A stretch of 64,000 nucleotides of DNA from Bradyrhizobium sp. CB2312 (GTDB lineage: Bacteria; Pseudomonadota; Alphaproteobacteria; Rhizobiales; Xanthobacteraceae), in assembly GCF_029714425.1 (NCBI RefSeq), contig NZ_CP121668.1, positions 4,051,501 to 4,115,500 on the forward strand. Reading direction: 5' to 3'. Below, in pieces: positions 1-64,000 of the stretch (positions are counted from its first letter, which is position 1; every line of letters starts with the position of its first letter). Both the position numbers and the translations under genes were made by a program. The notes under the pieces are model-generated. The model was not told the DNA's origin. It did not search any database and saw nothing but the letters and a program-made list of their open reading frames with translations.

Positions 1-708
1 CAATGGAATGTCGATTGATGACAACGTACTCCTTGTAAATGCGAAAGTCGGTGCAGGATCGGCAATGACGGCAGCCTTGATCCGAGTGTCTCGCGGCAGA
101 GTCTTTGGGACATCGCCGCTCCGTACTTGCTCGCAGAAGCCAGAGTTGTTGGTGCAGGAAGACGCAGTCCTCTGGAAATCGAGACCGGCTCCTGCAAGCA
201 CCAACCCTGTGAACCCGCCCTTCGAAAAGCCGAAGAGGCCAATTTTGGACGAGTCGATTGCGTCGCGGTCTTTCCAGGACTTCAGCATAAAATCGATCAG
301 GTGAACCATATCGGCCGGCCGGGAGGCCCAATTCGACAGACTCTCGCTCTGCGAGACATCGTTGCCGTTGTCCCCTGGATGACTGATGGCCGCGACGACA
401 AAGCCGGCATCAGCCAACGCCTCTGCAGTGTCATGATGGAGGCCGAACCAGCCGCCTTGACCATGGGAGAAGACCACCAGAGGCAGCTTCGTGCCAGTCA
501 CGGGGCAATCCTTTGCTCCCTGTATCGTGTCGATGAACTTTAGCGTGAGTTTTCCGAGCGGCAGGGATTGCGGCTCTGCGGCGCACGGATACCAAACGGC
601 GCCGGCCAGATTCGGATCAGAATCAAGAAGCTGGATGCCAGCCCCCCGCGCGGGACATTCCAAACAACAAAGCATCAGGTAACAAGCCAGCCATGTCTTG
701 CGTCCCAA
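1..708 (-). CDS. Exported alpha/beta hydrolase (dienelactone-hydrolase-like), C-terminus outside the window
   Basis: Open reading frame on the minus strand that runs off the left edge; 236 codons are visible. I place the start at a TTG (706-708) because GGGGG lies just upstream and the extended N-terminus (MGRKTWLACYLMLCCLECPA) is a plausible signal peptide; the alternative ATG at 675 would cut it. HGQGG near residues 82-86 looks like the oxyanion region and GFSKGG (Ser about 162) is the nucleophile elbow of the alpha/beta-hydrolase fold. Similar family members are annotated as platelet-activating-factor acetylhydrolase-like or dienelactone hydrolases; the substrate is unknown. The Asp/His parts of the triad are beyond the edge. 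Confidence 0.8.
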   Translation of the reverse strand, partial: MGRKTWLACYLMLCCLECPARGAGIQLLDSDPNLAGAVWYPCAAEPQSLPLGKLTLKFIDTIQGAKDCPVTGTKLPLVVFSHGQGGWFGLHHDTAEALADAGFVVAAISHPGDNGNDVSQSESLSNWASRPADMVHLIDFMLKSWKDRDAIDSSKIGLFGFSKGGFTGLVLAGAGLDFQRTASSCTNNSGFCEQVRSGDVPKTLPRDTRIKAAVIADPAPTFAFTRSTLSSIDIPL

Positions 709-935
709 GGATGCCCCCTAGCTGCCAGATGTAGTTAACCGACGGCTCACCACAGGATTGTGTCGAAATCCGTTTTGTCCCGGACATCACGCGGCGTTGC
801 TGTCATCAGCGGCGCCGCTTTGTTTTGTCAGCTTCGTGTCAGCTTTTAACCCTTCCAGTTTCTAATCATTGCTATTTGTTTCTGTCCTGAAATAGATGTG
901 CGCAGCTTGCACACCACTTTCCTTCATAGCTTCCC

Positions 936-2558
936 GTGCCGATCGATTTTGCATTCCAGGCGATGGCCGAACGGTCGGATCGCGCGCCGGCGCCATGGCG
1001 CCGGCCATTCCTGCGTTGGCTCGACGCCGTCGAGACGGGCTGGGCCGTGCCGCTTCTCATTGCGTGCTTCGTTGCGATCTGGACGCTCTATCTCGCCATC
1101 GCCTATGCCGGAGGTGGCCTGCATCCCGACACGCTCGAGGCCTGGACGCTGGGCCGGAATTTCGAGTGGGGCTATCACAAGCATCCACCGCTGATGGGCT
1201 GGGTTGCCGCGAGCTGGACCTCGGTCTTTCCGCCGAGCGACTGGTCGCTGCAATTGATGTCGATGGTCAATGCGGGGGTGGCGTTGTTCTGCGTCGATCT
1301 GGTCGCGCGGCAGTTCGTGACCGGGCACAAGCGCATCCTGGTGCTGCTGCTGTTGATGCTGACGCCGGCCTATCAATTCCACGCACAGCGCTTCAACGCC
1401 AATTCGGTGCTGCTCGCGATCTGGCCGCTCGCGACCTGGTGCTTCCTGCGCGCGTTCGAGACGCGTACGGCGCCGTGGGCGTTTGCTGCGGGATTCACGA
1501 CGGCGCTGGCGATGGTCGGCAAGTATTATTCGATCTTCCTGGTTGCGAGTTTCGCGTTTGCCGCGCTGGCTCATCCGGCGCGGCGCGCTTATTTCACCTC
1601 GGCTTCGCCCTGGATATCGGCCGCGACCGGGCTCGCCGTGCTGTCGCCGCACATCTATTGGCTCGCGACGACGGGCGCCTCGACCTTCACCTATGCGCTG
1701 GCCCACGCCAACGGCAATGCCGCGAGCTCGCTCATCGAGGTGAAAAACTTCGTGCTGGGACTGGCAGCGGCCATGGGCGTGTCCGCCGTGCTCTGGGTGT
1801 TGATCGCAGGGACACGGCTCAAACGGTTTCCGGCCGACTTCGCGGCCATGAGTCCGGCCCTGCGGCTTCTGTTCTATGTCGCGATCGGCACGATCGTGCT
1901 GCCGGTGCTGACGTCGCTCGCGATGAGAACGGATCTGCCCTCGCTATGGGCGCTGCAGGGATTGTTCCTGTTCGTCGTGCTGATCGTTTGCGGTGCGCGC
2001 TATCCGATCGAGCGCTTCTACACCGTCAATGTCACGGTGTTCGTCATCGGCGTTGCGCTCGCCGCCGTTCTGGTCGCCGCGCCGATCCACGCCGTCTATC
2101 GCAACAATCACGGCTACGAAGAGGGGCGGAATTTCTATGCGCCGGCGGCAAACGAGCTGACGCGGCAATGGTGCGAGCTGACCGGCGAACCGTTGAGCGC
2201 GGTGAGCGGCGACGATTCGCTGTCCTTTGCCACCGCGTTCTACAGCCCCGACCATCCCCGTTATGCGCGGCCGTTCGAGTATCAGTACAAATGGGGGCTT
2301 CCGCGCAAGACGACACTCGACCGCGGCTGGGCCGCGCTGTGCTTCAGCGACCAGGACAGTTGCGGCAAGTGGCTGGAATCGGTGTCCGGCCGAGCCGGGC
2401 ACTTCGTCAAGCGCGAGTTCACCGTGCAGGCCACGCTGTGGGGAAGGCCCGGCGTCACGCGGGATGTCGTGGCGCTGATGGTGCCGCCGCGCGACAACAG
2501 TGCAGCGCCTGCGAGCACGGCCGACGAGTTCGGTGCCAGCAGGCGTGCCGCGCCTTAA
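936..2558 (+). CDS. Polytopic GT39/ArnT-like glycosyltransferase
   Basis: Protein of 540 aa with about ten hydrophobic segments, the first at roughly residues 36-57. The first external loop carries HPDTLEAW (65-70) followed by GYHKHPPLMGW, the pattern of Dolichyl-phosphate-mannose/ArnT-type (GT39, PMT_2) transferases, where acidic residues in this loop are catalytic. Such enzymes move a sugar from a polyprenyl-phosphate donor to lipid or protein on the periplasmic side. The C-terminal 150 residues are soluble and probably periplasmic. The start chosen is GTG at 936; an ATG at 963 (MAERSDR) is an equally possible start. The gene stands alone between two oppositely oriented genes, so no acceptor can be inferred. 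Confidence 0.75.
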   Translation: MPIDFAFQAMAERSDRAPAPWRRPFLRWLDAVETGWAVPLLIACFVAIWTLYLAIAYAGGGLHPDTLEAWTLGRNFEWGYHKHPPLMGWVAASWTSVFPPSDWSLQLMSMVNAGVALFCVDLVARQFVTGHKRILVLLLLMLTPAYQFHAQRFNANSVLLAIWPLATWCFLRAFETRTAPWAFAAGFTTALAMVGKYYSIFLVASFAFAALAHPARRAYFTSASPWISAATGLAVLSPHIYWLATTGASTFTYALAHANGNAASSLIEVKNFVLGLAAAMGVSAVLWVLIAGTRLKRFPADFAAMSPALRLLFYVAIGTIVLPVLTSLAMRTDLPSLWALQGLFLFVVLIVCGARYPIERFYTVNVTVFVIGVALAAVLVAAPIHAVYRNNHGYEEGRNFYAPAANELTRQWCELTGEPLSAVSGDDSLSFATAFYSPDHPRYARPFEYQYKWGLPRKTTLDRGWAALCFSDQDSCGKWLESVSGRAGHFVKREFTVQATLWGRPGVTRDVVALMVPPRDNSAAPASTADEFGASRRAAP

Positions 2559-2757
2559 GCTTCAGCAGTGGCTGTCGCGCACCTGCTCGAGGCCCTCGCT
2601 CGCAAAGGGGGGAGTGAATGCCGCTTGATCGGCGTTCGGCACTGATTGCTTCGTTGCCTGACGATCCCTGTCGGTACGGTCTTCGCGATGTTCCAGTTCC
2701 ATTGAGGCAGCCTTTCGAAATTGCTGCAGTACAACATCGACGCGGCCGGGAAGTTCC

Positions 2758-4017
2758 TCAACCGACGGGACGGTGATGCGGCCGAAACAGCCGTCCCTTT
2801 TCCACCACCAGCACGATCGCGAGCGCGGCCAGCGTCGACAGGAAGAAGCCGATCGAGAACGGCAGCAGCGTGCCGTCAAAGCTCTGGCCGATCGCCATGC
2901 CGACCACGATGCCGATCAGTGTCGTGATCGAGCCGTAGAGCGAAGAGGCGGTGCCGGCGATGTGTCCCTGCGGCTCCATCGCCAGGGCGGTGAAGTTGGC
3001 CACCATCATGCCGAACGAGAACATCATCAGCGCCGAGAGCACCATGAACAGGGAAAGCGGCAGCACGCCGAGACTTTCCGTCAGCAGCATGATTCCGGCC
3101 ACCGCGGCATAGAGGCTCAGCGCGCCATGCGAGATCACGCGCATGCCGAGCCGTCCGACCAGCTGCGCATTGAGGAAGCCGGCCACCGCCGTGCCGGCCG
3201 CGATCGCGGCGAAGGCGAGCGGGAAGTAATCGCCGAGGTGATAGACGCCGGTGAACACCTGCTGCGCGCAGAACACATAGGCGAACAGCGCGCCGATGAC
3301 GCTGCCGGCGGCGGTCGCATAGCCGATGGTCTGGCGATTGGTGACGGTCTGCCGGAACGCCGAGAGCACGTCGGCCGGCGCCAGCGACCTGCGCTCCGAC
3401 TCGGGGAGGGTTTCGGGGAGCCGCAGCACGCACCATGCGAGCGCGAGCAGGCCGTAGAGCATCAGCACGACGAAGATGCCGCGCCATGCCGTCACCAGCA
3501 GCACCGCCTGTCCGAACGAGGGCGCGATCACGGGCACCGCGATGAACACCATCATGGCGAGCGACATCACGCTCGCCATGCGGCGGCCGACATAGCAGTC
3601 GCGCACGATCGAGGTCGCGATCACGCGCGTGGCCGAGGTGCCGAGCCCTTGCAGCGCGCGCGCCAGCAGCAGCGTCTCGAACGACGGCGCGGCGACCGCC
3701 AGCACGCTCGCGACCGCATAGACCGCCATGCCGCCGAGCAGCACCGGGCGGCGGCCGAAGCGGTCCGACAACGGGCCCATCACGAACTGGCCCGCGCCGA
3801 AGCCGATCAGGAAGGTCGACAGCACCAGCTGGAGATGGTTGGCGACGGGAATCTTGAAGGCAGCCCCGATATTGGGCAGCGCCGGCAGCATCATGTCCAT
3901 CGCAAGCGGATTCAGCGCCATGATGGACGCGATCACGATGACGAATTCGGGAAAACCCATGGGACGGTGTCCGGAGGACACCCAATCGTCGGCATTGACG
4001 TCGGACAAGCAGCTCAC
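2758..4017 (-). CDS. Bcr/CflA family multidrug efflux MFS transporter
   Basis: About 12 predicted transmembrane segments in 419 aa. The N-terminal half shows LALN-like and LPNIG signatures and the MFS motif A (GPLSDRFGRRPVLLGG, around residues 80-95), with RALQGLGTS and the R-D-C-Y loop typical of the Bcr/CflA (DHA1) subgroup of drug:H+ antiporters. The GTG at 4017 gives a 20-residue hydrophilic extension; the ATG at 3960 (MGFPEFV) is the more usual start for this family. It lies 106 bp downstream of the TetR gene on the same strand, a classic regulator-pump pair, so induction by a ligand of that TetR protein is likely. Confidence 0.85.
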   Translation of the reverse strand: MSCLSDVNADDWVSSGHRPMGFPEFVIVIASIMALNPLAMDMMLPALPNIGAAFKIPVANHLQLVLSTFLIGFGAGQFVMGPLSDRFGRRPVLLGGMAVYAVASVLAVAAPSFETLLLARALQGLGTSATRVIATSIVRDCYVGRRMASVMSLAMMVFIAVPVIAPSFGQAVLLVTAWRGIFVVLMLYGLLALAWCVLRLPETLPESERRSLAPADVLSAFRQTVTNRQTIGYATAAGSVIGALFAYVFCAQQVFTGVYHLGDYFPLAFAAIAAGTAVAGFLNAQLVGRLGMRVISHGALSLYAAVAGIMLLTESLGVLPLSLFMVLSALMMFSFGMMVANFTALAMEPQGHIAGTASSLYGSITTLIGIVVGMAIGQSFDGTLLPFSIGFFLSTLAALAIVLVVEKGRLFRPHHRPVG

Positions 4018-4123
4018 CTCTGAAAATCAGGGGCTTTTTGAGCGGTTATGCTGCGTCGCACAACCCATGTTTCGGGATGGCAGGCCGGCGGAACCGCGGC
4101 GGACACGACTTGGTGAAGCGGCT

Positions 4124-4711
4124 CTAGGCGTGACCCGTCTTCCGGGCCGCCTCGACCAGGCCGAGCGCCAGCGCGCCGGCCGTCTCTACATAAGCGAGAT
4201 CGCGATGGATCAGCATCACGGTCGTGGCGCCGTCGAGCAGGATCAGGAGCTGGCGTGCGAGCGCGGCCGCGCCGGGAACGCCATGCTGCGTCAGCTCCGC
4301 CTCTAGCCAGGCTTCGAAGCGCTTCTTGTGCGCGGCGCCGGCCTTGACGGCCGGATGGGCCGGCGTGTTGGCGAGCTCGGCGATGGTGCGCAGGAAGCCG
4401 CAGCCGCGCCAGCGCGGGGTGTCGACGGAGCGCCCGAGCTTGACGAAGAGGCCTCGGACCTTTTCGGCCACGGTGCCGTCGGTCTCGGCGAACCAGCGCT
4501 TGTAGAGCTCCAGCGTCGGCTGGTCCCTGGCGGCGATGGTCTCGGCGACGAGCTCGTCCTTGCTGGTGAAGTGATAGTAGAGCGTCTTCTTGGTGACGCC
4601 GGCCTTCTCGGCGACGGCGTCCATGCTCACCGCCCTGATGCCCTCGCCATAGAACAGGCGCGTCGCCGCGACGACGATCTGCTCGCGTGTGCTGTCACCC
4701 TTCTCGGACAT
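4124..4711 (-). CDS. TetR/AcrR family transcriptional regulator
   Basis: 195 aa. The N-terminus has a textbook TetR DNA-binding domain (TREQIVVAATRLFYGEGIRA...VSMDAVAEKAGVTKKTLYYHFTSKDELV, residues about 7-56). The C-terminal ligand domain resembles TetR_C proteins next to efflux pumps. The frame stays open much further upstream, but the ATG at 4711 starts exactly at the conserved domain, and an inverted-repeat operator sits just ahead of it, so longer starts are rejected. It precedes the Bcr/CflA pump on the same strand and is divergent from the enoyl-CoA hydratase at 4799. Likely role: autoregulated repressor of the pump and possibly of the divergent gene. Confidence 0.88.
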   Translation of the reverse strand: MSEKGDSTREQIVVAATRLFYGEGIRAVSMDAVAEKAGVTKKTLYYHFTSKDELVAETIAARDQPTLELYKRWFAETDGTVAEKVRGLFVKLGRSVDTPRWRGCGFLRTIAELANTPAHPAVKAGAAHKKRFEAWLEAELTQHGVPGAAALARQLLILLDGATTVMLIHRDLAYVETAGALALGLVEAARKTGHA

Positions 4712-4718
4712 CAGCAAT

Positions 4719-4740
4719 GTATACTGCCTAGTGAGTATAC
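4719..4740. promoter_or_regulatory. Probable TetR operator (inverted repeat)
   Basis: Arms GTATACT and AGTATAC are perfectly inverted around an 8-base spacer, beginning 8 bp upstream of the TetR ATG. Position between divergent genes and arm/spacer geometry fit a TetR-family operator. Binding itself is inference. Confidence 0.65.
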
Positions 4741-4798
4741 ACGACAAGGCCGCTGTGGCTGACTTCCGGACCCAATTCGACCTGGAAGGAGCGGCCAC

Positions 4799-5578
4799 TT
4801 GTCCGACTTGATACTCTGCGAAACGCGCGGCGCCGTCGCGTTGCTGACGTTGAACCGTCCGAGCAAGCTCAATGCGCTGAGCTACGCGCTGATCGACCGC
4901 CTGATGGCGATCCTCGACCGCATCGAGGACGATGCCGCTATCCGCGCTGTCGTCCTGACCGGCGCAGGCGAGCGCGCCTTCTCGGCCGGCGCCGACATCG
5001 CCGAGTTCTCGGAGAGCGTCAGGTGCGGCCCTGACGCTGCGGCAAAAGCCTTCGTGCGGCGCGGGCAGGGCATGACGGCGCGCATGGAGGCGTTTCCGAA
5101 GCCGATCATCGCCGCCGTCAACGGCATCGCCTTCGGCGGCGGTTGCGAGATTACCGAAGCGGTGCATCTGGCGATCGCCAGCGAACGGGCGAGCTTTGCC
5201 AAACCCGAGATCGCCATCGGCATCACGCCGACCTTTGGCGGCACGCAGCGCCTGCCGCGGCTCGCAGGCCGCAAGCGCGCGCTGGAATATCTTTTGACCG
5301 GCGATTCCTTTTCACCGCAGCGAGCCCTGGAGATGGGATTGGTCAACCGCATCGTGCCGCATGAGCAGCTCCTCGACGCAGCCTTCGCGCTGGCCGACCG
5401 CATCACGCGGCACTCGCACCTCGCGGTCGCCCGTATCATCACGGCCGCGACGCGGGGTCTCAACAGCTCGATCTCGGAAGGCCTCGCCATCGAGAGCGAG
5501 CAGTTCGCGCGCATGGCGGCGACGCAGGACACCCGCGAAGCGCTCGATGGCTGGCTCGCCGCCCGCGGCTCGCGCTAG
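4799..5578 (+). CDS. Enoyl-CoA hydratase/isomerase family protein (crotonase fold)
   Basis: 259 aa, normal length for the family. It starts at TTG 4799, preceded by GGAAGGAG at good spacing. Crotonase landmarks are all present: first oxyanion loop AFSAGADIAEF, second loop GIAFGGGCEI, and both glutamates used by true hydratases (in GGGCEI and PEIAIG), followed by TFGGTQRLPRLAGRKRALEYLLTG. It should therefore be a functional 2-enoyl-CoA hydratase of fatty-acid or aromatic-acid degradation; the exact acyl-CoA is unknown. It is divergent from the TetR gene and shares the operator region with it. Confidence 0.88.
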   Translation: MSDLILCETRGAVALLTLNRPSKLNALSYALIDRLMAILDRIEDDAAIRAVVLTGAGERAFSAGADIAEFSESVRCGPDAAAKAFVRRGQGMTARMEAFPKPIIAAVNGIAFGGGCEITEAVHLAIASERASFAKPEIAIGITPTFGGTQRLPRLAGRKRALEYLLTGDSFSPQRALEMGLVNRIVPHEQLLDAAFALADRITRHSHLAVARIITAATRGLNSSISEGLAIESEQFARMAATQDTREALDGWLAARGSR

Positions 5579-5660
5579 AGCGCGTTTGCGCGGAGATCAT
5601 GCTCAAACAATAACCTAAAGCGCGATGGTGATTCATCTTCATGCCATCGCGCTAGACGCA
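5576..5660. repeat. Interspersed repeat, copy A (atcatgctcaaac / aaagcgcgatg type)
   Basis: The stretch after the enoyl-CoA hydratase stop contains ATCATGCTCAAACAATAACC followed by AAAGCGCGATGGTGATTC and an inverted GCGATGG/CCATCGC pair. Closely matching text recurs at 43.87, 55.3 and (partly) 10.74 kb, always between genes. Confidence 0.7.
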
Positions 5661-5791
5661 GTCTGGAAACCAGGGATTCACCATAACAGCGGCAACAGAC
5701 CCTTAGGGAGATGAATCCGCAACGCATCCTGTCCAATGTGGCCTGACCGGACGCCGGTCAGGCGCCGAGGGAACGCGAGCCACAGGCAGGA

Positions 5792-7156
5792 TTGGACGTG
5801 TCTGACGTTACCGGGACAGCACGATGGGTAGGGCCGGCGGGCATGGCCGGGAAGCGCAACGTCTGGCACGACTGCGTGGTTGCGCTGGTGGCGCTGCTGG
5901 TGCTCGGCAATCTCGTCAGCGATCTCACGCTCGATGTGAACTTCGGCTGGGACGTGCGCGTCAATTGCGCGGCGGTCGATGCCCATGTCGATGGGCTCGA
6001 TCCCTACTTCGTGAAAAATCTGAAGGGTACGAAATTCTCTTATCCTTATCTGCCGGTGACGCTCGAGGCGTTCCGTCCGCTGTGCGCGGGCGGCTTTCTC
6101 GTCGGCCATCACCGCGGCGTGTTTCTCCTGCTCGCCATGCTCTGCGGCCTGCTGCTACCGGGGCTCGGCCGCGACCGCGGCGGCTTTCGCGATATCGGGT
6201 TGAGGGTGCTCTGGGCGCTCGGCGCCTTCGTCGGCTTCGAGTGGGTCTTGGCGTCGGGCAACTTTACCATCATGAGCGGCACGCTGAGCGCGGGCGCGCT
6301 GGCCCTGCTGCTGCGTCGTTTCCCTTTGCCGGACGCGGACGATGATCGAAGCTTCGGCCTGCGCATCGTCGGCGCTGCTCTGCTCGGCCTCGTTGCCTCG
6401 TTCAAGCTGGTGTACAGTCCGGTGCTGGCCGCGCTGTATTTCCTGCCGCTACCGCGCCGGCAGAAGATCGGCTTGATCGCGGCCGCGGCCGCAGGCCTGG
6501 CGCTGCCGGTCCTGCTCTCGATGGTCCTCTATCCCGATCTGTTTCCGAGCTGGCTGCTCGCGATCAGGGGGCAGATTCCCGACCAGCATACGGTCTACGT
6601 GATGGACACCACGCCGTCGCTGCTGCTGCTGGCGCAGGGCGCGCTCGATCAATTCGGGCTCGGCGGCAGCAAGCCGATCGTGTTCGCGGCTTACGCGCTC
6701 GTGGCGTTCGCGCTGGTGCTTGCGCCGTTGGCTCTTGTGGTGCTGCGCCTGGCGAATGGACGAGCAAGTCGGGAAGGCGCTTTCCTGGCACGACTGGATC
6801 GCTGGCTGATCGACCATCCGCGCGAGGCCCTGCGCATCACTGTGCTGGCGATGTACGGGCTCTATCTCTGCGCGCCGCGCCTGAAGGAATATGCCTTCTT
6901 CGAGCTCGCGCTCTACGGTGCCATCCTCATCGTCGATCTCCCGGCCGCAGCCCTCGCCGCCGTCCTGGCCATCGGCGTCGCCGTTCCAATGCTCGCCTCG
7001 CTCGCGGGAATGTCGATCGAAAACAGCTTCGTGCAGATCGCGGTCGCGCTGGCGTGCTTCTGGATCATGCTGCGGGCCCAATCGGCGCCATCAGCTCCAG
7101 TGGTGCGGGCAGCCGGGGTCGAACCGGCACAGCGCTTGCGCACCGAGGGATTTTAA
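5792..7156 (+). CDS. GT87-type (DUF2029) polytopic glycosyltransferase
   Basis: 454 aa with about ten hydrophobic helices. Early FGWDVRVNCAAVDAHVDGLDPY and SYPYLPVTLEAFRPL motifs, then repeated long apolar segments, match the GT87 mannosyl/arabinosyltransferase-like family (C-type, polyprenyl-phosphate sugar donors). The TTG at 5792 is the most upstream start after a stop; GTG 5798 or ATG 5843 are alternatives. The 3' end is unusual: the last 17 or so residues are read through sequence antisense to tRNA-Leu and the stop codon (7154-7156) falls inside the tRNA anticodon loop. The tail is hydrophilic and probably dispensable. Confidence 0.75.
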   Translation: MDVSDVTGTARWVGPAGMAGKRNVWHDCVVALVALLVLGNLVSDLTLDVNFGWDVRVNCAAVDAHVDGLDPYFVKNLKGTKFSYPYLPVTLEAFRPLCAGGFLVGHHRGVFLLLAMLCGLLLPGLGRDRGGFRDIGLRVLWALGAFVGFEWVLASGNFTIMSGTLSAGALALLLRRFPLPDADDDRSFGLRIVGAALLGLVASFKLVYSPVLAALYFLPLPRRQKIGLIAAAAAGLALPVLLSMVLYPDLFPSWLLAIRGQIPDQHTVYVMDTTPSLLLLAQGALDQFGLGGSKPIVFAAYALVAFALVLAPLALVVLRLANGRASREGAFLARLDRWLIDHPREALRITVLAMYGLYLCAPRLKEYAFFELALYGAILIVDLPAAALAAVLAIGVAVPMLASLAGMSIENSFVQIAVALACFWIMLRAQSAPSAPVVRAAGVEPAQRLRTEGF

Positions 7157-7189
7157 GTCCCTTGCGTCTACCAATTCCGCCATGCCCGC
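7101..7189 (-). tRNA. tRNA-Leu (anticodon UAA)
   Basis: On the minus strand the sequence forms a complete class II tRNA: acceptor arm GCGGGCA/TGCCCGC, D-arm with AATTGGTAGAC, anticodon loop CTTAAAA (anticodon TAA at 7153-7155), a long variable arm (GGTGCGCAAGCGC region), T-arm GGTTCGACCCC, and an encoded CCA (7101-7103). The long variable arm and UAA anticodon identify tRNA-Leu reading UUA/UUG. Confidence 0.95.
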
Positions 7190-7362
7190 TTGATCCAACG
7201 AGATCAAACACTTAAGTCCACCCCCGGCGGTCTGGAATTGGCGCTTGCGCAGCCGGAGGGGCGGTTCTTCCTTAAGCGAGCCGCGCGCACAAGGCAAAGC
7301 CTCAATCCGGACATCTGTTGCTGCTTTAGGCATTCTCAATCCACGGGGACTATTCATCCGGC

Positions 7363-7788
7363 ATGGCTGCTTCGTTTTCCCACCGCCCGCGCTGCTGCGG
7401 CGCGCTTCTTGTGCTGCTCGCGGCGGGCGCCGCGCTGTCCGGCTGCGCCAGCATGAGCGAGACGGTCGCGCCGGCCTTTGCCGATCCCGGCAAGTACGAA
7501 TTGTACGATTGCAAGCAGCTCGAGACCGAGCGGAAGGCGCTGGCGGCCCGCACCGCCGATCTGCAGAGGCTGATGAACAAGGCGGAGACGGGGGCCGGAG
7601 GCGCCGTCGTGTCCGAGCTCGCCTATCGCAACGACTATATCGCGGTGCGCGGCTCGACGCAGCTCGCCGACGACGCCTGGCGCCGCAACCGGTGTCGGGA
7701 GACGCCGCCGAATGCGCCGCCGCAGGCCTCGACGCCGCAGCCGCCGGTCATCAAGCCCGCCCCGAAACCCGGCAGCGCCGCTCGCTGA
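7363..7788 (+). CDS. Small lipoprotein of unknown function
   Basis: 141 aa. A signal peptide with a lipobox (LVLLAAGAALSGC, Cys about residue 28) predicts an outer- or inner-membrane lipoprotein. The mature part has a short helical region (KQLETERKALAARTADLQRLMNKAE) that may form a coiled coil, then a proline/alanine-rich C-terminal tail. I do not recognise a named family; similar short proteins occur in Bradyrhizobium genomes. It stands alone, downstream of the divergently oriented tRNA-Leu. Confidence 0.75.
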   Translation: MAASFSHRPRCCGALLVLLAAGAALSGCASMSETVAPAFADPGKYELYDCKQLETERKALAARTADLQRLMNKAETGAGGAVVSELAYRNDYIAVRGSTQLADDAWRRNRCRETPPNAPPQASTPQPPVIKPAPKPGSAAR

Positions 7789-7809
7789 GCCGGCGTAACC
7801 GAACCCGCA

Positions 7810-9012
7810 TCACGGCCGCCAGAAGTAGATCCAGTCCTGCCGCGCCAGCATGCGCTCCGGGCCGAGCGCGCGGATCGCGACATCGCGCGCGAGCGCGAGC
7901 GGCCCGCCCAGATGGTAGATGCGGCCCTGCTGCCGCGCGGTCCGCTGCACCCGCCGCACGCGCGCCTCGCGCGCGCGGCCATATTGCTTCAGCGCCGCCG
8001 TGATGCCGGCTGCGCTCTCGGCGGCTTCGGGACTGAGATGGCGCGCCAGCACGGCGGCATCCTCGATCGCCATGCCGGCGCCTTGCGCTGCGAACGGCAG
8101 CATCGCATGCACGGCATCGCCGAGCAGCGCGACCGGGCCCTTGCTCCAGGGGCAGCCGTCGGGCACGCCGAACAGCGCCCATTTGCGCCAGCTATCGACC
8201 GCGGCGAGCATCATCCGCGCCGGCGGCGGCCAGCGCGGCGCGGCGAAGGCGTCCATCACCTCAAGGGGATCGCCGGGCGTGCTCCAGCCCGGCCTGTTCC
8301 AGGTGCCCGGCAGCACTGCGACCACGTTGATCTGGCGCCCGCCCGCGATCGGATAGGCGACGAGATGGGCATTTCGGCCCATCCAGAGCTGCACCCGGCG
8401 GGCGGTGTAGTCCTTCGGCAACTGCGTGGCGTCCAAGGTGCCGCGCCAGGCGATCAGGCCGGAGAAGCGCGGCTGCACCTCGGGAAACAGATGCTGGCGT
8501 ACCGTCGACCAGATGCCGTCGGCGCCGATCAGCGCGCTGGCGAGATCGCTGCGGCGGATCGTGCCGCTGCGATGGACCACGGTCAGCCCCTTGGCGTGCG
8601 GCGCGACGTCCTCGAAGGTCGCCCCCAATTTCAGGTCGATGTCGGGATGATCTGAGACAGCGCCGGCCAGCGCCGATTGCAGGTCGGCACGGTGCACCAC
8701 CCAATAGGGGGCGCCGGCGCGCGCCGACGCCGCTTCGCCGAGCGGCATGCGCAAGAGCTCGCCGCCGGCGCGCGCGCTCATGATCGAGACCGCCTCCGGC
8801 GTCACGGCGCGCAGCTTGAGGCGCTCGGCGAGGCCGAGCTCGACCAGCACGCGGCTGGCATTGGGGGAGAGTTGCAGGCCGGCGCCGACTTCCTCGAGCC
8901 GCTCGGTCTTTTCCAGCACGACGATGCGGAAGCCGCGGGCCGCGAGCGCCAGCGCGGCCGTCAATCCACCGATGCCGGCACCGGCGATGACAATCGTTCG
9001 GGAGAGCGCCAC
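7810..9012 (-). CDS. FAD-dependent monooxygenase (salicylate/3-hydroxybenzoate hydroxylase type)
   Basis: 400 aa, typical for class A flavoprotein monooxygenases. The N-terminus holds the Rossmann FAD motif GAGIGGL (residues about 11-17), the middle the ADGIWSTVR (DG) motif, and the C-terminal third the second FAD motif GDAVHAMLPFAAQGAGMAIEDA. SPNASRVL and YWVVHRADL are also characteristic of salicylate 1-monooxygenase and 3-hydroxybenzoate 6-hydroxylase relatives. It should hydroxylate an aromatic acid with NAD(P)H and O2; the substrate cannot be fixed from sequence. The gene lies 19 bp downstream of the zinc-finger gene, so the two are probably co-transcribed. Confidence 0.85.
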   Translation of the reverse strand: MALSRTIVIAGAGIGGLTAALALAARGFRIVVLEKTERLEEVGAGLQLSPNASRVLVELGLAERLKLRAVTPEAVSIMSARAGGELLRMPLGEAASARAGAPYWVVHRADLQSALAGAVSDHPDIDLKLGATFEDVAPHAKGLTVVHRSGTIRRSDLASALIGADGIWSTVRQHLFPEVQPRFSGLIAWRGTLDATQLPKDYTARRVQLWMGRNAHLVAYPIAGGRQINVVAVLPGTWNRPGWSTPGDPLEVMDAFAAPRWPPPARMMLAAVDSWRKWALFGVPDGCPWSKGPVALLGDAVHAMLPFAAQGAGMAIEDAAVLARHLSPEAAESAAGITAALKQYGRAREARVRRVQRTARQQGRIYHLGGPLALARDVAIRALGPERMLARQDWIYFWRP

Positions 9013-9031
9013 CCCTGACCGATGGGAACGG

Positions 9032-9277
9032 TCAGGCCACCTTGTCCTTCAAGACGCATTCCGGCGGGCGGGCTTCGCCCGCCTTCAGGTCCGCCGCGAA
9101 GCGGTACAGCGTCGAGCAGTAGGGGCAGATGATCTCGTTGTCGTTGCCGAGGTCCAGGAAGACGTGCGGGTGGTCGAACGGAGGATTAGCGCCCACGCAC
9201 ATGAACTCTTGCGAGCCGATCTCGATGACGGGAACACCGGCATCGTTATGGAAGTGCGGGACGACATGGTCGGACAT
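9032..9277 (-). CDS. CHCC zinc-finger protein, NDUFS6-like complex I accessory subunit
   Basis: 81 aa. The pattern C27, H36/H38, then CPYC (51-54) in EFMCVGANPPFDHPHVFLDL...EIICPYCSTLYRF is the zf-CHCC signature. In alphaproteobacteria this family is known as the homologue of the mitochondrial complex I 13-kDa subunit NDUFS6, so a role in respiratory complex I assembly is the likely function by homology. It is the first gene of a pair with the FAD monooxygenase; that linkage says little about its job, because the nuo operon is not in the window. Confidence 0.8.
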   Translation of the reverse strand: MSDHVVPHFHNDAGVPVIEIGSQEFMCVGANPPFDHPHVFLDLGNDNEIICPYCSTLYRFAADLKAGEARPPECVLKDKVA

Positions 9278-9596
9278 CGTAGTTCATCCTGGAGTGGCAA
9301 CGGCGGCAGATACAATCAAGAACTGACGCGGCATCTTTAAGGCGCCGCGGACCATAATGGTGGGTGCTGATGATTGCTAGTCCAGCGGAACCAAAAGGTT
9401 CGCAATGCCCCATGCTCATTTGCTCATGCAAATTCGACACAATCTTGCGGCCTGAGAGAAGCCCTTCTTTCGTCGGGGACGTTGTGTCGCAATTTTGGCA
9501 TACTATGTCTGGGGACGAGCGCGATTTGCGACGAAAGACGAACCATCAGGCGCAAGACGATTTCAAGACGATTTCAGGACCGTCCAGGCTTTCCGC
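9278..9596. other. Intergenic region between divergent genes, no gene seen
   Basis: About 320 bases separate the zinc-finger gene (leftward) from the 9.6 kb gene (rightward). It should hold both promoters. Short frames here lack ribosome sites and recognisable content. No clear palindrome was noticed. Confidence 0.5.
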
Positions 9597-10733
9597 ATGA
9601 AGTGGCTGCGAATCACCACAGCGTTGACCGGGATCGCGGCATGCAGCTTCATGCTGGTGCAGGTAACGCCGCATGCCCGTGAGGCCGGCGCGATTCTCTC
9701 CGCCCAGGACGATCCGGCCGCGCTTTCAGAGCTCAAGCTCGATGCGCTGCTCCGGCAGAACGACCATCTGGTTCAGGACAATATCGAGGCCGCGCTCGCC
9801 GCCGGCGATGCCGATCTCGCCGACAGTTTCGTTGCGCTCGCGCGTGACCGCAACCTCGCACTGCCCGACGACCTCATCAATCGCGTCAGCGATGCGGTCA
9901 AGGCCGAGAACTCCACCTCGCATTTCGCCAAACGGTTTGCCACCGGCCTCATCACCGGCAACGCCGACGATGTCGCAAGCCTGTCCGGAACCGTCGCCGG
10001 CGATCTGTTCGTGATCGGCGACATCAGGGATGTCGTGCGCGAGGGCAAGCATCTGGCGATGGGCGAGGACACCGATCGTCTTGTGCTGGGCCTGGCGACC
10101 GCGGGCCTTGCGGTGACGGCCGTGACCTATGTCTCCGTTGGCGGTGCTGCGCCGGTTCGCGCCGGGCTGACGCTGGTGAAGGATGCCCGCAAGGTCGGGC
10201 GGCTCGGCGAGGGCCTCGCCGCATGGGCGGGCCGGTCCGCGCGCGAGGTGGTCGATGCGCCGATGCTCCAGAACGCCGTCGCCAAGGGTTCGGTGTTCCG
10301 CCCCGGCGAGACCGTCAGCGCGATCAAGGCCGCATTCCGGGCCGAGAAGGCTGGCGCGCTGGTTCGGCTCGGCAAGGACGTCACGCGCGTTGCCGAAAAG
10401 ACCGGCGCGCGCGGCGCCATGGATAGCCTGCGGATCGCCGAGGGTCCGAAGGATGTCGCGCGCGCGGCGCGGCTTGCGGAAGCGCAGGGCGGCAAGACCC
10501 GCGCGATCATCAAGCTGTTCGGGCGCGGAGCGCTGCTGCTGGTCGGCGGCGCGTTCAATCTGGCGCTCTGGCTGCTCAGTGCGGCACTGACGCTGTTCGG
10601 CCTCCTGTCCTCGATCAAGGCGACCACCGAGCGCCTTACGCAGGCCTGGTGCGATCGCAGACGGGCGCGGCGCCTCCGCCGTGCCCAGATTGCAGCCCAG
10701 GCTGCTCTGGCGAACACGGCCGTCACGGCCTGA
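9597..10733 (+). CDS. Conserved hypothetical membrane/exported protein
   Basis: 378 aa from the ATG at 9597 (MKWLRITTALTGIAACSFMLVQ), which begins a signal peptide or N-terminal anchor; the frame is open 34 codons further upstream but without credible signals. A hydrophobic segment around residues 160-185 (LVLGLATAGLAVTAVTYVSVGG) and a strongly hydrophobic one near the end (GALLLVGGAFNLALWLLSAALTLFGLLSSI) imply an inner-membrane protein with a large helical, Asp/Ala-rich periplasmic part and a very basic cytoplasmic tail (CDRRRARRLRRAQ). I do not recognise the family. No operon partner. Confidence 0.65.
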   Translation: MKWLRITTALTGIAACSFMLVQVTPHAREAGAILSAQDDPAALSELKLDALLRQNDHLVQDNIEAALAAGDADLADSFVALARDRNLALPDDLINRVSDAVKAENSTSHFAKRFATGLITGNADDVASLSGTVAGDLFVIGDIRDVVREGKHLAMGEDTDRLVLGLATAGLAVTAVTYVSVGGAAPVRAGLTLVKDARKVGRLGEGLAAWAGRSAREVVDAPMLQNAVAKGSVFRPGETVSAIKAAFRAEKAGALVRLGKDVTRVAEKTGARGAMDSLRIAEGPKDVARAARLAEAQGGKTRAIIKLFGRGALLLVGGAFNLALWLLSAALTLFGLLSSIKATTERLTQAWCDRRRARRLRRAQIAAQAALANTAVTA

Positions 10734-10738
10734 AGCGC

Positions 10739-10813
10739 AACGCGCTTCAGGCTATTCTTTGAGCATGATCTTGCCGGAATACCGCTGCACATTTTTCCGG
10801 ATCATGCTCTAAG
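10739..10813. repeat. Interspersed repeat, copy B (atcatgctc type, opposite orientation)
   Basis: Contains GAGCATGATCTTGCCGGAAT and, inverted, TTTTCCGGATCATGCTC, so the element folds on itself. It shares the GATCATGCTC/TTTTCCGGA core with the copies at 5.6, 43.9 and 55.3 kb. Confidence 0.65.
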
Positions 10814-10846
10814 ATCACCCATTCCCCCTCAAGACTTGCGGAACTG

Positions 10847-11605
10847 ATGATGCCGAGCTTTCACAACGGCGCCGTTGAAATTGCCTATCTCGACGAAGGC
10901 GAGGGCGATCCGATCATCCTGGTGCACGGCTTTGCCTCCAGCAAGAACGTGAACTGGGTCTATCCGACCTGGGTGTCGGAGCTGCGCAAGAACGGCCGCC
11001 GTGTGATCGCGCTCGACAATCGCGGCCATGGCGAGAGCGCAAAGCTCTACGATCCCGCGCAATACTCGATCCCCACCATGGCCGGCGACGTGCTCGCGCT
11101 GATGGACCATCTCGCCATCCCGCAGGCCGACATCATGGGCTATTCGATGGGCGGACGGATGACGGCCTGGCTCGCCCTCAACGAGCCGCAGCGCCTGCGC
11201 TCGGCGATCCTCGGCGGCATCGGCATCGGCGGCCTGATCGAAGGCACCGGGCCCGGCGAGAACGTCGCCAAGGCGCTGGAGGCGCCATCGCTCGACGACG
11301 TCAGCGATCCCGTCGGCCGCACCTTTCGTGCATTCGCAGACCAAACCCGTTCCGACCGCCGTGCGCTCGCCGCCTGCCTGCGTGGCACGCGAGATATCAT
11401 GACGAAGGACGAAGCTGCGCGCATCGACGTGCCCGTGCTGATCGCGGTCGGCTCGACCGACGATGTCGCGGGCTCGGCCAGCGCGCTAGGCGCCATCATT
11501 CCCGGTTCGGAAGTGCTCGATATTCCGGGCCGCGACCACATGCGCGCAGTCGGCGACAAGGTCTACAAGACCGGCGTACTCGACTTCCTCTCACGCCGCG
11601 GCTGA
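10847..11605 (+). CDS. Alpha/beta hydrolase
   Basis: 252 aa. It has the oxyanion motif LVHGFASS (about 24-31), ALDNRGHGES, the nucleophile elbow GYSMGG (Ser about 99), an acid in VGSTDDVAG and the catalytic His in PGRDHMRAV, so the full triad is present. Family: lipase/esterase-like serine hydrolases of the alpha/beta fold; substrate unknown. The last 15 bases overlap the end of the convergent membrane-protein gene. Confidence 0.85.
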   Translation: MMPSFHNGAVEIAYLDEGEGDPIILVHGFASSKNVNWVYPTWVSELRKNGRRVIALDNRGHGESAKLYDPAQYSIPTMAGDVLALMDHLAIPQADIMGYSMGGRMTAWLALNEPQRLRSAILGGIGIGGLIEGTGPGENVAKALEAPSLDDVSDPVGRTFRAFADQTRSDRRALAACLRGTRDIMTKDEAARIDVPVLIAVGSTDDVAGSASALGAIIPGSEVLDIPGRDHMRAVGDKVYKTGVLDFLSRRG

Positions 11606-12979
11606 CACCTCGTTCGCCGACTCGTCCTCGTCAAAGCGACGCGCCAGCGCCATCAACACGACGAAGGTCGCGACCCACACCATGCGCGCGCCGTAACGAT
11701 CGTGCGGTCCTGAGATCACGCCGCAGATGAAGGCGTTGCCGAGCAGGGCCAGCGTCACGCCAGCCGCCAGCAGCGTCAGATCGTCGAGCCTTCTGTTGGC
11801 CAGTGCATGTCCGAGCAGCGCGAGCAGTCCGAGCATCGAGACCAGCGCGACGGGGACGTGTAGCCAGTTGACATAGTCGAAATCGAGGCCCCAATTTTGC
11901 TGGCGCGCCGCGCGCATCGGCGCGACCTGTGCCGGGATGTAGCGCTCGATGATGCCGTAGGTGTGCGGGATCCAGACACTGGCGCCTTCGCCGGTCGCCA
12001 CGTGCAGCAATTGCTGGCCCATCGCGCGCAGCGCCGCGCCGGCCTGCCAGGCCGGATAATCGGCGAGCGAATGCACGACGATATAGCCCATCTCGTCGTT
12101 CATGCCTTCGAAGCGGCCGAGCGTGTTGAACATGCTCTTGCCCCACAGGAATTCGTCGGCGGTCGCCGGCAGCTCGTTGCGATAGGGACAGAGCTTGTAG
12201 CGCTCGCGCGGGCAGTGGTCGTTCAGGTAGCGCGCGACGATGCCGTCCTGCATCATGCGGCCGAAGGCGACGCCATAGCCGCCGGGCGTCCACGCCCATT
12301 GGCCCGACAGCGCGTGGTTCGCCGAGACCAGCATCACACCGCCCGCGATGATCGTCAGGCTCGCTTGCGCCAGTCCGGCGATTTGTAGGCGTCGCCCCAG
12401 CAGCGGCCGCGCCATCCAGCCGGCGGCGCAGAGCCCGAGCAGCACGCCGAGCGTGGCGCTGTGGGTCGCGGCGGCAAAGGCGGTGAAGACGAACAGCGAG
12501 ATCTTTTCGAGCAGCGACGTGCGCTCGCCGCCGACGATCAGCAGGAACAGCGACAGCACCGAGAGCCCTGCAAAGATGTCGGTGAGCAGCATGCTGGCGA
12601 GCCAGGGCAGGGCGGTCGACAGGATCAGGAGCAGGCTGATCGCAACGAAGCGGAAGGTCTGCATCAGGCCGAGCACGCGCAGGGTGAGCTGCAACAGCCA
12701 CAGCGTCGCCAGCGACTGGACCGCGAGGTTGTTCCAGAAACCAAGATTCTCGCCGTAATGCAGGTAAAGGCCGAACACAGTGGAGCGGCTGGGGACAAGA
12801 TAGCCCTCGTACCAGCGCGCCAGATAGCCGCCGGTATCCCATTGCAATAGCGGATAGCCGTTCCACAACGCGGGCGCGATCAGGAGGAGGGGCAAGACAG
12901 GGGGCAAGGCCACCGCCGCCAGCCGCAGCCAAAACGAGCCCGCGGCGCGCGCGCGCAATTGATCGGTGGTGATGCTCAA
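11591..12979 (-). CDS. Polytopic membrane protein of unknown function
   Basis: 462 aa from a TTG at 12979 that has GGAG at good spacing; an ATG at 13015 would add 12 residues. About ten hydrophobic helices start with FWLRLAAVALPPVLPLLLIAPALW. The first loop has PLLQWDTGGYLARWYEGY, reminiscent of the acidic external loop of polyprenyl-phosphate sugar transferases, and a large external loop between helices 7 and 8 contains several Cys (DHCPRERYKLCPYRNELP). I cannot assign a family with certainty; a GT-C-like transferase is a guess. The 3' end overlaps the convergent hydrolase gene by 15 bp. Confidence 0.7.
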   Translation of the reverse strand: MSITTDQLRARAAGSFWLRLAAVALPPVLPLLLIAPALWNGYPLLQWDTGGYLARWYEGYLVPSRSTVFGLYLHYGENLGFWNNLAVQSLATLWLLQLTLRVLGLMQTFRFVAISLLLILSTALPWLASMLLTDIFAGLSVLSLFLLIVGGERTSLLEKISLFVFTAFAAATHSATLGVLLGLCAAGWMARPLLGRRLQIAGLAQASLTIIAGGVMLVSANHALSGQWAWTPGGYGVAFGRMMQDGIVARYLNDHCPRERYKLCPYRNELPATADEFLWGKSMFNTLGRFEGMNDEMGYIVVHSLADYPAWQAGAALRAMGQQLLHVATGEGASVWIPHTYGIIERYIPAQVAPMRAARQQNWGLDFDYVNWLHVPVALVSMLGLLALLGHALANRRLDDLTLLAAGVTLALLGNAFICGVISGPHDRYGARMVWVATFVVLMALARRFDEDESANEVSAAA

Positions 12980-13268
12980 GATTGCTCCGTCGTCCCCCGG
13001 GGACCATGCCCGCAATAACCGTCGAGACGGAATTCACCAATAGTTTGACCCCGGCCGGCTTGAATTTGGCCAAACCCTGACCATTTTGAGCCGACCTTGC
13101 CGCTTGGGGGCGTCCAAAGAAACCGTTGTGTTTCAAGGCGTTGGCATGCCCCCGCGGGGCAAGGCGCTGTTCACTCTGAGGCAAGCCCGTCAGGACTTTG
13201 TCGCCTACACTGTGCTATAGAGAAACAAAACCAGCCCGTTCGAAAGAGCAGATCCCAGAGAGAAAATC

Positions 13269-14093
13269 ATGGCAGTGCATCAGGTCAATCCGGGAGGAAA
13301 GCTCGCATCGCTCGATCCGATCTGGGACCGGATCCGGGGCGAGGCGGAGGACATCGTCCATCGCGAGCCCGAGCTTGCAACCTTCATCTATTCGACGGTG
13401 CTGCATCACAGCCGCCTCGAGGATTCGGTGATCCATCGTCTCGCCGACCGGCTCGATCACTCCGCGCTGTCGGGCGATCTGGTGCGCCAGACTTATGACG
13501 AGGCACTGCGCGACGATCCCGATCTCGGCAACGCCTTCCGCGCCGATCTCGTCGCCGTCTATGACCGCGATCCCGCCACCGCGCGCTTCATCGATCCCTT
13601 GCTCTACTTCAAGGGTTTTCACGCGATCCAGACCCATCGTCTCGCACACTGGCTCTACCTGAAGGGCCGCAAGGATTTTGCGTATTACCTCCAGAGTCGC
13701 GCCTCCGCGGTGTTCCAGACTGACATCAATCCGGCCGCGCGCATCGGCCGCGGCATCTTCCTCGACCACGCCACCGGCTTCGTCTGCGGCGAGACCGCTG
13801 TCATCGAGGACGACGTCTCGATCCTGCACGGCGTCACGCTCGGCGGCACCGGCAAGGAGAACGAGGACCGTCATCCGAAGATCCGTCACGGCGTGTTGAT
13901 CGGCGCCGGCGCAAAGATCCTCGGCAACATCGAGATCGGCCATTGCGCGCGCATCGCCGCCGGCTCGGTCGTGGTCAAGCCCGTGCCGCACAACGTCACG
14001 GTCGCGGGCGTGCCCGCCAAGATCGTCGGCGAGGCCGGCTGCGCCGAGCCGTCGCGCACCATGGATCAGATGATCAACGCGATGGGACTTTGA
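13269..14093 (+). CDS. cysE: Serine O-acetyltransferase
   Basis: 274 aa, the usual length. Transfers acetyl from acetyl-CoA to L-serine, the first committed step of cysteine synthesis in the cytoplasm. The N-terminal helical SATase domain (EPELATFIYSTVLHH, YFKGFHAIQTHRLAHWLYLKGRK) is followed by the left-handed beta-helix of hexapeptide repeats (about 150-235): DINPAARIGRGIFLDHATG, ILHGVTLGGTG, with the conserved catalytic His and Asp. GAGAKILGNIEIG and AGSVVVKPVPHNVTVAGVPAKI complete it. It begins at ATG 13269 behind AGAGAGAAA and is followed by a hairpin terminator. No cysteine-synthase gene is adjacent. Confidence 0.95.
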   Translation: MAVHQVNPGGKLASLDPIWDRIRGEAEDIVHREPELATFIYSTVLHHSRLEDSVIHRLADRLDHSALSGDLVRQTYDEALRDDPDLGNAFRADLVAVYDRDPATARFIDPLLYFKGFHAIQTHRLAHWLYLKGRKDFAYYLQSRASAVFQTDINPAARIGRGIFLDHATGFVCGETAVIEDDVSILHGVTLGGTGKENEDRHPKIRHGVLIGAGAKILGNIEIGHCARIAAGSVVVKPVPHNVTVAGVPAKIVGEAGCAEPSRTMDQMINAMGL

Positions 14094-14105
14094 GCCCGCA
14101 AGCAG

Positions 14106-14130
14106 GCGCCGGCTTTTCCGGCGCTTGTCG
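14106..14130 (+). terminator. Likely terminator of cysE
   Basis: GCGCCGG and CCGGCGC form a perfect 7-bp stem with a CTTTT loop 12 bases after the cysE stop, followed by TTGTCGT. The T-tract is weak, so efficiency is uncertain. Confidence 0.5.
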
Positions 14131-14215
14131 TCCCCAAATTCTTTGGCAATTCATGCTGGCGGTTCGTCGCGTCTCGTCCTAAAACCCGCCGACCAATTTC
14201 GATCGGAGACTTGCC

Positions 14216-14434
14216 GTGGACGTCAAAGAAGTCAGAAAGCTGGACGCGTATCTGAAGCGCGTATTCGGCAATCCCAAGATCCGCGTCGTACCGCGGCCGA
14301 AGAAGGATGATTCCGCCGAGGTCTATATCGGCGAGGAATTCATCGGCGTGCTCTTCGTCGACGACGAGGACGACGATCGCTCGTTCCAGTTCCAGATGGC
14401 GATCCTCGAGGACGATCTCGTCGATCAGGAATAG
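14216..14434 (+). CDS. DUF3126 family protein
   Basis: 72 aa, starting at GTG 14216 with GGAGA eight bases upstream. The sequence KLDAYLKRVFGNPKIRVVPRPKKDDSAEVYIGEEFIGVLFVDDEDDDRSFQFQMAIL matches the small alphaproteobacterial DUF3126 family, function unknown. It is acidic and soluble. The close spacing after cysE is a common arrangement of this family in Bradyrhizobium relatives, although the hairpin in between suggests separate transcription. Confidence 0.85.
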   Translation: MDVKEVRKLDAYLKRVFGNPKIRVVPRPKKDDSAEVYIGEEFIGVLFVDDEDDDRSFQFQMAILEDDLVDQE

Positions 14435-14519
14435 TTTTTCAACGCGGTGATCGCGAGCGGAGCTGAGTCTTCGCCGTGCTCGCAATGAGCCGTGCGGCGA
14501 CAGCGCGGCGTCCTCTCGT

Positions 14520-14570
14520 GTCCCGGCTCTGCACTGCAACGCCCTTAGCGTTGCAGTGCAGAGCCGGGAC
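14520..14570. repeat. Perfect long hairpin (23-bp arms), intergenic palindrome
   Basis: The arms 14520-14542 and 14548-14570 are exact inverted complements over 23 bases, beginning GTCCCGGCTCTGC, with a 5-base loop. It is directly followed by a second, imperfect palindrome (14603-14654, outer arms GCCCCGG/CCGGGGC). These resemble intergenic palindromic repeats common in Bradyrhizobium genomes. Confidence 0.85.
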
Positions 14571-14718
14571 CCAGAAGCCATACGGCGCATATCCGCAACA
14601 TTGGCCCCGGCTCAGCAGCGCACCGTCGAAGAGACGCTGCGCTGCGTCCGGGGCACGCATCGGAGATCGAGGCGCGTTCTCCCCACATGAGGAACGTTAG
14701 CTCCGCAATCCCGTAACT

Positions 14719-15115
14719 CTATCTCTTCGCGAGAATGCGCAGCCGCGCCGTGGCGTCGGCGACGATGATGCCCTCGGCATCGACGAGCTCGGCGTGTACG
14801 ACCATGTCGCGCTCCGTCCGTTCGACAACGCGCGCGCGTGCGATGATCGGACCGACCGATGCAGGCTTGTGAAAGCGCGTGTCGAGACCCCTGGTGACTA
14901 CGGTCAGGTCAGCCGGGAGCCGCAGCCAGCGCGCAAATCCCGGTCGCGGAATCCAGCATCGCCGCCAGGAATCCGCCCTGAACGGTCCCGTGCCTGTTGG
15001 TGAACGCGAGCTGCGCCTGAAAGCGGATCAACGCTTGCCCGGCCTCGTCGAAGCCGACCCATTCGCGTCCGAGCAATTGGGCGCCGGGTGGCAGATTGGG
15101 TGTCGCGTCGCTCAC
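14719..15115 (-). pseudogene. PaaI-type (hotdog) thioesterase, frameshifted copy
   Basis: Near-duplicate of the intact gene at 20340-20735. From a GTG at 15115 the product reads SDATPNLPPGAQLLGREW and continues in step with the intact copy to GICALAA; then the frame hits TGA at 14909-14911. The rest of the protein (LTVVTRGLDTRF ... ATARLRILAKR, stop 14719-14721) is in another frame. Comparison shows 13 bases where the intact copy has 12, that is, one extra base between about 14911 and 14930. Conserved hotdog features such as FTNRHGTVQGGFLAAMLD are intact. It is a pseudogene unless the extra base is a sequencing error. Confidence 0.85.
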
Positions 15116-15242
15116 ATCGATCTTCCCCGGCGTTTTCCTTAAAGAAGAGGGTACCAAGCAGCCGATCCGGTGCAAGGTCTGGCAGCGCTGATGCTCATCG
15201 GCAACAATCTGTGAGTAGGGTGCGTGATCGCGCGTATGTAGA

Positions 15243-15752
15243 GTGACAACGCTCCCAGATCATTGGTCCGATATGCACGCAGACTCTCTCGAGATTGCCC
15301 GCCTCACCGAAGAGTCGGGTCTGTCGAAGACAATCGCCGCGCTTCAGTTTGCGTTTTGGGGCCCGCTGACAGGGTATGGCTCGGCCGCCGACTATGAGCA
15401 GTTTCTTTGCCATGCGGCTCGTTCGCACCATCTGCCGGAAATTCTGGTCGCCCGGTGCGGCACGACCTTTGTTGGCTCGGTCAATCTGCTCGCCAGCGAG
15501 ATGACGATACGTCCTGCACTTTCGCCGTGGATGGCGCAGCTGTTCGTGCCCGACAGCGCGCGGAGTCAAGGTGTCGGAAACGCGCTCATTGAAGCTGCCG
15601 TGGCAAAGGCTGCGGCGCTGGGCCATCGACGGATATATCTCTACACCTCGGGGACATTGCCGGGCTACTATGCTTCCCGCCGCTGGCAGCCGGTCGAGGA
15701 GGTCGAATATCTCGGCAAGAGGCGCGTCATCATGGCTTATGATCTGGCTTGA
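15243..15752 (+). CDS. GNAT family N-acetyltransferase
   Basis: Up to 169 aa from GTG 15243; the ATG at 15273 (MHADSLEIARL) is a plausible shorter start. The acetyl-CoA-binding signature is visible as LSPWMAQLFVPDSARSQGVGNALIEAAVAKAAALGHRRIYLYTS, with the R/Q-G-x-G-x pyrophosphate loop as RSQGVG. GYYASRRWQPVEE is the usual C-terminal beta-bulge region. Acceptor substrate unknown. It lies within the segment bounded by the two thioesterase copies. Confidence 0.8.
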   Translation: MTTLPDHWSDMHADSLEIARLTEESGLSKTIAALQFAFWGPLTGYGSAADYEQFLCHAARSHHLPEILVARCGTTFVGSVNLLASEMTIRPALSPWMAQLFVPDSARSQGVGNALIEAAVAKAAALGHRRIYLYTSGTLPGYYASRRWQPVEEVEYLGKRRVIMAYDLA

Positions 15753-15859
15753 TAGCAAAAAAATGCACTCAAGCTGTCCTGCTGGCGTGAGCCGTACGCC
15801 CGTGGCCCTTGCGTTCGACCAATTCAACGCCGATCTCTTGAGTTGCGCACGGTTCTCCG

Positions 15860-16027
15860 TCACGCGCCCACCGCTGCGAGCATGTCGGGGATCGTGACGA
15901 ATTTCTCCCGCTGCTTGCCGAGCAGCGCTCCCCTGCGTTTCTCGGCGGCGTCGATCGTGCCCCAATCCGGATAGCTCACGATGCGTGCCACGCGGCCGGT
16001 GCTGATCCGATTGTGATAAGCGCTCAC
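15860..16027 (-). pseudogene. C-terminal scrap of an FAD/NADP reductase-like protein
   Basis: A 55-codon frame whose GTG overlaps the cupin stop codon (GTGA overlap). Its second half, SYPDWGTIDAAEKRRGALL followed by GKQREKFVTIPDMLAAVGA, resembles the extreme C-terminus of adrenodoxin-reductase-type ferredoxin-NADP reductases (pattern W..ID.AE...G...GR.R.K......ML). Nothing upstream encodes the FAD or NADP domains, so I read it as a remnant fused behind the cupin gene. It could be translated by coupling, but as a functional protein it is doubtful. Confidence 0.4.
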
Positions 16028-16377
16028 TCGAAATGGACGGCGAGCCAGACCGTTGGCTGTTGCGGCTCCGTCCACTCGACGCGATGGCGTTTCCTTGCGG
16101 GGATGAAGACGTAATCCCCCACGCCCAGCGATCGCGCGGCAAGCTCATGTTCGAACTGCAATGTGGCGCGCCCTTTCAGCACGATCACCCACTCGTTCCA
16201 CGCCTGATCATACCAGAAGCCCGGCGGACTAGTTTGCCCCTGCGATATAATGCGCTCGATCTTCAAGCCAGGCCGCGCGAGGATTTCGCTGAACGCCTCT
16301 TCCCCTATGTTGGCGGCCGAAACATCCGCCACATCCGTGAATAGATTGCCTGGCTGGATTGTCATCGATATTCCCAC
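16024..16377 (-). CDS. Cupin domain protein
   Basis: 117 aa; the ATG at 16365 (MTIQPGNLF) is an alternative start. A single double-stranded beta-helix: GFWYDQAWNEWVIVLKGRATLQFEHE (cupin motif 1, degenerate) and GVGDYVFIPARKRHRVEWTEPQQPTVWLAVHF (motif 2, with an H-R-V histidine). The metal-binding set of motif 1 is incomplete, because Q and N stand where two His are usual. Similar proteins are annotated as cupins of unknown function. Part of the thioesterase-bounded segment. Confidence 0.75.
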   Translation of the reverse strand: MGISMTIQPGNLFTDVADVSAANIGEEAFSEILARPGLKIERIISQGQTSPPGFWYDQAWNEWVIVLKGRATLQFEHELAARSLGVGDYVFIPARKRHRVEWTEPQQPTVWLAVHFE

Positions 16378-16482
16378 GCGTTTCCAGAGCCGAATTACCT
16401 ACAAGCCCACGTAGCGCCCCATTCAGGTCCGTTCAACGGCGCATAGCGGACTGGATTTGCTCACGTTGAGTTCTTCGCATTT

Positions 16483-18144
16483 TGACCCTGGCTGTGTGAA
16501 AAGTCACGAGTCGGCTAGGATTCTTCCGTTTCCTGATGGGGGATACGGATGGGACGCTTCGTTGAAGGCGCGGACAGATCCCAGCTGACGCTCTTGCCGG
16601 AATGTCTGGAGGATTGGGTAGGCGAGGACAACGCGGTCCACGTGATCGATGTGTTCGTCGAGGCGCTCGACCTGCATGGAATGGGGTTTGAGCGTGTGAT
16701 CGCCAAGGAGACGGGCCGGCCCTCCTATCATCCGGCAGTCCTTCTGAAGCTTTACATCTACGGTTATCTCAATCGGCTGCAATCCAGTCGCCGCCTGGAA
16801 CGTGAGACGTGCCGCAATGTCGAGGTAATGTGGCTGATTGGGCGCCTGGCTCCCGATCACAAGACGATCGCCGATTTCCGGAAGGATAACGGCGCGGCGA
16901 TCCGGAAGGTTTGCGCGAAGTTCGTTGCACTATGCCGGCAAATGGGCCTGTTGCAGACCGCAAGCGTCGCAATCGACGGCAGCAAGTTCAAGGCGGTGAA
17001 CAACCGCGACCGCAACTTCACGCATGCCAAGATGGCAAGGCGGATGGCGCAGATCGAGGAAAGCGTCGGTCGATATCTGCGTCAACTCGATAGCGCCGAT
17101 CGGCAGGAGCCATCGGAAGCGATCAGCATCAAGACGACGAGGATCAAGGAAAAGATCGCTCGGCTGAAGCAGGAGATGAGCCGCCTGGAAGTGCTTGATG
17201 CGCAGATGCGCAACACGCCGGATCAACAGATATCGCTGACCGATCCGGATGCCCGTTCGATGGCCACCAGCGGACGCGGATCGGGTGTCGTCGGCTACAA
17301 CGTCCAGGTCGCGGTGGACACCGAACACCATCTGATTGTGACGCACGAGGTCATAAACGTCGGCAACGACCGTGGGCAGCTTGCTCGGATGTCGAAGCAG
17401 GCCAAAGAAGTGCTCGCAGTGGACAAACTCGATGCGGTCGCCGATCGTGGCTACTTCGACGGAGAGGAGATATTGGCCTGCGAAGAGGCTGGCGTTGCAG
17501 TCACCTTGCCCAAGCCCATGACGTCGAACGCCAAGGCGGAGGGCCGGTTCGGCAAACAGGACTTCGCCTACCTGCCTGATGAGGATGTCTACCGCTGCCC
17601 ATCGGGCCAGCTGCTGCCCTATCACTTCACCAACATCGAGCATGGAATGACGCTGCGCCGTTACTGGTCGACGGCGGCATGCCAAGGCTGCGCGATCAAG
17701 AGCCAATGTACGCCGTCCAAGGAGCGCCGGATCACGCGCTGGGAGCATGAGCATGTGGTCGAGGAGGTCCAGCGACGGCTCGATTCCAATCCTGACGCCA
17801 TGCGGACGCGACGTGAGACAGTCGAGCATCCCTTCGGCACGATCAAAGCCCGTATGGGTGCGACCCACTTCCTGATGAAGCGCCTACGGAATGTCGCCGC
17901 TGAGATGGCGCTGCATGTTCTCGCCTATAACCTCACACGGGTGATGAACATCGTCGGCAAACCGCGCCTGATTGCAGCCATCCGCGCCGCCTGAAGGCCG
18001 GAAAGCGCGTCCAAAACCGCAATACCCCGTCGCGATACCCACTTTGGCCGGTCATTGGACGATCCGATGCGTCAGCACCGGCCGCCTGCAATGATTGGCG
18101 ACCACGCCGCGTCCGACCTATCCGTTTGCACACAACCAAGACCC
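16483..18144 (+). mobile_element. IS1182-family insertion sequence
   Basis: A single transposase gene bracketed by imperfect terminal inverted repeats: left TGACCCTGGCTGTGTGAAAA (16483-16502) and right TTTGCACACAACCAAGACCC (18125-18144), matching at 14 of 20 positions when one is inverted. Length about 1.66 kb fits the family. No target-site duplication was obvious, so the exact ends are uncertain by a few bases. Confidence 0.75.
16549..17994 (+). CDS. IS1182-family DDE transposase
   Basis: 481 aa, full length and without lesions. The N-terminal DUF772/InsH-type domain (GRPSYHPAVLLKLYIYGYLN, residues about 57-75) is followed by the DDE core: first Asp in VAIDGSKFKAV (D143), second in AVADRGYFDGEE (about D299), and Glu in RRETVEHPFGTIK (about E426). 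A Cys-rich insert (CPSGQ...CQGCAIKSQC) sits between the second D and the E, as usual for IS1182 relatives. The element may therefore still be mobile. Confidence 0.93.
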   Translation: MGRFVEGADRSQLTLLPECLEDWVGEDNAVHVIDVFVEALDLHGMGFERVIAKETGRPSYHPAVLLKLYIYGYLNRLQSSRRLERETCRNVEVMWLIGRLAPDHKTIADFRKDNGAAIRKVCAKFVALCRQMGLLQTASVAIDGSKFKAVNNRDRNFTHAKMARRMAQIEESVGRYLRQLDSADRQEPSEAISIKTTRIKEKIARLKQEMSRLEVLDAQMRNTPDQQISLTDPDARSMATSGRGSGVVGYNVQVAVDTEHHLIVTHEVINVGNDRGQLARMSKQAKEVLAVDKLDAVADRGYFDGEEILACEEAGVAVTLPKPMTSNAKAEGRFGKQDFAYLPDEDVYRCPSGQLLPYHFTNIEHGMTLRRYWSTAACQGCAIKSQCTPSKERRITRWEHEHVVEEVQRRLDSNPDAMRTRRETVEHPFGTIKARMGATHFLMKRLRNVAAEMALHVLAYNLTRVMNIVGKPRLIAAIRAA

Positions 18145-18240
18145 GAAGCGGACGTGTTGGCTCACCAAAGCGGTTTAATGCGGATGCCATCCGTGGCTCC
18201 CCACTGGAACATTGACTGCCCATGGCTCATATTCGGCACC

Positions 18241-18549
18241 ATGGGTTTTCTGAGATTTTCGTTTAAGTCTAGGCGGCGCGCCATTGCCTATTACGCGGTG
18301 GCCATACCTATGATGATTTTGTTCATCTACGGTGCAAGCCGGTTTGGAGAGGGGCCTATACGTGAGTGCGCGACCGGCAACTGTCTCCCGCACGATTGTC
18401 GTAGCGCCTATTGTTCAACACGCGGCTATCCCCATACTGCCGATGAATATCGGGCGTTCAAAGACTGGGAGACGACCATCTTTGTTGTCTGGCCGATTGG
18501 CATGATTGCGTTGGCCCTTCTGAGATGGACAGATAAACGAAGGCAATGA
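18241..18549 (+). CDS. Small two-helix membrane protein, unknown
   Basis: 102 aa from the ATG at 18241; the frame is open further upstream into the insertion-sequence end, which argues for this start, although no good ribosome site is visible. Two hydrophobic segments (AIAYYAVAIPMMILFIYGA and TTIFVVWPIGMIALALLRW) flank a loop with four Cys (ECATGNCLPHDCRSAYC), so a disulfide-bonded periplasmic loop is possible. I do not recognise the family. Confidence 0.5.
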   Translation: MGFLRFSFKSRRRAIAYYAVAIPMMILFIYGASRFGEGPIRECATGNCLPHDCRSAYCSTRGYPHTADEYRAFKDWETTIFVVWPIGMIALALLRWTDKRRQ

Positions 18550-18610
18550 TTTCCATTCGCAAGTAGCTCCTGCTGGTTGTCTATTCGTATCAATCCTGAG
18601 AAGTCGCCTG

Positions 18611-19504
18611 TTGGCCCATCGGCGAAGTTGCGCCGCGCCCAGCGCCCGGCGGATCGCGATCCTCTGGGATTCGACATACGAGCAGCATAAGGTCGCTATG
18701 CCGTCGATCGAGGCGGCGGCGCAGAAGCTGGCGGTCACATTGCAACTCGTGCCCGCCAGAACGGCCGAGGAGTTTGATACCGCGTTCGCTAGCGCTGCCG
18801 TTCCCGCTCTATCTCGTATCTTTGCCCTTGCTGTTGAATACGCTGCTGCTCTTGATGCCGCAGGTATTCAAGGTATTGATTCCTGATCAGTTGCTTCTGT
18901 GAGTCCGATACAAAAGGATTGGAAGGGTCTAAGGAACGTTCAACCTGCTCACGGTAGGCGTTCTCGTCGCGGTAAGCGAGTCCGGACCAGGATTGCTGGC
19001 GGATAGTCCTGTTCCAATCCGAAGATTGGGCATGAATAGGCGATAGTGTGATCAGGACAAAGACTAGGGCTATCGTAACACGATTCATTACTAATCCTCT
19101 TCTCTGCTTTCACTACCAGTGCCCCACCCGCAACCACAGGCAATAGTGACGTATCTACTATTCCGCGATGGATAGGGCGCACGCCGAAGCCGTGGTGGCG
19201 CTTGGCCCGTCGCTTGCTTACAGCCATCGGGCGCGTTTGGGCGACCTTGCGCGCGAGCACCGTCTGCCGAGCGTGCTTCTTAGCGATGCAGGCGGTCTCT
19301 TGAGTTACATGCCTAACATCAAAGCCATTTTCGGCCAATGCGCCGGTTACGTCGACAAGAATCCTCAAGGGCGCCAAGGCTTCCGATCTGCCCGTCCAGG
19401 AGCCGACCAAAATTGATCTGATTGTCAATCTAAACATCGCCAAGACGCTGGGTATCACAATCCCGCCATCGATCCTCGCCCGCGCCGACGAGGTGATCGA
19501 GTGA
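18611..19504 (+). pseudogene. ABC transporter substrate-binding protein (TrpX/ABC_sub_bind type), split remnant
   Basis: The left piece (about 18640-18795) encodes RRIAILWDSTYEQHKVAMPS...KLAVTLQLVPARTAEEFDTAFAS, and the right piece (from about 19165) DRAHAEAVVALG..YSHRARLGDLAREHRLPS..AGGLLSYMPN...GYVDK. After one extra base near 19365 it continues as ILKGAKASDLPVQEPTKIDL ... ARADEVIE and stops at 19502-19504. Together they give the middle and C-terminal parts of a tryptophan/tyrosine-type ABC binding protein. The N-terminus and signal peptide are missing, about 370 bp of foreign sequence splits it, and there is a frameshift. Confidence 0.8.
18789..19088 (-). CDS. Small exported protein inside the ABC pseudogene
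   Basis: 99 aa with a clear signal peptide (MNRVTIALVFVLITLSPIHAQ, cleavage after HAQ). The mature part is polar, ending in a Gln/Arg-rich helix (YLEYLRHQEQQRIQQQGQRYEIERERQR) that could form a coiled coil. No family recognised. The gene occupies the roughly 370-bp insertion that interrupts the substrate-binding-protein pseudogene, and its last codons abut the left junction. It therefore came with the inserted cassette or evolved within it. Confidence 0.55.
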   Translation of the reverse strand: MNRVTIALVFVLITLSPIHAQSSDWNRTIRQQSWSGLAYRDENAYREQVERSLDPSNPFVSDSQKQLIRNQYLEYLRHQEQQRIQQQGQRYEIERERQR

Positions 19505-19753
19505 ACCTTGTATTTCCGGTTATGGCCCTTAGCGTCGAACCTCAATCCTCATCTTGGCGTCAGCTCTTTGGCGTAGACCGGACCTAGTCATGGTCCCAGC
19601 TGATCGACGAGAATGACCCCGAACAGACATTGCATGCGTGCGCCCATTTGATCGAACGCGTAGAAGTGCGGCTAGTCTCGGGGACTGCAATTGACGGGCG
19701 CCAATGGCGGGCGTGATCGACCGATACGCAGCTAAATTATCTCGACTTGTCGC

Positions 19754-20152
19754 TTACCGAGATCCAAACCGCTGTTTGGCAGCGTCGGTAACGGGAGTAT
19801 ACAGGCTAACCAGCGTGCCCTCGGGGTCACGGAATTGAACTGCGCGATTGCCCCACGGCAAATTCTTCGGTTCGTGAACGACTTCGACTTGGCCCTTCAA
19901 TCGTTCAAACTCGGCATCAACGTCCGTCACTTGAAATTCGATGATTGCCGTACGGTTGGCGGCGGGTTCGGCGCTTCCTTCCTTGAAGAGAGCGACAGTC
20001 TCCGCGCTTCCGACGGCGACTGCGGCTGTTGGAGTCACGATCTCGGCGAAGACGGGTGCGAGCCAATCGGCCGTCTTGCCTGTTACCTCTTCGTAGAATC
20101 CGACCACGGCTTTGATGTCGCGGGCGATCAGACGTATTGAGGCGAAGTTCAT
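19754..20152 (-). CDS. VOC (glyoxalase/bleomycin-resistance fold) protein
   Basis: 132 aa from ATG 20152 (MNFASIRLIARDIKAVVGFYEEVTG), the natural start of a single VOC domain; longer upstream reading is rejected. beta-alpha-beta-beta-beta units are visible: SIRLIARDIKAVVGFYEEVTG ... FKEGSAEPAANRTAIIEFQVTDVDAEFERLKGQ ... NRAVQFRDPEGTLVSLYTPV. Metal-ligand positions appear only partly conserved. Function unknown, possibly a lyase or a resistance protein. A 24-bp palindrome lies about 55 bp upstream. Confidence 0.75.
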   Translation of the reverse strand: MNFASIRLIARDIKAVVGFYEEVTGKTADWLAPVFAEIVTPTAAVAVGSAETVALFKEGSAEPAANRTAIIEFQVTDVDAEFERLKGQVEVVHEPKNLPWGNRAVQFRDPEGTLVSLYTPVTDAAKQRFGSR

Positions 20153-20205
20153 GAACCCAGTTCCTTCTGAATGTTTCAGCGCTTCCGTCGAGCAGTATCG
20201 CCCCA

Positions 20206-20229
20206 CTGCTGACAGCATGCTGTCAGCAG
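20206..20229. promoter_or_regulatory. Perfect 24-bp palindrome upstream of the VOC gene
   Basis: Two 12-base arms, the first CTGCTGACAGCA, are exactly self-complementary. It lies 54-77 bp upstream of the VOC start codon and downstream of the thioesterase stop. Perfect symmetry without a loop suggests a dimeric regulator operator rather than a terminator. Confidence 0.55.
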
Positions 20230-20339
20230 CCTCCTGCTTCACGGCAGTGACGTTTTTACCCGCGGCCTTCGGAGGAGCCTTTCGTCCGGCAGCGCGGTCG
20301 CTGTGCCTTTGCCACTGGTTGCGCCTGCGGCTTCGAGAT

Positions 20340-20735
20340 CTACTTCTTTGCGAGAATGCGCAGCTGCGCAGTGGCGTCGGCGACGATGATGCCCTCGGCA
20401 TCGACGAGCTCGGCGTGTACGACCATGTCGCGCTCCGTCCGTTCGGTAACGCGCGCGCGTGCGATGATCGGACCGACCGATGCGGGCTTCAGGAAGCGCG
20501 TATCGAGACTTCTTGTGACGACGGTCAGTTCGGATGTGAGCGCCGCCAGCGCGCAAATCCCGGTGGCGGAGTCCAGCATCGCAGCAAGAAAGCCGCCCTG
20601 GATCGTTCCGTGCCTGTTGGTGAAATCGAGCTGCGCCTGGAAGCGGATCAGTGCGTGCCCGCTCTCGTCAAAGCCAAGCCATTCGCGTCCGAGCAGCTGG
20701 GCACCGGGCGGGAGAGGTGTTGCCGCGTCATTCAC
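20340..20735 (-). CDS. PaaI-type (hotdog) thioesterase, intact copy
   Basis: 131 aa starting at GTG 20735. The hotdog fold of the PaaI/YdiI-like acyl-CoA thioesterases is shown by FTNRHGTIQGGFLAAMLDSATGICALAAL (the helix and HGxxQGG catalytic region), LDTRFLKPASVGPIIARARVTERTERDMVVHAELVDAEGIIVADATAQLRI. It probably hydrolyses aryl or short acyl-CoA esters. The frameshifted copy at 14719-15115 is its near-twin, in the same orientation 5.6 kb to the left. Confidence 0.85.
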   Translation of the reverse strand: MNDAATPLPPGAQLLGREWLGFDESGHALIRFQAQLDFTNRHGTIQGGFLAAMLDSATGICALAALTSELTVVTRSLDTRFLKPASVGPIIARARVTERTERDMVVHAELVDAEGIIVADATAQLRILAKK

Positions 20736-20929
20736 GTCGATCGCCCCATGATGACATCATGCCACTGTTTTGCCCGACGGGTCAAGTTCTTCTTCGAAAA
20801 ATACGAATTCATGAAAATACGAAGCCATGACAGGCGCTTGGCTACTGTGCATGGGGTTGTTTTCAATTTTTTGTCGGGAGGCTCCCGGCTCGTCCCAAGC
20901 CGATCCCGCGGCGGGCAGGGAAGTCGCGC

Positions 20930-21637
20930 TCAGCCCTTCGGCCCGCGCAGCTGCGTCGTCAGCTTCTCCATCGCCTCTGCCACCTCGCGCCATTGCGACA
21001 GCCAGCTGCGCGGAAAGCGGAAGGTGAGGTCGGCGCCGCCGACGCGGCGCTCGGAGAGGCACATGCCGGGGGTCGCCGCATCGCGGGTGCAACGCGCGGT
21101 CAGCGCGGGGTTTGTCGCGGAATAGAAATCCTCGCTGCCGTAAGGTGTGTCGGCGCGGAACATCCGCATCGTCAGACCATCCTCGGGCTGGGTGGTGGCC
21201 TGGTCGAGATAGCGCGGATAGATCGTGGTTGTTCGCTGCTCGGGCGAGAGCGCATCGTGGTGGGCTGCGATCGACAGGAAGATGCGGTCGATCGATTGTA
21301 CCGCGGCTTCCACCGTGTCGGCGGTAACGTGCTTCGGCGCGCCGGGCGGTTCCAGCGAGGGATAGAGGAAGTCGAGATCGATGCGCTCCTGCGGCCCGGT
21401 GTGCCGCTGGATCTTCATCCGGATCGCCGCCGCCGGCAGGTTGAACAGCGTGCCGCCGACGCTGACCGGCAGCTTGTCCGGCGCACTCGCGCCGCCCGTG
21501 CCCCAGGTCGGCCACAGCAGGTAGGCCACCAGCGCGACCGCGCCCGCCGCAGCAATGCCGCCGAGCACGATCGGGACGACATGCGCCAGGGTGCGCGTCC
21601 GGGGAGACCTGAGGGGAGCTGCCGAAAACATCGTCAT
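20930..21637 (-). CDS. Membrane-anchored protein of unknown function
   Basis: 235 aa from ATG 21637 (MTMFSAAPLR); an ATG at 21694 would add 19 residues, and neither start has a strong ribosome site. A single N-terminal helix (VVPIVLGGIAAAGAVALVAYLLW) anchors a periplasmic domain with DLDFLYPSLEPPG, TTIYPRYLD, GSEDFYSATN and two Cys (ARCTRDAATPGMC) that may pair. It resembles hypothetical proteins found throughout Bradyrhizobium; no function is known to me. Confidence 0.7.
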   Translation of the reverse strand: MTMFSAAPLRSPRTRTLAHVVPIVLGGIAAAGAVALVAYLLWPTWGTGGASAPDKLPVSVGGTLFNLPAAAIRMKIQRHTGPQERIDLDFLYPSLEPPGAPKHVTADTVEAAVQSIDRIFLSIAAHHDALSPEQRTTTIYPRYLDQATTQPEDGLTMRMFRADTPYGSEDFYSATNPALTARCTRDAATPGMCLSERRVGGADLTFRFPRSWLSQWREVAEAMEKLTTQLRGPKG

Positions 21638-21855
21638 GGGTTGCGCGAGCCGGAGGTCGGCCGCTGGCCGACGAATCAGCGGCGAATATGCCATGCGGCA
21701 GCGATTTCGCGCAGCGTCCCCCGCCTGCGGGGAACGGGAAGGGCCCTGCGCGGGCCGGCCGGCGGCGTTAACCTTCCCTTAAGGATAATGTAGCGTTAAC
21801 CAGCACTTTTTGTCACAGGAAGGCTCCTCGCGTTGCGTAAGGGCGGACTGTTCCG

Positions 21856-22185
21856 ATGACACCTGAAGCTCTCAATACCTTCTTCTCGATCTGCATCGGT
21901 TTCGCGCTCGCGGGCGCCCTCGTGAACGGATATCAGGCCGCGACGCAGCGGCCTGCCGGATTCGGCCTGTTGCAGGCCGGCGTCGCGCCGAAGACCTTCG
22001 CGGCGGTACCGTTCCTGGTGTTCGCGGCGCCCTTCATCATCATGCGCAACACGCTGCGCGGCATGCGGCTGGAAAGCCGCCGCCTCGAGTTCGTGATGAT
22101 GGCGACCCTCATCGCCGCCTTCTGGAGCATGATGAGCGGCACCTTCTTCCTGATGACGCTGCGCGCGGCCGGCGTGCTGGCCTGA
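21856..22185 (+). CDS. Small conserved membrane protein
   Basis: 109 aa with about three hydrophobic segments (TFFSICIGFALAGALVNGYQAA, AAVPFLVFAAPFIIMRNTLRG, FVMMATLIAAFWSMMSGTFFLMTL). Similar proteins of about this length are widespread in Rhizobiales and unstudied; I am not certain of the DUF number. It starts at ATG 21856. The carbonic anhydrase follows about 90 bp later on the same strand and may share its transcript. Confidence 0.75.
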   Translation: MTPEALNTFFSICIGFALAGALVNGYQAATQRPAGFGLLQAGVAPKTFAAVPFLVFAAPFIIMRNTLRGMRLESRRLEFVMMATLIAAFWSMMSGTFFLMTLRAAGVLA

Positions 22186-22271
22186 CACTTCGCAGGGCTG
22201 CGTGGCGCGGCGGCCCTTTGCCTCCGCGTCGCCGTTTGGCTATGGCTTGGTCAACGCGACAGGAGACCTTC

Positions 22272-22802
22272 ATGGCGATCTACGAGCTCGATGGGCAGGC
22301 GCCCGATCTTCCGGCTGACGGCAACTATTTCATCGCGGAGACCGCGACCGTGATCGGCCGCGTGCGCCTGAAGCCGGGTGCCAGCGTCTGGTTCGGCGCG
22401 GTGCTGCGCGGCGACAATGAGTGGATCGAGATCGGCGAGGGCGCCAACGTGCAAGACGGCTCGACCTGCCACACCGATCTCGGCTTTCCGCTTGTCATCG
22501 GCCGGAACTGCACCGTCGGCCACAACGTCATCCTGCACGGCTGCACGATCGAGGAGGGCGCACTGATCGGCATGGGCTCGATCGTGATGAACGGCGCGAA
22601 GGTCGGCCGCAACAGCATCGTCGGCGCCGGCTCGGTCATCACCGAGGGCAAGGAATTTCCCGAACGCTCGCTGATCATCGGCTCGCCCGCGCGCGTGATC
22701 CGCACGCTCGACGACGCCCAGGTCCAGAAGATGGGAAGTGCGGCAAAGTTCTACGTCGCCAACGGCCCGCGCTTCAAGAAGGGCCTGAAGCGGATCGGCT
22801 AG
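22272..22802 (+). CDS. Gamma-class carbonic anhydrase family protein
   Basis: 176 aa, starting at ATG 22272 behind AGGAG. It is a left-handed beta-helix of hexapeptide repeats (TVIGRVRLKPGASVWFGAVLRGD, GANVQDGSTCHTDLGFPLVIG, TVGHNVILHGCTIEEGALIGMGSIVMNGAKVG). The zinc-binding His set is visible in CHTD, VGHNVILHG. The length matches the YrdA/CaiE-like gamma-CA group, whose members hydrate CO2 or bind other small ligands; some associate with complex I in plants. Its stop codon overlaps that of the next, convergent gene by 4 bp (CTAG). Confidence 0.88.
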   Translation: MAIYELDGQAPDLPADGNYFIAETATVIGRVRLKPGASVWFGAVLRGDNEWIEIGEGANVQDGSTCHTDLGFPLVIGRNCTVGHNVILHGCTIEEGALIGMGSIVMNGAKVGRNSIVGAGSVITEGKEFPERSLIIGSPARVIRTLDDAQVQKMGSAAKFYVANGPRFKKGLKRIG

Positions 22803-22963
22803 CTGCCTTCGGACTCGCGGGCTTCCCTGGCGCTCGCGACTTTCTCGTGTCCCGCCGACCACAGCGCATGCTCGTCGCTGCCATCTGAATAGGGGTTGGC
22901 TTCAGGCGGAATGTTTTCGCGCGCGGCGCGTTCGCCTTCTGCAAAAGGGTCGCGATCGGTCAT
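22799..22963 (-). CDS. Small Rmf/CrpP-like protein
   Basis: 54 aa from ATG 22963 with GAAGG upstream. The sequence DPFAEGERAARENIPPEANPYSDGSDEHALWSAGHEKV matches the pattern of small ribosome-modulation-factor-like proteins of alphaproteobacteria (G...A...G....ANPY..GS..H..W..G). Family members are annotated from the Rmf fold; ribosome binding has not been shown for this one. Convergent with the carbonic anhydrase gene, stops overlapping. Confidence 0.65.
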   Translation of the reverse strand: MTDRDPFAEGERAARENIPPEANPYSDGSDEHALWSAGHEKVASAREARESEGS

Positions 22964-23110
22964 CGTGACGTTGCCTTCCCATTGGTCCGAGGTCGCGGCG
23001 ATCAGCTCGCGCATGAGCGCGCCTGTCTCCCGGTTCAAGCCGATGGGACCGTCATTTGTTCCGGAACCGGTCTTTGCCGGGGCGGTTGGTCAACCAAAGG
23101 AGCGTGTCCG

Positions 23111-23410
23111 ATGGCCAGATCGCCAACCGTTTCAATGAAGACCTTGATCGTGATCCTCAGTCTCGCGGCGATGCCGGCTGCATCGTTCGCGCAAGCAACC
23201 GGCGGCACGGGTTCTGCCGGATCGACCGGCGGCGTCGCCAATTCGCCAGCCCCGCCGCCCGGGACAAATAGTTTGGGGACGGCTCAATCATCCGGCCCGG
23301 GCTCGGGAGCCACCACCGGCACCGGCAGCGGTGGATCGACCGATGCCGCCGTGAACGCTGAGAACCGCATGCTCGACAAGAAGCTCAAGAGTATCTGTCG
23401 CGGCTGCTGA
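23111..23410 (+). CDS. Small exported Gly/Ser/Thr-rich protein
   Basis: 99 aa from ATG 23111 or 91 aa from ATG 23135 (MKTLIVILSLAAMPAASFAQ), the latter starting exactly at the signal peptide. The mature chain is low-complexity GTGSAGSTGG followed by PAPPPGTNSLG, then a short conserved-looking end, NRMLDKKLKSICRGC, with a C-x-x-C. Such proteins are common as hypotheticals in Bradyrhizobium. Function unknown. Confidence 0.6.
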   Translation: MARSPTVSMKTLIVILSLAAMPAASFAQATGGTGSAGSTGGVANSPAPPPGTNSLGTAQSSGPGSGATTGTGSGGSTDAAVNAENRMLDKKLKSICRGC

Positions 23411-23513
23411 CGCTCGCGCGGAAGTGAGACAGTGTGGCTGTCGGGAATGCCCAAGTGACGGTAGCTTGATCCTGCTTTGAAGCGTGGAGCGTGTCCACGC
23501 GGAGGATCGAGTG

Positions 23514-23933
23514 ATGTTACGCAAGATGATCATGGCGGCGCTGGCCGTCGCGGCAGTCGGGCTGTCGGCGCCGCAGGCAGCTCGAGCTGCGGGCGGTTTC
23601 GGACATGGCGGCGGCTTTCACGGCGGTGGCGGCTGGCACGGCGGTGGCGGCTGGCACGGTGGCGGTGGCTGGCATGGTGCTGGCGGCTGGGGCCGTGGCG
23701 GCCACTGGCATGGCGGCGGCTTCTGGCCCGGCGTTGCCATCGGGGCGGGAATTGCCGGCGCCGGCCTTTACGGCGGCTACTATGGCTACGGTTACGGATA
23801 CCCCTATGACGGCGACCCCTCCTATTATGGGACCGGCTACGACGACGGTGGTTATGGTGGCTGCTACGTCGCGCGCAAGCGCGTGATGACGCCCGCGGGA
23901 TGGCGATACCGAAGCGTCGACGTCTGCGAATAG
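23514..23933 (+). CDS. Exported glycine/histidine/tryptophan-rich repeat protein
   Basis: 139 aa from ATG 23514, chosen because GGAGG stands 8 bases upstream and a signal peptide (MIMAALAVAAVGLSAPQAARA) follows. The mature protein has tandem GGGGWHGG units (about residues 32-60), a hydrophobic Gly-rich stretch (VAIGAGIAGAGLYGGYYGYGYGY), and a C-terminal CYVARKRVMTPAGWRYRSVDVCE, typical of BA14K-like or other surface glycine-rich proteins in Rhizobiales. The His-Gly repeats could bind metal; that is inference. Confidence 0.75.
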   Translation: MLRKMIMAALAVAAVGLSAPQAARAAGGFGHGGGFHGGGGWHGGGGWHGGGGWHGAGGWGRGGHWHGGGFWPGVAIGAGIAGAGLYGGYYGYGYGYPYDGDPSYYGTGYDDGGYGGCYVARKRVMTPAGWRYRSVDVCE

Positions 23934-23962
23934 CCGGGCGGCCGGCCGAACCCATAAAAAAC

Positions 23963-24000
23963 AAGGCCGTTGACGCAGTATACCGTCAACGACCTTGCCA
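23963..24000. terminator. Bidirectional terminator-type hairpin
   Basis: AAGGCCGTTGACG pairs with CGTCAACGACCTT (one mismatch) around a short loop, between the convergent genes ending at 23933 and 24117. A run of A (23956-23962) on the left gives the U-tract for leftward transcripts. Confidence 0.7.
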
Positions 24001-24116
24001 GCCCCGGATATTGAAATCGGCTCACGCCATCCGGTGACGGCAAGCATGGCGCGGAATCATACGGGGGAATGTGATCCAGTTCACAAGTGCCGAAAATAAA
24101 GTCGGGCCGTGGCTGC

Positions 24117-24611
24117 TCAGCCGCGCGAGCGCTTGCGCGCGCTGACATGCACGCGGTGCCGTGCCGGTTTCCGCCGAGTAACCGAGGGCGTTTCCCCCTC
24201 TGTCGCCCGCGCGCTGGCGTAGGACTGCCGCAGGCCGTCGATCGACTCGTTCAGTGTTGCGACCTGTTCGGAGAGGCGCTTGGTGTCGGCCTGCTGCGCC
24301 GCCATCAGCCGCTTCATGGTCTGGAGCTGGTCCTGCACGACCTGGAGCTGGTCGATCGATTCCTGCTGGGTGGCTTCCAGCCCCCTGGTCTTCTCGACGA
24401 GCTGCTCGGACGCCTGGGCCGTGCGGGCCTGGAGCTGCCGCGAGGCCACCACCCGGTCCGTCTCCGGTGCAGCGCCGGTATAGGCGCGCCAGATCGCCAT
24501 CGAGGTCACGCCGGCGACGAGCAGGAGGAGGGCGGCGGCGGTCAGCGCGATAGGCTGGGCGCCGAGACGAAGGAGGGGGTTGGAGGATGTGTCCTTTGCG
24601 AGATCGATCAT
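24117..24611 (-). CDS. Single-pass membrane protein with coiled coil
   Basis: 164 aa from ATG 24611 (MIDLAKDTSSNPLLRLG). One transmembrane helix (ALTAAALLLLVAGVTSMAIW, about 22-41) is followed by a long heptad region (RQLQARTAQASEQLVEKTRGL ... QLQVVQDQLQTMKRLMAAQQ ... LSEQVATLNESIDGLRQSY) predicted as a coiled coil, and a very basic tail (RRKPARHRVHVSARKRSRG). Unknown function; similar to uncharacterised Bradyrhizobium proteins. Upstream starts in the same frame are rejected for lack of signals. Confidence 0.7.
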   Translation of the reverse strand: MIDLAKDTSSNPLLRLGAQPIALTAAALLLLVAGVTSMAIWRAYTGAAPETDRVVASRQLQARTAQASEQLVEKTRGLEATQQESIDQLQVVQDQLQTMKRLMAAQQADTKRLSEQVATLNESIDGLRQSYASARATEGETPSVTRRKPARHRVHVSARKRSRG

Positions 24612-24897
24612 CGCTGACAAAACCCAAATTGAAACTTGGTGAGTGGCGAAGACCGGCAACCCAAGAACGCAGAACAAGCGGCGGCCGGGGATGTCCCGAA
24701 AACGTTACGTTTCCGCAAGGAATGGGACCAAAAAGAGGCCGTGAGCCGGAAAACGTAATTGTTCCAAGCCCGGCGGCTTCCCGGGACCGGGATCGGTGTG
24801 CCCAAAAAAAGCCCGCCCACGCCGAATTCGGCATGAGCGGGGTATCGAATTACGATGAGCCGTCCGAGGACGGCCCTGTGTTCATGCAACGAATCCG

Positions 24898-25089
24898 CTA
24901 GGGACGGGCGGCCTTCATCGAAGGCTGGATCGTCATGCGGTAGGCGATGAACGCGCTGCCATCGAAGGTCTCCACGACCTCGTCACAGGCGGGACAGCGG
25001 TACTCGCCCTTGTTGGCCGGCGGTGTCGACAGCTCCAATCGCCGAAAGCCGGCCCCGCACGCGGAACACGTCACGTCATTCTTTTTCAT
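24898..25089 (-). CDS. Small zinc-ribbon protein
   Basis: 63 aa. Two CxxC pairs, CSACG (8-12) and CPACD (32-36), spaced as in a zinc ribbon, with RRLELSTPPANKGEYRCPACDEVVETFDGSAFIAYRMTIQP. Such proteins are frequent in Bradyrhizobium; their role is unknown. It stands alone, about 115 bp beyond the racemase operon end. Confidence 0.75.
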   Translation of the reverse strand: MKKNDVTCSACGAGFRRLELSTPPANKGEYRCPACDEVVETFDGSAFIAYRMTIQPSMKAARP

Positions 25090-25203
25090 ATAGGCCCCGT
25101 AGAACTACTGGTGCGGCTTCCTAGCACGGGGTTGGCGCGAAAACACCGCGCTCTATGACAGAAACATAAAAGTTGATCGGGATTGCCGGTCGCGGGTTGA
25201 GGC

Positions 25204-25935
25204 TCACGGCTGGAACGGCGCGAACGGGCCGGAATAGGTCTTCGATCGCGGCGCGGCGTAGGGCCCGAGCCGCGACGTCTTCAGCCCGAGCCGCACCAAT
25301 CCTTCCGCCAGCGTGACCGCCGCGGCGACGCCGTCGATCACGGGCAGGCCATGCGCGGCGGCGAGTTCAGCGGCGAGGTCGGCCATGCCGGCACAGCCGA
25401 GCACGATGGCCTCGGCACGATCGGCGCGGATCGCGGCGGTGATCTCCGCGGAGATTTTTCCAAGCGCATCAGTGTTGCGCTCCTCGAGCGCGAGCACCGG
25501 CACCTCGGCGGCGCGGACGCGAGCGCAGCGCTCGGCGAGGCCGTATTTCCGCAAGTTGTGCTCGATCGGCACGATGGAGACACCGAGCGTCGTCACCACG
25601 GCAAAGCGCGCCGCGATCAGGCTCGCCATGTGGAAGCCGGCCTCGCCGATGCCGATCACTGGCGTCATCGCCGCGGCGCGTGCGGCATCTAAGCCGGTGT
25701 CGTCGAAGCAGGCGATGATGTGCGCATCGGCGCCATCGCGGTCGGCCTCGCGGATGCAGCCGAGCATGCCGGGCACCGCAAAGGCCTCGTCGTAAAAGCC
25801 TTCGATCGAGACCGGGCCCATGTTGGGCTGGCGCGCGTCGATCACGGTGCCGGGCAGCGCAACGCCGCGCGCGGCAGCAGCGATCTTCGCCGTCATCGAG
25901 GCGGTGGTGTTGGGATTGACGATGTGCAGCCGCAT
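25204..25935 (-). CDS. Asp/Glu/hydantoin racemase family protein
   Basis: 243 aa from ATG 25935 with GAAGGA upstream. The chain begins MRLHIVNPNTTASMT, the standard start of the hydantoin/allantoin racemase group. The two catalytic Cys of this cofactor-independent family are in AHIIACFDDTGLDAAR and IVLGCAGMADLA. It would racemise 5-substituted hydantoins or related acids. It is the last gene of an operon with a four-gene ABC importer, so its substrate is probably what that importer brings in. A short gap (11 bp) separates it from the permease gene. Confidence 0.85.
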   Translation of the reverse strand: MRLHIVNPNTTASMTAKIAAAARGVALPGTVIDARQPNMGPVSIEGFYDEAFAVPGMLGCIREADRDGADAHIIACFDDTGLDAARAAAMTPVIGIGEAGFHMASLIAARFAVVTTLGVSIVPIEHNLRKYGLAERCARVRAAEVPVLALEERNTDALGKISAEITAAIRADRAEAIVLGCAGMADLAAELAAAHGLPVIDGVAAAVTLAEGLVRLGLKTSRLGPYAAPRSKTYSGPFAPFQP

Positions 25936-25946
25936 CGCGATCCTTC

Positions 25947-26825
25947 TCAGACAAGTCCCTTGCCGGCGTCCGAGCCCTTGGCCGCCTGCCGCTTGTTGAG
26001 CATGTGGATGGTGCCGAGCGCAAGCGTGATCACCGCGAACGACACCGCCGAGATCACGGTGCCGAGCGCGTAGATGTCGGGCTTGGTCACGGTGGTGGTG
26101 AGGCCCTGCAGATCGAGCGGCAGCGTGTTCACCGGGCCGATCGCCTGGCTGGAGCGGGCGAGTTCGTCCCAGGACAGCGTGAAGCCGAACAGGCCGATGC
26201 CGATCACCGACGGCAGGATGATCGGCAGCACGACGTAGCGGAAGGTCTGCCACGGCGTCGCGCCGAGATCGCGCGCGGCTTCCTCGAGGCGCGGGTCGAA
26301 GCGGTTGAAGATCGCGAACATGATGAGCAGGCCGAATGGCAGCGTCCAGGTCAGGTGCGCGCCCAGGCCCGAGGTAAGCAGGCCCATCGAGGTTTCGAAA
26401 TTCTCGTTCCAATGCGCCTTGATCAGATCGTCGATGATGCGGAATTCCAGCGAGATGCCGAGTGAGGTGATGATCGAGGGCACGATGAGGCTTGCGATCG
26501 CCGAGTAGAACAGGATGCTCTGTGCCTTGAATTTCCTGCGGAACGCCGTGCCGGCGGCGACCGAGAGCACGACGGTGACGGCCATCACCACGAGGCCGAG
26601 CAGCAGCGAGCGGCGGAAGGCGGCGCCGAGATCGACGATGCCGGTCCCCTCGAACAGCTTTGCCAGCCAGAAGGTGGAGACGCCGTTCATCGGAAAGGTG
26701 AGTCCGCCCTGCGGCCCCTGGAACGACAGCACGTAGATCGCGATCATCGGGCCGTAGAGGAACAGCACATAGGCCGCGAAGAAGATCGCGAGCACGTAGA
26801 AGCTGCGCGGGCGTCCTTCCTTCAT
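25947..26825 (-). CDS. ABC transporter permease, PotC-like
   Basis: 292 aa with six predicted helices. The binding-protein-dependent transport signature EEAARDLGATPWQTFRYVVLPIILPSVIG (EAA loop, about 190-218) contacts the ATPase. Sequence type: spermidine/putrescine (PotC/PotI) permease. It forms the transporter with the adjoining permease, binding protein and ATPase genes, all on the minus strand with very short spacers. Confidence 0.88.
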   Translation of the reverse strand: MKEGRPRSFYVLAIFFAAYVLFLYGPMIAIYVLSFQGPQGGLTFPMNGVSTFWLAKLFEGTGIVDLGAAFRRSLLLGLVVMAVTVVLSVAAGTAFRRKFKAQSILFYSAIASLIVPSIITSLGISLEFRIIDDLIKAHWNENFETSMGLLTSGLGAHLTWTLPFGLLIMFAIFNRFDPRLEEAARDLGATPWQTFRYVVLPIILPSVIGIGLFGFTLSWDELARSSQAIGPVNTLPLDLQGLTTTVTKPDIYALGTVISAVSFAVITLALGTIHMLNKRQAAKGSDAGKGLV

Positions 26826-26828
26826 GCT

Positions 26829-27788
26829 CTAGAGCTCCTTCCTGATGTCGACGATGCGCGACATCATGGTGATGATCAGGAAAGTGATGGCGAGCAGGAT
26901 CACGGCGTTCGCCGCGGCCGCCGGGAATTGCAGTGCGTTCAGCCGCGTCTCGATGATCTTGCCGGCTGCCGCGATCTGCTGGCCGCCCATCACGCCGATG
27001 GTGATGAAGTCGCCCATCACGATGGTGATGACGAAGATCGAGCCGATCACGATGCCGGGTTTTGCCAGTGGAATGATGACGTTGACCAGCGTCTGTAATC
27101 CGGTGGCGCCGGCATCATAGGCGGCCTCGATCAGCGACTTGTCGATGCGGATCATCGAATTGAAGATCGGCACCACCATGAAAAAGGTGAAGAGGTGCAC
27201 CAAGGCCAGCACCACGGAGAATTCGGAGAACAGCAGCCATTCCACGGGCTGGTTGACCAGGCCGGTCTTCATCAGGCCGGAGTTGACGAGGCCGTTGCGT
27301 CCGAGCAGCGGGATCCAGGCGATCATGCGGATCACGTTGGAGGTCCAGAACGGGATCGTGCAGAGCAGCGACAATCCCATCTGCCAGGTCTTGGACTTGA
27401 CGTGGAAGGCGAGGAAGTAGGCGACCCAGAATCCGATGAAGAGCGTGATCGCCCACACCAGGAAGCACAGCTTGAGCGTCTTCAGATAGGTCTTGCCGAT
27501 GGTGCAGAGATCGGGGAGCTGCGCGATGCAGCCTTCGAACGTATCGGTGTAGCCGCGGACGGAGAAAGCCGGCAGGAGCTGGTATTCGTTGTAGTCCCAG
27601 AACGAGACGATGACGACGAAGACGAGCGGAATGAGGAAGAAGGCTAGAAACACCAGCATCATCGGCCCGGCCTGGAGCCAGGAGATGAAGGAGGGCGACA
27701 GGCGCGTCGGCTTCGCGGCGCGCGCTGTGCCCGACCCCGGGATCAAGCCCGGGGATGCCTGTTGCAGGACTTCTTCCGACATGTCCAT
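26829..27788 (-). CDS. ABC transporter permease, PotB-like
   Basis: 319 aa from ATG 27788; that codon overlaps the stop of the upstream binding-protein gene (TGATG), which suggests translational coupling. ATG 27782 is an alternative. Six or more helices, with the EAA loop as IEAAYDAGATGLQTLVNVIIPLAKPGIVIG. Family: PotB/PotH permeases of polyamine/opine-type importers. Only 3 bp separate it from the PotC-like gene. Confidence 0.88.
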   Translation of the reverse strand: MDMSEEVLQQASPGLIPGSGTARAAKPTRLSPSFISWLQAGPMMLVFLAFFLIPLVFVVIVSFWDYNEYQLLPAFSVRGYTDTFEGCIAQLPDLCTIGKTYLKTLKLCFLVWAITLFIGFWVAYFLAFHVKSKTWQMGLSLLCTIPFWTSNVIRMIAWIPLLGRNGLVNSGLMKTGLVNQPVEWLLFSEFSVVLALVHLFTFFMVVPIFNSMIRIDKSLIEAAYDAGATGLQTLVNVIIPLAKPGIVIGSIFVITIVMGDFITIGVMGGQQIAAAGKIIETRLNALQFPAAAANAVILLAITFLIITMMSRIVDIRKEL

Positions 27789-29074
27789 CACGCCGCGATG
27801 AACTCGTTCCACTTGCGGACCATGTAGTCGTTCTCGTCCATCACCGCGTTCCAGCACGCGACCGCGCCCATGCGGTCCTCGTAGGAGCCGCCGTCGCGCA
27901 CCGCGCCGGCCTTCTCGAGCAGCGAGCCGTCGGGCGCCTTGATGTCCTTCTCGGCCGGCTTGCCTTCCATCCAGTACGCCCACTCATAGGGCTCCATGTG
28001 GGCCTTCGCGGTGGAGAGCACGGCGGAGTAGTAGCCCTGGCGGTTGAGATAGGCGCCGGCATAGCCGGACAGGAACCAGTTCACGAACTCATAGGCCCAG
28101 TCGAGCTTCGCGCCCGACACGCCCTTCGACACGCAGAAGCCCGAAGCCCAGGAGCGATAGCCTTCCTTCAACGGCTGGAAGGTGCAGGCGATCCCCATCG
28201 AGCGCACCTTCGTCACCGCCGGCGACCACATCGATTGAATGACGGTCTCACCCGACGCCATCAGGTTGACGCTCTCGTTGAAATCCTTCCAGAACGCGCG
28301 GAACTGGCCGGCCTTCTTGGCCTCGGTCATCACCTTCATGGTGAGATCGATCTCTTCCTTGGTCATGTTGCCCTTGTCGGCATATTTGTATTTGCCGCTG
28401 GCTTCCACGACCATCGCGGCATCCATGATGCCGATCGAGGGGATGTTGAGGATCGAGGCCTTGCCCTTGAACTCGGGATTGAGCAGCTCGGACCACGAGC
28501 TGATCGGCCGCTTGATCAAATCGGGACGGATGCCGAGCGTGTCGGCGTTGTAGACGGTCGGGATCAGCGTGACGAATTCGGTCGCCGAGGTCGCGAACTT
28601 CTTGGAGTCCTTGCCTTCGAGATAGAGCACCTTCCAGGGCGCGGTGCCCTGGCCGCCGATCTTCTTGCCGCCGGGCGTCTCGCCCTTGGTGAAGACCGGG
28701 GTGATGTTGTCGAATTCCTTGATCTTCTTTGCGTCGAGCGCAAGGATGTTGCCCGACGGCACGATCTTCTTCAGCGAGAAATATTCAGTATCCAGCACGT
28801 CGAAGGAGTTCGGCTGGGTCATCACGCGCTTGGTGACGTCGTCGGTGGTCGCGGTGATGTATTCGATCTTGATGCCGGTGTCCTTCAGGCACTGCTTGGA
28901 GATGTCGTCGCCCTCGTTCACGGCGGTGCCGAGATAGCGCAGCACCTTCGGCTCGGCCGAGTGCACATAGGGAAAGCCGGTGATCACGCCGGAGCCGGCG
29001 GCAAGGCCGGCGAGACCGGCGGTGCCCTTGAGCAGCGAGCGGCGGCTAAAACCCTTCTTGGTCGTCTCGGTCAT
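27788..29074 (-). CDS. ABC transporter substrate-binding protein, PotD-like, Tat-exported
   Basis: 428 aa from ATG 29074 behind AGGAG. A twin-arginine signal, TKKGFSRRSLLKGTAGLAGLAAG, marks Tat export. The mature part resembles bacterial extracellular solute-binding proteins of the spermidine/putrescine class (SFDVLDTEYFSLKKIVPSGNIL, LIPTVYNADTLGIRPD, SSWSELLNPEFKGKASILN, NWFLSGYAGAYLNRQGYYSA). Fold identification does not fix the ligand. First committed gene after the ATPase in the operon order ATPase, binding protein, permease, permease, racemase. Confidence 0.88.
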   Translation of the reverse strand: MTETTKKGFSRRSLLKGTAGLAGLAAGSGVITGFPYVHSAEPKVLRYLGTAVNEGDDISKQCLKDTGIKIEYITATTDDVTKRVMTQPNSFDVLDTEYFSLKKIVPSGNILALDAKKIKEFDNITPVFTKGETPGGKKIGGQGTAPWKVLYLEGKDSKKFATSATEFVTLIPTVYNADTLGIRPDLIKRPISSWSELLNPEFKGKASILNIPSIGIMDAAMVVEASGKYKYADKGNMTKEEIDLTMKVMTEAKKAGQFRAFWKDFNESVNLMASGETVIQSMWSPAVTKVRSMGIACTFQPLKEGYRSWASGFCVSKGVSGAKLDWAYEFVNWFLSGYAGAYLNRQGYYSAVLSTAKAHMEPYEWAYWMEGKPAEKDIKAPDGSLLEKAGAVRDGGSYEDRMGAVACWNAVMDENDYMVRKWNEFIAA

Positions 29075-29116
29075 GTCAATCACTCCTCTGTTGCGCATTC
29101 CACTGATCGATCGGCG

Positions 29117-30103
29117 CTATTGCAGGCGCTGCGCCTTGGCGGGATCCCAGGTGGCCAGCACGCGATCGCCCGGACGGAACGGGTGAACGTCGAAGGTGGC
29201 TTCCGGAACGTGGGAGAACAGGGCGGTGCCGTCGTCGAGCGTAAGCGAGACGGCGATGTAGGAGCCCTGGTACTCGGTCTGGGTCAGCAGCGCCGGCGCG
29301 CCGAACGCGCCGTCGGCAAACGGCATGATGCCGAGCTGATCGGCGCGCACGGCGATGAGGTTGCCGGCGTCGCTGAGGACGTTGTGGCCGCCGATGAAGC
29401 GCGCCACGAATTCGGTGCGGGGATGATGGAAGATGTCGCGGGCCGAACCCTGCTGCTCGATCCTGCCGTGGTTCATCACCACGATGTGGTCGGCGAGCGC
29501 CATCGCCTCTTCCTGGCCGTGGGTGACCTGGATGAAGCTGATGCCGAGCTCGCGCTGGAGGCGCTTGAGTTCGCCGCGCATCTTGACCCGCAGGAACGGG
29601 TCGAGCGCTGACAGCGGCTCGTCGAGCAGCAGGATCTGCGGCTCGGTGATCAGCGCGCGGGCGAGAGCGACGCGCTGCTGCTGGCCGCCGGAGAGCTGCG
29701 CCGGCAGCCGGCCGGCATAGGGGCTCATGGCCACGAGCTCGAGGAGCTCGCCGGCGCGCTTGTGCCGTGTCGCGCGATCGACGCCGCGCATTTTCAGGGC
29801 AAACGCCACGTTGTCGAGCACGGTCAGGTGCGGAAACAGCGCGTAGGACTGGAACATCATCGCCGTGCCGCGCTTGGCCGGCTCCAGATCGGTGACGTTC
29901 TGTGAGCCCAGAATGATGTCGCCTTCGCTGACCGCCTCATGGCCCGCGATCATGCGCAAGGTCGAGGTCTTGCCGCAGCCGGAGGGGCCGAGCAGGCAGC
30001 AATAGGTGCCCGCCGGGATCTTCAGGTTGACGTTGTCGACCGCCAGCGTCGTGTCATAGCGCTTGGTGACGGCGACGAGTTCGAGAGCGGCGGGAGTGGC
30101 CAT
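29117..30103 (-). CDS. ABC transporter ATP-binding protein, PotA-like
   Basis: 328 aa. Walker A GPSGCGKT (about 39-46), Q-loop MMFQSYALFPHLTVLDN, signature LSGGQQQRVALARAL, Walker B ILLLDEPLSALD, H-loop VTHGQEEA, and a C-terminal TOBE domain (from about residue 240) as in polyamine importers. Energises import from the inner face of the membrane. It is the promoter-proximal gene of the operon, divergent from the GntR regulator. Confidence 0.92.
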   Translation of the reverse strand: MATPAALELVAVTKRYDTTLAVDNVNLKIPAGTYCCLLGPSGCGKTSTLRMIAGHEAVSEGDIILGSQNVTDLEPAKRGTAMMFQSYALFPHLTVLDNVAFALKMRGVDRATRHKRAGELLELVAMSPYAGRLPAQLSGGQQQRVALARALITEPQILLLDEPLSALDPFLRVKMRGELKRLQRELGISFIQVTHGQEEAMALADHIVVMNHGRIEQQGSARDIFHHPRTEFVARFIGGHNVLSDAGNLIAVRADQLGIMPFADGAFGAPALLTQTEYQGSYIAVSLTLDDGTALFSHVPEATFDVHPFRPGDRVLATWDPAKAQRLQ

Positions 30104-30359
30104 GGCGTGTCCAAGGGGAGGGGCGATGCTGGGCCTCTCTCCGCAAGGTCCGTGCCAACAGGTTTCGGTCCGCCGATTCCCAGAAACAGTGCTGCGGAGT
30201 CAGATCGTTAGATCGAATCCGGAGCATCCGAGCTGCCCGGCGCGCGCGCAGACACCTGCACACAAAACGGGCGCAGATTGTATAAAGTTTCGCCTGTGAT
30301 TGGATACAGCTCGTCGACTAACATTCGGCCCGATATTCGCCGATCGAGCCTTCAAACCC

Positions 30360-31067
30360 ATGGCCGCCAAGACCCGCCAAAAATCCGATGCGCCAGACGC
30401 GAGCGATCGCGTCAGCCGGATCAGGGAAGGCGTGACCGCCGCGATCCTCGAGCACCGACTGCTGCCAGGCACGAAGCTCGGCGAGGACGAGATCGGCGAG
30501 ATCTACGGCGCGAGCCGCACGCTGGTGCGCACCGCGCTGCAACAGCTCGCACATGAGGGCATCGTCAACATCGAGAAGAACCGCGGCGCCTTCGTCGCGC
30601 GCCCGACGCCGGCGGATGCCCGCGAAGTGTTCGAGGCGCGCCGCCTGATCGAAACCACCATCGTCGATCACGCCATCGGTGTGGCATCGCCGGCCTGGCT
30701 CGACCGCCTTCAGCAACATCTCACGGAAGAGCGCCAGGCCGAGCTGCGCGGCGACGCGCGCGCGTCCGTCCGCCTCTCCGGCGAGTTTCACCGGCTCATT
30801 GCCGAGATGAGCGGCCACAGCATCTATCTCGGCTTCCTCAAGGAGCTGATTGCGCGCTCATCGCTCATCATCCTGCTTTATCGCCGCCACGACACGCCGG
30901 CCTGCGGCACCGATCATCACGCCGGCATCGTCGCTGCGATCCGCAAGCGCGACCGGGAGGCCGCGCGGGCGCAGATGCTGTCGCATCTGCGAGAGATCGA
31001 GGCCGAGCTGTTCCTGAAGGATCCCGCCGCCGACGAGCTGCGGCTCGCGGACGTGCTGGGCGCGTGA
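30360..31067 (+). CDS. GntR family regulator with FCD domain
   Basis: 235 aa from ATG 30360; longer reading from a TTG at 30300 is possible. The N-terminal winged helix (VSRIREGVTAAILEHRLLPGTKLGEDEIGEIYGASRTLVRTALQQLAHEGIVNIEKNRGAFVARPT) and the helical FCD ligand domain (from about residue 95, with the metal-site histidines in FHRLI and HHAGIVAAI) place it in the FadR/VanR subfamily. Divergent from the ABC/racemase operon, so the probable repressor of it. Upstream, ATTGTATA (30277) and ATTGGATA (30299) are spaced 22 bp, a weak candidate site. Confidence 0.88.
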   Translation: MAAKTRQKSDAPDASDRVSRIREGVTAAILEHRLLPGTKLGEDEIGEIYGASRTLVRTALQQLAHEGIVNIEKNRGAFVARPTPADAREVFEARRLIETTIVDHAIGVASPAWLDRLQQHLTEERQAELRGDARASVRLSGEFHRLIAEMSGHSIYLGFLKELIARSSLIILLYRRHDTPACGTDHHAGIVAAIRKRDREAARAQMLSHLREIEAELFLKDPAADELRLADVLGA

Positions 31068-31277
31068 GTGGCGCGCGAAGTCTGACGTCACCCGCCACCC
31101 GTTTGATTCAATTGCGGTTGACCGCGCCGATCCCCCATCAACGGAGATGGCAGGGCTGCATCCTGCCGCCCGGGTAGTAAGTTGACGGAAGATAAACGTC
31201 GGGGTCAACTGGCGACCAGACGTCGCGTGCCTGCCATCACCCCTCGCGTAGCCCTAGACCTCAGTGGAAAGCTGGAT

Positions 31278-32633
31278 ATGTCGGGTTTGAGGATGTCGGC
31301 CAAAGTTTTCGCATTCGCTGCATGGCTTGCCGGCACTGCCATGGGGCTCGGCGGCCCCTCGTCAGCAGCGGCCGAGGACTCCGCGGTGCTGTTCCGCAAT
31401 GTCCGGATCTTTGACGGTAAGGCCAGCGCGCTTTCGGTGCCATCCAGCGTTCTCGTCAGGAACGGAGCCATCGAGAAGATTTCGACGGGAGACGTTTCGG
31501 GCGCCGCACAAATCATCGACGGCGGTGGGCGCGTGCTGATGCCGGGGCTGATCGACGCGCATTGGCACGCGATGCTGGTGCGTCCGACGCCGATGGCCGC
31601 GCTCGCGGGCGACATTGGCTACAACAATCTGGTTGCCGCGAGCGAAGCGACGGCGACGCTGATGCGCGGCTTCACCACCATTCGCGACATGGGCGGGCCG
31701 AGCTTCGGCCTCAAGCAGGCCATCGACGAGGATCTCGTCGCAGGTCCGCGCATCTATCCGTCCGGCGCCATCATTACCATCACCGGCGGTCACGGCGACT
31801 TTCGCCAGCTGTCCGATCTACCGCGCACGATCGGCGGCATGCTCAGTCGCATGGAGCAGATCGGCGGCAGCATGGTCGCCGATAGTCCCGATGAGGTGCG
31901 TGTGAGGGCGCGCGAGCAGCTGATGCAGGGCGCTTCCCAGGTCAAGCTCACCGCGGGCGGCGGCGTCGCGTCGCCATTCAGCCCGCTCGACGTCTCCACC
32001 TTCACCGAGCCCGAACTGCGCGCGGCGGTCGAAGCCGCCGACAATTGGGGCACTTACGTGGCGACGCACGCCTACACGTCGGTCGCGATCCAGCGCTCGA
32101 TCGCGGCCGGCGTAAAATGCATCGAGCACGGTCATCTCATGGACGAGGCGAGCGCGAAGCTGATCGCGGAGAAGGGCATCTGGCTCAGCACGCAGCCGTT
32201 CCTGGATATCTCCGGCGCCGCCGCGCTCGGGCCTTCGGAACAGGACAAGATGCGGCAGGTGGTTGCCGGCACAGACCGGGTCTACGCGCTGGCGAAGAAG
32301 TACAAGATCAAGACCGCGTTCGGCACCGATGTCCTGTTCTCGCAGGCGCTGGCGGAGAAGCAGGGCGCGATGCTCGCTGCGCTGACGCGCTGGTACACGC
32401 CCGCCGAAGCGCTGGCCATGGCGACGTCGGCGAACGCAGAGCTGCTGAGCCTGTCGGGCCTGCGCAATCCCTATCCCGGCAAGCTCGGCGTGGTGGAGGA
32501 GGGGGCGCTTGCCGACCTCCTGCTCGTCGACGGCAATCCCCTCGACAACATCGCCCTCGTCGAAGATCCCGCGAAGAATTTCGTCGTGATCATGAAGGGC
32601 GGCAGGATCTACAAGAACAGTCTTGCACATTGA
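31278..32633 (+). CDS. Exported amidohydrolase (imidazolonepropionase/Xaa-Pro dipeptidase-like)
   Basis: 451 aa from ATG 31278, where a signal peptide begins (KVFAFAAWLAGTAMGLGGPSSAAAE). Amidohydrolase-superfamily metal ligands are in order: HxH in PGLIDAHWHAML, the bridging Lys in QVKLTAGGG, His in YVATHAYTS, His in CIEHGHLMD, and Asp in AFGTDVLF. C-terminal AVEEGALADLLL-type strand closes the composite beta domain. Such exported members hydrolyse small peptides or cyclic amides. Its position beside the hydantoin-racemase/importer locus and GntR gene suggests a linked pathway, but that is inference. Confidence 0.85.
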   Translation: MSGLRMSAKVFAFAAWLAGTAMGLGGPSSAAAEDSAVLFRNVRIFDGKASALSVPSSVLVRNGAIEKISTGDVSGAAQIIDGGGRVLMPGLIDAHWHAMLVRPTPMAALAGDIGYNNLVAASEATATLMRGFTTIRDMGGPSFGLKQAIDEDLVAGPRIYPSGAIITITGGHGDFRQLSDLPRTIGGMLSRMEQIGGSMVADSPDEVRVRAREQLMQGASQVKLTAGGGVASPFSPLDVSTFTEPELRAAVEAADNWGTYVATHAYTSVAIQRSIAAGVKCIEHGHLMDEASAKLIAEKGIWLSTQPFLDISGAAALGPSEQDKMRQVVAGTDRVYALAKKYKIKTAFGTDVLFSQALAEKQGAMLAALTRWYTPAEALAMATSANAELLSLSGLRNPYPGKLGVVEEGALADLLLVDGNPLDNIALVEDPAKNFVVIMKGGRIYKNSLAH

Positions 32634-32675
32634 CGCGCATGGCGCGTCGCGCGGCTTTGCGACATTGGAACGCTT

Positions 32676-32939
32676 CTAGTTGCGATCGTCAGATGCCGGC
32701 TTCTTGCGCGGCGAGGCGGGTGCAATCTCCGGGATCGCAGGCGGCCTTGCAGGACTTGTCACAATTTCGGGCCGGTCATCGGATGCGTGGCTTCTAAGCG
32801 TCTCCAGAACCAGGAAGAATTTCTCGGCTAGCATTGAGTCAAGCTCGCTGACGCGTTCATCTCGCTTTCGAGAACGACGAGATTCGCTGTCAATTCGATC
32901 ACTTACTGCACGCTTCAGCAATTTAATTCGCAACGCCAA
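32676..32939 (-). CDS. Small hypothetical protein
   Basis: 87 aa, basic and polar: an N-terminal helix (LLKRAVSDRIDSESRRSRKRDERVSELDSMLAEKFFLVLETLRSH) then a Pro-rich tail. The pattern RVSELDSMLAEKFFLVLETLRSHASDD resembles short Bradyrhizobium hypotheticals. There is no strong ribosome site, so start and reality are uncertain. Confidence 0.45.
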   Translation of the reverse strand: MALRIKLLKRAVSDRIDSESRRSRKRDERVSELDSMLAEKFFLVLETLRSHASDDRPEIVTSPARPPAIPEIAPASPRKKPASDDRN

Positions 32940-33071
32940 ACCGAATTATCACAGTCCGCGCCTGATTTCTGCGCCCGCAGGGGCGTGTGGACGATGATGC
33001 ATTGCGACGTAACGTTACTATTCCTCGCGGGCCCGACCGGCTATATGCTGGCCGCCTGTCATCGAACTGTC

Positions 33072-34847
33072 ATGTCACCGGAAATGCTAAAATCAGACGC
33101 TACGCCGGCTCGCAAAACCACGAGCGCGCCGGACGGGAATCCTGTCCCAAAGGACAACAAGAGAACGCAAGTCGCCGCCGGCTTCCTCAGGCAAATTGAT
33201 CCGGCCAAGCCCGGTCCGGAACCTGCGATCGTCGAGGGCGCCGTGAGTGATCAGACGCCGTCGCAGGATGCGACGCCCGCGCCGGAGCCCGCCCAGTCGA
33301 CTGTCGCCGTGCGCTCCGCAGGCGAGATCGAGCTCAAGCTTCTTGTCGATGCCGAGCGCATGGCGCATTTCAATGCCGCGCCGATCATCGCGAGTAACGC
33401 GCGCAACAAGGGGACGCGCAAGCATCTCAAGTCGGTCTACTACGACACGCCCGAGCGCGCGCTTCGGAAGAGCGGCCTCAGCCTGCGCGTGCGCCAGAAC
33501 GGCGCGCGCTTCGTACAGACCGTGAAAACCGACGCCGCGGACGATCCGCTGCGCCGTGGCGAGTGGGAGGCGAGCGTGCCGACACTCGCGCCTGATCTCG
33601 CGCTGGCAATGCCTTTCATTCCGGAGAAGCTCCGGGAGCAGCTCGAGACGCAACCGCTCGAAGCCGTCTTCACCGCCGACATCCATCGTCATGCGCGAAT
33701 GATCGACCTGCCGTCCGGCACGGTCGAGATCGCCTTCGACCAGGGCGAGCTGATCGCCGGCGAGCGGTCGCTGCCGGTGAGCGAGATCGAGCTCGAACTG
33801 AAGAGCGGCAGCGCCAGCACGATCTACGAGATCGCGCTGCGTCTTGCCGAGCACGGCGCGGTGAAGCCGTCGATCCGCAGCAAGTCGGCGCGCGGCTTCG
33901 ATCTTGCCGCCGACAAGTCGCCATCAGCGCGCCGGCCGCGCAAGCTTCAGCTCGATCCGTCGGTCACGCTCGACGAAGCCTTCGAGACCATCCTGCGCTC
34001 GTGCTTCCTCCACCTGCTGCAATCGCTGCCGGCGGCCGAGGACGGCCGCAATCCGGAAGGGGTGCATCAGCTGCGCGTCTCGCTGCGGCGGCTTCGCTCG
34101 GCGCTCGATCTGATGCGATCGGTCGGCGCGCTCAGCAATCTCGATGCGCTGCGATCTGAAACCAAATGGCTGGCGCAGGACCTGTCGGCTGCGCGCGACT
34201 GGGACGTGTTCCAGCTCGACACCTTGCCGACGATCGCCTCTGCCTGTCCTGCGGTCGCCGGCTTCGATACGCTCGGCCGGGCCGCGGCCAGGCGCCAGTC
34301 GGAAGCTTATCGCAAGGCGCATCGTGCGCTCGGCGATCGCCGCTGCGCGCTGTTCCTGATTGGCCTCGGCGGCTGGATCGAGACGCGGGGCTGGCGCAAC
34401 GACGTCGCCGCCGAAGATCTCGGCCAACTCGCCGAGCCCGCGGTCAATTTCGCGCAGCGCATTCTGTCGGAGCAGCACGCCAAGGTGCTCAAGCGCGGCC
34501 GTCGCTTCAAGTCGCTGTCGGCCGAGCAGGTGCACCGGGTGCGGCTCGCGGCCAAGCGGCTGCGCTATCTCAGCGAGTTCCTGCTGCCGCTGTTTGCCGA
34601 TCGCAAATCCGCAAGACGCTACGCGCGCCGGCTCGCCGGCTTGCAGGAGGAGCTCGGCGCCTTCAACGACATGGCGGTCACGGCCTCGCTGCTCGACGGG
34701 CTCGGTGGCGAGTCCCCCGACAGCGCCATTGCGGCCGCTGCGATTGCCGGCTGGCAGGCGCGCGCCTCGGTCGGCGTGCAGCCAGCCCTGCAAAGCACGT
34801 GGCGCGATTTCACCGCGGCGCGTGTGCCGTGGGCGTCGCAGAACTGA
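33072..34847 (+). CDS. CYTH-CHAD domain protein
   Basis: 591 aa from ATG 33072. GTG 33243 (MSDQTPSQ), which has GAGG upstream, is an attractive shorter start, as the first 57 residues are low-complexity. The CYTH (triphosphate tunnel) domain starts at the ExExK motif in GEIELKLLVD, with KSVYYDTPERALRKSGLSLRVRQ and KSARGFDLA. The CHAD domain (from about residue 300) shows the paired histidine signature EGVHQLRVSLRRLRSALDL and the repeat EQVHRVRLAAKRLRYLSEFLLPLF. The pair is a known association with polyphosphate binding and hydrolysis of tripolyphosphate. A terminator hairpin follows. Confidence 0.9.
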   Translation: MSPEMLKSDATPARKTTSAPDGNPVPKDNKRTQVAAGFLRQIDPAKPGPEPAIVEGAVSDQTPSQDATPAPEPAQSTVAVRSAGEIELKLLVDAERMAHFNAAPIIASNARNKGTRKHLKSVYYDTPERALRKSGLSLRVRQNGARFVQTVKTDAADDPLRRGEWEASVPTLAPDLALAMPFIPEKLREQLETQPLEAVFTADIHRHARMIDLPSGTVEIAFDQGELIAGERSLPVSEIELELKSGSASTIYEIALRLAEHGAVKPSIRSKSARGFDLAADKSPSARRPRKLQLDPSVTLDEAFETILRSCFLHLLQSLPAAEDGRNPEGVHQLRVSLRRLRSALDLMRSVGALSNLDALRSETKWLAQDLSAARDWDVFQLDTLPTIASACPAVAGFDTLGRAAARRQSEAYRKAHRALGDRRCALFLIGLGGWIETRGWRNDVAAEDLGQLAEPAVNFAQRILSEQHAKVLKRGRRFKSLSAEQVHRVRLAAKRLRYLSEFLLPLFADRKSARRYARRLAGLQEELGAFNDMAVTASLLDGLGGESPDSAIAAAAIAGWQARASVGVQPALQSTWRDFTAARVPWASQN

Positions 34848-34856
34848 TCGGCATCC

Positions 34857-34894
34857 AAAAAAGTTGCGGCCAGGCTTTGGGGAAGCCTGGCCGC
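34857..34894 (-). terminator. Rho-independent terminator of the cysteine-protease gene (leftward)
   Basis: GCGGCCAGGCTT and AAGCCTGGCCGC form a perfect 12-bp stem with a 5-base loop (34866-34894). On the minus strand the stem is followed by AACTTTTTT, the U-tract. For rightward transcripts (CHAD gene) the same hairpin lacks a U-tract. Confidence 0.85.
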
Positions 34895-34961
34895 GCGCGA
34901 ACCGGTCTGGGACGGGGAGGGGTGGGGATGTGACCGGGTCGCGTAACTCGTTGTCTCGTTC
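34857..34961 (-). ncRNA. Candidate 3'-UTR small RNA with pyrimidine-rich loop
   Basis: Between the stop of the protease gene and its terminator the minus strand can fold CGACCCGGTC with GACCGGTTCG, one mismatch, exposing a loop with CCCCACCCCTCCCC. A stem-loop with an anti-Shine-Dalgarno CCTCCC-like loop followed by an intrinsic terminator is the layout of cuckoo-type 3'-UTR sRNAs of alphaproteobacteria. Expression is not shown by the sequence. Confidence 0.35.
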
Positions 34962-35585
34962 CTAATCTCGTGCGCTGGCGGTGGAGACCGCCGGCTTGGT
35001 GTCGCCGAGCGAGACCCAGACGTTGGGATCGCCCTGCGACTGGCGCTTGACGAAGCGGTAGCCGGTCTCCGTCCAGGCCACGACGTTCTCGTTCTGATTG
35101 TCGAGAACGAACTCGCCCTTGTCGGTCTTCACCGTCAGCACCGCGTGTCCTTCGCCCTTCTTGTCGCGCACGACGGTGATGAGCAGGGCCTCACGCGGCC
35201 ATCCGGCATCCATCAGCATCTTGCGCTTCAACAGCACGTAGTCTTCACAGTCGCCGTAGCCGTCGGTCGGCAGCGACCATCGCTCGATCACGCCCCAGTG
35301 CTCCTGGTCGGTCAAAGGCTTGACGGTCTCGTTGACCCAGCGATTGACCTTGACGAGGTCGCGCCATGCCGTCTGCGACATCACGATGTCGCGCGGCTGC
35401 GTCGGCCCGCCCTGGCACTGCGCGGCATTGTCCGCACAGAACTCGACCCAGCCGATCGGCGCACGCGTGGTGTCGCCGAGGCTCGCGTAGAGCAGACGGC
35501 CTTCGCCGGCCTGCGCTGCCGCGCCGATCCCGAAGAGCATGGCGGCGATCGCCAGCCCTTTCCCCTGTCCCCTGAAGTCGAACAT
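34962..35585 (-). CDS. Transglutaminase-like cysteine peptidase (BTLCP family)
   Basis: 207 aa from ATG 35585, starting at a signal peptide (GKGLAIAAMLFGIGAAAQA). The papain-like triad of the bacterial transglutaminase-like cysteine proteinase family is visible: Cys113 in YGDCEDYVLLKR, His147 in EGHAVLTV, Asp162 in FVLDNQNE. Members such as LapG cleave surface adhesins in the periplasm under c-di-GMP control; whether this one does so is unknown. The neighbouring PilZ gene is on the same strand, but a terminator separates them. Confidence 0.85.
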   Translation of the reverse strand: MFDFRGQGKGLAIAAMLFGIGAAAQAGEGRLLYASLGDTTRAPIGWVEFCADNAAQCQGGPTQPRDIVMSQTAWRDLVKVNRWVNETVKPLTDQEHWGVIERWSLPTDGYGDCEDYVLLKRKMLMDAGWPREALLITVVRDKKGEGHAVLTVKTDKGEFVLDNQNENVVAWTETGYRFVKRQSQGDPNVWVSLGDTKPAVSTASARD

Positions 35586-35722
35586 CGTGGCCCCCGTTTC
35601 TTGTTGGGACCACATTTCGCATGGAGCTTTTGAGTTGCCGCTAAGTCGACCAAGTCAAGTCGAGACGAATGAAAGTAAAACTGGCGGCGAATTCGATCTA
35701 TACTTGAATCGATTTTGAATAG

Positions 35723-35752
35723 AATTTGAGAATACTGCAATTGATTCAAATT
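35723..35752. promoter_or_regulatory. AT-rich inverted repeat between the protease and PilZ genes
   Basis: AATTTGA (35723-35729) and TCAAATT (35746-35752) are perfect inverted arms with a 16-base spacer, inside an AT-rich patch unusual for this window. It is upstream of the protease gene (start 35585) and may hold its promoter or a regulator site. Confidence 0.4.
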
Positions 35753-35843
35753 TTAGGGATTAACGCGGAAACGCTGACGGAACTGCCGTTTCCGCGCGCC
35801 AGCGCGCCGGCGTTAACCCGCGCAAGGCCGGTCACGACGCATG

Positions 35844-35877
35844 AAAAAGGCGGCGTCCGCATCGCGGAGGCCGCCTC
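35844..35877 (-). terminator. Rho-independent terminator of the PilZ gene (leftward)
   Basis: The minus strand folds AGGCGGCCTCCGC with GCGGACGCCGCCT around a 3-base loop and ends in TTTTTC. It lies about 40 bp after the PilZ stop. Confidence 0.9.
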
Positions 35878-35915
35878 TTGGGCTGGAAAAACAGTGGTTT
35901 TGGTGCGGTTGCGCT

Positions 35916-36533
35916 TTACCGCGCGGTAACGCTCTCTTCGAGTGTCTCGGCTGGCTGCTCGTGCATGAACTCCAGCGCGAAGCCGTCTTCGAGGTTGCGG
36001 ACTACGCGGCCCTGGACGCGGCCGAGGAAAACCGTCGATTTCAGCGGCGGCCGGTTCTCCGCGGCAATCGCCGCACCGGACAGAGAAAGGTCGATGATGC
36101 GGCAGGTCATCTTGGTGCCGTCCTCGAGCGTCAGCACCGCGATCGGGTTGCGCGGCACGATGCGGTCGTGGCGGCGATCCTCGGGCAAATTGAGGATGTC
36201 GCGGTTGGCGAGCCAGGTCAGCTGCGCCGCGAGCTTGTCGCGCTTGCGCGGCGTCGCCCCGATCGTCATGGCAAAGCCATTGTCGATGATCCGGGCGATC
36301 TTGCCCTCGACGCGGCCGATATGGTCGAGATAGGCGACCACGCGGTCGCCGACATTGCCGATGCCCGGCGCGAGCAGCGCCAGGCCGCCCGGCGACATGT
36401 TGATCACCTGGCAGGGGAATTCGCGGCGGTCCGGCAGCATGTAGCGGCCGAGCAGGTGAACCTTCACCCGCTGGAAACGCCGACGTTCCTCGGCGGCCGG
36501 AAGAAATTTTTTGTTCGCCAACGCCATTTTCAC
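35916..36533 (-). CDS. Double PilZ domain protein
   Basis: 205 aa from ATG 36533; MALANKK at 36527 is equally possible. The first PilZ domain (about 15-95) has the c-di-GMP motif RRRFQRVKV and NMSPGGLAL (N-x-S-x-x-G). The second (about 115-195) has RRHDRIVPRNPIAV and DLSLSGAAI with D-x-S-x-x-G. It thus probably binds c-di-GMP with at least one domain. Unlike YcgR there is no flagellar partner domain. Monocistronic by its own terminator. Confidence 0.88.
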   Translation of the reverse strand: MKMALANKKFLPAAEERRRFQRVKVHLLGRYMLPDRREFPCQVINMSPGGLALLAPGIGNVGDRVVAYLDHIGRVEGKIARIIDNGFAMTIGATPRKRDKLAAQLTWLANRDILNLPEDRRHDRIVPRNPIAVLTLEDGTKMTCRIIDLSLSGAAIAAENRPPLKSTVFLGRVQGRVVRNLEDGFALEFMHEQPAETLEESVTAR

Positions 36534-36595
36534 AACCCGACCCCCCGCCTGGCGGAGTCCGAGACGACCCTAAGGTGCATAGGGTTAATGCCGCG

Positions 36596-37762
36596 TTAGG
36601 ATTGGGCGCGGCGATGACGGACAGAAACGATGCGCTCGAAAAGCCACATCAAAGGCGGACAGGCCAGCACCGCCATTGCGCCGAGGTCGAGCGCGACCGC
36701 GGCGGTGCCGGCCGATTTGGCGAGCCGCCCAGCAATGGCCGGTCCCAGCATCATCGCGGCATAGAAGAGAGTGTAGAACACGCCCATCCCGATCGCCCTG
36801 GTCTCCGGGGCGAGCACGCGGGCGGCGAGGCTCATGATCGGGCCGGCCGGATGACCGCCGATCAGGCCAATCAGGACGAGGATGGTGATGACGGCGTCCG
36901 ACCTCGGCAACCAGGCCAGCAGCAGGGCCACAGTGAGGCTGGCCGCGATCGCCAACATAAAGGGTCGCTTGAAGCGATCGGCGAGATAGCCGCCCGCCGG
37001 CACCGAGATCACCGACAGCCACATCACGACGCTGATCGCCGAGCCTGCGGAGGCGATGCTCCAGCCGCGCTCGGCGAGCAGGGACGGGCCGAACGAGAAG
37101 ATCATGGCGAAGCCGACATTATAGAGGCCCCAGATCGCGCCCGCGACGATCACCGCCAGCAGCGCGAGGGGATCGAGCCGGCCCGAGCCCGCCGGGCCGG
37201 CTGTTGCTGCGGGCGGCGGCTGATAGAGCATGGTCAAGAGAATGCCGATCGCAGTGAGGGCGCCGGCGGCGAGGAACACCGCGCCCGCGCCATGGGCGGT
37301 GCCGAGCGCCGGCAATACCAGCAGCGAGATCCCAATGCCGGCCGGCCAGGAATTGACGAAGATCGCCATCGCGGTCGCGATCTCCTTACCCGCGAACCAG
37401 TCGGCGGCCATTTTGGTGAGTTGCACTGTCAGCAGCACGCCGCCGGCGCCGGAGGCGAGCCGGCCTGTCATCTGCCAGCCCCAGATGTCGGTTGAGGCCA
37501 TGACGAGGCTGCCCGCGGTCATCAGCAGGAGCGCGGCGATCGTGGTGGGTTTGTCGCCAAATCTCCGGCCAATCGCGCCGCCCGGCAGCGCCAGCACCAC
37601 ACCGGGCGTGAAGTAGAGCCCGATCAGGATGCCGATGTCGGCGATGCCGACGCCAAAGCTCTGTTGCAGCAGCGGCGCGACCGCGGCCACGCTTTGGAAT
37701 TGGAACGCAATGGTGAGGCGAACCAGGAACAGGATCGCAAGAATGCCCCAGCGATTGCGCAA
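36596..37762 (-). CDS. MFS transporter (CynX/NarK-like)
   Basis: 388 aa with 12 predicted helices; motif A is degenerate (GGAIGRRFGDKPTT). VAAVAPLLQQSFGVGIADIGILIGLYFTPGVVLALPGG is typical of major-facilitator anion or cyanate-type permeases. Substrate unknown. It is followed on the same strand, with 53 bp between, by a second MFS gene upstream (37816-39063); the two may be co-transcribed, giving two different transporters. Confidence 0.82.
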   Translation of the reverse strand: MRNRWGILAILFLVRLTIAFQFQSVAAVAPLLQQSFGVGIADIGILIGLYFTPGVVLALPGGAIGRRFGDKPTTIAALLLMTAGSLVMASTDIWGWQMTGRLASGAGGVLLTVQLTKMAADWFAGKEIATAMAIFVNSWPAGIGISLLVLPALGTAHGAGAVFLAAGALTAIGILLTMLYQPPPAATAGPAGSGRLDPLALLAVIVAGAIWGLYNVGFAMIFSFGPSLLAERGWSIASAGSAISVVMWLSVISVPAGGYLADRFKRPFMLAIAASLTVALLLAWLPRSDAVITILVLIGLIGGHPAGPIMSLAARVLAPETRAIGMGVFYTLFYAAMMLGPAIAGRLAKSAGTAAVALDLGAMAVLACPPLMWLFERIVSVRHRRAQS

Positions 37763-37815
37763 CGGCTCATCTCCCCATGCCCCTCAGCCGAGGGTGCGGT
37801 GGGAAGGGGCGGGAG

Positions 37816-39063
37816 TCAACCGGCCGTCTTCCGCGTCGCGCGCCCATAGAGCAGGCACAGCAGCACCAGTAGCACCGCCGCCGAAAGCCCGAGCGACCAG
37901 TGAATGCCGATCGCAGCACCGAACACGCCGACGGTGATGCCGCTGAAGGCCCGCATGCCGAGGCCGGCCATGTTGTAGAGGCCGACGACGCGGCCGCGGA
38001 TGTCGTGCGGCGCGTTCAGCTGCACCAGCGCCTGCGCCATGGTGTTGAACGACAATTCGAAGAAGCCGGCAAAGAACAGCAGCACGATCGCCACCGGATA
38101 GATCCTTACCGCGGCGAAGCCGAGCAACGCGACGCTCCAGAGCATTGCGAGCGTGATCGCGGTGCGCGGCGTGCCCTTCAGCCGTCCCCACGATTCCAGC
38201 GCGATGCCGGCGAGCAGCGCGCCAGCGGCGTCCGCCGCGAGCAGCACGCTGTAGGAGACGCCAGGATCGCCATGGCCGAGATCGCCGGCAAAGCCGGGCA
38301 TCTGGGCGTGATAGGCATTGCCGATCATGAAGGAGGTGAGGCCGGCAAGCCACGTCATCGCCGTCAGCATCGGCTGGGTGCCGATGGCGCGGATGGTGAG
38401 CAGGATGTCGGCGAAGCCGCGTACGGCGAAGCGCCGGACCGCCACGCTGCCGTCGCGCACCGGCGCCCAGAACAGCCACAGCAGCATCGGCAGGTAGAAC
38501 AGCGTGTTGAAGATGATGCCGTGCGAGGTGCCGAGCGTCAGCATGATGATTCCGCCGACGGCAGGCCCGACCAGGATGCCGAGATAGCGCGCCATCGCGT
38601 TCAGCCGCACGGCGCTCGGCAGATCGGCGGGGCCGACGAGGTCGTAGAGCAGCAGCTGGTTCGGTGTTTGCCAAAGGACGCCGGCGCAGCCATGGATCAC
38701 CAGCAGCAGCATCGCGTGCCACATCTGGATCGTATCGGTGATGAAGAAGAAGCCCCAGCCGGCGGAGGCCGCGATGAACAGCAGCATGCCGCACTGGATG
38801 ATGCGTCGCGGATCGAACCGGTCGGCGAGCCCGCCGACAGCGACCGAGAACAGCAGGAACGGCAGCCAGTGCGACAGCACCGCAAAACCGCCCAGCGTCG
38901 GCGAGTGGAATTTCTGGAACACCACCCAATAGCTGATCACATGCTCGATATTGTCGGCCATCATCGCCAGCACGTAGGCGATGAACTGGAGCCGGTACGG
39001 CACGGACTTCATCGCCGCGAACGATCCGGACGCGGCCACGGGATTTTGGGGCAGGGGGTTCAA
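37816..39063 (-). CDS. MFS transporter (EntS-like, MFS_3)
   Basis: 415 aa from a TTG at 39063; ATG 39012 (MKSVPYRL) is an alternative start at the first helix. Twelve helices; VAVGGLADRFDPRRIIQCGML is motif A and LVGPADLPSAVRLNAMARYLGILVGPAVGG is typical of the EntS/multidrug-exporter group. Could export a siderophore or drug; no siderophore genes are near. Confidence 0.82.
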   Translation of the reverse strand: MNPLPQNPVAASGSFAAMKSVPYRLQFIAYVLAMMADNIEHVISYWVVFQKFHSPTLGGFAVLSHWLPFLLFSVAVGGLADRFDPRRIIQCGMLLFIAASAGWGFFFITDTIQMWHAMLLLVIHGCAGVLWQTPNQLLLYDLVGPADLPSAVRLNAMARYLGILVGPAVGGIIMLTLGTSHGIIFNTLFYLPMLLWLFWAPVRDGSVAVRRFAVRGFADILLTIRAIGTQPMLTAMTWLAGLTSFMIGNAYHAQMPGFAGDLGHGDPGVSYSVLLAADAAGALLAGIALESWGRLKGTPRTAITLAMLWSVALLGFAAVRIYPVAIVLLFFAGFFELSFNTMAQALVQLNAPHDIRGRVVGLYNMAGLGMRAFSGITVGVFGAAIGIHWSLGLSAAVLLVLLCLLYGRATRKTAG

Positions 39064-39115
39064 GCGGGCACCTGGGTGGGGACTGGTCGGGCCTTACACG
39101 TTCGCTGGCTGGTGC

Positions 39116-39931
39116 TCAAGACAATTGGGTGTGCGGCACATCCACCGTCTCCAGAAACGACCTGACCACCGCCGCAAACGCATCCGGCCTGTCATACGGC
39201 AGGCCATGGCCTGCGTTCGCGATCACCTCACAGCGAAGGCGTGGATTGAGCTCCTGCAGCTCCCGCGCCGTCTCGACGGAGACAACGCCATTGTCTCCGA
39301 TGACAAGCAGGCTCGGGGCCGCAATGGCTTTGACCAACTCGCGATAATCCGGGTTCGGCGGCGTGAGCACCTCGAAGGCACGCGTCTCGGTCCGCAGCCG
39401 CGCGTCGATGATCAGATCGAGCAATTCGCCCGACCGGTGCGGTTGCCGCTGCCGCGGTTCGGCCAGCACCTCGTCCTTGTCCCGACCGAGCAGTCGCCGA
39501 TGCTGCTCGGCAACGTCGCTGTCATGGACTTCGCGCTGGCGCTCGGGACTGAGGAACGTCGGGTCGGCAAGAACAAGGCCGCGAATGGCTGCGCCCATTC
39601 TGCTCGCAACGACAGCCGCCGTCATGCCGCCCATGGAATGGCCGAGCAGCAGCGGCGCTTCGAGCCCGAGCGTCTCGATGAGACCAATGACATCGTTGGC
39701 AAGGTCGCGGTACAGGTATCCGAACCGCGGCGCGCTCGACGCGCCGTGGCCCCGCGCGTCCGGCATGATGAGGTCGTAGCGATCCTGGAGCGCGCGGGCC
39801 AGTAGCGTCCAGCAGGCGCCGCTTCCGGTCAATCCATGCAACGCAATCAGGGTAGGCTTATCGCCGCCGGTTCGCAGATAATGGATGTCGATGCCATTTG
39901 CTGCGCAGGCACTGTTAGTCCAGCTTGTCAT
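39116..39931 (-). CDS. Alpha/beta hydrolase
   Basis: 271 aa. Full triad visible: oxyanion LHGLTGSGACW, MPDARGHGAS, nucleophile GHSMGG (Ser about 108), acid in VIGDNGVVS, and His in NAGHGLPYDRPDA. Resembles epoxide hydrolase/haloperoxidase-like members. It lies just beyond the 5' end of the EntS-like gene, same strand, 50 bp apart, so may be in the same operon. Confidence 0.85.
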   Translation of the reverse strand: MTSWTNSACAANGIDIHYLRTGGDKPTLIALHGLTGSGACWTLLARALQDRYDLIMPDARGHGASSAPRFGYLYRDLANDVIGLIETLGLEAPLLLGHSMGGMTAAVVASRMGAAIRGLVLADPTFLSPERQREVHDSDVAEQHRRLLGRDKDEVLAEPRQRQPHRSGELLDLIIDARLRTETRAFEVLTPPNPDYRELVKAIAAPSLLVIGDNGVVSVETARELQELNPRLRCEVIANAGHGLPYDRPDAFAAVVRSFLETVDVPHTQLS

Positions 39932-39968
39932 TCAAACCGACTGTCAAAGAATCGATCCCGACATCATC

Positions 39969-40448
39969 TTACCCCAGCGCCTTCACATAGACCGCATAGG
40001 GCACGCCCAGAATATCCGGTGCCTCGCCGGTCTTCACGAATCCCATACGCAGATACATCGACAGTGCGACCGTCATGATCGGTGTCGTGTGCAGGGCGAT
40101 GACCTGAGCCTGGTCGCGCTCGGCGCGGCGCAGGCACTCTTCCGTCAATTGGCGCCCGACGCCCTTGCCGCGCGCTAAGGGATCGACCACCAGCATGCGG
40201 ATGACCGGCCACCGCGGATCGAAGAACGCAGGCTTCGTCGCTTTCGGACCGATATAGGCGACTGCACCGACGATGCGTCCGGCATCTTCGGCGACGATGA
40301 TCTCGCCGGTCTGGGCAAGCCTCGGCATCTTCGCGACATTGGCGTTAAACAGCGGCCAATCGGAAAAGTGCGGCTCGAATTCCGCGAAGGCGGCGAGCGC
40401 GACGCGCACGACCTTGTCCGCATCCGCTGGCTGATAGTCACGTAGCAT
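39969..40448 (-). CDS. GNAT family N-acetyltransferase
   Basis: 159 aa from ATG 40448 (MLRDYQPADADKVVRVAL). Acetyl-CoA loop RMLVVDPLARGKGVGRQLTEECLRRA (R-x-x-G-x-G/A form) and ALSMYLRMGFVKTG are textbook GNAT motifs. Acceptor unknown. The gene is 37 bp upstream of the hydrolase on the same strand. Confidence 0.85.
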   Translation of the reverse strand: MLRDYQPADADKVVRVALAAFAEFEPHFSDWPLFNANVAKMPRLAQTGEIIVAEDAGRIVGAVAYIGPKATKPAFFDPRWPVIRMLVVDPLARGKGVGRQLTEECLRRAERDQAQVIALHTTPIMTVALSMYLRMGFVKTGEAPDILGVPYAVYVKALG

Positions 40449-40464
40449 CGGCGTTGCCTTCGGT

Positions 40465-40560
40465 TGTAGCCCGGATGGAGCGAAGCGCAATCCGGGACCA
40501 CCGATTCCGTATCCGCTGCTCCGCGTAGGCGATGAGCCAACTCATCGTAGCCCAGCACGT
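40465..40560. repeat. REP-like palindromic repeat (gtagcccgg type)
   Basis: Starts TGTAGCCCGGATGGAGCGAA with GCGCAATCCGGG folding back, and ends in a TCATCGTAGCCCA element. Similar GTAGCCCGG text recurs at 42.7 kb and a related GTAGGCCGG/CGGGCTACGAG pair at 58.36 kb. Confidence 0.65.
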
Positions 40561-40771
40561 GCGTGTAGACTATTTGCAATTTCCACGGCGTATCACTCTT
40601 GACACTTGGCGGACGGCGCGCCACGTTTCGCTCTGGTAGATACGACCTGCCGCTTGCGCCCTTCGGGGAATGGTGAACGTATCGCACGCATCGTCTTGGC
40701 CCCTTTGCCGAACAACGGGCCAGCAACGCAAGCACTGGCTTTTCCGAATTGTTCAAGCAAAGGAGTAAGCC

Positions 40772-41410
40772 ATGCGCGACTTCCGCGATGCCAAAGCTAT
40801 GGCGCAAACGCTGCGCGCCTCTCTTGTCTCCAAAGGCCTCAAGATTTCGGTTGCCGAAAGCCTCGAACTGACTGCCGAGCTGGTTGGCTTGGCTGACTGG
40901 AATACGCTTGCGGCCGCCATTCGACGCGGATCGCCTGGGTCCCGTGCGGCCTCGTCTCGGCAACCGCGTGCAAGCGTCAAATGGCCGGCGGGATTTACCC
41001 ACGAACTCGACCTGACCCTGAAAAGGGCTCTGGCCTACGCCGAAGCGCGAAAGCACGAGTTCGCCACGCTAGAGCATCTCTTGCTTGCGTTGCTGGATGA
41101 TCCGGATGCCTTGGAGGTGATGAATGCCAACCAGATTGACCTTCAAGCCCTGAGGCGAGCCACGACCTCATACATCGATGACAAGCTGAGCACCTGGGTG
41201 ATGATCAGCGACGAGCGCGACACAACGCCGACGATTGCGTTTCGACGCGTCGTGCATCGTGCGACCGTGCGCAGCCTGCAACGCGAAACGAGTGGGCTGG
41301 ACGTGATGGCGACGATGTTCGGCGAGAACGCGAGTCCGGCGGTTTGGCTCCTAAGCGAGCATGGAATGACCGGCGAGCGTCTTGAGAGTGCGCTTCCTCG
41401 CGCTAGTTGA
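40772..41410 (+). CDS. Glyoxalase-superfamily N-terminal plus Clp-N domain protein
   Basis: 212 aa from ATG 40772 with AAAGGAG at 8 bases. The first 45 residues (FRDAKAMAQTLRASLVSKGLKISVAESLELTAELVGLADWNTLAAAI) match the small helical N-terminal module of so-called glyoxalase-superfamily proteins, and HELDLTLKRALAYAEARKHEFATLEHLLLALLDD begins a Clp N-domain repeat like those of ClpA/ClpC. There is no AAA ATPase, so it might bind substrates or adaptors by itself. The combination is known but not characterised. Confidence 0.8.
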   Translation: MRDFRDAKAMAQTLRASLVSKGLKISVAESLELTAELVGLADWNTLAAAIRRGSPGSRAASSRQPRASVKWPAGFTHELDLTLKRALAYAEARKHEFATLEHLLLALLDDPDALEVMNANQIDLQALRRATTSYIDDKLSTWVMISDERDTTPTIAFRRVVHRATVRSLQRETSGLDVMATMFGENASPAVWLLSEHGMTGERLESALPRAS

Positions 41411-41542
41411 GACGACGGTGAACGTTCCCGTCCCTGCGGAGCCGCGATGCGGGCTACGGTATTTCCAACGTCGCACGGCTGTCATAGGCTGATCGCAGAC
41501 CCGCACCATCAATCATAACAAGCGGGCAGCGAGGAAACCGCC

Positions 41543-42694
41543 ATGGACCAGATTCGCGTCTGCACCCACGCAGGCCCCGGCAGCGAGCCCGTCATCAAAA
41601 CCGTGCCTTGGCCGAAGGTCGGGAAGAAGGCCGCGCTGATCAAGGTCGGCGCCTGCGGGGTCTGTGGCACCGATCTGCATATCCTCAAGGGTCACTGGCC
41701 GAAGCCGCTGCCCTGGCCGTTCACGCTCGGCCACGAGCTCGGCGGAGTCATCGTCGAGTGCGGCGATGAGTTCAGCGAGGACTTCATGAGCAAGCCGCTC
41801 AAGGTCGGATCAAAGGTGATGATCCCGCCGCTGATGCCCTGCGGCCATTGCTACTACTGCATTCACTACCCGCAGACGGCCAACAAATGCCTGACGCCGG
41901 TCTATTACGGCCGCTATCTCGGCTTCGACAAGGCACCGCACATGTGGGGCGGCTGGGCCGAATATGTCTATGTCGATCTCGACATGCTGCCGGGCACCAA
42001 GATCTACAAGCTGCCCGACGACATGTCGCTGCGGCTCGGCGCGTTGTCCGAGCCGCTGACCTCCTGCATCCGCGCCTTCAATCGTGCCACGCGCGCCGGC
42101 GGCTTTTCCTGGGGCGACACGGTGGTGATCCAGGGCTCGGGCCCGATCGGCATTCTGGCGGTCGCGGCCGCAAAGGAGATGGGGGCAGGGCGCGTCATCT
42201 GCGTCGGTGCGCCGGAGGAGCCGCGGCTCAAGCTCGCGCGCGAGTTCGGCGCGGAGGCGACCGTGAACATCGAGGAGATCAAAACGCCCGAGGCGCGCAT
42301 CGCGCGTGTGCGCGAGATCGTCGGCGGCTTCGGCGCCGATCTGGTGATGGACTGCTCGGGCCATCCGACCGCCGGCCCCGAAGGCATCGAGATGCTGCGC
42401 GACGGCGGCACCTATGTCGAGATGGGCCAGTTCACCGACGCAGGCTCGATCGATACGTCCTGGCACCGCATCTGCACCAAGGACCTCAACGTGCTGGGAT
42501 CCTGGGGCTTCACCGGCAACGATCTGCCGCTCGGCGTCGACATGCTCTATCGCACCGCGGGCAAATATCCCTGGCTGAAGATGCAGACGATCTATCCGTT
42601 CACGGAAGAAGGCGTCGCGCAGGCGGTGAAGGACGCGATGGCGATGAAGACGGTAAAGTCGACCATCGTGCCGTGGCCGGAGCTGGTGGAATAG
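41543..42694 (+). CDS. Zinc-dependent medium-chain alcohol dehydrogenase
   Basis: 383 aa. Catalytic-zinc region CGVCGTDLHILKGHW and GHELGGVI, structural-zinc Cys cluster PCGHCYYCIHYPQTANKC, and Rossmann nucleotide motif VIQGSGPIGILAVAAAKEMGA (GxGPxG). Typical of the threonine/sorbitol/formaldehyde-type MDR dehydrogenases; the substrate is unclear. It starts at ATG 41543 behind AGGAAA. It is not obviously in an operon: a repeat separates it from the VOC gene. Confidence 0.88.
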   Translation: MDQIRVCTHAGPGSEPVIKTVPWPKVGKKAALIKVGACGVCGTDLHILKGHWPKPLPWPFTLGHELGGVIVECGDEFSEDFMSKPLKVGSKVMIPPLMPCGHCYYCIHYPQTANKCLTPVYYGRYLGFDKAPHMWGGWAEYVYVDLDMLPGTKIYKLPDDMSLRLGALSEPLTSCIRAFNRATRAGGFSWGDTVVIQGSGPIGILAVAAAKEMGAGRVICVGAPEEPRLKLAREFGAEATVNIEEIKTPEARIARVREIVGGFGADLVMDCSGHPTAGPEGIEMLRDGGTYVEMGQFTDAGSIDTSWHRICTKDLNVLGSWGFTGNDLPLGVDMLYRTAGKYPWLKMQTIYPFTEEGVAQAVKDAMAMKTVKSTIVPWPELVE

Positions 42695-42695
42695 G

Positions 42696-42812
42696 AACTG
42701 TAGCCCGGATCGAGCGCTGCGTAATCGGGGGCGCCGGTCCCGCATTCCGCGGAGCCTGTCGTCGGGCGGCGCTTTGCACCGACCCGTTGGCTTCGCGCGG
42801 GCTACGAGTCAG
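42696..42812. repeat. REP-like palindromic repeat, second copy
   Basis: Begins TGTAGCCCGGATCGAGCG right after the dehydrogenase stop and ends with GGCTTCGCGCGGGCTACGAG, giving GTAGCCCG/CGGGCTAC arms. Same family as 40.5 kb and probably 58.36 kb. Confidence 0.65.
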
Positions 42813-42820
42813 AGTTTGGA

Positions 42821-43243
42821 ATGAAGAACGAGATGACAACCGAATCAACTCCCCGCTCTCCCTTCCGCGCCATCCGCGCGATCGACTACACCGTCATCTT
42901 CGTGCGCGACATGGCGGCGATGCGGCGCTTCTACGAGGATGTCCTGGCATTATCCCTGCTGCGCGAGCTCTCGCCGAACTGGATCGAGTACGGCCTCGGG
43001 AGCAACACGCTGGCCCTGGCACGACCGGGGCGGACCGCGGCCGATGCGCCGGTGCCGGCTGGGACGGCCTCGCTGCAACTGGCCTTCAAGGTGTCCGCGG
43101 CCGAGGTCGATCAATGCGCTGACGAGCTCGTGCGTCAGGGCGTGGTGTTGCTGTCGCCGCCCACGGATCAATCCTTCGGACATCGCACGCTGTTCTTCCG
43201 CGATCCCGATGGTAATCTGCTGGAAATCTATGCGGAGATCTGA
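42821..43243 (+). CDS. VOC (glyoxalase-like) protein
   Basis: 140 aa. A single VOC domain: AIDYTVIFVRDMAAMRRFYEDVLAL, LGSNTLALAR, SLQLAFKVSAAEVDQCADELVRQGV, GHRTLFFRDPDGNLLEIYAEI. The E in EIYAEI and H in GHRT are typical metal positions. Role unknown, possibly a lyase or a dioxygenase-like protein. Confidence 0.82.
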   Translation: MKNEMTTESTPRSPFRAIRAIDYTVIFVRDMAAMRRFYEDVLALSLLRELSPNWIEYGLGSNTLALARPGRTAADAPVPAGTASLQLAFKVSAAEVDQCADELVRQGVVLLSPPTDQSFGHRTLFFRDPDGNLLEIYAEI

Positions 43244-43341
43244 GCGGGAGCCCTAAAAGTTCCATCCGATCTCCCCGAGTTATCCACGCCGAGGTGAAAC
43301 TTAGGCCCAAGTTCCGGCTTTCACTTCGCGGGAGAGGTCTA

Positions 43342-43854
43342 GTGAAGCGTATCCTGAAACCCGTCACTTACATCCTGGCCGCCATCTACTTTCTGGTGGA
43401 TGCGGTCTTCATCGCCGTGGCGAGGCCAATCGCGCGCTGGATCGGGCGGCATTTCGAATTCAGGCGGTTACGCGCCTGGATCAAATCGCTGCCGCCTTAT
43501 CCGTCGCTGGCCTTGTTTTCCGTGCCGGTGATCATCCTGGAACCGATCAAGCCGGTGGCGGCTTACCTCGCGGCAACCGGTCAGATCGTGAGTGGCGCTG
43601 TGACTTTCATCATCGGCGAGCTGCTCAAGCTCGTGCTGGTCGAGCGCCTGTTCCATCTCACCCGTGACAAGCTGATGCGGATTCCGGCGTTCGCCTGGGC
43701 GTATGGCAAGGTCGCCGAGGTGAGGGCATGGCTGCGGGCGACCGAGGCCTGGCGGATGATCCGTGCCTTGAGCCGCGCGGCAAAAGACTATGTCGTGCGG
43801 GCACGGGCACGGCTGGTCGGCAGCTTCAACAGATTGGTGACCTCCAAGGATTAG
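43342..43854 (+). CDS. Conserved hypothetical membrane-associated protein
   Basis: 170 aa from GTG 43342, chosen because GGAGAGG stands upstream; a GTG at 43294 gives 16 extra residues. Helices KPVTYILAAIYFLVDAVFIAV, YPSLALFSVPVIILEPIKPVAAYLAA and IVSGAVTFIIGELLKLVLV imply an integral membrane protein, with a basic C-terminus. Conserved in Bradyrhizobium relatives; function unknown. Confidence 0.7.
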   Translation: MKRILKPVTYILAAIYFLVDAVFIAVARPIARWIGRHFEFRRLRAWIKSLPPYPSLALFSVPVIILEPIKPVAAYLAATGQIVSGAVTFIIGELLKLVLVERLFHLTRDKLMRIPAFAWAYGKVAEVRAWLRATEAWRMIRALSRAAKDYVVRARARLVGSFNRLVTSKD

Positions 43855-43870
43855 GGCGGCGACGGACGGT

Positions 43871-43980
43871 GCTCTAAAGCATGATCCGGAAAAGTGCGCA
43901 GCGGTTTTCCGAAAAGATCATGCTCAAACAACAACCTAAAGCGCGATGACGATTCATCCTAATCTCATCGTGCTTTAGGC
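43871..43980. repeat. Interspersed repeat, copy C (most complete)
   Basis: AAAGCATGATCCGGAAAAGT, then GGTTTTCCGAAAAGATCATG followed by CTCAAACAACAACC, then AAAGCGCGATGACGATTC and an inverted GATGAG-type tail. Compare copies at 5.58, 10.74 and 55.3 kb. Confidence 0.75.
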
Positions 43981-44328
43981 GCGCTTGCGCGCGGCGGCGG
44001 TTGCCTTGTCGCCCGTGTTCGGCGTACCGGTCGGCTCGATCAGCATCAGGTGAACCTCCTCGCGCGCCACCGGGCGATGCTCGACACCTTTTGGCACGAC
44101 GTAGAGTTCGCCCGGTCCGAGCGTCACGGTGCGATCGCGCAATTCGATGTCCAGCTTGCCTTTCAGGACGAGAAAGAAATCGTCGGTGTCGTCATGCTTG
44201 TGCCAGGTGAACTCGCCCTTCACCTTCACCACCATCACATCGCAATCGTTGAAGGTCGTAACCGTGCGCGGCGACCAGAAATCCTCGAAGGTCGCGAGCC
44301 TGTTGGCAAGCGATATGCTGTCGGCCAT
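43975..44328 (-). CDS. Cupin domain protein
   Basis: 117 aa. Complete cupin motif 1 with three metal ligands, GEFTWHKHDDTDDFFLVLKGKLDIEL, and motif 2, GPGELYVVPKGVEHRPVAREEVHLML. Hence a metal-binding mononuclear cupin, unlike the 16 kb one. The stop overlaps the end of repeat C. Function unknown. Confidence 0.82.
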   Translation of the reverse strand: MADSISLANRLATFEDFWSPRTVTTFNDCDVMVVKVKGEFTWHKHDDTDDFFLVLKGKLDIELRDRTVTLGPGELYVVPKGVEHRPVAREEVHLMLIEPTGTPNTGDKATAAARKRA

Positions 44329-44393
44329 GTTTCACCCCAGATGCGTTCTCGTGAGCAGGATTTGGGATCGAATGGCCGGCGCGGCAAGGCTGG

Positions 44394-45134
44394 CTATTTG
44401 ACATATCCGGACAACATGGCGTGCGCCCAATCCGGACGGCCGTTGGCGAGCGCCTGCGCGGACGCGGCTTCCCAGTCGTATTCCAGGGCTAGCAGTTCGA
44501 CTTGCCAGCCTCTCGTTCGCTTCGTGAGGATCGCGTAGCGGGCGTGAGGCGAGCGGTGCTCCAGGTTTGCGGCAAAGGGAATGTCCGCGAACACCGGGCA
44601 ACCAACACTGCCGGGATTGAGAACCAGACAGTCGCCCGGCCCTTGAACAGCCGCCTGGCGGTGACTGTGACCACAAAGGACCACGCGCGCCGTCGGCTCG
44701 CTCGAAAGGCGCGCGGTCAGCACGTCGCGACGTGCTGGCACGAAGCGGCCGTCCTCGAGCGCTTCTTCCAACAGACACGTCATATCGTCGGTGGGCGTGC
44801 CGTGGCAGGCCAGGATCCCGTCGTCTAGTCGTATTTGGGAGGGGAGGCTGTGCAGTGCGCGACGCTGCTCCGCAGTCAATGCGTTGCGCGCAAACAAACC
44901 TGCCGGCGAGAGCTTGTTGTCTGGAAACTCCTCGATCCAGCGATCGTGGTTTCCGCGCACGGTCGGCAACGATAGCGACTGGAGAGCTTCGAAAGTTTCC
45001 TTTGGCCACAAGGGGCTGGTGACGCAATCGCCGAGGTTGATCGTACGGTCGGCGCCGCGCGCTTTGATGTCGGCCAGCACCGCTTTCAACGCGGCAAGAT
45101 TGCCGTGGATATCGGAAATGACTGCCAATCGCAT
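44394..45134 (-). CDS. Metallophosphoesterase (YfcE-like)
   Basis: 246 aa from ATG 45134 (MRLAVISDIHGNLAAL). All calcineurin-like motifs are present: DIHGN, LGDCV, GNHDRW, CHGT, GHSHRQ. Binuclear metal phosphodiesterase/phosphatase; physiological substrate unknown. Single gene, divergent neighbours. Confidence 0.88.
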   Translation of the reverse strand: MRLAVISDIHGNLAALKAVLADIKARGADRTINLGDCVTSPLWPKETFEALQSLSLPTVRGNHDRWIEEFPDNKLSPAGLFARNALTAEQRRALHSLPSQIRLDDGILACHGTPTDDMTCLLEEALEDGRFVPARRDVLTARLSSEPTARVVLCGHSHRQAAVQGPGDCLVLNPGSVGCPVFADIPFAANLEHRSPHARYAILTKRTRGWQVELLALEYDWEAASAQALANGRPDWAHAMLSGYVK

Positions 45135-45220
45135 CGTGGTGCTCCCATGCCGTGTTGCCTGAATTTGACTGCGCCAGGTCACCGGACTTATCTAGCATCG
45201 GCTGATAGGACATTCACTAA

Positions 45221-45733
45221 TTAGCCATGGCTGATCTGACTCTCCTTCACCACCGTCACGCCCACGACCTTCGTACCCTCCAGCTCGCGCACGATGCGAT
45301 CATCCGGTCCGACGATGCCGAGATCGAACTCGCGCTCCGGCGTGACCAGGATCATGCGCTGGCCGATGATCACGACCACCGTCATGTCGTTGCGCTCGCC
45401 TTCCACCGTCCAGGCGTGGATCTCGCTGGCGTAGGGCTCCCTGCGCCAGGCGTTCGGAGAGCCTGGGTCGCAGCGGATTTCGATGCCGTCGTCGGACGTG
45501 GTCAGGACCAGTTTTGAACGGCTCGGCTTCCAGCGCTCGTCGAGGAGGTCGTTGACGAGCCAGAGGCAGCTGAAGCTCGCGCATTCGGCCGGGCGTTCGG
45601 CGTAGATCGCGCAGCCCTGGCCGGGTTTGCAGTGCCGGCACCAGCTTCCTGCCGATTTGGCCAGCGCCTCGATGGCCATGACCTTGCAGCAAAGCGTGCA
45701 ATCGCCGCAGGCGCGTTTGATGGAAGGCGTCAC
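45221..45733 (-). CDS. YkgJ-type cysteine cluster protein
   Basis: 170 aa from GTG 45733 behind AAGGGA; the frame is open a further 22 codons. The Cys-rich N-terminus CGDCTLCCKVM ... CRHCKPGQGCAIYAERPAECASFSCLW is the zinc- or iron-chelating YkgJ (UPF0153) signature. The C-terminal half is a beta-rich domain seen in alphaproteobacterial relatives. Function unknown. Confidence 0.78.
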   Translation of the reverse strand: MTPSIKRACGDCTLCCKVMAIEALAKSAGSWCRHCKPGQGCAIYAERPAECASFSCLWLVNDLLDERWKPSRSKLVLTTSDDGIEIRCDPGSPNAWRREPYASEIHAWTVEGERNDMTVVVIIGQRMILVTPEREFDLGIVGPDDRIVRELEGTKVVGVTVVKESQISHG

Positions 45734-45978
45734 GCGGTCGTTCCCTTGGGAGCCGGTTGGCTTCAGGTTAATCAAGGTGGCGGCAAAAATCCGCTGCAAC
45801 CTTCAGGCGCGGCTCTTGTCGCAAAGCCATGCATCAGAGGCATGGTGATTTCCCGGCGCTTGGCGTAAAGAGCCCTCAATCACATCGCCAGCGTGCGGCC
45901 GGGCCGATTGCCGCGCACGCCAGCTCAGGTCTGCCGGTTCACCATTCCGCGCCTGAATCAACCAAGGTTTCCTATCCC

Positions 45979-47925
45979 GTGTCTCTTCCGGCCCTGACCC
46001 CGCCGCTCGCCCGAGCTTTGGCCGAGCGGAACTATGATTCACTGACCCCCGTCCAGCTCGCGGTGCTCGCCCACGAAGCCGCTGGCCGCGACCTGCTGGT
46101 CTCGGCCCAGACGGGCTCCGGCAAGACGGTCGCCTATGGATTGGCGATCGCCAAAAATCTCCTCGACGATGCCGAGCAGTTCGCACCCGCGGCCGCACCG
46201 CTCGCTTTGATCGTGGCGCCGACCCGCGAGCTCGCGCTTCAGGTCCAGCGCGAGCTGGCCTGGCTTTATGGACATGCGGGCGGGCGCGTCGTCTCCTGCG
46301 TCGGCGGCATGGATCCGCGCCGCGAGCAGCGCGAGCTGGCCGCCGGCGCGCACATTGTCGTCGGCACGCCCGGCCGTCTCTGCGATCATTTGCGCCGCGG
46401 CCGCCTCGACATCTCCGAACTCGCCGCGGTCGTGCTCGACGAGGCCGACGAGATGCTCAATCTCGGCTTCCGCGAGGACATGGAGTTCATCCTCGAGACC
46501 ACGCCGGAGACGCGCCGGACGCTGCTGTTCTCGGCGACCTTTCCGCGCGGCATCGTCGCGCTGGCGCGGCAATATCAGCGCGACGCATTCCGGATCGAGG
46601 TCGCCGGTGACGAGGGCGGTCACGCCGACATCGAGTACCGCGCGATCCGGATCGCGCCCGGCGATGTCGAGCACGCCGTCGTCAACGTGCTGCGCTTCTT
46701 CGAGGCGCCGAGCGCGCTGGTGTTTTGCAGCACGCGCGATGCGGTCAGGCATTTGCAGGCGGCGCTGCTGGAACGCGGCTTCGCCGTGGTCGCTCTGTCG
46801 GGCGAACTGACGCAGAACGAGCGCACGCTGGCGCTGCAGTCGCTGCGGGACGGCCGCGCCCGCGTCTGCGTTGCGACCGACGTTGCCGCCCGCGGCATCG
46901 ATCTACCGAGTCTCGACCTCGTCATCCATGCCGACCTGCCGAATGATGCCGAGGTCATGCAGCATCGCTCGGGTCGCACCGGGCGCGCCGGGCGAAAAGG
47001 GACCAGCGTCCTGCTGGTGCCGCCGGCAAGGCGGCGGCGCGCGGACCTGCTGCTCAATCTTGCAGGTGTCGACGCGGCCTGGGGCACCGCGCCGCAAGCG
47101 GACGAGATCCGCAAGCTCGATCACGAGCGCATGAAGGACGTGCTGTTCACCGAGGAGACCACCGCCGACGATCTGGCACTGGCACAGGCGCTCTTGGCCG
47201 AGCGGTCGGCCGAGGATATCGCAGCGGCACTGGCGCGGCTATATCGCGCGCGGCTGCCGTCGCCCGAGGACATCATCGATCCCGGCGAGCGGAGCGGCAG
47301 GCCACGCGACGAGCGCGGTCGCGAGAGGTTTGAAGGAGGGGATGATCGTCCCGCCAAGCCGCGATCGAAGTCCGGCAAATCGTCGTCGAAACACGGCATG
47401 GCGGAGGCCAGCGTCTGGTTCCGTGCCGCGATCGGGCGGCGCAAGAATGCGGAGGCGCGCTGGCTCTTGCCGATGATCTGCCGCCGCGGCGGCATCGACA
47501 AGCGCGACATCGGCGCGATCAAGATCATGGACACCACCACCGAGTTCGAGATCTCGGAGCGGGTCGCAGACGCCTTCGCCGCGAAGATCAAGCGCCCGGA
47601 CAAGGAAGACAGCATCCGCATCGAGCCGATGGCGGATGCGCCGCAGCGGCAGGCGCCTTCGGAGGAGCGGTCACACGCGCCGCGGCGCGAGAGGGACGAC
47701 GGCGATCATCGTGAACGTCAGGGCGATCGCCCGCGCGATGCACGTGAGTTCAAGCCGCGCGGCAAGGTGCTCGGCGAGCGCGGGCCGCGATTCGACGATG
47801 CGCCTTCGTTCGGAAAGAAAAAGAAGCACAAGAACAAGCCTGGCCACGCAGAGCCGTCGGTCACGCCGTGGCCCGTGAAGGGCGCGCCGGGCAAGAAGGC
47901 GAAGAAGAAGAAACGCCGCGGCTGA
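45979..47925 (+). CDS. DEAD-box RNA helicase with DbpA RNA-binding domain
   Basis: 648 aa from GTG 45979. Motifs in order: Q-motif region LTPVQLAVL, Walker A AQTGSGKT, PTRELA, VGTPGRL, DEAD, SAT, then CVATDVAARGID and HRSGRTGRAG. A DbpA-like RNA-binding domain follows (EASVWFRAAIGRRKNAEARW ... ERVADAF, about 485-550), which in DbpA recognises 23S rRNA helix 92. The tail (about 570-648) is highly charged and Lys/Arg-rich (KKKKHKNKPGH, KKAKKKKRRG). Likely role: 50S ribosome assembly. The frame is open upstream of the GTG. Confidence 0.9.
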   Translation: MSLPALTPPLARALAERNYDSLTPVQLAVLAHEAAGRDLLVSAQTGSGKTVAYGLAIAKNLLDDAEQFAPAAAPLALIVAPTRELALQVQRELAWLYGHAGGRVVSCVGGMDPRREQRELAAGAHIVVGTPGRLCDHLRRGRLDISELAAVVLDEADEMLNLGFREDMEFILETTPETRRTLLFSATFPRGIVALARQYQRDAFRIEVAGDEGGHADIEYRAIRIAPGDVEHAVVNVLRFFEAPSALVFCSTRDAVRHLQAALLERGFAVVALSGELTQNERTLALQSLRDGRARVCVATDVAARGIDLPSLDLVIHADLPNDAEVMQHRSGRTGRAGRKGTSVLLVPPARRRRADLLLNLAGVDAAWGTAPQADEIRKLDHERMKDVLFTEETTADDLALAQALLAERSAEDIAAALARLYRARLPSPEDIIDPGERSGRPRDERGRERFEGGDDRPAKPRSKSGKSSSKHGMAEASVWFRAAIGRRKNAEARWLLPMICRRGGIDKRDIGAIKIMDTTTEFEISERVADAFAAKIKRPDKEDSIRIEPMADAPQRQAPSEERSHAPRRERDDGDHRERQGDRPRDAREFKPRGKVLGERGPRFDDAPSFGKKKKHKNKPGHAEPSVTPWPVKGAPGKKAKKKKRRG

Positions 47926-48000
47926 TCGGACACCGTTCAGCGTGAAACAGCGATGCCGCCGGATCGCCCCGGCGACATCATCTGAAAAGTCGTTGGGAGC

Positions 48001-48297
48001 TCAACGGCCGCCACCGCCACCACCACCTCCGCCGCCACCACCTCCGCCGCCGGCATCACGCAGCGAGGTGTTGTAACGCGGATCGGTCTGCCGCATGTAG
48101 ATGGGCGAGATGTCGTTGGTGATGCGAACCACGCGGCGTCCGCCCTGCTGCGGTGCTTCGATGAAGCCCGTGCAGCCTTCGAAGAAGGCGGTGTCGCAGC
48201 CATAGGTCCGGTACTGCGCTGCGTTGGCACTGGTCGCGCTGAATGCGGCCGTTGCAGCGAACGCAATCAAGGCAACTTTCGACAATGTGAGTGTCAT
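48001..48297 (-). CDS. Small exported protein with polyglycine tail
   Basis: 98 aa from ATG 48297 with GGAG upstream. Signal peptide MTLTLSKVALIAFAATAAFSATSANA, then AQYRTYGCDTAFFEGCTGFIEAPQQGG (two Cys, possible disulfide), and a C-terminal run of 15 glycines before a final Arg. Polyglycine tails of this kind are seen in other Bradyrhizobium exported hypotheticals; slippage-prone codons (GGC/GGT/GGA mix) encode it. Unknown function. Confidence 0.7.
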   Translation of the reverse strand: MTLTLSKVALIAFAATAAFSATSANAAQYRTYGCDTAFFEGCTGFIEAPQQGGRRVVRITNDISPIYMRQTDPRYNTSLRDAGGGGGGGGGGGGGGGR

Positions 48298-48423
48298 GGA
48301 CATTCTCCAGTCTCGGTTCGGCGAGACCGGAACGGTCCGCACACAGCTTCGACGGACGCTGATCGAAGTCGGTTCGGGAGCGGGGCTTCACGCCCGCGTG
48401 AGCCGGGCTGGCGGGGAGGGACG

Positions 48424-48930
48424 TTACGTCGCAGTGAGGTCGCGCAGCATGTAGATCGCAGCCCCGCCATAGGAGGCGAGCTTGGCGCGCAATTGCTCAT
48501 CCGTGGTGACGGGCCGAAAGCCGAGCCGTTCCCACAGCGGCCGCGTGGCATAGACCGAGACCAGCGCGAGCGTCGTGAGGCCTGAGGCGCGCGCCAGCGT
48601 CTCGACCGTCGTGACATAGCCGCGCGCTGCGCCGCCGCGAAAGTCGGGCAACACGGCGACGTCGTGCACGTAGAGACAGTCGGCATCCTCAGGCAATGTT
48701 TGCAGGAAGCCGTCGAGCGGCGGAATGTGGTGCTGCGTCCAGGGGTGGGCGAGTCCATAGCCGGCGATCGCATCGTCCGCGATGAGCACGCGGCAGCCGT
48801 CGGGATAGAGCCGCATCTTCTCCGCGAGCACTTCGGGGCGCTCGGGCAGATCAGGATGGATGCGCGCCGCGATCATGCTGATCGCGGGCAGGTCCGATGC
48901 GCGGGCGGGACGCCAATGCGGCTTGTTCAT
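48424..48930 (-). CDS. GNAT family N-acetyltransferase
   Basis: 168 aa from ATG 48930 (MNKPHWRPARASDLPAIS); an ATG at 48957 would add 9 residues. CoA-binding region YVHDVAVLPDFRGGAARGYVTTVETLARASGL and RPLWERLGFRPVTTDEQL identify it as a GNAT. Acceptor unknown. Confidence 0.85.
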   Translation of the reverse strand: MNKPHWRPARASDLPAISMIAARIHPDLPERPEVLAEKMRLYPDGCRVLIADDAIAGYGLAHPWTQHHIPPLDGFLQTLPEDADCLYVHDVAVLPDFRGGAARGYVTTVETLARASGLTTLALVSVYATRPLWERLGFRPVTTDEQLRAKLASYGGAAIYMLRDLTAT

Positions 48931-49076
48931 CTCGGTCCGTCGTTCCATCTCGATCATCCCAATTTATTCCTCCGCGACGATGCGCGCAGCGAAAAATATC
49001 CTTGCAGCGCCCTCAGGAATAGGTGGCGCCGCGCGGCGTCCTACCTATGCAAACCAATTGCATGACAGGAGATCCC

Positions 49077-49463
49077 ATGACGTCCTCGATCCGCTTCGCA
49101 CTCGCGCTTGCAGCCTCGCTCGCAATCATCCCAGCTGCCTTCGCCGCGCCGCCGACCAGGACGGGCAAGACCGACAAGGGCACCGTGCTCACCGATGCCA
49201 AGGGCATGACGCTCTACACCTTCGACAAGGATATGGACGGCAAGTCGGCCTGCAACGGTCCCTGTGCGACGAACTGGCCGGTGCTGAAGGCCGAGGCCAG
49301 CGATGCCGCCGGCGATGGCTACACCATCATCACGCGCGACGACGGCTCGAAGCAGTGGGCTTACAAGGGCAAGCCGCTCTACACCTTCGCCAAGGACACC
49401 AAGCCCGGCGACATCAGCGGCGACGGTTTTCTGAACGGCGCCTGGCATCTGGCGATGCCCTGA
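49077..49463 (+). CDS. Exported COG4315-type protein with Yx(FWY)xxD repeats
   Basis: 128 aa from ATG 49077 behind AGGAGA. Signal peptide IRFALALAASLAIIPAAFA, then two related units, TLYTFDKDMDGKSACNGPCATNWPVL and PLYTFAKDTKPGDISGDGFLNGAWH, the pattern of the secreted repeat lipoprotein family with the Y-x-F-x-x-D motif. It lacks a lipobox Cys and so is probably soluble in the periplasm. Function unknown. Confidence 0.85.
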   Translation: MTSSIRFALALAASLAIIPAAFAAPPTRTGKTDKGTVLTDAKGMTLYTFDKDMDGKSACNGPCATNWPVLKAEASDAAGDGYTIITRDDGSKQWAYKGKPLYTFAKDTKPGDISGDGFLNGAWHLAMP

Positions 49464-49519
49464 CCAATCGCGCGCTCGGTGCCTCACTTTGCGAGCGCAC
49501 CGGGCCGCGTGCGGCTCGG

Positions 49520-50680
49520 TTATCTCGGATATTCGAGCTGCATCGCTACGAAATCGGCTGTGCGCGGCCCGTAGCGTGCGTCGATGGCAAGCAATGTCTG
49601 GTCTAGCGCCTGCACCGGCGGCAATCCGGCTGCGGCCGGCGGGGTGTGCGTCGCCGGCCAGTCGGCCGCGATCCTGTCGGGCAGGATGCCGAGGCCGCTG
49701 CGGCTCGTCTGCGCCTGATCCGTGGCGGCGAAGGTGAGGGCGCGCGAGCGATAGGTCCGCGACCACGCATCGGCGATCAGCGCGAGCGATACCTCGTCGA
49801 TGCCTGGTGTCAGCGCGATCCCGAGCTGCTCCCGGCCCCAGAGTGCGAGCGTGTTTGCGATCGCGGTCAGCGCGAAGGGGCGCGTGAACTGGAACGCGTC
49901 ACTGCGGTGGCGCGCATCCCATGCCGCAAGACCGATGTCGCGGGCGACCGCTTCGGCCCTGGCGCGGCCGGCGATGGCCTCGATCAGCGTGAGAGCCATC
50001 GGCATGGATGCCGTGATGCCGGTCGTCGTCGCAACGCCGCGGTGGACGACCAGCCTGCGGTCGGCTGCATAGCGGATCGCGGAATGCTTCTTCAGGTCCC
50101 GCACGGAATACCAGTGCGTCGTGGCTCGCTTGCCGTCGAGCAGCCCGGTATTGGCAACGACCATGGCGCCGACGCAGACGGCGATGACCGTTGCGCCCTT
50201 GCCGGCCTGGCTCCGGATCCACCGCAAGGCGGCCGCGTCGTCTTCCAGCGTCATCGCCGGCACGATGACATAGTCGGCGCCGTCGGGATGGTCGGCGTCG
50301 AACGCCGCGATCGTCGCGTGCGGCTGCACCTTCAGCGCGGGATAGAGAGTCACGGGACCCGGCCGCGTCGCCAGCGTCACGACATCGGCGACATCGGCGC
50401 GCGCGAGGATGCCGTAGGGCATCAGATAATCGGTCGTCTCGCTCTTGTCGTTGATGCCGATGATGGCGATGAGGGGACGCCTTCGCTTCGGCGGCTTCAG
50501 CGCGGCGAGCGTCGCCCCGGACTCCTCGCTCGATATTGCGGGTGCGGCTCCCCGTGCCGGCGCGCCGGGCAGCAACAGCAACCAGGTTCCGCCGATCGCC
50601 GCGAGCGCCGCCAGCCCTCCGAGGGCGCTCCATGCCACAATGCGCCAAATCATGATGTCACCCGATCGCGGCTGCGTCAT
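49520..50680 (-). CDS. Membrane-anchored DJ-1/PfpI domain protein
   Basis: 386 aa. An N-terminal helix (MIWRIVAWSALGGLAALAAIGGTWLLLL, about 10-38) is followed by a DJ-1/PfpI domain: PLIAIIGIND, YVIVPAMTLEDDAA, nucleophile elbow VIAVCVGAMVVANTGLLDGKRATTHW (Cys169), as in GlxA-type transcription factors. The AraC-type HTH expected for that group at the C-terminus is absent; instead a non-DNA-binding 150-residue domain follows. It may be an exported or membrane-bound isocyanide hydratase/amidase-like enzyme or sensor. Confidence 0.72.
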   Translation of the reverse strand: MTQPRSGDIMIWRIVAWSALGGLAALAAIGGTWLLLLPGAPARGAAPAISSEESGATLAALKPPKRRRPLIAIIGINDKSETTDYLMPYGILARADVADVVTLATRPGPVTLYPALKVQPHATIAAFDADHPDGADYVIVPAMTLEDDAAALRWIRSQAGKGATVIAVCVGAMVVANTGLLDGKRATTHWYSVRDLKKHSAIRYAADRRLVVHRGVATTTGITASMPMALTLIEAIAGRARAEAVARDIGLAAWDARHRSDAFQFTRPFALTAIANTLALWGREQLGIALTPGIDEVSLALIADAWSRTYRSRALTFAATDQAQTSRSGLGILPDRIAADWPATHTPPAAAGLPPVQALDQTLLAIDARYGPRTADFVAMQLEYPR

Positions 50681-51077
50681 ATGGTGCGGAAGCTATCCGC
50701 CCGGGACGGCATCGGGAATGACGCAAATCCGGCAAAAAAGGTCATGCCGCAAGCGCGATCGTTTGCCTCATGACAAGAATTGCTGCGCCTGATCTCAAGT
50801 TGGCGCACGCGATCGCAACAACTTCAAAGATGTAAGACGCAATCTGCGCCGCTTTGGGCGCACGAATTGAATAAATTCATGCGGAGAGTCTGAAAGCGAA
50901 CCGAACCTGCGACTTTCGTCTGGCATAGTTGGCTTCGTAAAGGGGGCGGGGGCGGTTATCCGCAGCAATCCACCGCATTGAAAGCAGGAGTACTGGTGTC
51001 CCGGTGCGGCATGCACCGCGACCCCATCGGGGAGTCTTCAATCCATTATCTAGTTTCGCTTGAAAGGATGAAAGCCC
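50681..51077. other. Intergenic region before the phasin gene
   Basis: About 400 bases between divergent genes. I see no convincing coding frame. The 120 bases before 51078 are richer in purines and contain AAAGCAGGAG; a promoter for the phasin gene is expected here but no clear -35/-10 pair was distinguished. Confidence 0.4.
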
Positions 51078-51563
51078 GTGAGTGATGCCAATGTGAAAGT
51101 CGACACGAAAGCCGCGCCGCAAGAGGTGGGGGCCAACGGAAGCGCAAAGCTCCGGTTCGACGTACCGTTCTTCAACATGCAGACGATCTTCGGCGGTCTC
51201 GCCGATGAGGGCGCCACGCGGGCCCAGGCAAACTTTGCGCAGATGAGGGCGACTTCGCAGGAGATCACCACGGCTGTCTGCGATGCCTGTTCGACCAATG
51301 CCAAGCGTGCCTCTGACTACGGCATCAAGCTCATCGAAATATCCCACATCAATACCAGCTCCACGCTGGACTTCTTTTCCCAGCTTGCCGATGCGAGGTC
51401 GTTTGCCGATCTCGTAGACCTCTCCACGGCCCACAGCCGCAAGACCTTAGAAGCAACGTCGGTCCAGAACCGCGAACTCTGGGACCTCGCCCAAAAGGTC
51501 GCGACCGAAACGGCCGAGCCGATCAAGCAGAGCTTCAACCGGGTCCTGCGTAGGCCTGCTTGA
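51078..51563 (+). CDS. Phasin family protein
   Basis: 161 aa from GTG 51078. Phasin_2-type amphipathic helices: VPFFNMQTIFGGLADEGATRAQANFAQMRATSQEITTAV, DYGIKLIEISHINTSSTLDFFSQLADARSFADLVDL, ENRELWDLAQKVATETAEPIKQSFNRVL. Phasins coat polyhydroxyalkanoate granules, which fits a PHB-storing rhizobium. No pha genes are adjacent. A strong hairpin follows. Confidence 0.85.
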   Translation: MSDANVKVDTKAAPQEVGANGSAKLRFDVPFFNMQTIFGGLADEGATRAQANFAQMRATSQEITTAVCDACSTNAKRASDYGIKLIEISHINTSSTLDFFSQLADARSFADLVDLSTAHSRKTLEATSVQNRELWDLAQKVATETAEPIKQSFNRVLRRPA

Positions 51564-51585
51564 ATCGACGTGGTTGGCCGCGCGG

Positions 51586-51632
51586 ATCGGCTGGACGAGC
51601 GTCTTCGCAAGAAAAGACGCCGTCCAGCCGAT
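51586..51632 (+). terminator. Long hairpin after the phasin gene
   Basis: A stem of about 20 bp with one mismatch (outer arms ATCGGCTGGACG/CGTCCAGCCGAT, inner AGCGTCTT/AAGACGC) starts 23 bases after the phasin stop. It has no U-tract, so it may act as a 3'-end stabiliser or a factor-dependent terminator. Confidence 0.55.
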
Positions 51633-51679
51633 TGCGGCCCCCTCATTGCCGAGGTGATGCCAAGCTGGAGGAAATCAGG

Positions 51680-51907
51680 ATGGGTATGTTGATGATCAAG
51701 TGCCCGGAAACGGGAAACGCCATTCCGACGGGCATCGAGATAGATGGCGAAAAGTTTCGGTGCAGTGCGGTGTTCTTTTCACGCACCTATTGCAGGATGT
51801 GCGCGGCGACGCACGAATGGTTCGCCAGAGAGGCCTGGGTCTACGAGTCGGTCTTGGCGAACGGGAAGTCCGGGGGTGGGCAGCCATTGCGCTCCGGGGC
51901 CGCGTGA
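51680..51907 (+). CDS. Small zinc-ribbon-like protein
   Basis: 75 aa from ATG 51680. CPETGNAIPTGIEIDGEKFRC followed by CRMCAATHEWFAREAWV matches short Rhizobiales proteins with spaced Cys (C-P-x-T-G ... C-x-x-C). Its last 67 bases overlap the end of the convergent Crp/Fnr gene. Function unknown. Confidence 0.6.
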   Translation: MGMLMIKCPETGNAIPTGIEIDGEKFRCSAVFFSRTYCRMCAATHEWFAREAWVYESVLANGKSGGGQPLRSGAA

Positions 51908-52629
51908 AGGAGCCTCAGCGCATCCTGCGAAACGATCCGACCTATTCTGCGGCTCATCACCTTGTAGCACTCGCAGGCGATCATCTCGAGTCGATCCCTG
52001 TCGATCTCGAGCTGACCGCGCCGGCTGGATTTGATCGCCCTTGACGTACGAAGCGCGCTCACCACGTGCGTGACCGTAGTGCGCCGGACGCCGAGCAATT
52101 CCGACAGCGTCTCCTGCGTCAAGGGCAGGATGTCACCGCCATCCGTCCGGTCATGAATGTGGAGCAGCCAGCGGGCGAGACGCGCTTCGACGGAGTGGAG
52201 CGCGTTGCAGGCAGCGACGTGCTGGAACTGCGTCATCAATGCCCGGCTGAGAATCTGAACCGCAGTCGCGAGGGCGGTGCTGCGCTCGAGCGCGGTGTGA
52301 AACCGCACGGGCGAGATCTGCAGCGCCGTCCCGGCCACGCGGACGATTGCGGTCATGGGTGATCGGGTCGGGCCGAGCGCCGTCATGAGTCCGACCGCAC
52401 CGTCGTTGCCGATCACGGCCGTTGCCGCCGTCTGTCCGTTCGGCAGCTCCATGATGAAGGCGATCGCGCCGCTGCAAGGGAAGTAGATGTGCTCGATCTT
52501 GTCGCCCGATCGCACCAGGACTGCGTCGTGCTCGAGTGGTACTTTTCGCAAATGAGGGGCAAGCAAAGCGAAATCGGCCGGCGGTAGCGCAGCTAACAAT
52601 CGATTACCAACTCTGGTCGCGTGCTCCAT
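51841..52629 (-). CDS. Crp/Fnr family transcriptional regulator
   Basis: 262 aa from ATG 52629 (MEHATRVGNRLLAAL); upstream frame rejected. cNMP-binding beta-roll (AVLVRSGDKIEHIYFPCSGAIAFIMELPNGQTA) lacks the canonical cAMP RxS contacts and the Fnr N-terminal Cys set. The C-terminal winged helix is LTQETLSELLGVRRTTVTHVVSALRTSRAIKSSRRGQLEI. Effector unknown. Convergent overlap with the small zinc-ribbon gene. Confidence 0.88.
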   Translation of the reverse strand: MEHATRVGNRLLAALPPADFALLAPHLRKVPLEHDAVLVRSGDKIEHIYFPCSGAIAFIMELPNGQTAATAVIGNDGAVGLMTALGPTRSPMTAIVRVAGTALQISPVRFHTALERSTALATAVQILSRALMTQFQHVAACNALHSVEARLARWLLHIHDRTDGGDILPLTQETLSELLGVRRTTVTHVVSALRTSRAIKSSRRGQLEIDRDRLEMIACECYKVMSRRIGRIVSQDALRLLHAAPERNGCPPPDFPFAKTDS

Positions 52630-52843
52630 CACGGGAATCGTCCCTCGACGGAGGCCCGGCAGACGCATCTTCACCAACCGAGCCGCGTTGTTGCTTGCCA
52701 CGGCAATGGCCAAACGCATCCTGAAAGCTAAGGTTCCCGTGATGGATTGGCAAGCTCGCACGCGGTCGCGTCTGCGCGCGATCAGACTTTCCAGGATCGG
52801 CCGCGGACTGGGCGAAGCTACGCGTCAGACGCGAAGGCTGCTC

Positions 52844-53398
52844 CTAGCGCAGCCCCTCATACACCATCAGCCCGCGGGCGATCTGCAATTTGCGGATGGC
52901 GCGCGGCAGCAATTTCTCGGGCTGGTGCAGATAGCGCCAGGAGGTGAGGGTGAAGGGGCCGAGCGCACCGCATTCGTCGTCGAACGGCGCGAGCACGCCG
53001 GTGACGCTCACCGGCGTGTGCGGACGGGCGTTGAACGGCAGCAGCAGCAGCTCGAGATGGGCCTTGCTGCCGTCCTCGCGCGCGGCGGTGACGCCGGCGA
53101 TCGCACCCAGCGTCTCGTCGGCGACCACGGTCGCGATCTCCTCGATCTCGCCGCGGCTCGCCTCGCCAAACAGCGCCGCGAAGCTCGCGTCCTTGAGGTC
53201 CGCACCCGCGAGCGCGCAGACCCGCGTGCCGGCGACGCGGAAGGGGAAGCCAAGCTTGGGCTCGCAGGACAGCACGAAGATATCGCCGAGCAGGCCGCGG
53301 ACGGCGGCCGGATCGATGTCGGCCCGGTCAGGGGCCCGCGCAGCGCCGCGCTTCTTGTCCCAATACGCGAAGAATGCGCGGCTTGACGGATGTTTCAT
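52844..53398 (-). CDS. PAS domain protein
   Basis: 184 aa. The alphaproteobacterial PAS_5 type (DUF1488-style annotation in some sets; I am not sure of the number): FFAYWDKKRGAARAPDRADIDPAAVRGLLGDIFVLSCEPKLGFPFRVAGTRVCALAGADLKDASFAALF, then a PAS-like beta sheet. No output domain. Probably a small sensor or stand-alone regulator. Confidence 0.75.
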   Translation of the reverse strand: MKHPSSRAFFAYWDKKRGAARAPDRADIDPAAVRGLLGDIFVLSCEPKLGFPFRVAGTRVCALAGADLKDASFAALFGEASRGEIEEIATVVADETLGAIAGVTAAREDGSKAHLELLLLPFNARPHTPVSVTGVLAPFDDECGALGPFTLTSWRYLHQPEKLLPRAIRKLQIARGLMVYEGLR

Positions 53399-53579
53399 GA
53401 CTGAACGCTTGCCCCGGGGCGCAACCTCGCGGGACAGACCTGTCCCGCTTCAGTGCACCCGCGATCCCTTTCGTTGTTGTGCAGGAGGGGATTTGCAGCG
53501 TCCATGCCGGAGCGGCGTTTTCGCCGCTCTTCAGCCGGCCTTTGCGGCGTTAACGTTAAGTTAACTATGCACTTTGCGC

Positions 53580-53775
53580 CGCCTGCTTGCCTGCTATGGT
53601 GACCGCGGTCGCAAGCCTCGCCGCTTTCATCCAGGTTCTCGGCGAGGCCTGTACACGGGCGTCAAACAGTTTGGCCACGGGCCGGGGAGGGGTGGGGATA
53701 CACCTTCATTCCTCCGGCATCGGAAGGTCGACACGGACAGGCAGGGCTTTCCCAGGGCCCTGCCTTTTCCTTTTG
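53580..53775 (+). ncRNA. Candidate small RNA or structured leader upstream of the rhomboid gene
   Basis: In a 450-base region without a recognised gene, the plus strand contains a perfect 9-bp hairpin (GCCTCGCCG 53615-53623 with CGGCGAGGC 53640-53648), a G-rich stretch at 53684-53699, and a terminator at 53739-53774. An upstream TTGCGG and AT-rich GTTAACGTTAAGTTAAC (about 53552-53568) could be promoter elements. Length about 190 nt is in the range of 6S-like or other sRNAs, but I could not match it to a known family. Confidence 0.45.
53739..53774 (+). terminator. Rho-independent terminator
   Basis: AGGCAGGGC (53739-53747) pairs perfectly with GCCCTGCCT (53757-53765) around a 9-base loop, followed by TTTTCCTTTT. 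It lies 77 bases before the rhomboid start, so it ends a transcript from upstream or attenuates the gene. Confidence 0.8.
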
Positions 53776-53850
53776 TGCACTTGCGCAAGGCCGGCAAAGG
53801 CGACTATCTCCACACGTAACGCTCCGATCGCGCCTGAAAGCGAAGCTGCC

Positions 53851-54669
53851 TTGGATTCCCCGCCAAATTCTCCGCAAGACTCTCAGCCGGCCGCGCCGGA
53901 CGCCGCTGGGGAAGGTTCGCGCGAGCCGATCCTCACGCTGCCGGTGGCGCTGACCGCGTATATCCTTCTGCTCGCGGTGATCCATCTGCGGGTGCTGCTG
54001 CCGCCGGAGCTCGAGAACTGGACCATCGACGTCTTCGGCTTCATCCCCAAGCGCTACGATGCCTCGCTGCTGAACCTGCAAATTCCGGGCGGGGCCGGCG
54101 CCAAGGTCTGGACCTTCGTCACCTATTCGCTGCTGCACGCCAATCTGACTCATCTCGGCTTCAACGTGTTGTGGCTGCTGCCGTTCGGCAGCGCGCTGGC
54201 GCGGCGCTTCGGCGCGGTCAGGTTCTTCGTGTTCATGGCGGTGACGGCGGCGGCCGGCGCGCTCGCCCATCTCGTCACCCATGAGCATGCGGTGGCACCG
54301 ATGATCGGCGCCTCGGCCTCGGTGTCCGGCGCGATGGCCGCCGCCATCCGCTTCGCCTTCGTCCGCGGCAGCTTCCTGTCGTTCAGCCGATCGGACGCCG
54401 ATACCGCCGCGAAGGTTCCAGCGCTGCCGCTGTCGCGCGCGCTGCGCGACGGGCGGGTGGTCGGCTTCCTCGCGGTGTGGTTCGGCGTCAACATCATCTT
54501 TGGCGTCGGCGCGATCGGCGTCGATGCCGAAACCACGAGCGTCGCCTGGCAGGCGCATATCGGCGGCTTCTTCGCCGGCCTGCTCTTGTTCGCGCTGTTC
54601 GATCCCGTACCGCGCGTGCGAAGCGATGCTGCAGATGCGTCATCACAGGACGTTTCAGACCGCATTTGA
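53851..54669 (+). CDS. Rhomboid family intramembrane serine protease
   Basis: 272 aa from TTG 53851; the frame is open upstream through the RNA-like region, which I read as non-coding. Six helices; the active-site Ser in IGASASVSGAMAAAIRFAF (GxSG-type, second S) and His in AWQAHIGGFFAGL; HANLTHLGFNVLWLLPFG supplies the oxyanion His and Asn. Start uncertain because the ribosome site is modest. Substrate unknown. Confidence 0.82.
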   Translation: MDSPPNSPQDSQPAAPDAAGEGSREPILTLPVALTAYILLLAVIHLRVLLPPELENWTIDVFGFIPKRYDASLLNLQIPGGAGAKVWTFVTYSLLHANLTHLGFNVLWLLPFGSALARRFGAVRFFVFMAVTAAAGALAHLVTHEHAVAPMIGASASVSGAMAAAIRFAFVRGSFLSFSRSDADTAAKVPALPLSRALRDGRVVGFLAVWFGVNIIFGVGAIGVDAETTSVAWQAHIGGFFAGLLLFALFDPVPRVRSDAADASSQDVSDRI

Positions 54670-54856
54670 AGCGGCGCTTGCGGCGCGGCCCGAATTCATC
54701 CATCATTTGCGCGAAGAATGTTCCGAAGCGACAAGCCCATAGCGGCAACGCTTCGACAAGCGCGCGAGCGTGAAACCCGCGCCAAAACTGTTAGTTGAAG
54801 ACTCGCGAACAAGTCCGGACCGCGCAAGCGGAGGGCTCCGATTCAGGGAGGCAGCA

Positions 54857-55285
54857 ATGACGGTACGTTCCATTCTCAACACCAAGGGCCACCAGATCAT
54901 GAGCGTCGAGCCCGACGCCAAGCTGTCGGTCGCGGTTAAGCTGCTCGGCGAGAAGAAGATCGGCGCAGTGCTGGTGATGAACCAGAACCGGCTCGAGGGC
55001 ATCCTGTCCGAGCGCGACATCGTCCGCGTGCTCGGCGAGCGCGGTGCCGGCGTGCTGGAGGCGCCGGTCTCGGAGGTCATGACCCGCAAGGTCGTGACCT
55101 GCAAGGAGACCGACACAGTCGCCGAGCTCATGGAGACGATGACGACGGGCAAGTTCCGCCATCTGCCGGTGCTCGACAATGGCAAGGTGGTCGGCCTGAT
55201 CTCGATCGGCGACATCGTCAAGCGCCGCGTCCAGGAATACGAGAACGAGCAGGAAGCCCTGCGCGACTACATCAAGACGGCCTGA
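54857..55285 (+). CDS. CBS-pair protein
   Basis: 142 aa from ATG 54857 behind AGGGAGG. Two CBS motifs: ITVE/SVEPDAKLSVAVKLLGEKKIGAVLVMNQNRLEGILSERDIVRVL and VSEVMTRKVVTCKETDTVAELMETMTTGKFRHLPVLDNGKVVGLISIGDIVK. Such stand-alone pairs bind adenine nucleotides and regulate partners. It sits between the rhomboid gene and the patatin gene. Confidence 0.88.
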   Translation: MTVRSILNTKGHQIMSVEPDAKLSVAVKLLGEKKIGAVLVMNQNRLEGILSERDIVRVLGERGAGVLEAPVSEVMTRKVVTCKETDTVAELMETMTTGKFRHLPVLDNGKVVGLISIGDIVKRRVQEYENEQEALRDYIKTA

Positions 55286-55309
55286 TCTGAGCCTGATCCG
55301 GACTCAAAG

Positions 55310-55404
55310 GGCCGCGTTAGCGCAAAGCGCGCCGCGGTTTTCCGGAAGGATCATGCTCGACAAGAAGATGAAGCGCGATGAAGATTCGTTCTCATCGCGC
55401 CTCA
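55310..55404. repeat. Interspersed repeat, copy D
   Basis: CGGTTTTCCGGAAGGATCAT followed by GCTCGACAAGAAGATG, then AAGCGCGATGAAGATTCG and an inverted CATCGCGC. Same family as 5.58, 10.74 and 43.9 kb. It fills the space between the CBS gene and the patatin stop. Confidence 0.7.
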
Positions 55405-56430
55405 CTCGCCCGCTTTGGGTGCGTTGCCTGCGGGCGCCGGCGCCAGCACCTCGATCGCCTCCTGGATCGACTCCAGCGCGCGCTCGGCGGCGCGCGTGCC
55501 GTGCGCGATCAGATCCTCGGCGCGGTGGAAGTCGAACCAGCCGAACTGGCCGACCCGCGGCGTGATCAGCATGTCGGGCGGATCGCCGGCGAGGCGCGCG
55601 CGGGTGATGCGGTCCTGCATGATGTTGAAGGCATCGACCATCACCGAGGAAATGCCGGGCCGTCCGCCGCCGCCGAAGAACTCCCGCTTCATGGTCTTTT
55701 CGGGCGAGAAGAAACGCGGAAAGCGCCGCTTGGTGGCCGGCTCCTCGGCAACGGGCGCGACCGGCTCCGGCATCGCGCCGTGCGCATAGATCGTCGTGGA
55801 ATGGGTGAAGATGTCGCTGGAAAGATTTGCGGCGATGACGATTTCGGCGCCGAGCGCGCGGGCGGCCGAGACCGGCACCGGATTGACCAGCGCGCCGTCG
55901 ACCAGCCAGCGGTCGCCGATCAGCACGGGCGAGAAGATGCCCGGTAGCGCATAGGAGGCGCGCATCGCCTCGACCACGCGGCCGCGCGTCAGCCAGATCT
56001 CGTGGCCGGTACGGACCTCGGTCGCGACGGTCGCGAACTTGATGGGCAGGTCCTCGATCAGGGTCTGGCCGATCGCCTCCTCGAGCCGGGTCGCCAGCTT
56101 CTCGCCGCCGATCAGGCCGGAGCCGTTGAGGCGGATGTCGAGATAGCCGAGGATGGTGCGCACGCCTTGCAGGCTGCGCCCCCAGTCTTCCAGCGTATCG
56201 AGCTGTCCGGCCGCATAGGCGCCGCCGACCACGGCACCGATCGAGGTGCCGACCACGACATCGGGCACGATGCCGTTGGCGATCAGGGTCCTCAGGATTC
56301 CGATATGGGCAAAGCCGCGCGCCGCGCCGCCGCCGAGGGCAACGCCGACGATCGGCCGGCGGATGCTACCGAGGCCGATCTTCTCGCCATTGGAGCCGTT
56401 CGCGCCACGGCCCTTCAAGATCTCAAGCAC
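55402..56430 (-). CDS. Patatin-like phospholipase
   Basis: 342 aa from GTG 56430 (MLEILKGRGANG), chosen because AGGAG lies 7 bases upstream; the frame is open 25 codons further. Patatin signatures: oxyanion GVALGGGAARGFAHIGIL, catalytic Ser in VVVGTSIGAVVGG (GxSxG), and Asp in LVDGALVNPVPVS (DGA). Ser-Asp dyad lipolytic hydrolase, cytoplasmic or injected; no secretion partner seen. Confidence 0.88.
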   Translation of the reverse strand: MLEILKGRGANGSNGEKIGLGSIRRPIVGVALGGGAARGFAHIGILRTLIANGIVPDVVVGTSIGAVVGGAYAAGQLDTLEDWGRSLQGVRTILGYLDIRLNGSGLIGGEKLATRLEEAIGQTLIEDLPIKFATVATEVRTGHEIWLTRGRVVEAMRASYALPGIFSPVLIGDRWLVDGALVNPVPVSAARALGAEIVIAANLSSDIFTHSTTIYAHGAMPEPVAPVAEEPATKRRFPRFFSPEKTMKREFFGGGGRPGISSVMVDAFNIMQDRITRARLAGDPPDMLITPRVGQFGWFDFHRAEDLIAHGTRAAERALESIQEAIEVLAPAPAGNAPKAGE

Positions 56431-56661
56431 CGAAACTCTCCTACCCGGGCCAGCCCCCACACCAGAGTAGGCGCCGTCTATCCGCTCCGCCAGAACGAGG
56501 GCCAAGCATGGTTTACACCGTTCGGGAAGCAGGGGGCAGCAGTGTGGCGAGGGCCGGCTGCCTTTGGTCTAATCACGCCGCCGTCAGCCGGGTTCCAAAA
56601 CCGTATTTCCCAGGCTTTCCGAGGCTTGAATTTGCCGCGTTTTCGGTGAAAAGCAGGTGAC

Positions 56662-57732
56662 ATGACACGCGGGGGTGACGGCATCATCGGATGGCGGCGC
56701 AGCGGCAGGCTGCTGCCGACGCTGATCCTTGCCACATGCCTGCTCACTTTGGGCCAAAACGCCGCGCAGGCGCAGCTTTTCTCCGATCGTCCGCCTCCGG
56801 TACCGCCGGCGTCGGTGCCGGACCCCGGTAACGCCATCCAGCTGGCGCCCTCCGGACAGGCCGCCGGCCCTCCGAGCCTGCCGCCGACCCTGACCCAGCC
56901 GGTGACGCCGAGCATGCCGCCGCCCGCGGTCGCGACCGTGCCGCCGGCTGCGCCGCTCAACGCCGCCGTGCCCGGCCAGGGCGTGCTGTCGCTGACCGCA
57001 AGATACGGCAAGGACTCGGCCGCGATCACCAGCGGCCTGGTCTGGCGCGTCTTTGCCGACCGTCCCGACGAGAACGGCACCTTCAAGCTGATCAAGGAAG
57101 ATCGCAACGCCACGCCCAACATCGTACTGCCGCCCGGCAATTACGTCGTGCACGTCGCCTTCGGCCTCGTCAGTGCGGTGCGTACCGTCAGCCTGAAGGC
57201 CGAGACCGATCGCGAATCCTTCGTGCTGCCTGCCGGGGGCCTGCGCATCGAAGGCCGCGTCGGCACCAGCCGCATTCCGCAGAACCAGATCTCGTTCGCG
57301 ATCTACAAGGGTAGCCAGTTCGAATCGGGCGAGCGCGCCTCGCTGGTGCCGAACGTCGCCGCCGGCGACGTCGTGCTGCTGCCGGAGGGCACCTACTACA
57401 TCATCTCCAATTATGGCGACGCCAATTCGGTGGTGCGCTCGGACATCCGCGTCCAGGCCGGCAAGCTCACCGACGTCACCATCACCCACCGCGCCGCCGT
57501 CATCACGCTAAAGCTCGTCAGCGACCGGGGCGGCGAGGCGCTCGCCAACACCGCCTGGTCGGTGCTGACCCCCGGCGGCGACGTCATCAAGGAATCGATC
57601 GGCGCCTTCCCCCGCGTCGTGCTCTCCGAAGGCGAATACCGCGCCATCGCCAAGAACGAGGGCAAGGTCTACGAGCGCGGCTTCAACGTCGTGAACGGTG
57701 TTGACGGCGAAGTGGAAGTCGTGGCGCGCTGA
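56662..57732 (+). CDS. Exported protein with repeated beta-rich domains
   Basis: 356 aa from ATG 56662. Signal peptide LLPTLILATCLLTLGQNAAQAQ, then a Pro/Ala-rich linker (about 40-105), then repeated beta units of about 80-90 residues: LSLTARYGKDSAAITSGLVWRVFADRPDENG, LRIEGRVGTSRIPQNQISFAIY, ITLKLVSDRGGEALANTAWSVLTPGGDVIKE, each followed by an IVLPPGNYVV-type strand. Alphaproteobacterial proteins of this type are uncharacterised. Confidence 0.78.
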   Translation: MTRGGDGIIGWRRSGRLLPTLILATCLLTLGQNAAQAQLFSDRPPPVPPASVPDPGNAIQLAPSGQAAGPPSLPPTLTQPVTPSMPPPAVATVPPAAPLNAAVPGQGVLSLTARYGKDSAAITSGLVWRVFADRPDENGTFKLIKEDRNATPNIVLPPGNYVVHVAFGLVSAVRTVSLKAETDRESFVLPAGGLRIEGRVGTSRIPQNQISFAIYKGSQFESGERASLVPNVAAGDVVLLPEGTYYIISNYGDANSVVRSDIRVQAGKLTDVTITHRAAVITLKLVSDRGGEALANTAWSVLTPGGDVIKESIGAFPRVVLSEGEYRAIAKNEGKVYERGFNVVNGVDGEVEVVAR

Positions 57733-58155
57733 GGCGCTTTTGCGGCGATGCCGCATGGTCCGTATGCGATCAGCCGTTAGGCTTCGGATCCGGCACAATA
57801 CTTCTCACTTGGTGCATCAATGCCCTATCTCCCGTTACCTTCTGCGCTTGCGTGCACAAGTGAGCAGAAGCAGATCGTAGCTGCTTGCTTGTGTTCGGCG
57901 CTGTATATCGCTGTCAGCGCTACCAAGCTGCGGCTCGGGGGCTAAGAAAACACCGCTGCCAAAGGCTTATTCCAGACGCGTCGCGACTTCGTTACGGCCA
58001 GCGCAAGTGCCGGTGGAAGATGCGTATTTCCGATAATCAAATTTATTCTCTTTCCATCCTGCTGCGTGATATGTCGGGCATCCGTCCATTGGGGGAGGCC
58101 GGCGCTGGTTCATGAACCTGCGTACCGGCAGGAGCAGGGGACCAAGCCCGTCGGC
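57733..58155. other. Intergenic region, no confident gene
   Basis: 423 bases. One possible short frame (57820-57945, 41 codons, ATG start, no ribosome site) is noted separately. Otherwise I see no clear coding, palindrome or RNA gene. Confidence 0.5.
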
Positions 58156-58350
58156 ATGTTCGAAGTGATCCTCACCAGGCGCAAACGGTTCGGTTGGCGG
58201 TGGCAGGTGTGCGACCAGTCCGGCAAGATATTTGCCGACGGGTTCGAGCGCAGCCGGCCGGCCGCCAAATATCATGGCGAGCGCGCATTGTTCTTCCTGC
58301 TGTCGCAAGCCCATTTGCGCAATCGCTCCGCGGCGTCCAGCGAGGATTAG
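58156..58350 (+). CDS. Small conserved hypothetical protein
   Basis: 64 aa from ATG 58156 (MFEVILTRRKRFGWRWQVCD...). A basic beta-strand-rich start, then KIFADGFERSRPAAKYHGERALFFLLSQA. This matches short proteins common in Bradyrhizobium; unknown function. Confidence 0.6.
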   Translation: MFEVILTRRKRFGWRWQVCDQSGKIFADGFERSRPAAKYHGERALFFLLSQAHLRNRSAASSED

Positions 58351-58358
58351 CGACGCGC

Positions 58359-58398
58359 CGTTCCGTAGGCCGGACGCATGCGGGCTACGAGACCTCAG
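58359..58398. repeat. Partial REP-like repeat
   Basis: CCGTAGGCCGGACGCATGCG followed by GGCTACGAG. Arms GTAG/CTAC match the GTAGCCCGG family at 40.5 and 42.7 kb. Confidence 0.45.
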
Positions 58399-58407
58399 GG
58401 CAAGGTC

Positions 58408-59400
58408 TCAAATGTCCACGACCAGCTTGCCCTTCGTCGCGTGATCCCGGATCAGCGCATAGGCGTCGCCAACGCGCTCCAGCGTGAAATGCCTGGGATC
58501 GACCAGCGGCACGAGCTTGCCGACTTCAACCAGGCGCGTCGCCTCCGCCATGATCTCTCCGTGATGCGTGCGGCCCTCGCCTGACAGCAGCGGGAGCAGC
58601 GTGAATACGCCGGAATAGGTGCCGGCGCGGAACGACAGCGGCGCCAGCGCATGCGTGCCCCAGCCGAGCGCGCTGACGACATGGCCGAAGCGGCGCACGG
58701 CTTCGAAGGAGGCATCGAGCACCTTGCCGCCGACGGTGTCGTAGACGATGTCGAAGCCGCGGCCGCCGGTATGCTCTGCAACGTAGGCCTCGATCGCGGC
58801 CTCGCGGTCGATGAAGACCGCGCCAAAGCCCTCGATGGTGGCGCGCTGCGACGGCGAGCCCGTCGCATACACGTCTGCTCCGAATGCGCGAGCGATCTGG
58901 ATCGCGACATGGCCGACGCCGCCTGCGCCGCCGTGGATCAACACCTTCTGGCCGGCCTTCAGCGCCGCGCGGTCGATCAGGCCTTCCCACGCCGTGATGA
59001 AGATCAGGGGCAGGGCGGCCGCTTCGCGCATGCTCAGATTGGCCGGCTTCAATGCCAGCAAATCGGCATCGACGGCGGCGAATTCGGCGAGCGAGCCCTG
59101 CACGCCGCCGACGCCTCCGGTCATGCCGTAGACTTCGTCGCCCGGCTTGAACCGCGAGACCTGGCGCCCGGTCTGTTCGACGACGCCCGCAAGATCAAGT
59201 CCGAGGATCGCAGGGATCGGATGGCGCGCATGTGTCGCCGCGCCGGAATGGATCTTGGTGTCGAGCGGATTGACCCCGCTCCCGCGCACTCGCACCAGCA
59301 CCTCGCGCGGGCCAATGGCGGGCGTGGAGATGGTTGAGAGGCGCAAGGGAGCGTTATGGGTCTCCAGCACGGCCGCGCGCATCGTCGAATGTCTCGTCAT
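58408..59400 (-). CDS. NADPH:quinone oxidoreductase-like zinc-independent alcohol dehydrogenase
   Basis: 330 aa from ATG 59400 (MTRHSTMRAAVLE); ATG 59382 (MRAAVLE) is possible. MDR superfamily: GSGVNPLDTKIHSG, KPGDEVYGMTGGVGG, AALPLIFITAWEGLIDRAALKAGQKVLIHGGAGGVGHVAIQIARAFGADV (Rossmann AxxGxxG). No catalytic-zinc Cys, so a quinone oxidoreductase (QOR/zeta-crystallin-like). The LysR gene is divergent and probably regulates it. Confidence 0.88.
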   Translation of the reverse strand: MTRHSTMRAAVLETHNAPLRLSTISTPAIGPREVLVRVRGSGVNPLDTKIHSGAATHARHPIPAILGLDLAGVVEQTGRQVSRFKPGDEVYGMTGGVGGVQGSLAEFAAVDADLLALKPANLSMREAAALPLIFITAWEGLIDRAALKAGQKVLIHGGAGGVGHVAIQIARAFGADVYATGSPSQRATIEGFGAVFIDREAAIEAYVAEHTGGRGFDIVYDTVGGKVLDASFEAVRRFGHVVSALGWGTHALAPLSFRAGTYSGVFTLLPLLSGEGRTHHGEIMAEATRLVEVGKLVPLVDPRHFTLERVGDAYALIRDHATKGKLVVDI

Positions 59401-59505
59401 GATCGTCTTGCTCCGTTGTCGACCTCCAATATGCCCATGAATTTTTGCATGGAAAGGAACAAGGATGTACGATGATCGTGCGTTTTTGTATGAGGGGTTT
59501 GTTGG
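59401..59505. promoter_or_regulatory. Shared promoter/operator region of LysR and oxidoreductase genes
   Basis: 105 bases between divergent starts. ATGAATTTTTGCAT (about 59437-59450) is partly symmetric, with a second TTTTTG 41 bases on (59483-59488), and ACGATGATCGT (59469-59479) is a perfect 11-bp palindrome. These are good candidates for LysR-type T-N11-A sites; binding is inference. Confidence 0.5.
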
Positions 59506-60354
59506 ATGGATTGGAGCGACCTGCGCATTTTCCTTGCGATTGCGCGCGAAGGCACGCTTGGAGCAGCCGCGCGAAAGATAGGCCAGACCCAGCCGACGAT
59601 GGGGCGGCGGCTGCGCGCGCTCGAAACGGCTTTGGGGCAGGTGCTGTTTCAGCGCACCGCCGAGGGGTTTGTTCTCACCGACGAAGGCACGGCCGTGCTG
59701 CGCCACGCCGAGCGGATCGAGGAAGAGGCGCTCGCGCTGGAGCGGCACGCCTCCGGCGCGGAGACGCAGCTCGACGGCATGCTGCGTCTGTCGTCGTCGG
59801 ACTGGTTCGGCACGGTGATGCTGTCGCCGGTGATCGCCGCCTTCGGCAAGCGCCATCCCAAGGTGATCGTCGAGCTTCTGACCGATGCGCGTCTCTACAG
59901 CCTGCCGCGACGCGAGGCCGATCTCGTCTTCCGCATCAAGCCGTTCAGCGAGCCCGAGGTGATCTCGCGAAAGCTGCTGCACATTCCCTACGCGCTCTAC
60001 GGCAAGAAGGGCAGCAAGCCGCCGCGCGGGGGTGACGGCAGCGGCGTCCGAATCGTGACCATGAATACCGAATTCGCCGACATGCCCGACGCCGTCTGGC
60101 TGAAGCGGACATTGCCGAAGGCGGACGTCGCCGCGCGCAGCAACAACAGGCAGGCGCAGGCCGAACTCTGTGCCGGCGGCGGCGGGCTCGCCGTGCTGCC
60201 GCGCCCGCTCGGCGACCGCGATCGGAGGCTCGTCGCGCTCGATATCGGTACGAGCCCGCCCGGCCGCGACACGTATGTCGGCTACCACCGCGACCTGCGG
60301 CGGCTGGCGCGTTTGCGCGCGCTGCTGGATGTGGTGATCGAACGGCTGGCATGA
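59506..60354 (+). CDS. LysR family transcriptional regulator
   Basis: 282 aa from ATG 59506. N-terminal wHTH: MDWSDLRIFLAIAREGTLGAAARKIGQTQPTMGRRLRALETALGQVLFQR, with a LysR substrate-binding domain behind. It is a typical divergent regulator of the adjoining oxidoreductase gene and probably responds to an aromatic or electrophilic ligand. C-terminal RLARLRALLDVVIERL completes it. Confidence 0.88.
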   Translation: MDWSDLRIFLAIAREGTLGAAARKIGQTQPTMGRRLRALETALGQVLFQRTAEGFVLTDEGTAVLRHAERIEEEALALERHASGAETQLDGMLRLSSSDWFGTVMLSPVIAAFGKRHPKVIVELLTDARLYSLPRREADLVFRIKPFSEPEVISRKLLHIPYALYGKKGSKPPRGGDGSGVRIVTMNTEFADMPDAVWLKRTLPKADVAARSNNRQAQAELCAGGGGLAVLPRPLGDRDRRLVALDIGTSPPGRDTYVGYHRDLRRLARLRALLDVVIERLA

Positions 60355-60356
60355 CG

Positions 60357-60475
60357 GTCCGTAGGGTGGGCAAAGGCGCGCACTTTGCGGGCCGTGTCCA
60401 CCATTTCTCAGCGATCACATCTGGCATTGGTGGGCACGCTTCGCTTTGCCCACCCTACGCATCAATCACTTGTGC
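60357..60475. repeat. Palindromic repeat (gtagggtgggcaaag type)
   Basis: GTAGGGTGGGCAAAG at the left end (60361) and CTTTGCCCACCCTAC at the right (60452-60466) are exact inverted complements, enclosing about 75 bases. Directly beyond it, GCCCGTCGGGCAAAACAG (60478-60495) is the inverted match to CTGTTTTGCCCGACGGG at 20764-20780. Confidence 0.8.
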
Positions 60476-60757
60476 TGCCCGTCGGGCAAAACAGCGGAGC
60501 CATCGGTCAACCCGCGCAAGCGTGATGGGTTTCGCTTCGCGCTACCCATCCTGCGAGCCGCCAGTCCGCATTCCGTCATTGCGAGAATGATGCACGCGGG
60601 GCATTTCAAACGCCCGTCATAGTCTCTAACGCCCACTAACCAACACCTGACTTAAAACTGTCATAATCACTAAACTGGAACCCGCATCTGCGTCCTTTTT
60701 ACACGCCATTAAGCCCGGCTGCATTGGATGCGCGGGGAATGTGCGTTGGGGACTGCA

Positions 60758-63217
60758 ATGAGTGCCGCGAAGAAAGCGTCGGGGAAACCGGCCACCGAAA
60801 TGTTCGACGACATCCCGGTGCTTCAACGCAAATGGCGTGCCGCGTTGAAGCCGGGGACCGGCTGCCGCGCTATGAGGACGTGATGCTCGGCAGCCTCGGA
60901 CGGCTCGCCGACCATATCGCGCTGCTGAAGAACGATGGTGCGCTCGAGCTGTCGCGCAGCGGACGCTACGTACAGAAATGGCTTGGCGAGGAGCGCTGGG
61001 ACATCCCTGTCGCCGAGCTCTCGCCCGATTGCGCCACGGCGCTGTCGGAAGCGGTGGCGAGCGCGCTTGCGAACGGCCGGCCTTACCAGGCGAGCGCGCA
61101 TTGCGTGCGCGACGGCATGGTTCGGACCTACGACGTGCTGGCGCTGCCGACCGCCTCGCGCTGGCGCGACGCTGGTCGGCGCCTATGTCAACGAGCGTGG
61201 CGCGCAATACAATCTCCTCGACGCGATCTTCTCCTCGACCGACGATGCGGTGGTCTCGCTGGCGACGCTGCGCGATGCCGAAGGCAAGCCGTTCGATCTC
61301 CAGGTCGTGCACCACAACAAGAGCGCCGGCGCGCTGCTGAAAGCCGCGACCGGAAGCCTGTTGTGGCGGCGGATCGGCGAAGGCAGCACGCTGCTGGCCG
61401 CGCCCGAAGTCATGGAGTTCCTGCTCAAGGCTGTCTCGGGCGGCCGCGGCGAGCAGCTCGAGATCGAGAGCGAGGGGCGATACCTCCGCCTCAGCGCCAC
61501 CGCCTTCGCCGACGTGGTCTCGCTGACGATCTCCGACGTCACCGCCATGAAACGGCGCGACGCCTCGTTCCGCCTGCTGTTCGACAACAACCCGATGCCG
61601 ATGTGGGTGTTCGACGCCGACACCAAGCAGTTCCTCGGCGTCAACGACGCCGCGGTCCAGCACTACGGCTACAGCCGCGCCACCTTCCTGCGCATGAAGC
61701 TGCACGAGATCTGGCCGCAGGACGAGTGGGAGAGCCATGCCGAGGCGCTCGAACGCGTCGGCGACACCTATCACTCCTCGCGCAACTGGCGGCACTTGCG
61801 CGCCGACGGCAGCGAGATCGAGGTGCTCACCTTCGGCCGCCGCGTCGCCTTCGACGACCGCGACGGCTATCTCGTCGCAGTGGTCGACATTACGGAGCGG
61901 CGCAAGGCCGAGGCGCGGATCGCCCACATGGCGCACCATGACGGGCTCACCGATCTGCCCAATCGCGAATACTTCCAGGAGCGCCTGAAGCAGGCGCTCG
62001 ACCAGGCCGGCGGCAAGCGCGTTGGCGTGCTCTATATCGATCTCGACCTGTTCAAGAACATCAACGATTCCTTCGGGCATCCGTCCGGCGACCGGCTGCT
62101 GAAGGAGGTTGCCGAACGTCTCACCACCGCCGTCCGCGGCGCCAACCTCGCGGCGCGGCTCGGCGGCGACGAGTTCGCCGTGATCCTGGCCGCAGACGTC
62201 TCGCCGAATGAGGCGAGCGCCTGCGCGACCTTGCTGATCGACATGCTGCGCGCGCCCTATGAGATCGACGGCTAGGAGATGGTGATCGGCGCCAGCATCG
62301 GCATCGCGCTGTCGCCCGGCGACGGCTCGACGTCTGAAGAGTTGATGCGCAACGCCGACATGGCGCTGTACCGGGCGAAGTCCGACGGCGGCGGCGTGCA
62401 CCATTTCTTCGAGCGCGAGATGGACCTTCACGCGCAGAAGCGCCGCGACATGGAGCTCGACCTGCGCCGCGCCTTCGCCAATGGCGAGTTCGAGCTGCAC
62501 TATCAGCCGCTGGTGTCGATCGCCTCCGACCGCATCTCCGGCTTCGAATCGCTGTTGCGCTGGCGTCATCCCGACAAGGGCATGGTCTCGCCGGCGGAGT
62601 TCATTCCCGTTGCGGAAGATATCGGGCTGATCACGCAGTTGGGGGAGTGGGTGCTGCGCGAAGCCTGCGCCGAAGCCGTGAAATGGCCGAGTGACGTCAA
62701 GGTCGCGGTCAATCTCTCGCCCGCGCAATTCCGCAGCCGCAATCTGGTTCAGGTCGTGATCTCGGCGCTGGCACAGTCCGGCCTGTCGCCGAAGCGGCTC
62801 GAGCTCGAGATCACCGAGTCGATCTTCCTCGCCGAGACCGATGCCAATCTCGCGATCCTGCATCAGCTGCGCGAGCTCGGCGTCGGCATCTCCATGGATG
62901 ATTTCGGCACCGGCTATTCCAGCCTCAGCTATCTCCGCAGCTTCCCGTTCGACAAGATCAAGATCGACCGCTCCTTCGTCAAGGATCTGGCGCAGCGGCC
63001 CGATTGCGGCGCGATCGTGCGCGCGATCTCGGGCCTCGGCCGCAGCCTCAACATCACGACGACCGCGGAAGGCGTCGAGACCGAGGATCAGCTCGACTGG
63101 CTCCGTGCGGAGGGCTGCAACGAGGTGCAGGGCTTCCTGTTCAGTGCGGCGCGGCCTGCCGCGGAGATCGCAAAGCTGCTCGCAGATTTCGGCCAGCGCG
63201 CCTCACGGGCGGCGTAG
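60758..63217 (+). pseudogene. PAS-GGDEF-EAL protein (bifunctional c-di-GMP enzyme), decayed
   Basis: From ATG 60758 (MSAAKKASGKPATEMFDD) the reading goes off near 60,850, runs about 315 bases in another frame (LPRYEDVMLGSLGRLADH ... PTASRWRD), and returns near 61,168. It then reads PAS (FRLLFDNNPMPMWVFDADTK), GGDEF (ARLGGDEFAVIL), an in-frame TAG at 62273-62275 where relatives have a codon such as CAG (EIDG*EMVIGASIG), and an EAL domain (ESLLRWRHP, NLSPAQFRSRN, DDFGTGYSSLSYL, EGVETEDQL). Three lesions make a full product unlikely; the separate EAL part from ATG 62279 might be made. Confidence 0.85.
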
Positions 63218-64000
63218 CCCCTCCGGATAGCAGTCGTAGACCAGCGCCTTGAACGCGGGCGTGATGCGGCTGCGCTCGTTCTGCGTCTGCTGCATCATGA
63301 GGTACACCATGTCGAGCTTGGGATCGACGCCGAAATAGGTGCCGCTGCCTGAGTCCCATTTCAGCTCCCCAAGGGAGCCCGGCGGCGGCGGCTTCGCGTT
63401 GCCGGGATCGGTGCGCACGGCAAGGCCGTAGCCATAGCCGAAGCCGTCGCCCGGAAAATAGAAATAGTCGCGTCCGACGCCGGAGCCGGGCCCGATGTGA
63501 TCGGTCGTCATCGCCTTGAAGGCCGCAGGGCTCAGATAACGCTTGCCCTCGAACTCGCCGCCGTTGAGCAGCATCTGCGCAAAGCGCTGATAGTCGGTGA
63601 TGGTCGACAGCAGCCCGCCGCCGCCGGACTGCCATTCGGGATGGTCGAGACGGTCACGCTCGCCGGCGAGCAGGATGAAATCGTTCGGCAGCGGCCGCGC
63701 CATGCGCGCCAATTCGCCTTCCGTCGCCAGCGCGAATTTGGTGCTGGTCATGCCGAGCGGATCGAGGATGCGCTGCTTGAGGAACTCATACAGAGTCTGG
63801 CCCGAGATGATCTCGAGGACGGCGCCGAGCACGTCGGTGGAATGGCCGTAGCGCCACAGCGTGCCCGGCTGGCGCGCCAGCGGCAGCCTGGCGATGCGGT
63901 CGGCGAATTCCCTGTTGTTGAATTGACCCTCGAAGATGTTGGCGGCCTTGTAGGCCTGCTCGACCCATTTGCCGCCGATATAGTCGTAGCTGATCCCAGA
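63203..64000 (-). CDS. Serine hydrolase, beta-lactamase/DD-peptidase fold, N-terminus outside the window
   Basis: About 265 codons are visible, running off the right edge. The fold is indicated by RYGHSTDVLGAVLEIISGQTLYEFLKQRILDPLGMTST (a Tyr-x-x-Ser-type motif in place of YSN) and QSGGGGLLSTITDYQRFAQMLLNGG, with GYGYGLAVRTD near the C-terminus. The SxxK motif would be upstream, outside. Esterase EstB/class C beta-lactamase-like. Its last 15 bases overlap the end of the EAL pseudogene. Confidence 0.78.
   Translation of the reverse strand, partial: SGISYDYIGGKWVEQAYKAANIFEGQFNNREFADRIARLPLARQPGTLWRYGHSTDVLGAVLEIISGQTLYEFLKQRILDPLGMTSTKFALATEGELARMARPLPNDFILLAGERDRLDHPEWQSGGGGLLSTITDYQRFAQMLLNGGEFEGKRYLSPAAFKAMTTDHIGPGSGVGRDYFYFPGDGFGYGYGLAVRTDPGNAKPPPPGSLGELKWDSGSGTYFGVDPKLDMVYLMMQQTQNERSRITPAFKALVYDCYPEGLRRP

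Follow-up and report, generated by a model that had tools for sequence, protein, structure and literature searches.

A recombinant thioesterase copy beside a mosaic gene segment in a turnover hotspot of Bradyrhizobium

Two copies of a hotdog thioesterase gene stand 5.6 kb apart on the same strand in the stretch of Bradyrhizobium sp. CB2312 DNA analyzed here (64,000 nucleotides, called the window below), whose source genome is a single contig of 9.78 Mb. Was one of them duplicated from the other, or does the pair record something else? A first-pass annotation, made from the sequence alone, had considered a duplication or an insertion with gene capture as the origin of the segment between them. 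We approached the question by comparing the copies, the pieces between them, and the same interval in related genomes.

The two copies and the pieces between them

The right copy, TE_R (20339–20742, minus strand; frame 20340–20735), has the character of a plain site described below (G008/G011/G034). Its frame of 131 aa is open and exceeds the cut-off of the 4HBT hotdog thioesterase family (Pfam PF03061; 50 bits against 20.6). The left copy, TE_L (14718–15122, minus strand), is frameshifted. The two align over 405 columns with 86% identity and one single-base gap, and exact runs of 75 bases (from 14750) and 36 bases (from 14827) agree with the long identical stretches first reported for these same-orientation copies. 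The offset between the copies is 5621 ahead of the gap and 5620 past it; therefore, TE_L has one base more. The extra base that had been claimed for the left copy is thus real in the assembled sequence, and the base-by-base alignment places it at C 14920 or 14921, within CC. TE_L is split over two overlapping frames (query residues 2–68 and 60–131), neither of which contains an internal stop, and its 88-aa frame by itself yields no Pfam match. This frameshift may be a sequencing error.

The similarity between the copies is concentrated in a common tract, 14750–14862 in TE_L and 20371–20483 in TE_R, with 2 differences in 113 positions. The copies share 50 identical polymorphic sites in a row, a run that is significant by permutation (p 2e-4) and ranks fifth longest of 528 pairs, where the four pairs with longer runs all have an overall identity above that of TE_L and TE_R. 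Across 20371–20484, the identity of the two copies is 97.4%, second of the 528 pairs and tied with one other. Outside the gene, the flanks of TE_L and TE_R align with scores of 21 and 18, as compared to 522 for the gene itself. The copies are therefore unlike outside the coding region, an outcome that the first-pass annotation had itself named as telling against its reading.

The segment between the copies is a mosaic. The listing of its contents in the first-pass annotation proved accurate, and decayed pieces fill it as described there. Nearest to TE_L is a GNAT acetyltransferase gene (15243–15752, plus strand; Pfam PF00583). This gene and the sequence after TE_L resemble haplotypes in which a TE is paired with a GNAT gene (G096, G245, G049), with 84–87% identity to G096; the best overall match of the GNAT region is G262, at 84% over 462 bp. 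A protein comparison of 15756–15859 with one LysR protein gave no match. The reductase scrap (15860–15995, minus strand; 93% to G052) derives from the C-terminal end of a pyridine nucleotide-disulphide oxidoreductase that is longer in other intervals: all 16 of 16 blastp hits fall at the C-terminal 38–53 residues of oxidoreductases of 434–562 aa, and the one hit protein that was scanned (L228) carries Pfam Pyr_redox_2. It is followed by a cupin gene (16024–16377, minus strand; Pfam PF07883) with 97.7% identity to G052, G146, and G212. Next is an IS1182-family element (16484–18141, plus strand; transposase 16549–17994), whose ends were set by comparison of 8 copies and whose NCBIfam score is 448 bits against a cut-off of 270. 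Nine other full copies, 99–100% identical, are present elsewhere in the genome.

Beyond the element is a fragment of an ABC_sub_bind gene (18632–19539). The pieces in the window have no Pfam match, and the identity was assigned via a fuller copy elsewhere in the genome. The fragment is a 96% copy of G000:3437648-3438550, about 0.63 Mb away, and since the distant copy has the same interruption, the gene was probably broken prior to copying. The last gene before TE_R is a glyoxalase gene (19754–20152, minus strand; Pfam PF00903) that belongs to a third gene set, of the G052/G055/G071 type, with 95.8–97.2% identity. Five short frames of the segment have no Pfam match. In a comparison with a Bradyrhizobium huanghuaihaiense locus (L049), identity to the window is 97.8% for the cupin piece and 96.7% for the glyoxalase piece, as compared to 89.6, 92.4, and 95.2% for the conserved neighbor genes. 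These identities suggest that the third gene set was passed from one species to another, although the glyoxalase piece exceeds the best conserved gene by a modest amount only.

A turnover hotspot and its plain site in relatives

The copies lie between two genes that are nearly universal in the genus. The left anchor is a DUF3126 gene (14216–14434, plus strand; Pfam PF11324, 110 bits), present in 264 of 265 genus genomes, and the right anchor (20930–21694, minus strand), which has no Pfam match, is present in 262 of 265. For interval sizes, the strongest matches listed were used, 136 for DUF3126 and 131 for the right anchor, leaving aside weaker matches, mostly from more distant genomes. Both sets include 130 genomes, 8 of which have the anchors on different contigs, such that 122 Bradyrhizobium genomes, the window included, were measured. 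The orientation of the anchors is identical in 122/122, and the distance between them ranges from 24 to 19,688 bp with a median of 2.1 kb; that of the window is 6501 bp. The adjacent gaps, sampled in 64 loci with some genomes counted twice, are 121–162 bp between cysE and DUF3126 (34 loci), 159–176 bp between the 20930 gene and the 21856 gene (35 loci), and 80–170 bp between the 21856 gene and gCA (19 loci). The interval is a gene-turnover hotspot, and the gaps beside it are nearly constant.

Small gene sets in the hotspot vary by species, and many of them include an allele of the same thioesterase. Cargo in the intervals of other genomes includes oxidoreductases, transporters, LysR and AraC regulators, SHMT- and aminotransferase-type enzymes, and caspase-domain proteins; when 10 hotspot proteins were scanned with PADLOC, one matched, to a caspase model. 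At a threshold of E 1e-20, the thioesterase was detected in 65 of 265 genomes, and the best 33 related-thioesterase loci (L038–L070 of 80) are all from Bradyrhizobium. TE similarity occurs in 43 of 125 intervals, 30 with at least 118 residues in a single match and 13 with partial matches only. Two TE stretches over the same gene part are seen in only 3 of the 125, namely the window, G049, and G185; the last two have them without the intervening genes of the window (tblastn). None of the 124 other intervals carries both copies with the same genes between them (tblastn), an arrangement whose presence in all relatives the first-pass annotation had regarded as contrary to its reading. A tRNA lies within one of 59 scanned interval loci (L223). 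The scan of the window's interval found none, and a tRNA-driven island was rejected for it. Integrases are absent among the matches listed in a Pfam scan of representatives of 58 of 80 ORF clusters (in one batch, 25 of 59 matches were listed).

Relatives with a single thioesterase and the segment absent, which the first-pass annotation had suggested looking for, do exist. G008 and G034 have such a plain site with one TE. When the outer flanks of the window are joined at the common tract, the product aligns end-to-end with G008 (89.7%, 1866 columns) and G034 (87.9%, 1870 columns). On the left side, the flank of TE_L (14435–14717, including a palindrome at 14520–14570) is 84–86% identical to G008 and G034 over about 255–270 bp; this match is not specific to them, as 185 bp around the palindrome also match G112, G132, and G022 at 89–90%. 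On the right side, TE_R is followed by the common right flank of the hotspot (114 matches), which is closest to G008.

The inner sides of the copies are of other types. The sequence right of TE_L is that of the TE-GNAT haplotypes (G096, G049, G245). The spacer between the glyoxalase gene and TE_R (20153–20338) is 93–97% identical to the third gene set up to the TE stop codon, where the similarity falls; to the named records of the G052/G055/G071 sets, TE_R itself shows only about 81% identity. In terms of flank classes, TE_L is flanked on the left as are G008 and G034, which represent the plain combination, and on the right as are G033, G049, G096, G113, and G245. TE_R is flanked on the left as are G052, G055, and G071, and on the right as are G008, G034, and ten others. 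Each of these two combinations is the sole one of its kind among the 33 sequences. A glyoxalase gene and a GNAT gene on opposite sides of one TE were found in no genome compared.

The left copy as a recombinant

Trees were built from sequences that match the TE over at least about 300 bases (n = 33, the two of the window and 31 others). In the left-part tree (162 columns), TE_L and TE_R are joined with support of 100/96, and G008 comes next (96/88). In the right-part tree (175 columns), TE_L is joined with G096 (97/94), which at 95% identity, rather than TE_R, is its closest relative there; TE_R is placed beside G011 (92/88) in a group containing G008, G034, and others. TE_L is thus sister of TE_R on the left and of G096 on the right and is therefore a recombinant of two diverged TE alleles. 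AU tests, for which the G096 pair was chosen after inspection of the trees, reject the pairing of TE_L with G096 in the left part (p 4e-5) and that of TE_L with TE_R in the right part (p 0.029).

A single-breakpoint permutation supports a change from TE_R-like to G096-like sequence (p 5e-5), with the break at 14942–14945. With G008 as the left parent, the break falls at 14884–14888. Because TE_L diverges from TE_R starting at 14864, we define the breakpoint zone as 14864–14945, which contains the extra base; within it, 14864–14941 resembles neither parent closely. Nine tests detected no break within TE_R (p 0.14–1.0), and its change of affinity is visible only as the drop of the match at the TE stop codon.

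Origin of the segment and comparison with known systems

We consider it probable that foreign hotspot content was stacked in a resident TE through homologous recombination at that gene, and that scraps and IS1182 were added. A resident TE at a plain site would have been the recombination target. Foreign content, namely a G096-type right TE part with the GNAT gene and likewise the reductase scrap, the cupin gene, and the glyoxalase gene of the third set, would have recombined at it and ended up flanked by a recombinant copy on the left and a plain-site copy on the right. Plain-type sequence would now be represented by the left part of TE_L and by TE_R, and blunt joins, scraps, and the IS would have completed the segment. 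Insertion at the TE, as proposed, would account for the plain-site type of both outer sides. The near-identity over 113 bp would be resident sequence on both sides or the result of later gene conversion. As for how many events took place and in what order, more than one step may well have been needed, since a one-step donor, with GNAT and glyoxalase around one TE, occurs in no genome compared. If a crossover in the 113 bp ran the other way, about 5.6 kb would be lost and one TE would be left; the loss of the segment by recombination that the first-pass annotation envisaged is plausible, judging by a repeat that is sufficiently long and alike.

The lack of a one-step donor, together with the serial scraps with blunt joins (GNAT, reductase C terminus, cupin), also fits a stepwise assembly, in which several mostly illegitimate joins brought two diverged TE alleles together, the TE was a bystander, and the 113 bp reflect later gene conversion. 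We regard this as possible, though unlikely, in that it needs a separate reason for the plain-site type of both outer flanks and for the glyoxalase-side match dropping exactly at the TE. A simple tandem duplication, with the left copy then diverging and decaying, would agree with the 86% identity of the copies and their sister relationship in the left part. It is very improbable, however, considering that the similarity ends with the gene, leaving unlike flanks, and that the copies are not mutual closest relatives along the whole gene: in the right part, TE_L groups with G096 and its pairing with TE_R is rejected, as given above. Of the two origins first considered, insertion with gene capture is thus retained and simple duplication abandoned. 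Capture by a transposon, with IS1182 bringing in the segment, has in its favor the near-identical element inside it, but the chance of this is remote: the segment holds a single IS1182 copy, with the nine other full copies located elsewhere, and the TE borders do not coincide with the IS ends. A composite transposon is rejected, as it requires two bounding IS copies. Finally, a sequencing or assembly artefact could be suspected where the lesion is one base in CC, yet a doubled copy is scarcely credible in a single-contig genome with copies that differ at 14% of columns and in their flanks. This argument covers the doubling; taken by itself, the frameshift may still be erroneous.

Recombination at the TE, our preferred explanation, changes how the locus is read: what looked like two copies of a gene becomes a readable trace of small gene sets exchanged between species at one fixed spot, and similar neighboring genes need not mean duplication. 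A broader, and in our view doubtful, proposal is that the thioesterase acts as a recombination hinge in the hotspot, where an accessory gene lets sets be swapped or stacked with no need of integrases and lets stacked sets pop out via the common tract. Homologous swapping and stacking would be possible because many alternative sets carry a TE allele. In the other genomes, left flank classes 0 and 2 occur with right flank classes 0 and 2 in all four combinations, the one complete set that agrees with the proposal, and the double TE stretches of G049 and G185 can also be cited for it. In the 31 genomes besides the window's, no significant agreement between TE parts and their own flanks was seen (p 0.17), so the TE was not upheld as a general crossover point. 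If the hinge were true, accessory genes within hotspots would be exchange points alongside conserved flanking genes.

The locus is not named in the titles and abstract openings of the literature searched, and other papers may describe it. Homology-facilitated illegitimate recombination, described as a homologous join at one end and a blunt join at the other (PMC3240628), would account for the scraps here; in contrast to that description, both ends of the segment are at the thioesterase gene. In transformation, as reported by Johnston et al. 2013 (PMC3784515), unequal exchange gives tandem duplications with a hybrid repeat. The likeness is the hybrid of two related repeats at a junction and the pairing with a wrong repeat. 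The duplications reported there comprise about 100–900 kb of the cell's own chromosome between IS repeats, whereas the segment here is 5.6 kb with foreign parts; they arise by transformation, a route that is hypothetical for the strain studied here. Hotspots as such are described by Oliveira 2017 (PMC5635113) as high-turnover accessory genes bordered by conserved genes whose order is fixed; many hotspots there have no recognizable mobile elements, and the core genes at their flanks often recombine. Both such hotspots and hybrid repeats are already known, and the window is a clear further example, in which two conserved genes of fixed order enclose accessory content that varies. It differs from the account in Oliveira 2017 in that the exchange point in evidence, with the TE as the one gene examined for recombination, lies within the hotspot in an accessory gene, which suggests a role for such genes beyond what is known.

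Repeated elements of the window

The IS1182 element at 16484-18141 looks recently active, because nine other full copies at 99-100% are carried by the same genome. The ~45 bp to the left of this element are similar to sequence standing alone at many other places in the genome. To the left of TE_L, the frameshifted thioesterase copy (14718-15122), lies a perfect inverted repeat with 23 bp arms and a 5-bp loop (14520-14570), which looks like a palindromic repeat element. The 185 bp around it are also present 3' of the DUF3126 gene in three of the other genomes compared (G112, G132 and G022), at 89-90%.

Gene fragments and a caspase-domain protein

The split ABC_sub_bind gene fragment (18632-19539) is a 96% copy of G000:3437648-3438550 in the window's own genome, and the same interruption is found in both. 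The 65 bp at 15773-15837 are similar to sequence in nine other intervals. By eye, their minus strand reads as a helix-turn-helix of the LysR type; protein comparison of this region with one LysR protein gave no match. Elsewhere in the hotspot, L210:2819-4855, in an interval locus of another genome, encodes a protein with a caspase domain (Pfam PF00656) that also matches a caspase model of PADLOC; its single-linkage cluster comprises 50 frames in 28 interval loci.

Doubled and split thioesterase genes in other genomes

Besides the window's genome, G049 also carries two copies of the thioesterase gene within the hotspot (L196, 560-952 and 2474-2836); its right copy has 62% identity to TE_R, the intact copy of the window (20339-20742), and contains an internal stop. 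In G029 (L223), two complementary thioesterase parts (4231-4374 and 7883-8143) are separated by 3.5 kb, as if the gene had been split by an insertion, and the same locus holds a tRNA-Ser at 6750-6825. Finally, two thioesterase C-terminal scraps flank a GNAT acetyltransferase stretch in G185 (L164, 466-1103), a decayed layout that resembles the left side of the window, where the GNAT gene (15243-15752, plus strand) lies to the right of TE_L.
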